Shown: positions 1 to 20,370 of the stretch, one piece after another
How positions within the stretch are numbered: the first letter of the stretch is position 1
Layout of the letters: each line of letters starts with the position of its first letter
IMG/VR virus record: IMGVR_UViG_3300045994_000052
Coordinates: 1-20,370 of that record
From: a virus
Direction: 5' to 3' (one strand)
Length of the DNA stretch: 20,370 bases
Position numbers and translations under genes: made by a program
Notes under the pieces: generated by a model
Told to the model about the DNA's origin: nothing
Seen by the model: only the letters and a program-made list of their open reading frames with translations
Database searches by the model: none

Positions 1-7
1 AGTCGAT

Positions 8-25
8 GGGGTATGAACCCCTTTT
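8..25 (+). terminator. weak terminator-like hairpin at window edge
   Basis: GGGGT (8-12) pairs with ACCCC (17-21) around a four-base loop, followed by TTTT. The stem is only 5 bp and the T-run is short, so it may be a weak terminator for an upstream gene outside the window or a chance match. Confidence 0.3.
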
Positions 26-115
26 AATATGGGTGCTGGGTAGATGGAGGCCATGGAAAAAATATCAAAACCCGTTTTTAAAAACTTAACCCTTAACCAA
101 ACCAAAGGTTCCATT

Positions 116-469
116 ATGAAACAAACAAACAAAACAAATACTCTATATATAACATCAATAAAAGATGCGTTACTCGATGAAGATGGCTGCCCAATATGCA
201 CAGTCACGCCTCATACGCCTAACTTCATAAAAGCTGAATGCCCGATTCACAATGAAATAACAACTGACGCACAATGTGACTGCCTAGCATACTGTGGGGA
301 TGACCCTCGTGTGGTTAGAAAAGAAATTGCTCCGTGTAAGCATCTTGGTGATTATTGGGACAAGTGTTCAAAGCGTGAAGAAACCAAAATTAACTTAATA
401 ACATTCATTCATAACACACGAAACGGAACATTAAAAAAGTTGTTAAAAGATTGTTTAGAGTTGATATAA
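116..469 (+). CDS. hypothetical Cys-rich small protein
   Basis: A 117-residue protein of unknown function. It has a cluster of Cys and His residues in its first two thirds: a CPIC pair, a CPIH about 13 residues later, then CDC, and further Cys near the C-terminus, which suggests a small metal-binding module (inference only). I chose ATG 116 because AAAGG lies seven bases upstream; in-frame ATGs at 44 and 53 would add up to 24 residues, and the GGAGG before 53 is too close to serve it well. It opens a run of small co-directional genes of the kind found in phage accessory regions. No family recognised. Confidence 0.55.
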   Translation: MKQTNKTNTLYITSIKDALLDEDGCPICTVTPHTPNFIKAECPIHNEITTDAQCDCLAYCGDDPRVVRKEIAPCKHLGDYWDKCSKREETKINLITFIHNTRNGTLKKLLKDCLELI

Positions 470-500
470 TGAAACCGAACTTAATAAATAGGATAAAACA

Positions 501-665
501 ATGACAAACACTTTAACCTTACGTCACCGATTTAAACTTATTATTGAAATATTAACTATCCGTAGTGGTCATAAACATACGGCTAATGAGAAGCAATTAT
601 CAACCTTTCAAAAAGGGTATCATGCAGGAATGAAAGATGCGGGGTATTATGAAAAAATCAGATGA
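501..665 (+). CDS. hypothetical 54-residue protein
   Basis: A short ORF starting at ATG 501 with AGGA eight bases upstream. The product is 54 residues and basic, with an N-terminal hydrophobic-basic helix (RHRFKLIIEIL) followed by a segment rich in His, Lys and Gly (YHAGMKDAGYYEK) that resembles small phage proteins with a 'F..GY..G...A' motif. Its 3' end overlaps the next gene by 17 bases in another frame, consistent with translational coupling. No function recognised. The ribosome-binding site and tight packing are the main support. Confidence 0.5.
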   Translation: MTNTLTLRHRFKLIIEILTIRSGHKHTANEKQLSTFQKGYHAGMKDAGYYEKIR

Positions 666-945
666 AGAAAAACAACTTGATGTTACAACGCCAATACGGA
701 CTAAATTAACTAAACCTCACACAGGAAGTGTGAACGAATGGTTAATGACATTTGCGGTAGGTGAAAGTCGATATGTTGAAACAACCAGAGACACATTTGA
801 CGTTGAAATGTCACGGTTAAATACAGCTCCTTCAAGACGACCTGAATCAATGAAAGGTGTTATTATAACAACATCATTAGTTCGCTGTTTTGAGAGCTTG
901 AATGATATTGGTTATTTTTTAATTAGGGTAACGAGGTTAAAATGA
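649..945 (+). CDS. hypothetical protein, 98 residues
   Basis: A soluble, basic protein of 98 residues with no recognised domain. ATG 649 has GGGG four bases upstream; ATG 637, four codons earlier, is an equally possible start. The central segment (SVNEWLMTFAVGESRYVETTRDTFDVEMSRLN) has the feel of a small phage domain beginning 'vGesryve', and the C-terminus includes a hydrophobic SLNDIGYFLIRVTRL stretch. The gene overlaps the previous one by 17 bases and the next by four (ATGA at 942-945), so the group is probably translated as one operon. Confidence 0.5.
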   Translation: MKKSDEEKQLDVTTPIRTKLTKPHTGSVNEWLMTFAVGESRYVETTRDTFDVEMSRLNTAPSRRPESMKGVIITTSLVRCFESLNDIGYFLIRVTRLK

Positions 946-1130
946 ACAGGTTATTTAAAAAACAAGCATTAACAAATTGGGCTGATGTTAAAGAATCTTG
1001 TCACACTGAACAGTTAGGAAGTGTGGTTAACTTGGTTTGTTTAACATCCAGTATTGAACTTAAACTTGCCCACAGTAGGGCTAAACAAACTAAAGCTAGG
1101 CGGAGAATGCAACATGCCTTCAGGAATTAA
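942..1130 (+). CDS. hypothetical basic protein, 62 residues
   Basis: A 62-residue protein starting in an ATGA overlap with the preceding gene; AGG lies five bases before the ATG. The C-terminal half is strongly basic (HSRAKQTKARRRMQHAFRN), which could bind nucleic acid, but there is no recognisable fold. It overlaps the following gene by 17 bases. Support comes from the coupling and ribosome-binding site more than from the protein sequence. Confidence 0.5.
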   Translation: MNRLFKKQALTNWADVKESCHTEQLGSVVNLVCLTSSIELKLAHSRAKQTKARRRMQHAFRN

Positions 1131-1293
1131 AAACAAACTAGTTGTGGCCTATGTTGTGGAATGCCCGAATATTGGCCCTGGATCAAAAGGTGATAATCCT
1201 AAACGTTTAGAACTTTGGTGGGCTAAAGATATTGAACGAGCTTTATACCATCCGACGGGGTATATTATAATTACAGAATTAGTGGAGAAATAG
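1114..1293 (+). CDS. hypothetical protein, 59 residues
   Basis: A 59-residue product with alternating hydrophobic residues near the N-terminus (NKLVVAYVVE) and a mixed C-terminus containing RLELWWAKDIERALYHPTGY. I chose ATG 1114 because GGCGGAG sits about eight bases upstream; extending upstream would need a TTG start at 1054 lying deep in the preceding gene. It overlaps the end of that gene by 17 bases. No family recognised. Confidence 0.5.
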   Translation: MPSGIKNKLVVAYVVECPNIGPGSKGDNPKRLELWWAKDIERALYHPTGYIIITELVEK

Positions 1294-1295
1294 TA

Positions 1296-1382
1296 ATGGT
1301 ACATGCAATATTGTTTATAATCGGAATCCTTGTAACACTGTGGGTTATTATGGAAATTGAAAAGGAGGGAGAAAATAAATGA
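1296..1382 (+). CDS. 28-residue single-membrane-span miniprotein
   Basis: ATG 1296 has GGAG eight bases upstream and opens a 28-codon ORF. Residues 4-19 form one hydrophobic segment (AILFIIGILVTLWVIM), followed by an acidic-basic tail (EIEKEGENK). It is therefore a likely single-span membrane peptide. Its stop overlaps the next start as ATGA. Two back-to-back membrane miniproteins just before a nuclease gene are compatible with small phage membrane effectors or lysis regulators, but no function can be assigned. Confidence 0.45.
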   Translation: MVHAILFIIGILVTLWVIMEIEKEGENK

Positions 1383-1477
1383 ACATGTCAACACTTAAAA
1401 TAGTTATGGTTAGCATAGCTAGTGTTACCGTAACTGCAATCGTATCTTTGATTGTTGTATTTGAGGTTTTTAAATGA
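1379..1477 (+). CDS. 32-residue single-membrane-span miniprotein
   Basis: ATG 1379 (or 1385, two codons later) is preceded by a strong GGAGGGAG at the 3' end of the previous miniprotein gene. The 32-residue product is mostly one hydrophobic segment, with VMVSIASVTVTAIVSLIVVF as residues 9-28, between short polar ends. It is flanked on both sides by ATGA overlaps, so three genes (1296-1902) are translationally linked. The function is unknown. The strong ribosome-binding site makes it more credible than its length suggests. Confidence 0.5.
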   Translation: MNMSTLKIVMVSIASVTVTAIVSLIVVFEVFK

Positions 1478-1902
1478 TACCACATCAGATAGCTAAAGAT
1501 TCGGAACACAGTCATCAGGCTGCATTATTTTGTTGGTGCGCTACTAAGTTGCTAATGTATCCTGAACTTAGGTGGTTTCATGCAATTCCTAACGGCGGGT
1601 TACGCGATAAGATAACCGCTAACAAATTGAAAATGGAAGGAGTTAAAGGCGGGGTTGCCGATTGTTTTCTTCCGGTAAAACGAGGGCAATGGTCTGGACT
1701 TTATATTGAAATGAAAGCCCCTAAAGAAAAACCAGTTAAAGCGGATTCTAAAGGTGGTGTTAAACCAGAACAATTCGCCTTTGGTAACTTTGTGGGCAGT
1801 CAAGGGTTTGGATGGATAGTTTGTTATTCATGGGAGGAAGCGGTTTTAGTTTTAGAATCGTATTTAAATGTTGACAACAGAACAAACGAAACAATACAAT
1901 AA
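1474..1902 (+). CDS. VRR-NUC domain nuclease
   Basis: A 142-residue stand-alone VRR-NUC nuclease of the PD-(D/E)XK type, a family common in phages and related to the nuclease domain of FAN1. Visible hallmarks are the N-terminal helix SEHSHQAALFCWC, the loop AIPNGGLRDKITANKLKMEG, the GVKGGVADCFLP strand carrying the catalytic Asp, LYIEMKAP carrying the E-x-K pair, and a later PEQ. Family members cut branched or structured DNA with a divalent metal; phage copies are thought to act in recombination, replication or DNA processing before packaging. The length is normal for a phage single-domain version. It starts in an ATGA overlap with the membrane miniprotein upstream. Confidence 0.85.
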   Translation: MIPHQIAKDSEHSHQAALFCWCATKLLMYPELRWFHAIPNGGLRDKITANKLKMEGVKGGVADCFLPVKRGQWSGLYIEMKAPKEKPVKADSKGGVKPEQFAFGNFVGSQGFGWIVCYSWEEAVLVLESYLNVDNRTNETIQ

Positions 1903-1907
1903 ACCGT

Positions 1908-1920
1908 GTTCTAAAAGAAC
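1908..1920. repeat. small inverted repeat between VRR-NUC and the 228-residue gene
   Basis: GTTCT, three A bases, then AGAAC form a perfect 5-bp inverted repeat just after the nuclease stop codon. It could be a weak RNA hairpin or an operator half-site pair, or chance in AT-rich spacer DNA. The spacer then runs to a good ribosome-binding site (GGAGAAG) before 1960. Confidence 0.25.
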
Positions 1921-1959
1921 TAAATAATATTAAACTTAAATAATTACCGGAGAAGTAAA

Positions 1960-2646
1960 ATGGCTGAACAAAAACCAAACAAAACGTTGATTGATGTTGT
2001 AATCGCAACTTTGGCAGGATCATTCCTTTACACAATACCTTTACAACATTCACAATTGCTTGGTACTGGATTGGTTGAGGTTAACAAAGCAATTGTTGAT
2101 CCGAACAACAAAAACGCATTTGCGACACGCGCAACACAAGCCGGTATCGATATGGTTAATGCTTGGAATGCCGAACAATCTATGCTGGCGATTAGCCAGG
2201 GTGTTGATCCGGTTCCTGCTGCCCCTGCGGTGGTTGATCCTGTTGTTGATCCAACTCCTGCTCCTGTTGTATCGGCTTGGGGCGAAGCATCATCACCCGC
2301 AGTAGTTACAACGCCGGTTACGAAAAGTTTGTTTGCTCTTGAAGATAATGTTCCGGTTCCTACCGTTTCAGCTCGAACCAAAGGTGGTAACACCACATAC
2401 CCGTTTGATGCAATGAATGTGGGTCAGTCTTTCTTTGTTCCTGATGCAAACGGTAAGAAAGCTGCCAAGACAATGGCAAGTACGGTATCTGGTGCAAACT
2501 TACGCAATTCGGTAGAAGTTGCTGGTCAAGTTCGCACAAATAGAAAAGGTGCTGTTGTTCCATTGACAGAGCAAACCAAATTGTTTATTGTTAAATCGGT
2601 TGTTGAAAATGGTATCGGCGGTGCGCGTATCTGGCGTACCAAATAA
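1960..2646 (+). CDS. phage protein with Pro/Val linker and conserved C-terminal domain
   Basis: A 228-residue protein starting at ATG 1960 behind GGAGAAG. It has three parts. Residues 1-80 are a helical N-terminal region (VVIATLAGSFLYTIP, later AGIDMVNAWNAEQSM). Residues about 82-106 are a low-complexity Pro/Val/Ala linker with repeated VDP units. The C-terminal region (about 145-228) contains YPFDAMNVGQSFFVP and ends in GGARIWRTK. That last part resembles a small phage domain of unknown function in which 'YPF..m.vGdSF.vp' is followed by a basic helix and a terminal 'vRiWR'. The role is unknown; the Arg/Lys-rich helix suggests nucleic-acid contact (inference). It looks like a fusion of two modules joined by the linker. 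Confidence 0.7.
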   Translation: MAEQKPNKTLIDVVIATLAGSFLYTIPLQHSQLLGTGLVEVNKAIVDPNNKNAFATRATQAGIDMVNAWNAEQSMLAISQGVDPVPAAPAVVDPVVDPTPAPVVSAWGEASSPAVVTTPVTKSLFALEDNVPVPTVSARTKGGNTTYPFDAMNVGQSFFVPDANGKKAAKTMASTVSGANLRNSVEVAGQVRTNRKGAVVPLTEQTKLFIVKSVVENGIGGARIWRTK

Positions 2647-2652
2647 GTTTGA

Positions 2653-2739
2653 ATGTCGGACTTAGAACCGTATATTCACTTATCAACCATGTGTGCTTCA
2701 CTTCAGTTTATTTTTAAAGCAATGTGGGAATCAAAATGA
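2653..2739 (+). CDS. possible 28-residue peptide
   Basis: A short ORF starting at ATG 2653, a few bases after the preceding stop, ending as ATGA over the start of the next mini-gene. The product (28 residues, containing MCASLQFIFKAMWE) has no recognisable features and there is no clear ribosome-binding site. It may simply be a leader that couples translation of the Lys-rich peptide downstream. Low confidence. Confidence 0.25.
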   Translation: MSDLEPYIHLSTMCASLQFIFKAMWESK

Positions 2740-2798
2740 AAGCGATGAAGAAACCAGCTAAAGGTAAAGTTCCAAAACCTTCTAAGAAAGGTTGTTAA
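2736..2798 (+). CDS. 20-residue Lys-rich peptide
   Basis: ATG 2736 is preceded by GTGGGAATCAAA, giving GGGA a few bases upstream. The 20-residue product MKAMKKPAKGKVPKPSKKGC carries eight Lys and three Pro and would be strongly cationic and unstructured. The gene lies directly before a strong terminator, so it is the last gene of the early or accessory operon. The initiation region is nearly identical to that of the lipase gene at 13276. Tiny basic ORFs of this sort occur in phages, but the function is unknown. Confidence 0.45.
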   Translation: MKAMKKPAKGKVPKPSKKGC

Positions 2799-2830
2799 AG
2801 TTTTAAAATAGTGTCTCCTCACTGCCCCTC

Positions 2831-2859
2831 AGCCAGCCGTTAAAAGCTGGCTTTTTTTT
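2831..2859 (+). terminator. intrinsic terminator
   Basis: AGCCAGC (2831-2837) pairs perfectly with GCTGGCT (2846-2852) around an eight-base loop, followed by seven more T residues. This is a textbook rho-independent terminator. It separates the accessory gene block from the lysis and packaging block. Confidence 0.92.
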
Positions 2860-2912
2860 AATCTGTAAACTAAGATACGTATAAACACCTATTGACTTTT
2901 ATGGAATTGCAT

Positions 2913-3107
2913 ATGACAACCGATCTTGAAGATTATGAAATGGATGATTTAGAATTAACAAAAGAAGAAATGCAAGCGTTAAAAATGTTAGCAAGATCAA
3001 CAATATATGTTAAGGCGACAGTTATAACAATCAGTAGTTTTTTGGCTATTGTTGGCGGCATAGTTGTCTTTTACGATCAAATTATTTCCCACATTCATAT
3101 TAAATAA
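2913..3107 (+). CDS. small membrane protein, candidate holin
   Basis: A 64-residue protein with an acidic N-terminal half (TTDLEDYEMDDLELTKEEMQ) and one hydrophobic segment at about residues 35-57 (KATVITISSFLAIVGGIVVFY), followed by a short tail containing HIHIK. The start is taken as ATG 2913 with a weak GGA nine bases upstream; ATG 2901 is an alternative. It sits immediately before the muramidase gene, the usual place for a holin or antiholin. A single span with a long acidic cytoplasmic part is also seen in other phage membrane proteins, so the holin role rests on context. It is the first gene after the terminator. Confidence 0.55.
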   Translation: MTTDLEDYEMDDLELTKEEMQALKMLARSTIYVKATVITISSFLAIVGGIVVFYDQIISHIHIK

Positions 3108-3120
3108 ACCTGGATTAGTT

Positions 3121-3678
3121 ATGCAAAATATTCCATTTTTAACAAACTTAATTGATGAAATCATTACAAAAGAAGGCCCCTATACAAACGATCCTCAGGA
3201 TCACGGAGGCCCTACTAAATGGGGTATATGTCATGATGTGGCAAGAAAGAATGGATATTTAGGTGATATGACAGAGTTTCCTAGAGATAAAGCGGTTGAA
3301 ATTTACACGAATGATTATTGGACTGCTCCAGGACTGCAACGAATAGTTGAGGTTGATAGCCAGTTAGCAAAAATGTTACTGGATTATTCGGTTTTGTGTG
3401 GCACAAGAAAAACAATAAAAATGATGCAACGAGCATTAAATGTGCTAACAAACAATGAAAAAATATTTCCTAAAATTGACCAAGATGGTAAATGTGGGGT
3501 ACTCACACAACAAGCTTTGAAAGCTTTGTTAAAGAGTCGCGGTGAAGAAGGTTTGAAAGTTTTAAGAAATATGGTAAGTTCGTTACAGTCTGTTCATTTA
3601 ATTGAATGTGCAGAAACAAATCCGACCAATGAAAAATTTGAATATGGTTGGCAATTGAACCGAACTTTTCAATTATAA
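3121..3678 (+). CDS. GH108-type N-acetylmuramidase (endolysin)
   Basis: A 185-residue peptidoglycan hydrolase. The N-terminal half matches glycoside hydrolase family 108: the motif IITKEGPYTNDPQDHGGPTKWGI contributes the probable catalytic Glu18. The central part (LLDYSVLCGTRKTIKMMQ) and the segment IDQDGKCGVLTQQALKALL resemble the peptidoglycan-binding 3 domain that usually follows. It would cleave the MurNAc-GlcNAc bond of the host wall at lysis. There is no signal peptide or signal-anchor, so release through a holin is expected, and the preceding membrane protein is the natural partner. The start at ATG 3121 fits the family N-terminus and has GGA six bases upstream. No spanin genes were seen nearby. 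Confidence 0.85.
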   Translation: MQNIPFLTNLIDEIITKEGPYTNDPQDHGGPTKWGICHDVARKNGYLGDMTEFPRDKAVEIYTNDYWTAPGLQRIVEVDSQLAKMLLDYSVLCGTRKTIKMMQRALNVLTNNEKIFPKIDQDGKCGVLTQQALKALLKSRGEEGLKVLRNMVSSLQSVHLIECAETNPTNEKFEYGWQLNRTFQL

Positions 3679-3680
3679 AA

Positions 3681-4064
3681 ATGAACGATGACAAACGAGA
3701 ATATGCTGAATTGTTATTACGCATGCCCAACGATGCGTTTTCAGCGGCATTAACTCTATACCCAAACGATACCGGCAAAGCACTTCAGATTGCTTCTGAA
3801 TGGCCCATTGACCCTGAAATTAAGACTTACCAAGGTGAATTGTTAGCCGAGCATGGCGAGATAGCATTTCTTCCAAATAAGTCTTGTTTGGCCCGTGAAA
3901 TATGGAAGCGTACAAACGAAACCCCTTATCTTGATGACTTCATCAAAGGGGCTAGATTGTACGCTGAAGTTATGGGGTTCATGCCTGATCAACGATCCCT
4001 TCTTAATGTAAATAATCAACCACAATTTAAAGTTGTTTTATCAGAAGATGATTACAACCTTTAA
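3681..4064 (+). CDS. terminase small subunit
   Basis: A 127-residue probable TerS, which recognises phage DNA and directs the large subunit to it for packaging. The N-terminal part resembles the pattern of phage small terminases in which short helices (YAELLLRMPNDAFSAALTLY, then GKALQIASEWPIDPE) are followed by LPNKSCLAREIWKRTN and a conserved FIKGARLYAEVMGFM helix. The C-terminal tail is short and acidic. ATG 3681 lies two bases after the muramidase stop, with little Shine-Dalgarno signal, so coupling to the upstream gene is likely. It overlaps the TerL start by 17 bases. The assignment rests on the helix motif plus position next to TerL. Confidence 0.75.
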   Translation: MNDDKREYAELLLRMPNDAFSAALTLYPNDTGKALQIASEWPIDPEIKTYQGELLAEHGEIAFLPNKSCLAREIWKRTNETPYLDDFIKGARLYAEVMGFMPDQRSLLNVNNQPQFKVVLSEDDYNL

Positions 4065-5394
4065 ATTAACCGAGAAACAACATGAAGCACAACGTATTTT
4101 GTCTACAATGGCAATATATTGTATGTTGTTTGGTGGTTCTCGTTCTGGAAAGACTTTTCTCCTGGTTCGTAACGTAGTTCTACGTGCTATAAAAGCCCCC
4201 GGATCAAGGCATTGTATTCTTCGTTTCCGATTCAATCATATCAAGACATCAATTGTATTCGATACATTTCCGAAGGTTATGGCTATAGCTTTTCCAAATA
4301 TCGAATATAAACTGAATAAAACAGACTGGTATGTTGTCCTTCCAAATAAATCAGAAATTTGGTTCGGTGGCTTAGATGACAAAGAACGAACTGAAAAGAT
4401 TTTGGGTAATGAATACGTAACCATATATTTGAACGAGTGTTCACAAATATCATGGTCATCTGTGGGTACTGTAATCACACGTTTGGCGCAACAGATAAAT
4501 ATGATGATAGATGGTTGTGAAACTGTCCCGTTACTGCCCCGTTTGTACTTTGACTGTAATCCACCAAATAAACTTCATTGGACGTATAAGTTATTCATTA
4601 AAAAGATTGATCCTGAAACAAATCTTCCGTTAGCAAAACCGGAAAATTACGTTTCGATTCAAATGAATCCAAAAGATAATGTTGAAAATCTATCATCAAA
4701 TTATCTTGAAACATTAGCTGGTTTATCGGCACGTTTGCGAAGAAGATTTGAAGATGGAATCTTCTCAGACGCAAACCCCGATGGATTATTCTCTGAGGAA
4801 AACATAGATCGCTGGCGGCATCTTGACCGAGAGTTGCCACAAATGCTTCGCATTGTTGTTGCAGTCGATCCGTCAGGTGCTGATGATGATGAAAATAAAA
4901 ATAATGATGCTATTGGCATAGTTGTCGCTGGATTAGGCGTTGATGGAAACTGCTACATACTAGAGGACTGCACCATTACTGCTGGCCCTGGTATTTGGGG
5001 GAGACTAGTCACATCCACATTCGAAAGGTATCAAGCAAATTCTGTCGTGGGTGAGACAAATTATGGTGGAGCAATGGTTAAGTTTGTTATCCAGACTTCG
5101 CGCCCTGGTACGCCTTTTTTGCCTGTTAGCGCAAGTCGTGGTAAATCAGTTCGAGCCGAACCAGTGTCCGCCTTATATGAGGAAGGCAAAGTGCGTCATG
5201 TTGGCTACTTTAGAGAAATGGAAGAAGAACTTATGGGGTTTTCGACTCATGGATATGTTGGGGCAAAATCGCCAAACCGAGCTGATGCTTTAGTGTGGGC
5301 AATAACAGCCTTGTTCCCTGGCGCAACTAAAAAACATACTCCGAATGACACAACTTCGGTTATACCAGTAACAAACCATTTTAGGAAGTCATGA
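4048..5394 (+). CDS. terminase large subunit (ATPase and nuclease)
   Basis: A 448-residue TerL, the motor that pumps DNA into the prohead and cuts it. The ATPase half shows Walker A GGSRSGKT (residues 29-36), an Arg-containing segment RFRFNHIKTS, Walker B VTIYLNE with Glu130, and the coupling motif LYFDCNPP (about 167-173). The nuclease half is RNase H-like: Asp274 in VVAVDPSGADD, Glu336 in VVGETNYGG and Asp413 in SPNRADALVWA are the likely metal ligands. ATG 4048 is preferred because AGAAG is just upstream and the family N-terminus begins with a short Gln-rich helix; an upstream TTG would add five residues. It overlaps the next gene as ATGA. Confidence 0.95.
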   Translation: MITTFKLTEKQHEAQRILSTMAIYCMLFGGSRSGKTFLLVRNVVLRAIKAPGSRHCILRFRFNHIKTSIVFDTFPKVMAIAFPNIEYKLNKTDWYVVLPNKSEIWFGGLDDKERTEKILGNEYVTIYLNECSQISWSSVGTVITRLAQQINMMIDGCETVPLLPRLYFDCNPPNKLHWTYKLFIKKIDPETNLPLAKPENYVSIQMNPKDNVENLSSNYLETLAGLSARLRRRFEDGIFSDANPDGLFSEENIDRWRHLDRELPQMLRIVVAVDPSGADDDENKNNDAIGIVVAGLGVDGNCYILEDCTITAGPGIWGRLVTSTFERYQANSVVGETNYGGAMVKFVIQTSRPGTPFLPVSASRGKSVRAEPVSALYEEGKVRHVGYFREMEEELMGFSTHGYVGAKSPNRADALVWAITALFPGATKKHTPNDTTSVIPVTNHFRKS

Positions 5395-5675
5395 ACAACA
5401 TAATTAAATTTAAAAGTAAAGAGGTTGATACACAAACTGCAAGCGGGGAAGCTTTTTGTATCGGTTGTGGTGAAGAATGGATAGCTATTGCTGAAACAGG
5501 GACACTACAATTAGAGTGTCCTGTTTGTAAAACAATGAAGGGTAAGTTTCGATTTGAATTTTGTGTTGCTGAGGGTGAGTTAGTTCGTGAGTGTAATTGT
5601 AAAAACAGACTATTTTATTTAACTCCACTAGGGCATATGTGTGCAAATTGTGGAATATGTCAGGAGTATGATTAA
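5391..5675 (+). CDS. putative double zinc-binding protein
   Basis: A 94-residue protein lying between TerL and portal and overlapping both (ATGA at 5391, TAATG at 5675). It carries ten Cys. The first module is CIGC (23-26) with CPVC (43-46), a classic zinc ribbon. The second group is CNC (68-70) with CANCGIC (84-90). A two-knuckle fold is likely. The function is unknown. Position suggests a packaging or DNA-related role, and small zinc proteins between terminase and portal occur in other P22-like phages, but that is inference. No enzyme motif is seen. Confidence 0.65.
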   Translation: MNNIIKFKSKEVDTQTASGEAFCIGCGEEWIAIAETGTLQLECPVCKTMKGKFRFEFCVAEGELVRECNCKNRLFYLTPLGHMCANCGICQEYD

Positions 5676-7726
5676 TGGATGAAGATAACGAAAAAACAAC
5701 AAAACAAACTGAAAAGTTGAATAAAATTCATCAGTTAGCAATGAAAGAATTTGATGCGATACAATCAGCGTTACGTGATGAAAGGTTACAGTGTTTACAA
5801 GATCGTAGGTTTTATTCTATTGCTGGTGCACAATGGGAAGGGCCATTGGGTATTCAGTTTGAGAATAAACCAAAATTTGAAGTTAATAAAATTCATTTGG
5901 CGGTTATTCGAATCATCAACGAATACCGCAATAATAAAGTCGATGCCTTGTTCATATCTAAGGATGGTGAGGACAATAAACTGACTGATGTTTGTAATGG
6001 TTTGTATAGATCAGACGAACAAAATAGTGGTGCCGAAGAAGCTTACGATAATGCTTTTGAAGAAGCCGTTGGTGGCGGGTTTGGTGCTTGGCGTTTAGTC
6101 TGTGATTATGAAGATGAAGAAGATGAAGATAACGAGCAACAACGTGTTAAGATTGAACCGATTGTAGACGCTGACTCAAGTGTATTTTTTAATTTGGGTT
6201 CAAAACGTCAAGATAAAGCTGATGCAAAATCATGTTATGTTTTAACTTCATATACAAAAGACGCATATAAAGAAGAATTTGGTTTTGATCCTGCATCAAT
6301 CGGTAAAGTTATTCATCAGTATGAATTTGACTGGCTTACACCTGATGTTGTGTATGTTGCCGAATATTACGTGATAGAAAAGAAAAAAGAACTAATCCAT
6401 ATCTTCCGAGGGTTAGCTGGTGATGAAGTAAAAGTTTCTGATGAAGAACTTAAAGAAGATGGTAAAGAAGAAGATTTGCAAGCGACCGGATACCGAGAAT
6501 TAAGACAGAAGAAGATTAACGTAAGAAAATGCCACAAGTATATAATGGATGGTGCAAGAATTTTAGAAGATTGTAATTATATTGCTGGTAAAAACATTCC
6601 GATTATTCCTGTTTATGGGAAGCGGTGGTTTGTTGATAATGTTGAACGTTGCATGGGGCATGTGCGACTTGCGAAAGATACTCAACGTTTAATGAACATG
6701 CAACGGTCTAAACTAGGTGAAATCTCAGCGCAATCGACTATCGAAAAGCCGATTATGACCCCACAGCAAATAGCCGGTCATGGTCAAATGTGGGCAGATG
6801 ACAACATTAAAAATTATCCATACTTGCTGATTAATGCACTTGAAGATCAGAATGGACAGCCTATTGCCACCGGCCCAACAGCCTATACGAAAGTTCCAAA
6901 TATTCCACCGGCTATGGCTGCGTTGCTTCAGATTACCGAACAAGACATGCAAGATTTAATGGGTAATCAACAAGCTGGTGAGGAATTGCAATCCCACATT
7001 AGTGGTGCTGCTGTTGAGTTAGTTCAAAGTAAGTTGGATATGCAAACTTACGTGTATATCTCAAACTTTGCAAAGGCTAAGAAAAGAAGTGGTGAAGTTT
7101 GGTTGTCGATGGCTAAAGATATTTTTATTGAAGAAGGAAGGAAGCTTAAAACCATAGCTGAAGATGGAACATCAAAACCGATTGAGTTAATGAAACCTGT
7201 TATGGTTGATGGTAAACCTAGTTTGGAAAACGATTTAACTCAGGCTAATTTTGATGTTGCTGTTGATGTTGGGCCAACGTCATCAAGTAGAAGAAGTGCT
7301 ACTGTTAAATCCTTAACTGGAATAATGGCGATAACACAAGACCCACAAACGCTTCAAGTGCTTAACTCGATGGTTATGATGAACATGGAAGGTGAGGGTA
7401 TTAACGATGTTCGTGATTACTTCAGAGGACAACTGGTTAAAATGGGAGTCGTCAAACCGACGGATGAAGAAGCTAAAGCTATGGCTCAGGCTCAAGCTAA
7501 CCAACCTCCTGATCCTAACGCTGAGTTCTTGAAAGCTTCTGCTGAACAAGCCACAGCTCAAGCCGCTAAAGACCGAGCGCAAACCATGAAGATCATTAAG
7601 GATGCCACAAAAGTAGAAGCAGATACCCTGGTTGCTTTGAATGGGATTAATGTGGCTCACGCTGAACATGAGTTAAAAGTCATGCAACATGTGGGCAATA
7701 TGCAGCAATCACAAGCTCCTCAATAA
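5675..7726 (+). CDS. P22-type portal protein
   Basis: A 683-residue portal, close to the 725 residues of P22 gp1. Twelve copies form the ring through which DNA enters and leaves the head, and on which gp4 and gp10-like proteins later assemble. The N-terminal part (DRRFYSIAGAQWEG, later FEVNKIHLAVIRIINEYRNNKVDA) is typical of the P22 portal family, as is the central GGFGAWRLVCDY. An acidic run DYEDEEDEDNEQ follows in a surface-loop position. The C-terminal 80 residues are helical and Ala/Gln-rich, like the helical barrel of P22 portal. It starts in a TAATG overlap with the zinc protein. Confidence 0.92.
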   Translation: MDEDNEKTTKQTEKLNKIHQLAMKEFDAIQSALRDERLQCLQDRRFYSIAGAQWEGPLGIQFENKPKFEVNKIHLAVIRIINEYRNNKVDALFISKDGEDNKLTDVCNGLYRSDEQNSGAEEAYDNAFEEAVGGGFGAWRLVCDYEDEEDEDNEQQRVKIEPIVDADSSVFFNLGSKRQDKADAKSCYVLTSYTKDAYKEEFGFDPASIGKVIHQYEFDWLTPDVVYVAEYYVIEKKKELIHIFRGLAGDEVKVSDEELKEDGKEEDLQATGYRELRQKKINVRKCHKYIMDGARILEDCNYIAGKNIPIIPVYGKRWFVDNVERCMGHVRLAKDTQRLMNMQRSKLGEISAQSTIEKPIMTPQQIAGHGQMWADDNIKNYPYLLINALEDQNGQPIATGPTAYTKVPNIPPAMAALLQITEQDMQDLMGNQQAGEELQSHISGAAVELVQSKLDMQTYVYISNFAKAKKRSGEVWLSMAKDIFIEEGRKLKTIAEDGTSKPIELMKPVMVDGKPSLENDLTQANFDVAVDVGPTSSSRRSATVKSLTGIMAITQDPQTLQVLNSMVMMNMEGEGINDVRDYFRGQLVKMGVVKPTDEEAKAMAQAQANQPPDPNAEFLKASAEQATAQAAKDRAQTMKIIKDATKVEADTLVALNGINVAHAEHELKVMQHVGNMQQSQAPQ

Positions 7727-7734
7727 AATAAAAT

Positions 7735-7762
7735 TTGCAAAAAAGCAATAGGTGCTTATACT
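7735..7762 (+). promoter_or_regulatory. candidate sigma70 promoter before scaffold-coat genes
   Basis: TTGCAA (7735-7740) and TATACT (7757-7762) are separated by 16 bases, giving four and five matches to the -35 and -10 consensus. They lie in the 88-base spacer after portal. A transcript from here would boost scaffold and coat, which are needed in large amounts. Not tested, and AT-rich spacers give chance matches. Confidence 0.4.
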
Positions 7763-7768
7763 TATATC

Positions 7769-7781
7769 AACGGCATCCGTT
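7769..7781 (+). repeat. short hairpin in the scaffold leader
   Basis: AACGG, a CAT loop, then CCGTT form a perfect 5-bp stem, just downstream of the candidate promoter and before the scaffold ribosome-binding site (AGGA at about 7803-7806). It could protect or structure the 5' end of the scaffold-coat mRNA. There is no T-run, so it is not a terminator. Confidence 0.3.
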
Positions 7782-7814
7782 AGGCCAAAATTAACGAGTT
7801 ATTAGGAATTTGTG

Positions 7815-8642
7815 ATGAATGAAGAAGCAGAAAATATTGATATTGAAACTGAAGAATTGGAAACAGAAGTTGAGGAAACAACACTTCCTGATCTTGAAGA
7901 ATCCGAAGTAACGATTGAAATTGACGGTGAGTCGCTTCCACCGAATGAGGAAGAAGAATCTAAAGTTGCTCCTGAATGGGTTAAGGAATTACGCCATTCC
8001 CATAAAGAAGCACATCGTAAGATCAAAGCGTTGGAAGAAGAAAATGCAAAGTTAAAACCTAAAGAAGTTGCGCCGGTTTTAGAACCGAAACCAACCTTAG
8101 AAAGTTGTGCATTTGACGATGAAGAATTTGAACAAAAACTTGAAGTTTGGTTTGAACAGAAAAAGTTAGTTGAACAGAAGGAAAAAGAAAAAGAACTTGA
8201 AAAAAAACAAGCTTCTGATTCTTGGAACTTAAGAGTTGCTACTTATACTGAAGAAAAGACTAAATTGAAAGTTAAAAACTTCACAGAAGTTGAGGAAGTT
8301 GTTAAAAGTTCATTGTCGATAACACAACAAGGTATCATCTTGCAAGGTTCTGACAAAGCCGCTTTGATTGTTTATGCGTTAGGTTCAAACCCTAAAAAGT
8401 TAGATGAATTGTCTAAAATAATTGATCCTGTAAAATTTGCTTTTGCTATTGCTCATTTGGAGAATAAATTGAAAGTTACTGAGAAAAAGTCAGCACCTGC
8501 CCCAGAAAGACGAGTATCTGGAAATTCACCAGTGTCCGGTGCATTGGACGGTGAGTTAGAAAGATTGCGAGCAGAAGCTGAGAAAACGGGTAACTATTCA
8601 AAAGTTCACGCCTATAAGCAAAGTGTTAAAAATAAAAAATAA
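7815..8642 (+). CDS. scaffold protein
   Basis: A 275-residue scaffold, which guides coat assembly into a prohead and then leaves. The N-terminal 50 residues are extremely acidic. A charged helical region with coiled-coil character follows (KEAHRKIKALEEENAKLK, later EQKEKEKELEKKQ). The C-terminus holds an APERRVSGNSPVSGALDGELERLRAEAEKTGNYSKVHAYK motif typical of scaffolds that sit between P22-type portal and coat, ending in a basic tail comparable to the coat-binding helix-turn-helix of P22 gp8. The order portal, scaffold, coat matches P22. ATG 7815 has AGGA eight bases upstream; an adjacent GTG at 7812 is less likely. Confidence 0.85.
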   Translation: MNEEAENIDIETEELETEVEETTLPDLEESEVTIEIDGESLPPNEEEESKVAPEWVKELRHSHKEAHRKIKALEEENAKLKPKEVAPVLEPKPTLESCAFDDEEFEQKLEVWFEQKKLVEQKEKEKELEKKQASDSWNLRVATYTEEKTKLKVKNFTEVEEVVKSSLSITQQGIILQGSDKAALIVYALGSNPKKLDELSKIIDPVKFAFAIAHLENKLKVTEKKSAPAPERRVSGNSPVSGALDGELERLRAEAEKTGNYSKVHAYKQSVKNKK

Positions 8643-8700
8643 CTCTTAACTTGGTATATAAAATGAAACTATTAATTATTAAAACGTATATTTTAGCAGT

Positions 8701-8720
8701 TCTCGCATATGTTAGCGAGA
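8701..8720 (+). repeat. hairpin in coat leader
   Basis: TCTCGC (8701-8706) and GCGAGA (8715-8720) form a 6-bp stem with an eight-base loop, about 50 bases before the likely coat start. It may stabilise or regulate the coat mRNA. There is no T-run. Confidence 0.35.
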
Positions 8721-8767
8721 TTCTGTTTGTTGATTTTGTTCTTCCGTATATGCGGGGAAATGGCCTG

Positions 8768-10042
8768 ATGATGGGGGCAAATGCGTTCTCAAAAGAAGAA
8801 CGTGTAGCCTTTGAAAATATACTTGAAGGTTTTCAAGATGCTTTGGTACTGTCTCGTAACGTGTCGATCTACAATTCAGATTCAACTGAAATGGAACGAT
8901 CCGGTAACGCAATTTGGCGGCCTCAGCCTTATGTGGCTCAGTCCTTCTCCGGTACTGATATGACTTCCAACTTTAAAAGCTCTACTCAACTCTCAGTTCC
9001 TGCGACATTGGGCTATCAACGATCTTCTCCTTTCACATTGACTGCAACGGAACTTCGTGATGCGTTGCAAGAAAATCGTTTGGGTGATGCAGCAAAACAA
9101 AAACTGGCATCTGATATTAACGTTGCGGTTTCAACAGTTGCGGCAAATCAGGGTACGTTGTTTATCAAACGTTCTGCTGTAGCATCTGGCTTTGATGATG
9201 TTGCCGCTGCCGAAGCTTCAATGAACGAACAAGGTGTTCAGCAATTTGACCGTTATTTGGCTTTATCAACTCGTGACTATAACAGCATGGCGAGTAACTT
9301 GGCTGCTCGTGGAACAATGTCAGGTAAGCCACAAACAGCTTATGAGAAAGCATATGTGGGTGAAGTTGCAAGTTTTGAAACCTTCAAACTAGATTATGCT
9401 AACAGGTTAGCTGCCGCTGCTGGTGTTACTTGTACAGTAAACGGTGCAAACCAATATTATACTCCTAAAGCAATATCAACTGCATCAACCGGAGAAGTTT
9501 CTAACGTTGACAACCGTTACCAAAACTTAACGATCACTGTTACTTCCGGTACAGTTAAAGTTGGTGATGCGTTTACAATAGCGAATGTTAACGCTTCACA
9601 TCACATTACCAAACTTGACACAGGACAGTTAAAAACTTTCCGTGTGACTGCGATTGTTTCTGGTGCTGGTGGTTCTGGCGTGGTTCAAATTTCACCACCA
9701 ATTATTTCTGGTACTGGTACAACTGACGCAGAACTACAATATCAAAATGTAACCGCAGCTCCTGCTAACGGTGCTGCAATTACTTGGTTGAATACCGTTG
9801 CTGGTAGCATGAACCCATTCTGGCAAAAGGATGCGATTGAAATTCTTCCTGGTCGTTATGCTGTTCCTTCTGATGCTGGCGTGGCTATTATGAGAGCCTC
9901 TACCGATCAAGGTATTGAATTGGTTATGCAGAAGTTCTACGACATTAACACTATGATTACCAAATTCCGTATCGATACCTTTTTCGGGGTTGTTAATAAA
10001 CAGCCTGAAATGTCAGGTATCATCATGTTTAGCCAAACTTAA
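8768..10042 (+). CDS. P22-type major coat protein
   Basis: A 424-residue coat protein, close to the 430 of P22 gp5, which builds the icosahedral head. Matches to P22 coat include SNDTEMERSGNAIWRPQP-like N-terminal sequence (ERSGNAIWRPQPYVAQ), the segment VDNRYQNLTITVTSGTVKVGDAFTI in place of P22 '[24 protein letters not shown]', and a WQKDAIEILPGRYAVPSDAG segment near the C-terminus. The start is uncertain. The reading frame is open from a TTG at 8651 and an ATG at 8663, but those add about 36-39 residues of hydrophobic sequence foreign to the family. ATG 8768 (or 8771) has GGGGA about nine bases upstream and gives the family's normal length. Confidence 0.9.
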   Translation: MMGANAFSKEERVAFENILEGFQDALVLSRNVSIYNSDSTEMERSGNAIWRPQPYVAQSFSGTDMTSNFKSSTQLSVPATLGYQRSSPFTLTATELRDALQENRLGDAAKQKLASDINVAVSTVAANQGTLFIKRSAVASGFDDVAAAEASMNEQGVQQFDRYLALSTRDYNSMASNLAARGTMSGKPQTAYEKAYVGEVASFETFKLDYANRLAAAAGVTCTVNGANQYYTPKAISTASTGEVSNVDNRYQNLTITVTSGTVKVGDAFTIANVNASHHITKLDTGQLKTFRVTAIVSGAGGSGVVQISPPIISGTGTTDAELQYQNVTAAPANGAAITWLNTVAGSMNPFWQKDAIEILPGRYAVPSDAGVAIMRASTDQGIELVMQKFYDINTMITKFRIDTFFGVVNKQPEMSGIIMFSQT

Positions 10043-10061
10043 TATTAAGTTTGAATTCAAC

Positions 10062-10090
10062 ATAAGGCAGTTATTGTTTAACTGCCTTAT
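10062..10090 (+). terminator. 12-bp hairpin after coat gene, possible partial terminator
   Basis: ATAAGGCAGTTA (10062-10073) and TAACTGCCTTAT (10079-10090) pair perfectly around a five-base loop, 20 bases after the coat stop. Only TTATT-type sequence follows, so termination would be partial at best. Such stems after coat genes commonly reduce downstream expression or protect the coat mRNA 3' end. Confidence 0.6.
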
Positions 10091-10120
10091 TCAAATTAGC
10101 ATTCATTTAGAGATACGAAC

Positions 10121-10369
10121 ATGCAAAATGATAGAATGGTTTATAAACATCCTGGTATCCATGAGATACATGGCGGAAATTTTGATTACGCGATCATTGA
10201 TGATACAGAAGAAGCGATTGTTGAAGCGATTGCCGCTGGTTGGCAATTGACGACAACTGAAGCTTTGCACATCGATGATGCAGTTGATGTTCCTGAAGAA
10301 GAACCTACCCAATTACCTGAAGTTGATCCTGCTAAACTGTGGGCATCTGCACCTATTGTTGAAAAATAA
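10121..10369 (+). CDS. hypothetical acidic protein between coat and gp4
   Basis: An 82-residue acidic protein. The N-terminal part (MVYKHPGIHEIHGGNFDYAIIDDTEEAIVEAIAAGWQLT) has the pattern of small phage proteins with a 'p..yP.G.....d.avv....e...a...Gw' motif, and the C-terminal half is Asp/Glu/Pro-rich (VDVPEEEPTQLPEVD). It starts after the post-coat hairpin and ends in a TAATG overlap with the gp4-like gene. Small proteins in this position are frequent in P22-like phages, but their role is unclear; a head-related minor protein is possible. Confidence 0.65.
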   Translation: MQNDRMVYKHPGIHEIHGGNFDYAIIDDTEEAIVEAIAAGWQLTTTEALHIDDAVDVPEEEPTQLPEVDPAKLWASAPIVEK

Positions 10370-10851
10370 TGAGCTGGACAAAGCTGCAATTTGTAAATAA
10401 AGCTTTAAGCGCAATAGGCTATGCATCTTACGTTTATGACTTACAACCTGAGCAACTTGATTCTGTTTTAGTTTCCCTTGATTCTATGATGGCTACATGG
10501 GACGCAAACGGCATTAAGATCGGTTATCCGATTCCTAGTTCCCCACAGGAAAGCAACTTAGCTGACGATAGTAATGTTCCTGATGCAGCTAATCTCGCAA
10601 TTTATACAAATCTTGCACTTATTGTTTGTCCTGATTTTGGAAAGACTGCCCCGCAGGAACTTAAGCAAAACGCAAAATCTTCATACACAGCACTTTTGAC
10701 GTATGTCGTGAAAGCTAACTTGATGCAATTTCCAAGTACAACTCCTGCCGGTGCAGGAAATAAAACATGGAGGCGGGGTAATAGACCGTTTCTTACTCCT
10801 CCTACAGATAAGCTAACTGCTAATTCTGGTAACACTCTTGATTTTGAGTAA
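10369..10851 (+). CDS. gp4-like head completion protein (tail accessory factor)
   Basis: A 160-residue homologue of P22 gp4 (166 residues), the first factor to bind the portal after packaging, forming the ring on which gp10 and the rest of the tail machine assemble. The N-terminal pattern WTKLQFVNKALSAIGYAS, the helix LVSLDSMMATWDANGI, the IGYPIPSS loop and the PSTTPAGAGNKTW segment follow P22 gp4 (compare 'LEAMMAEWYQDGI' and 'PSRMPTGSGN'). P22 gp4 has muralytic activity, but I see no safe catalytic residue here. Start couples to the previous gene through TAATG. Confidence 0.85.
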   Translation: MSWTKLQFVNKALSAIGYASYVYDLQPEQLDSVLVSLDSMMATWDANGIKIGYPIPSSPQESNLADDSNVPDAANLAIYTNLALIVCPDFGKTAPQELKQNAKSSYTALLTYVVKANLMQFPSTTPAGAGNKTWRRGNRPFLTPPTDKLTANSGNTLDFE

Positions 10852-10857
10852 ACAAAG

Positions 10858-11310
10858 ATGGAAATTCAACAGTTAAGTGAAACGTTAACGGTATCTGCTG
10901 GCGACTTACTGCCAATATATGCGGCTAATGCAGGAAGTACAAGAAAGCTATCGTTAACAACATTAGTTGCATTTATCCAGTCGTTGGTTGTATCAACCGA
11001 TAATAAATTAACTCAATATGCAGCTCCTTCGGCTACCGGATTCACAGTTGCCGTTAACAACGATAACAAAAGCGTTTGGTTAATTTTAACACCTGTTGCC
11101 GGATATGCTGCTGGAACTTTAGTTTTACCATTATTGCAAAACTGTATTGATAAACAGGAGTTGTTGTTTAATACAACACAAGCTGTAACAGCATTGACAA
11201 TTAACGGTAACGGATCGACGGTCACAGGTGCGCCGACAGCACTAACAGCTAATCAGACGTTTAAACTACGTTTTGATGGTGTGACTAAAACTTGGTATAA
11301 CATAGTTTAA
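10858..11310 (+). CDS. hypothetical beta-rich phage protein
   Basis: A 150-residue protein, low in charge and rich in Ala, Thr, Leu and Asn. The N-terminus (QLSETLTVSAGDLLPIYAANAGSTRKLSLTTLVAFI) is the common phage 'LP....v..gD..pv......t.k.sl..l..y' module seen in tail-fibre and head-fibre-like proteins. The C-terminus (FKLRFDGVTKTWYNIV) is the matching ending of such proteins. That suggests a small trimeric fibre or adaptor at the tail or head surface; it is not identified further. It lies just before the tailspike and has no close Shine-Dalgarno. Confidence 0.65.
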   Translation: MEIQQLSETLTVSAGDLLPIYAANAGSTRKLSLTTLVAFIQSLVVSTDNKLTQYAAPSATGFTVAVNNDNKSVWLILTPVAGYAAGTLVLPLLQNCIDKQELLFNTTQAVTALTINGNGSTVTGAPTALTANQTFKLRFDGVTKTWYNIV

Positions 11311-11319
11311 GGTATTGAA

Positions 11320-13215
11320 ATGAGTTTACTTGATAAATATAGTTCAACTGAAGTTGTTATCCCAATAGGACAAATTTTAGGCATAACAACATCAGGTGAT
11401 AATGTAACTTTCGTTAAATATGAAGCTGGATTCAGTGTTGTTGATTCGTATAGTCAGCAAGATAATTTGAAGAATACAACTAAGTTCTATGGGCCATTCA
11501 CATATGAAGCTGAGTTCCGAATTGAAGCTAACGGGAATACCGTTAATTATAATGTTTCTGCATTAGGTTCGGTATCTGGCGTTACTATAAGTTCTTCAAA
11601 AACTGTAACCGCAATAGACCCAGCAATAAAAGCGTTTACACAGGTTGATAACGGGGATGTTTATAGTAATGGGGTGCTAGTAAATACCAAATCAAATGTC
11701 CCGGAAATTGCCCTGGCATCCTATCGTGCAATACCTAACAGTACAGCGCGAAAGATTGCTTGGGTTGGCGATAGCAAAACAGCCAATTTATTTTTATCTA
11801 CCGTAGGTGGTGCAGCTACTGTTCTGGGCGGTATTGCTGGAACTGATTATACAATTGACACAATGGGTGCGCCTGGGCTTCCATTTTATAATGTGACTCA
11901 TTTAAACTTAGGAAGCGCAGGGAATACGCTTGCAAATTGGCTAGCCGTAACCTCAGTAAGTGATCTGGTAGCACTTAAAGCATTTAAGCCTGATTTGATC
12001 GTGTTTGCGTATAATGGGACTAATGATGTCCGCTTAGGTGGGTCTTCTGTCTCTGCATTATCAGCATTATTTGTGCAAGCCATTCAGTTATTACAGCTTA
12101 ATCTTGTTGCTACACCTATCATTTTTAAGAGTGCCTCACCTCTTGTTTATGACTCATCAAATAGCCCTGCTTACATTGATGCTCCAAACTCACTTGCTAA
12201 AGTTCAAGGCTATACAGATATTATGCGAGATTCTGCAAAATCATTGATAGGTAGGTTTAGCAGTGTATATGTATTAGAAGTTACGGCTGGCGACAGACCT
12301 ATTTATCCTCAAGGCTGCACTACTTTAGCTAATCACGGTTTGTATTTAGTTGATGCATTACATCCGCAAGGTGAAGGCTACGCAGCTGAGATGCGCGAGG
12401 TTGGTATTTTACTTGGCAGTTATAGCAATACTAACTTTCCTTTTATTAATGCACCTACGCCGTTTGTGTCTCCATTCCCAAAAATGGCAGGGTATCAAGC
12501 AAGTTCAGTATCAACAACACTTGATTACCTAACGTGCCCGCGCGTTCTTGAAGACCCTACTAAGTACAATCTTATTGCTGACGGATTCTGGGTGGCGGGC
12601 GCACCTGGATCATACATGGACTTTGGTTCAGGAACTTCTGCCCAAGCTATTACCTATCTTGGAGTTCCGGCTACTACAGATATTTTTATGCAATACGGTG
12701 TATCTGGCTCTATCGGTACGCAGGGTGATAATGTAGATAATGGTAATGCGGCATTTCTTCACTCTGGCATGACAAAATCAGCTCAAGGTGGAGCTATACG
12801 TTTTCAAGGATTTAGTGCTGGATACCCTAGGCTGCAATATACATATCAAAATGTACGTATATACCGCCCAAGACCAGCAGCGCAGAAAAACCCACTTGAC
12901 CCAAATATAGCAATAGCGATTGCATCAACTGCATTAACTGGTGTATCAGTATCGCAGACAGTTCAGCGCGCTGGTGTAATCGGGGTTATGTCTTGTATTG
13001 CGGCAACAGCGGTAACATCTGGAACGGTTACAGTTGCGGTCAACGGCACTACGATTGCAACGATGACATTTACATCAAGCGTTACAGCGGTTGGTTCTGG
13101 TACATTCTTTACCGCTGCCACGGCTGGTATATTCTTGAATGAGGGGGATGTTATTACTTGCGCATTCACGCTGGTAGGTGGTTCGCTTCCAGTCGTGAGA
13201 CTGAGTAATTCATAA
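11320..13215 (+). CDS. tailspike with SGNH hydrolase domain
   Basis: A 631-residue probable tailspike or fibre. Residues 1 to about 140 look like a virion-anchoring, beta-rich region. Residues about 146-370 form an SGNH/GDSL hydrolase: GDS with nucleophile Ser152, GxxG-like SAGNTLANW, GTND with Asn235, and DALHPQGEGY with Asp345 and His348. SGNH domains in phage tails usually remove O-acetyl groups from capsule or LPS. Residues from about 540 to the end are Ala/Thr/Val-rich beta sequence of the type that trimerises spikes. AAGG lies before the ATG. Composition is richer in G and C than the neighbours (53% and 48% in two sampled 60-base lines, 12361 and 13021), consistent with acquisition or module exchange. 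Confidence 0.85.
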   Translation: MSLLDKYSSTEVVIPIGQILGITTSGDNVTFVKYEAGFSVVDSYSQQDNLKNTTKFYGPFTYEAEFRIEANGNTVNYNVSALGSVSGVTISSSKTVTAIDPAIKAFTQVDNGDVYSNGVLVNTKSNVPEIALASYRAIPNSTARKIAWVGDSKTANLFLSTVGGAATVLGGIAGTDYTIDTMGAPGLPFYNVTHLNLGSAGNTLANWLAVTSVSDLVALKAFKPDLIVFAYNGTNDVRLGGSSVSALSALFVQAIQLLQLNLVATPIIFKSASPLVYDSSNSPAYIDAPNSLAKVQGYTDIMRDSAKSLIGRFSSVYVLEVTAGDRPIYPQGCTTLANHGLYLVDALHPQGEGYAAEMREVGILLGSYSNTNFPFINAPTPFVSPFPKMAGYQASSVSTTLDYLTCPRVLEDPTKYNLIADGFWVAGAPGSYMDFGSGTSAQAITYLGVPATTDIFMQYGVSGSIGTQGDNVDNGNAAFLHSGMTKSAQGGAIRFQGFSAGYPRLQYTYQNVRIYRPRPAAQKNPLDPNIAIAIASTALTGVSVSQTVQRAGVIGVMSCIAATAVTSGTVTVAVNGTTIATMTFTSSVTAVGSGTFFTAATAGIFLNEGDVITCAFTLVGGSLPVVRLSNS

Positions 13216-13229
13216 TGTCAATCCTCGAC

Positions 13230-13250
13230 ACCGCCTTGTTTAGCGGCGGT
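13230..13250 (+). repeat. hairpin after the tailspike gene
   Basis: ACCGCC (13230-13235) pairs with GGCGGT (13245-13250) around a nine-base loop, 14 bases after the tailspike stop. No T-run follows, so it is more likely an mRNA-stabilising or attenuating stem than a full terminator. Confidence 0.4.
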
Positions 13251-13275
13251 TACTTAACAATAATGTGGGAACAAA

Positions 13276-13935
13276 ATGAAAGAATCTGCAAATTTAGTTA
13301 AACAAGCTTATAAACAGTATCAAGATTTTAAATTGGATAATGAATGGAATCTTGAAGGTGAGTATGTTTTAGTTTGTTCTTTGTTTGCAGACCCAGATAA
13401 CATATGGTTTAAAGGAAGTGAGCCGTTTGGATTTATTTGTAGAAATGAAACACGTTTATTTATTGTTTTTCGTGGAACTGAATCAATAGACGATTGGTTA
13501 ACTAATGCTAACGATGAGCAAATAATACATAGTTATGGTAAAGTTCATAAAGGGTATGATGAACTTTACAACAAAATGAGTAATGTTATAAATTTGGCAT
13601 TATCGAAAAATATTGGTTTTGACTTGGTTGTAACTGGTCATAGTTTAGGTGGGGCATTAGCAACATTATGTGCATTTGATTTAGCACATTTAAACCCAAC
13701 ACTCGAAACGTTTGCTTCACCAAGAGTTGGTGATTCTGATTTTGCAGAAAGTTTTAACAACAAAGTTTTGAATCCAATGCGATTTATTAACACAGAAGAT
13801 ATTGTTCCCACATTACCATTGCCAGTGTTAAATAGAAGAACCTACACACATGTGGGCATACCTATTTGTTTTACAAAAAATACAAGATCAATCGTTGGTA
13901 ATCACGATATTGATCTTTATGCAGAAATGCTTTAA
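13276..13935 (+). CDS. class 3 lipase
   Basis: A 219-residue alpha/beta-hydrolase of the lipase class 3 (fungal lipase-like) family. The nucleophile elbow GHSLGG places Ser123, preceded by FDLVVT and followed by ALATLCAFDLA. LFIVFRGTES (61-70) supplies the oxyanion-hole strand, NTEDIVPTLP places Asp175, and GNHDIDLY near the C-terminus places the likely His210. The triad is therefore complete. There is no signal peptide, so the product is either cytoplasmic or carried in the virion. It sits between the tailspike and gp10-like genes. In phages a lipase could attack host outer-membrane lipid or ester-linked surface groups; that role is inference. GTGGGAACAAA precedes the ATG. Confidence 0.85.
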   Translation: MKESANLVKQAYKQYQDFKLDNEWNLEGEYVLVCSLFADPDNIWFKGSEPFGFICRNETRLFIVFRGTESIDDWLTNANDEQIIHSYGKVHKGYDELYNKMSNVINLALSKNIGFDLVVTGHSLGGALATLCAFDLAHLNPTLETFASPRVGDSDFAESFNNKVLNPMRFINTEDIVPTLPLPVLNRRTYTHVGIPICFTKNTRSIVGNHDIDLYAEML

Positions 13936-13948
13936 CAGGAGTTAATTT

Positions 13949-14248
13949 ATGATAAGTGGGCCATTTATACCAAAGTACGGTTCTGGGATTGTAATATCAG
14001 CCACAGCAACCGCCTCGACCGGAGCTGTTGCAAAGGATTCTAAATGTATTAAGGTGTCAAATTCAGGGACAGGGGTTGCATATTTTAGGGTAGGTGACTC
14101 ATTGTTGGGTAACGCCACTAATGCTGATTGTGCGGTGCTTCCTGGCGAATCTAGGATTGTAGTTAAACATATGGATCATACTGTAATTTCTGTAATGGCT
14201 CCTGTGTCGGCAACGTTAAGTATTATTTCAGGCGAAGGTGGTCAGTAA
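13949..14248 (+). CDS. hypothetical beta-rich virion-associated protein
   Basis: A 99-residue protein rich in Ser, Ala, Thr, Val and Gly. Motifs such as SATATASTGAVAKDSKCIKVSN, TGVAYFRVGDS and GESRIVVKHMDHTVISVMAPVSATLSI resemble the small phage proteins that precede gp10-like genes in several podoviruses ('v.n.g...afvr.G......at..d.pv.pg..e.......t.va.i'). It is a single beta-sandwich-like domain and may be a minor structural or decoration protein. The ATG follows AGGAG by eight bases and the gene ends in TAATG with the gp10-like gene. Confidence 0.7.
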   Translation: MISGPFIPKYGSGIVISATATASTGAVAKDSKCIKVSNSGTGVAYFRVGDSLLGNATNADCAVLPGESRIVVKHMDHTVISVMAPVSATLSIISGEGGQ

Positions 14249-17106
14249 TGAGAATACCAGTTCTGAACGGAATTTATACCGACGAAACTTCAAATTTCAG
14301 AACTTCGTATCCTCGTAACTTAATTCCTGTTCCTAAAGCAAATGGAATATCAGAAGGTTATCTAAAACCCGCCGATGGAATTGTCGAGTTTAACAGCGGT
14401 GTTAATAGGCAATATGCTGATGCTATTACAAATTTAAATGCTTTAGCTGCACATAACGGAAAGTTAAACAAACTTATATATGGATATACAAATAGTGTAG
14501 ATTCATCATTGGATGCTTTTCAAGTTACTTTTGACGGTAGTCTTTTTGATATTAACTATTTGGGTGTTGTTACTGGAAAAGTAGTTGGAGCTACACCAGC
14601 ATCGGCGTATCGAGTTGATTTGTATGCGTCTACTAATGTAGATATATTGCAAGGAAGTTCTGTTGTAACAGGTGGGGTTTGGTCTGTTAACGTAACGGGA
14701 ACGGGAACTAAATACGCAAAATTAATAAGAATATCTGATAGTGCTGTAATGGCTGAGGGTTGGACTCAATCAGGTTTATGTCGATCCTATTTAATACCAA
14801 AAACCGATACGTTATATACAGCGTTAAAAGATCGTTGTTTTATGTACGATCAAGCGATTGTATTAATTTCAGCATGTTGTATTAACGATTATGTGACAGC
14901 TAGGTATTTAGCGTTAAGTTTCATAGCAACAATCGCTAGAACTGGAACCAATGTTATTGTTTCAGTTAATGCAAGAAATGGAATGGCATATAACACATAT
15001 GTTAGAACTGAAACAACAGCTTGGGTTTTATACGCATTAAGTTTTTATAAAAAAATATTTCCCACAAGTGATATTAATGTAGTTGTAAATATTGAAATTG
15101 ATACTGTTGCAACACAACTAATGACATATTATATTGTCGCTGCTGGTCAACAACAATTTTCATTTACTGGTGGGTATGGCAAATATTCAGAGGATTACTC
15201 AACATTTGACCCTTCATACACAATAACTGCATCGTTAGCTAATGATAATATAGTTGCGTATTTTGCATTAAAGTTAGCCGGTACAATTAGAAGTAATGCA
15301 ACATATACAGCAACAGCAAATGCAGTAGCTAACTCATTAGTTACAAACTTTTGGGATAGTACAAACAATCGGTTTCATCAAAGTGTACCTGTTAGCGGAA
15401 CTGATATAACTGATTCTTTGATGTGTCATACACTAGGCTCTTTATTCTTACGTGATTACCTAGGAGAAGTTGATAAAACTCAAGCTTCATATTCAGAAAT
15501 TGATTTGTATAAAACAACAGATAGTATAAACGGAATAGTTGGTTATCAGAATTATCTAACTACTCGCGGATACCCTGGTATATCAAATGCTGTTTCTGGG
15601 GAATGTACTTTAACTGTGGGATTAGCTAGATCGGGAAAAGCGCAAAATGAACAAGCTGTTTTTGACATGTTGCCAATTCTTGCTACATTGAATGATTCTG
15701 GCATACCGTATAGTATTTTACGCGACTCTACATTTGCATTTAAAACTTGGTATGGGGCAGCGTCTATTGCTTGGGTGATGATCGCAACTTCGCCCAACGG
15801 ACTATTTGGCGTTAGTGGAGCGTTACCTACATCAGTTATAAATAGTAAGATTTATCCAGGTATCGATCGAGGTGGTATAAATTGGAATGGATATTTATAT
15901 CGAGTTATGGGAAGCAAACTTTGTGCTTTAGATAACTATGGGAATCTGACAATACTAGGTGATGTTGGGGGAAGTACCTCACAAGTTACTATGGATTATT
16001 CTTTTGATAGATTAGCGATAGCATCAGAAGGAAGTTTATATTATTGGAATGGTAAATTATTACAAAAAGTTACCGATCCTGATTTACGAACTGTTTTAGA
16101 TTTTGTGTGGATTGATGGTTATTTTTTAACAACTGATGGAACGTATATTGTTGTAACTGAATTGAACAATCCGTTATCTGTAAGCGTGTTGAAGTACGGT
16201 AGTTCTGAAGTTGATCCTGATAATATAAACAAAGTATTGAAGTATAGAGATCAGTTGCATGTTTTAAACAGGTATACAACTGAGGTATTTCAAAACGTAG
16301 GTGGTTCGTTATTTCCATTTGAACGTGTTAATGGGGCAATGATTCCTATCGGCGCAATCGGAACATATACAGCATGTTTGTATAATGATTATATCGCAAT
16401 CCTTGGAAGTGGAAGAAAGCAACCTCCGTCAATTTACGTTGCGGTTGGTGGACAATATACAAAAATTGCAACAAGAGAAATCGATACAATATTACAAACG
16501 TATGGTGAGTTACGATTATCAAAAGCTGTTTTGGAAGAACGAGTCGATAGGGGTCATGATTTTTTATACGTACATCTTGACGATCAAACTTTAGTTTATG
16601 ATGCAGAATCATCTAAAGTTATGCAAACCCCTATTTGGTTTACGTTTACATCCGGTGATAATTCATTGGGTACATACCGAGCTAGGAATTTAGTTTGGGT
16701 TTATGATAAATGGATATGTGGGGATGTTACCCAAAATAAATTAGGCTATCTAACTGACAACGTGTCTACTCATTATGGGGAAGATTCTTCCTGGGAATTT
16801 AGCACTCAGATATTATATAACGAGGGAGCAGGGGCTATATTTCACAATCTGGAATTGGTGGTTTTGTCTGGAAGATATGATATAACAAAGAATCCAGTCG
16901 TATCAACATCATACAGTAATGACGGTATAGCTTGGAGTAAAGATCGGCCTATTAAGGCGGTTCGTTCTGGTAACACAAATGGTAAATTAGTTTGGTTACA
17001 ACAAGGAAGTATGCGTCATCGTAGAATGCAAAAGTTTAAAGGAACTTCATCTTCCCACATTTCAGTTGCTGCATTGTTGGCAACTGTAGAACCATTGGCA
17101 AACTAA
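14248..17106 (+). CDS. gp10-like packaged-DNA stabilisation protein with large enzymatic-looking insertion
   Basis: A 952-residue protein, twice the length of P22 gp10 (472), which forms a hexameric hub in the P22 tail. Family sequence starts normally (MRIPVLNGIYTDETSNFRTSYP... GYLKPADGIVEF), breaks off near residue 50 and resumes near 537 with PGIDRGGINWNG, then runs through DYSFDRLAIAS, VDPDNINKVLKYRDQLHVLNRYTTEVF, LGSGRKQPPSIYV and REIDTILQTYGELRLS to the end. The intervening ~485 residues hold an Ig-like beta domain (about 105-170) and a helical region (about 180-520) whose paired helices (YDQAIVLISACCIND, RTETTAWVLYALSFY, GECTLTVGLARSG, YGAASIAWVMIATS) resemble an alpha/alpha-toroid glycosidase. 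So a depolymerase may be built into the hub. It overlaps neighbours through TAATG at both ends. Confidence 0.88.
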   Translation: MRIPVLNGIYTDETSNFRTSYPRNLIPVPKANGISEGYLKPADGIVEFNSGVNRQYADAITNLNALAAHNGKLNKLIYGYTNSVDSSLDAFQVTFDGSLFDINYLGVVTGKVVGATPASAYRVDLYASTNVDILQGSSVVTGGVWSVNVTGTGTKYAKLIRISDSAVMAEGWTQSGLCRSYLIPKTDTLYTALKDRCFMYDQAIVLISACCINDYVTARYLALSFIATIARTGTNVIVSVNARNGMAYNTYVRTETTAWVLYALSFYKKIFPTSDINVVVNIEIDTVATQLMTYYIVAAGQQQFSFTGGYGKYSEDYSTFDPSYTITASLANDNIVAYFALKLAGTIRSNATYTATANAVANSLVTNFWDSTNNRFHQSVPVSGTDITDSLMCHTLGSLFLRDYLGEVDKTQASYSEIDLYKTTDSINGIVGYQNYLTTRGYPGISNAVSGECTLTVGLARSGKAQNEQAVFDMLPILATLNDSGIPYSILRDSTFAFKTWYGAASIAWVMIATSPNGLFGVSGALPTSVINSKIYPGIDRGGINWNGYLYRVMGSKLCALDNYGNLTILGDVGGSTSQVTMDYSFDRLAIASEGSLYYWNGKLLQKVTDPDLRTVLDFVWIDGYFLTTDGTYIVVTELNNPLSVSVLKYGSSEVDPDNINKVLKYRDQLHVLNRYTTEVFQNVGGSLFPFERVNGAMIPIGAIGTYTACLYNDYIAILGSGRKQPPSIYVAVGGQYTKIATREIDTILQTYGELRLSKAVLEERVDRGHDFLYVHLDDQTLVYDAESSKVMQTPIWFTFTSGDNSLGTYRARNLVWVYDKWICGDVTQNKLGYLTDNVSTHYGEDSSWEFSTQILYNEGAGAIFHNLELVVLSGRYDITKNPVVSTSYSNDGIAWSKDRPIKAVRSGNTNGKLVWLQQGSMRHRRMQKFKGTSSSHISVAALLATVEPLAN

Positions 17107-17405
17107 TGGCAACAAGATTTACATTAACAAGACATCAACTTCAAGAGTTTATACCGAACTATCAAGCGGTATTAACTTTTGAAAACTTAATCAAATATGT
17201 AAATGATAATAGCCCTGAAGGGATTGCAATTATAAATGAAACTTTAACTTCTTTGCAAACTCAGATAAAAACAAACAATGCTCAGATAGCATCATTAAAT
17301 CAAACAATAAACGATATGAATACTAATCTTAGTTTAGCTTTTGCTGGTTATCAAGAATCATTATCACAAAGTAACGATTTGCAATTATTAATAAAACGGA
17401 GATAA
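17106..17405 (+). CDS. coiled-coil protein, tail needle candidate
   Basis: A 99-residue protein with five perfect heptads at residues 47-78 (a positions Leu47, Ile54, Ile61, Ile68, Leu75), which predicts a parallel coiled coil, probably trimeric. The N-terminal 45 residues are a separate short region (MATRFTLTRHQLQEFIPNY) and the C-terminus ends in basic LIKRR. In P22 the gene after gp10 encodes the trimeric coiled-coil needle gp26 (233 residues) that plugs the tail. This protein holds the same position but is much shorter, so it may be a reduced needle or only part of a plug. The assignment comes from synteny and coil, not sequence match. Confidence 0.6.
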   Translation: MATRFTLTRHQLQEFIPNYQAVLTFENLIKYVNDNSPEGIAIINETLTSLQTQIKTNNAQIASLNQTINDMNTNLSLAFAGYQESLSQSNDLQLLIKRR

Positions 17406-17407
17406 AT

Positions 17408-17746
17408 ATGTCATTAAATTTTTCGCTTTTATTTTCTTCTAAATTAGTTAACAACGCTGCTGCTGATCTTATTTATACGGTTCCTGCATTCTCTACTTTA
17501 CGTAATATGAAAGTTAGATTTTCAAATTCGACAGCAACAGCGGCTACTATAAAGGTATGGACAGTTCCATCTACAGGAGGCGGGGCTGGCCCATTGAATT
17601 TATCACTTCCCGCAGTATCTATTCCAGCTCTATCATACATTGATGTAGATTTGCCAGTTATTGATGCAGGGGGTATGATACAGGCACAGGCCGGTACTGC
17701 ATCTGCAATAGCGGTATTTCATATGGATGGACTATTACAAACATAA
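17408..17746 (+). CDS. hypothetical beta-rich protein
   Basis: A 112-residue low-charge protein with a GGAG before its ATG, directly after the coiled-coil gene. It has the pattern of a small beta-sandwich: LIYTVPAFSTLRNMKVRFSNSTATAATIKVWTVP, a Gly-rich loop, then LSYIDVDLPVIDAGGMIQAQAGTASAIAVFHMDG. That matches small phage proteins of the type 'lytvp.g....i....~tn...~~~tv.vw~vp.g' found among tail or head-decoration proteins. It may form the knob or tip of the needle, or a decoration; not identified further. Confidence 0.65.
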   Translation: MSLNFSLLFSSKLVNNAAADLIYTVPAFSTLRNMKVRFSNSTATAATIKVWTVPSTGGGAGPLNLSLPAVSIPALSYIDVDLPVIDAGGMIQAQAGTASAIAVFHMDGLLQT

Positions 17747-17750
17747 TATT

Positions 17751-18332
17751 ATGAAAAATTTTTTGAAATTATTAGACGGGGCATTGGTTAATCCATTACT
17801 TCTTGCCATTCATAGATTTGATAAAAGTCGTGGTGATATTTGGAAAGAGGATACATATTTGAGGGATTATCCACAAGGGCCATTTGGAGACACCGAATCT
17901 GTAATTCTAAGGTTCCCCCCTCGGTCTGTTTTAGAAACAAAGGAAGAACTGAAGAATCATCTTTCTACATTCGATCAACATGAGAATGTAGATCAGGATA
18001 TTTTTAAATTATTACCAGAGGCCAGACTTTTGATATTTGGACTTATGGCATTGGTTCAAGGTGAACGATTAGGTCGGTGTATTATCAACAAGCTTAAGCC
18101 CGGGGGTAAAATATATCGCCATGCTGACACAAAAGACCATGCTGAATATTGGGATAGGTTTCATATCGTTTTACAGTCTGAACCTGGATCGATGTTTTAT
18201 TGTGATGACGAGCAAGTGATGATGCAAACTGGTGAAATTTGGTGGTTTAATAACGCATTAGAACACGAAGTTATTAATAACTCATCCGAAGATCGTATTC
18301 ATTTGGTAGTTGACATAAGAACGAGTAAGTAA
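17751..18332 (+). CDS. 2OG-Fe(II) oxygenase, Asp/Asn beta-hydroxylase-like
   Basis: A 193-residue protein of the aspartyl/asparaginyl beta-hydroxylase family. The iron site can be read as His124 and Asp126 in IYRHADTKDH, and His172 in NNALEHEV; Arg182 in DRIHLVVDIR would bind 2-oxoglutarate. The family normally hydroxylates Asp, Asn or similar residues in proteins or small molecules using Fe(II), O2 and 2-oxoglutarate. GRCIINKLKPGGKI and GEIWWFNNALEHEV are typical framing strands. It ends in a TAATG overlap with the GNAT gene, so the two are expressed together. Start is ATG 17751; an ATG at 17727 inside the previous gene is possible. A target among virion proteins is an attractive guess only. 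Confidence 0.8.
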   Translation: MKNFLKLLDGALVNPLLLAIHRFDKSRGDIWKEDTYLRDYPQGPFGDTESVILRFPPRSVLETKEELKNHLSTFDQHENVDQDIFKLLPEARLLIFGLMALVQGERLGRCIINKLKPGGKIYRHADTKDHAEYWDRFHIVLQSEPGSMFYCDDEQVMMQTGEIWWFNNALEHEVINNSSEDRIHLVVDIRTSK

Positions 18333-18787
18333 TGATAACTTTCGCTAATGAATCTTTTGAAAAGACATTACCTGAGTTTGAACCGCTCCTTCATACTCAT
18401 TATGAGGAATTGGCTTTAAACCAAGATAAGGTTCCACTATCTCCACAATATAGTGTCTATTTTGATCGTGAGCGAATGGGACAATTATTGTTTATAACAG
18501 CTAGGGAAGATGGAACTATAATTGGGTATTTTATCGGCTTTATATCCCCTGGACTTCATTACTCTACTTGTTTAACATGTCAAATGGATATTTTCTATAT
18601 TAAAAAAGAATATAGAAATGGAAGGGCAGGTATCAAACTATTTCAATTTATTGAAAAAGAATTGAAACGGAGAGGTGTGCAACGATGGTTTGTGGGATCA
18701 AAACTTCATGCTGATGCTAGTTCGTTATTCAAATATTTAAAATTTAGCCCTGTTGAAACTTTTTATACAAAATGGATAGGTGATTAA
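18332..18787 (+). CDS. GNAT-family acetyltransferase
   Basis: A 151-residue GNAT N-acetyltransferase. The acetyl-CoA pyrophosphate loop is visible as YRNGRAG (residues 94-100) after the beta4 strand QMDIFYI, followed by the alpha3 helix IKLFQFIEKELKRRG. GTIIGYFIGFIS supplies the earlier strands and KLHADASSLFKYLKFSPVETFYTK is the C-terminal GNAT helix-strand. It transfers acetyl from acetyl-CoA to an amine; the substrate is unknown. It sits between the hydroxylase-like gene and the ejection protein genes, in the same position as small acetyltransferases found in many P22-like tail modules. Confidence 0.85.
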   Translation: MITFANESFEKTLPEFEPLLHTHYEELALNQDKVPLSPQYSVYFDRERMGQLLFITAREDGTIIGYFIGFISPGLHYSTCLTCQMDIFYIKKEYRNGRAGIKLFQFIEKELKRRGVQRWFVGSKLHADASSLFKYLKFSPVETFYTKWIGD

Positions 18788-18788
18788 T

Positions 18789-19442
18789 ATGGTAGCAGCG
18801 GCAGTAATAGCAACGGGGGTAGCTTCGGCAGCGAGTTCTGCAATGTCATCTGGTGCTGCATCATCAGCGGTCGGTGCAGCGGCATCAGCACAGGAATCAG
18901 CGGCTCAAGCTGGAATAGCAGAACAGCGTAGACAATTTGATGCCCTTCAGAAATTAATGCAACCTTATGTTGGTGCTGGAACAGGAGCTTTAACTGGACA
19001 GCAAGATTTACTTGGTTTAAATGGCAATGCAGCTCAACAGAAAGGTATTGATTCGATTAAAAACGGATCAATGTACAATGAACTTAACCAACAAGGGCAA
19101 ACTGCAATCCTTCAAAATGCCAGTGCTACAGGAGGATTGAGAGGCGGTAACACGCAAGGAGCTTTGGCTCAGTTTAGCCCACAGTTGCTTCAGTCATTAA
19201 TTAACAATCAATATTCCAATTTGAGCGGACTATCAACAATGGGTGAAAATGCTGCTGCTGGTGTGGGAGCTGCCGGACAAAACACAGGAAATGCAATTAC
19301 ACAGTTATTGCAACAACAAGGAGCTGCACAAGCCGGAGGAATATTAGGAAAAGCCAACATTCAACAACAATTATATGGGCAATATGGTCAAATTGCAGGT
19401 GGTGTTGGATCAGGATTAATGAAAGCTATAGGAGGGTTTTAA
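18789..19442 (+). CDS. gp7-like DNA ejection protein
   Basis: A 217-residue, Ala/Gln/Gly-rich protein resembling P22 gp7 (229 residues), which is released into the host envelope with gp16 and gp20 to help DNA cross it. The N-terminus is a hydrophobic, small-residue stretch (VAAAVIATGVASAASSAMSSG), then the family pattern EQRRQFDALQKLMQPYVGAGTGALTGQ..LLGL, and ATGGLRGGNTQGALAQFSPQL, then NQYSNLSGLSTMGENAAAGVG and a Gln-rich C-terminus. ATG 18789 is chosen; GTG 18780 three codons earlier is possible. It starts one base after the GNAT stop and is followed at once by the gp20-like gene. Confidence 0.85.
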   Translation: MVAAAVIATGVASAASSAMSSGAASSAVGAAASAQESAAQAGIAEQRRQFDALQKLMQPYVGAGTGALTGQQDLLGLNGNAAQQKGIDSIKNGSMYNELNQQGQTAILQNASATGGLRGGNTQGALAQFSPQLLQSLINNQYSNLSGLSTMGENAAAGVGAAGQNTGNAITQLLQQQGAAQAGGILGKANIQQQLYGQYGQIAGGVGSGLMKAIGGF

Positions 19443-20370
19443 ATGGGGCCAATAGACTATACAGTGCAAGTTGCCAATCCTATGAAATCAGCTTTAGAAG
19501 GATTCGGCATGGCTGAATCTGTTTTTGATAAGCTTGAACAAAATAAACAACAACAATCCACAATGGAACGGATGCAGCAATTTCATCAGCATTTAAATCA
19601 AGTATCTGCTAATCCGACACCACAAGCGATTGCAAAACTTTCAGTAGCATACCCAGAATTTGCCGATAAATTAAAAGAACCTTTTTCACAACTCGATACA
19701 ACACAAAGACAAGCAAAATTAGAAACATATTTTCCAGTTGCCGCTGCTATAAAAAACGATGATATTCCTGTTGCAATTAAACATTTGGAAAATATAGAAC
19801 AAGCTAGTAGAAATAGTGGGGATGAACATGGGGCTGGTGTTGCTAGGGCTACTATTGATTCTCTTAACATGCATCCTGTTGGCGGTAAGCTAACTATAAA
19901 TTCTGTTATGGCGGGATTAATGGGGCCAGATAAGTATGCACAGGCTATGGATTTGTTAAACAAAAGTGACATTGAACAACAAAAAGCTCCTGTTGATATT
20001 GCCAACACTAAGGCACAGACCGATCTTAAAGAGCAAGAAGCTGTAAACTATCCTGAAAAATCAGCATTAGAAAATGAAAAAACAGCGAATGATATTGAAA
20101 CAGCTAAGTTAGAACGCAAGATGAAAGTTATCGATGCACAACTTAATAGCGATAAGTATGGGTTAGATAAAGAAAGGTTACAAGTTGAAAAAGATAAAGT
20201 TGCTCAGGAACTTCAACTTAAGCAAGAGGCCGCTGGCGGCACACCTGCTGAAAAAGCGCAAACTGCTATGGATGGATCAGTTTTAGCTTTAGACTTTTTG
20301 AATAAGGCTATTACCCATCCTGGATTAGAAAAAGCTACGGGTTTGTTTGGTAGCGTTCGTAGATTATTCA
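19443..20370 (+). CDS. gp20-like DNA ejection protein, 3' end outside the window
   Basis: An open frame of 309 codons from ATG 19443 to the window edge with no stop. The start is adjacent to the gp7-like stop. The protein is largely helical: a Gln-rich N-terminal region (FDKLEQNKQQQSTMERMQQF), tetratricopeptide-like helices in the middle, a long charged coiled coil (about residues 180-260, rich in Lys/Glu/Gln), then AEKAQTAMDGSVLALDFLNKAITHPGLEKATGLFGSVRRLF, which matches the conserved segment of phage ejection-type proteins just before a 'DF...ld.lk.qaF' helix. Position after the gp7-like gene fits P22 gp20. A gp16-like gene should follow outside the window. Confidence 0.75.
   Translation, partial: MGPIDYTVQVANPMKSALEGFGMAESVFDKLEQNKQQQSTMERMQQFHQHLNQVSANPTPQAIAKLSVAYPEFADKLKEPFSQLDTTQRQAKLETYFPVAAAIKNDDIPVAIKHLENIEQASRNSGDEHGAGVARATIDSLNMHPVGGKLTINSVMAGLMGPDKYAQAMDLLNKSDIEQQKAPVDIANTKAQTDLKEQEAVNYPEKSALENEKTANDIETAKLERKMKVIDAQLNSDKYGLDKERLQVEKDKVAQELQLKQEAAGGTPAEKAQTAMDGSVLALDFLNKAITHPGLEKATGLFGSVRRLF

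What the first reader, a model, noticed from the sequence alone, without database searches (positions are those of the whole stretch)
14398..15856. Enzyme-like ~485-residue insertion inside the gp10 tail-hub protein
The gp10 family sequence reads continuously from PADGIVEF (around residue 48) to PGIDRGGINWNG (around residue 537) if the middle is removed. The middle looks like an Ig-like beta domain followed by an alpha/alpha-toroid domain with repeated helix pairs and acidic residues in conserved-looking positions (YDQA near 200, RTETTAW near 253-259, GECT near 451). This would place a putative glycan depolymerase in the six-fold hub of a P22-like tail rather than in a spike, a layout I do not know to be described for P22.
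Basis: partly seen in the sequence, partly recalled or inferred. Interest (0 to 1): 0.85.

Follow-up and report, generated by a model that had tools for sequence, protein, structure and literature searches.

The report
Fibre-tip domain inserted in tail hub
In this P22-like phage the ring protein at the base of the tail has swallowed a whole tail-fibre tip that resembles a sugar-cutting enzyme but has lost most of that family's candidate active-site residues, so it more likely grips host sugars than cuts them; this layout was not found in any of the roughly 150 nearest relatives or 60 isolate phages checked.

Summary
ORF 14248..17106 (952 aa) is a P22 gp10 homologue interrupted at residues 51-536 (nt 14398-15855). 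Relatives read straight through this loop (GIVxFGTG|PGIDRGG); none of the 80 gp10s closest by hub sequence alone, nor 60 sampled isolate phages, carries anything there. The insert is a two-domain cassette, Ig-like sandwich plus (alpha/alpha)6 toroid, homologous to the C-terminal tip of tail fibres (phrog_13714, E 2e-31; Microbacterium and Thermus phages, E. coli prophages) and to exported bacterial proteins. AlphaFold2 and Foldseek confirm the toroid. The depolymerase reading is weakened: the family's motifs sit at the N-termini of the six inner helices, and this copy has lost 9 of 17 near-invariant residues (EHNxD to NDNxV, LD..W to LM..L, WxEG to SxEC) while other members lose 0-3, apart from two divergent outliers. 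Best explanation: a horizontally acquired fibre tip, now a hub-borne glycan/receptor-binding module, probably catalytically dead. An active enzyme with a rewired site is not excluded. Domain insertion into podoviral hub propellers has precedent (T7 gp12, SU10 gp17); a toroid there appears new. New variant of a known kind.

The parts
14248..14397 (+). gp10 hub, N-terminal part (residues 1-50), up to the loop GIVEFNSG
   Evidence: Aligned to uninterrupted gp10 homologues; pairs with P22/Sf6 gp10 residues 5-53
14398..14520 (+). Linker at the start of the insert (residues 51-91), mostly low confidence in the model
   Evidence: pLDDT < 50 over the first 41 residues of the insert model; phrog_7032 match begins only at residue 103
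14521..14763 (+). Ig-like beta sandwich (residues ~92-172)
   Evidence: Strands in AF2 model; matches Ig-like repeats preceding the toroid in tail fibres
14815..15855 (+). (alpha/alpha)6 toroid domain (residues ~190-536)
   Evidence: AF2 pLDDT 79, pTM 0.77; Foldseek 243 PDB matches at E <= 1e-3, top ones mostly (a/a)6 toroid enzymes; phrog_13714 E 2e-31
14845..14850 (+). Y200-D201, motif at start of inner helix 1 (retained)
   Evidence: Y 21/21 and D 20/21 non-redundant family members
15004..15024 (+). R253..W259, motif at start of inner helix 2 (R and W retained, G255 replaced by E)
15241..15255 (+). N332-D333-N334-I-V336, position of the family motif E-H-N-[IV]-D at start of inner helix 3 (E, H and D lost)
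   Evidence: E, H, D each 21/21 in other non-redundant members; leave-one-out test
15418..15435 (+). L391-M392..L396, position of family motif L-D-x-x-[ST]-W at start of inner helix 4 (D and W lost)
   Evidence: D and W each 21/21 in other members
15595..15606 (+). S450-G-E452-C453, position of family motif W-x-E-G at start of inner helix 5 (E retained, W and G lost)
   Evidence: W, E, G each 21/21 in other members
15856..17106 (+). gp10 hub, C-terminal part (residues 537-952), beta-propeller region
   Evidence: PF11134 89 bits, residues 538-939; homologous to P22 gp10 / Sf6 gp8 solved structures

Best explanation
The protein is a P22-type gp10 tail hub into whose N-terminal loop (the 'FGTG-PGIDRGG' loop, just before the predicted propeller strands begin) a complete tail-fibre-tip cassette, Ig-like spacer plus (alpha/alpha)6 toroid, has been inserted in frame. 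By analogy with other hubs of this kind the site should face outwards, so each virion would carry six copies around the hub. The toroid descends from a family of putative glycan-active fibre tips and exported bacterial proteins, but has lost most of the residues that line the predicted cleft in its relatives. It most likely works as a glycan- or receptor-binding module built into the hub, adding contact to the host surface close to the DNA exit channel, and no longer (or only weakly) as a depolymerase. Shown here: the insertion, its edges, its homology, its fold, its absence from relatives, and the residue losses. Inferred: outward orientation, six copies, glycan binding, loss of catalysis.
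For: Uninterrupted gp10 in all close relatives checked and in 60 sampled isolate phages. Insert matches tail-fibre PHROGs and lies at the C-terminus of tail proteins in Microbacterium and Thermus phages and E. coli prophages. No toroid match elsewhere in 20 related phage records, so acquisition rather than shared ancestry is likely. AF2/Foldseek fold, with best viral match F9VHN7 (TM 0.67, E 1e-20), which by its 585 aa length and my own knowledge is the Thermus phage TMA family member already found by sequence. All six family motifs lie at the N-termini of alternate (inner) helices starting at 199, 254, 331, 391, 451 and 504, where (a/a)6 enzymes have their cleft. The window copy deviates at 9 of 17 near-invariant positions; other members 0-3, with two more divergent exceptions. 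Codon usage matches the genome and the frame is intact. P22-type neighbours: portal, gp4, gp7.
Against: No binding or enzyme assay is known to me for any member of the family. D201, R253, D386 and E452 are retained, so some catalysis is possible. The full-length model was poor (pLDDT 56, pTM 0.41), so orientation on the hub is not shown. The virus is known from one metagenomic contig.
Confidence: 0.55

Rival explanations
1. The inserted toroid is still an active glycan-degrading enzyme, with an active site re-built from the retained D201, R253, D386, E452 and the new D333/E255, giving a depolymerase in the hub.
For: Fold is shared with glycoside hydrolases GH76, GH125, GH94, GH100 and with sugar epimerases (GH family numbers partly from my own knowledge of the entries); some conserved acidic residues are kept; domain is full length and confidently folded.
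Against: E332, H333, D336, D392, W396 and W450, invariant in 21 non-redundant members, are all replaced; the family itself has no demonstrated activity and matches no Pfam or NCBIfam family.
Confidence: 0.2
2. The insert is a purely structural decoration of the hub (steric or stabilising, or a dock for another tail protein) without glycan recognition.
For: Cleft residues are lost; the protein in the tail-needle position is very short here (99 aa against 129-636 in relatives), so tail composition has changed.
Against: The family occurs mainly at fibre tips, the usual place of receptor recognition, and in exported proteins.
Confidence: 0.15
3. Assembly chimera: a fibre gene joined into gp10 during metagenome assembly.
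For: Only one record; no second virus with the same junctions was found.
Against: Both junctions are in frame at one loop, no repeat at the junctions that would explain mis-joining, codon usage and GC of insert equal the flanks.
Confidence: 0.07

Closest known systems
P22 gp10 / Sf6 gp8 tail hub (Phage_stabilise, PF11134; PDB 8tvr, 8u10, 7sg7)
   Same: Hub sequence, P22-type neighbours (portal, gp4, gp7), position between tail genes and ejection genes
   Different: Here interrupted by 486 residues after residue 50; known members are about 470 aa without it
Toroid-tipped tail fibres (phrog_13714 / 7032 / 37493; Microbacterium phages RubyRalph gp42 and Big4 gp73, Thermus phages TMA and phiYS40, E. 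coli P2-like prophage fibres)
   Same: Ig-like domain followed by the same toroid, 23-30% identity, same six helix-start motifs
   Different: There usually C-terminal in a fibre and with the EHNxD / LDxxSW / WxEG motifs intact; here internal in the hub and the motifs largely lost
SU10 gp17 and T7 gp12 nozzle proteins
   Same: Extra domains carried in loops of the hub beta-propeller (SU10: Ig-like nozzle domains between blades 2 and 3, fibre-dock loop on blade 1, PMC9509320; T7: nozzle tip from a blade 3 loop, PMC6702177)
   Different: No toroid; different loop as far as can be told; SU10 and T7 nozzle domains form the tip of the DNA-delivery channel
(alpha/alpha)6 toroid glycosidases and epimerases (GH76, GH125, GH94, GH100, AGE)
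   Same: Overall fold (Foldseek E 2e-7 to 2e-5, TM 0.4-0.6)
   Different: No sequence-family membership; candidate catalytic residues lost
Phage depolymerase survey DepoScope (PMC11326577)
   Same: Reports alpha/alpha toroid as a rare (11 of 984) candidate polysaccharide-degrading fold in phage proteins
   Different: Based on sequence and fold screening only; no hub location in the passages read

Membership tests
P22 gp10 (Phage_stabilise) | Profile match above the curated cut-off | tested here: met
   PF11134 89.3 bits against 25
P22 gp10 (Phage_stabilise) | P22-type gene neighbourhood (portal, gp4, gp7, injection proteins) | tested here: met
   PF16510, PF11650, PF25688 above cut-off; PF16928 weak
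P22 gp10 (Phage_stabilise) | Uninterrupted chain of about 470 aa | tested here: not met
   952 aa with insert at residues 51-536; about 150 nearest relatives uninterrupted
Toroid fibre-tip family (phrog_13714) | Profile match over Ig-like plus toroid | tested here: met
   E 2.2e-31, profile positions 220-620 of 631
Toroid fibre-tip family (phrog_13714) | Conserved cleft motifs YDQA, R-G-AW, EHNxD, LDxxSW, WxEG | tested here: not met
   9 of 17 near-invariant positions replaced; others mostly 0-3
Toroid fibre-tip family (phrog_13714) | C-terminal in a tail fibre | tested here: not met
   Internal in gp10; most members end 8-55 residues after the domain, except L050 and L055-L060
(alpha/alpha)6 toroid glycoside hydrolase | Fold | tested here: met
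   Foldseek against PDB
(alpha/alpha)6 toroid glycoside hydrolase | Sequence membership of a described GH or PL family | tested here: not met
   No Pfam or NCBIfam family for insert or relatives
(alpha/alpha)6 toroid glycoside hydrolase | Catalytic activity | not testable with these tools
   needs an assay
Hub propeller with inserted domain (T7 gp12 / SU10 gp17 type) | Extra domain emerging from a propeller loop on the outer side | tested here: inconclusive
   Predicted strands of the propeller begin at residue 541, right after the insert, but the full-length model is poor

The most novel reading that the evidence does not exclude
A P22-like phage with a working glycan-processing toroid enzyme, its active site rewired, built into six copies of the tail hub, so that polysaccharide degradation and channel opening sit in one polypeptide.
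Probability: 0.18. Interest if true: 0.75.

Novelty: new variant of a known kind. Interest (0 to 1): 0.5.

Why it matters
Receptor recognition in short-tailed phages is normally carried by separate fibres or spikes docked on the hub, which makes host-range switching easy. Here a fibre tip has become part of one of the most conserved tail proteins. If it binds receptor, surface sensing and channel gating lie in one chain, a simple system for testing how receptor contact is passed to the hub. It also points to a widespread, unnamed toroid family (no Pfam model) at fibre tips and in exported bacterial proteins for which I found no tested activity, with this copy as a natural variant that has lost the cleft motifs.

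Tried and rejected
Single-protein scan of viral contigs with the toroid found no close relative. A first genome contigs attempt with the diverse alignment failed for lack of a conserved stretch and was repeated with a closer set. Mixed gp10-plus-toroid alignments for the full chain were misaligned by MAFFT; the best one still gave a poor full-length model, so domain orientation is not argued from it. Considered and dropped: intein or intron (insert is homologous to tail-fibre tips and stays in the chain), duplication-mediated insertion (no junction repeats; only a faint GVNR / GIDR resemblance at the two edges), recent transfer from a genome of different composition. PDB sequence searches with the insert or a family profile gave nothing significant. 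Literature searches for a toroid in a tail hub found none in the held library.

Full report
Observation. The window is a 20,370-base IMG/VR virus record. ORF 14248..17106 codes for 952 aa. Pfam Phage_stabilise (P22 gp10) matches only residues 538-939, and PHROG 578 matches 540-949 plus a second stretch. The closest relatives, 51-56% identical over the shared part, are about 465-478 aa long and read 'GYLRPADGIVxFGTGPGxDRGGINWNG' through the place where this protein has its extra block. Neighbouring genes are of P22 type: portal, gp4, gp7, with a weak match to the injection translocase.

Not the family norm. Eighty IMG/VR gp10s nearest to a short-gp10 alignment all lack the insert. Since that ranking could disfavour interrupted proteins, I repeated the scan with only the part after the insert, the window's own sequence first. 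Of the 80 best (partly the same contigs), 73 have the normal 15-16 residues between the GY[LF]RP motif and the start of the match; the other 7 failed the motif pattern and are uninterrupted by eye. In 219 isolate-phage records with gp10, 60 sampled down the ranking show the match as one piece, except one split hit without extra length; a few weak hits do not reach the N-terminal part. The scans keep the best 80 of more than 580 relatives, so rare insertions further away are not excluded. One relative (L008) has a four-residue extension in this loop, so the loop tolerates length change.

What the insert is. It matches three PHROG families of tail-fibre-like proteins and, by tblastn, proteins of Microbacterium and Thermus phages and a phage-like E. 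coli plasmid. Alignment scans gave 41 viral loci and 24 genome loci. The domain is usually C-terminal in fibres, 8-55 residues from the end, preceded by an Ig-like repeat. In L050 and L055-L060 it is internal in 1.0-1.7 kaa tail proteins. In several bacterial genomes (Spirochaetes, Conexibacter, Actinoplanes relatives, Saccharibacteria) it forms proteins that look exported. No Pfam or NCBIfam family covers it and no solved structure matches by sequence. No toroid match was found elsewhere in 20 related phage records.

Fold. AlphaFold2 on the insert with 22 relatives gave mean pLDDT 79 and pTM 0.77: a low-confidence first 41 residues, a beta sandwich at gp10 residues ~92-172, then a helical toroid. 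Foldseek against PDB gave 243 matches at E <= 1e-3; the listed ones are mostly (alpha/alpha)6 proteins, GH76 first at 2.4e-7, then mannose isomerase/AGE epimerases, exo-mannosidase, GH94 phosphorylases and alkaline invertase, besides complement C5 and linalool dehydratase. The best viral match is F9VHN7 (585 aa), TM 0.67, E 1e-20, which I take to be the Thermus phage TMA protein already found by sequence.

Residues. In 21 non-redundant phage members the near-invariant positions fall in motifs. On the model these motifs lie at the starts of alternate helices beginning at residues 199, 254, 331, 391, 451 and 504, that is, at one end of the six inner helices, where enzymes of this fold have their cleft (established knowledge). 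The window copy keeps Y200, D201, R253, W259, D386, E452 and W509, but has E332N, H333D, D336V, D392M, W396L, W450S, G453C, G255E and G379S. In a leave-one-out test over 34 sequences including bacterial ones, it deviates at 9 of 17 positions conserved in at least 90% of the others; 31 of 33 others deviate at 0-3, L083 at 5 of 20 and the highly divergent L076 at 9 of 23. Search bias is limited: the viral pattern allowed the window's own letters (N, D, V) at the EHNxD site, and loci found by direct tblastn show the same motifs. The genome scan required either STEHNI or the D386/D392 motif, so for those loci one of the two motifs is selected for.

Interpretation. [quoted passage not shown] In SU10 and T7 the hub propeller carries extra domains in loops and a fibre dock on its outer side (PMC9509320, PMC6702177). 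By that analogy the insert should face outwards in six copies; this is inference, since the full-length model is poor (pLDDT 56). With the cleft residues gone, a binding role is more likely than depolymerisation, but unproven. Two neighbours fit a changed adsorption apparatus: the protein at the tail-needle position is reduced to 99 aa where relatives have 129-636, and an SGNH-like tail protein and a class 3 lipase lie just upstream.

Artefact check. GC, GC3 and codon usage of the insert match the rest of gp10 and of the phage; no repeat marks the junctions. Read-level proof is lacking.

Verdict. It is a new variant of a known kind: domain insertion into a podoviral tail hub, with a fibre-tip toroid as the new passenger.

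Noticed in passing
window 11320-13215: 631-aa protein upstream of gp10 with SGNH/GDSL hydrolase motifs (GDSK, GTND, DALHPQG; PF13472 E 8e-5, below cut-off), a candidate esterase spike.
   Followed up: partly
window 13276-13935: Class 3 lipase (PF01764, 97 bits) inside the tail gene cluster, shortly before gp10.
   Followed up: no
window 17106-17405: Protein in the tail-needle (gp26) position is only 99 aa, anchor plus coiled region; relatives carry 129-636 aa with large C-terminal domains.
   Followed up: partly
window 17727-18329 and 18332-18784: Aspartyl/asparaginyl beta-hydroxylase (PF05118) and GNAT acetyltransferase between tail and ejection genes; Pseudomonas phage PfAn1 (L010) has a similar run there (acetyltransferase and small unknown genes).
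   Followed up: no
L066-L074, L077-L084: Exported-looking bacterial homologues of the toroid domain with intact EHNxD motif and no Pfam family; unexplored candidate glycan-active enzymes.
   Followed up: partly
L055-L060 and L050: Same toroid domain internal in 1.0-1.7 kaa tail proteins of other phages, a second case of a non-terminal position.
   Followed up: partly
L020:2265-6035: Fibre with a PhoD-like phosphodiesterase domain followed by the toroid tip.
   Followed up: no
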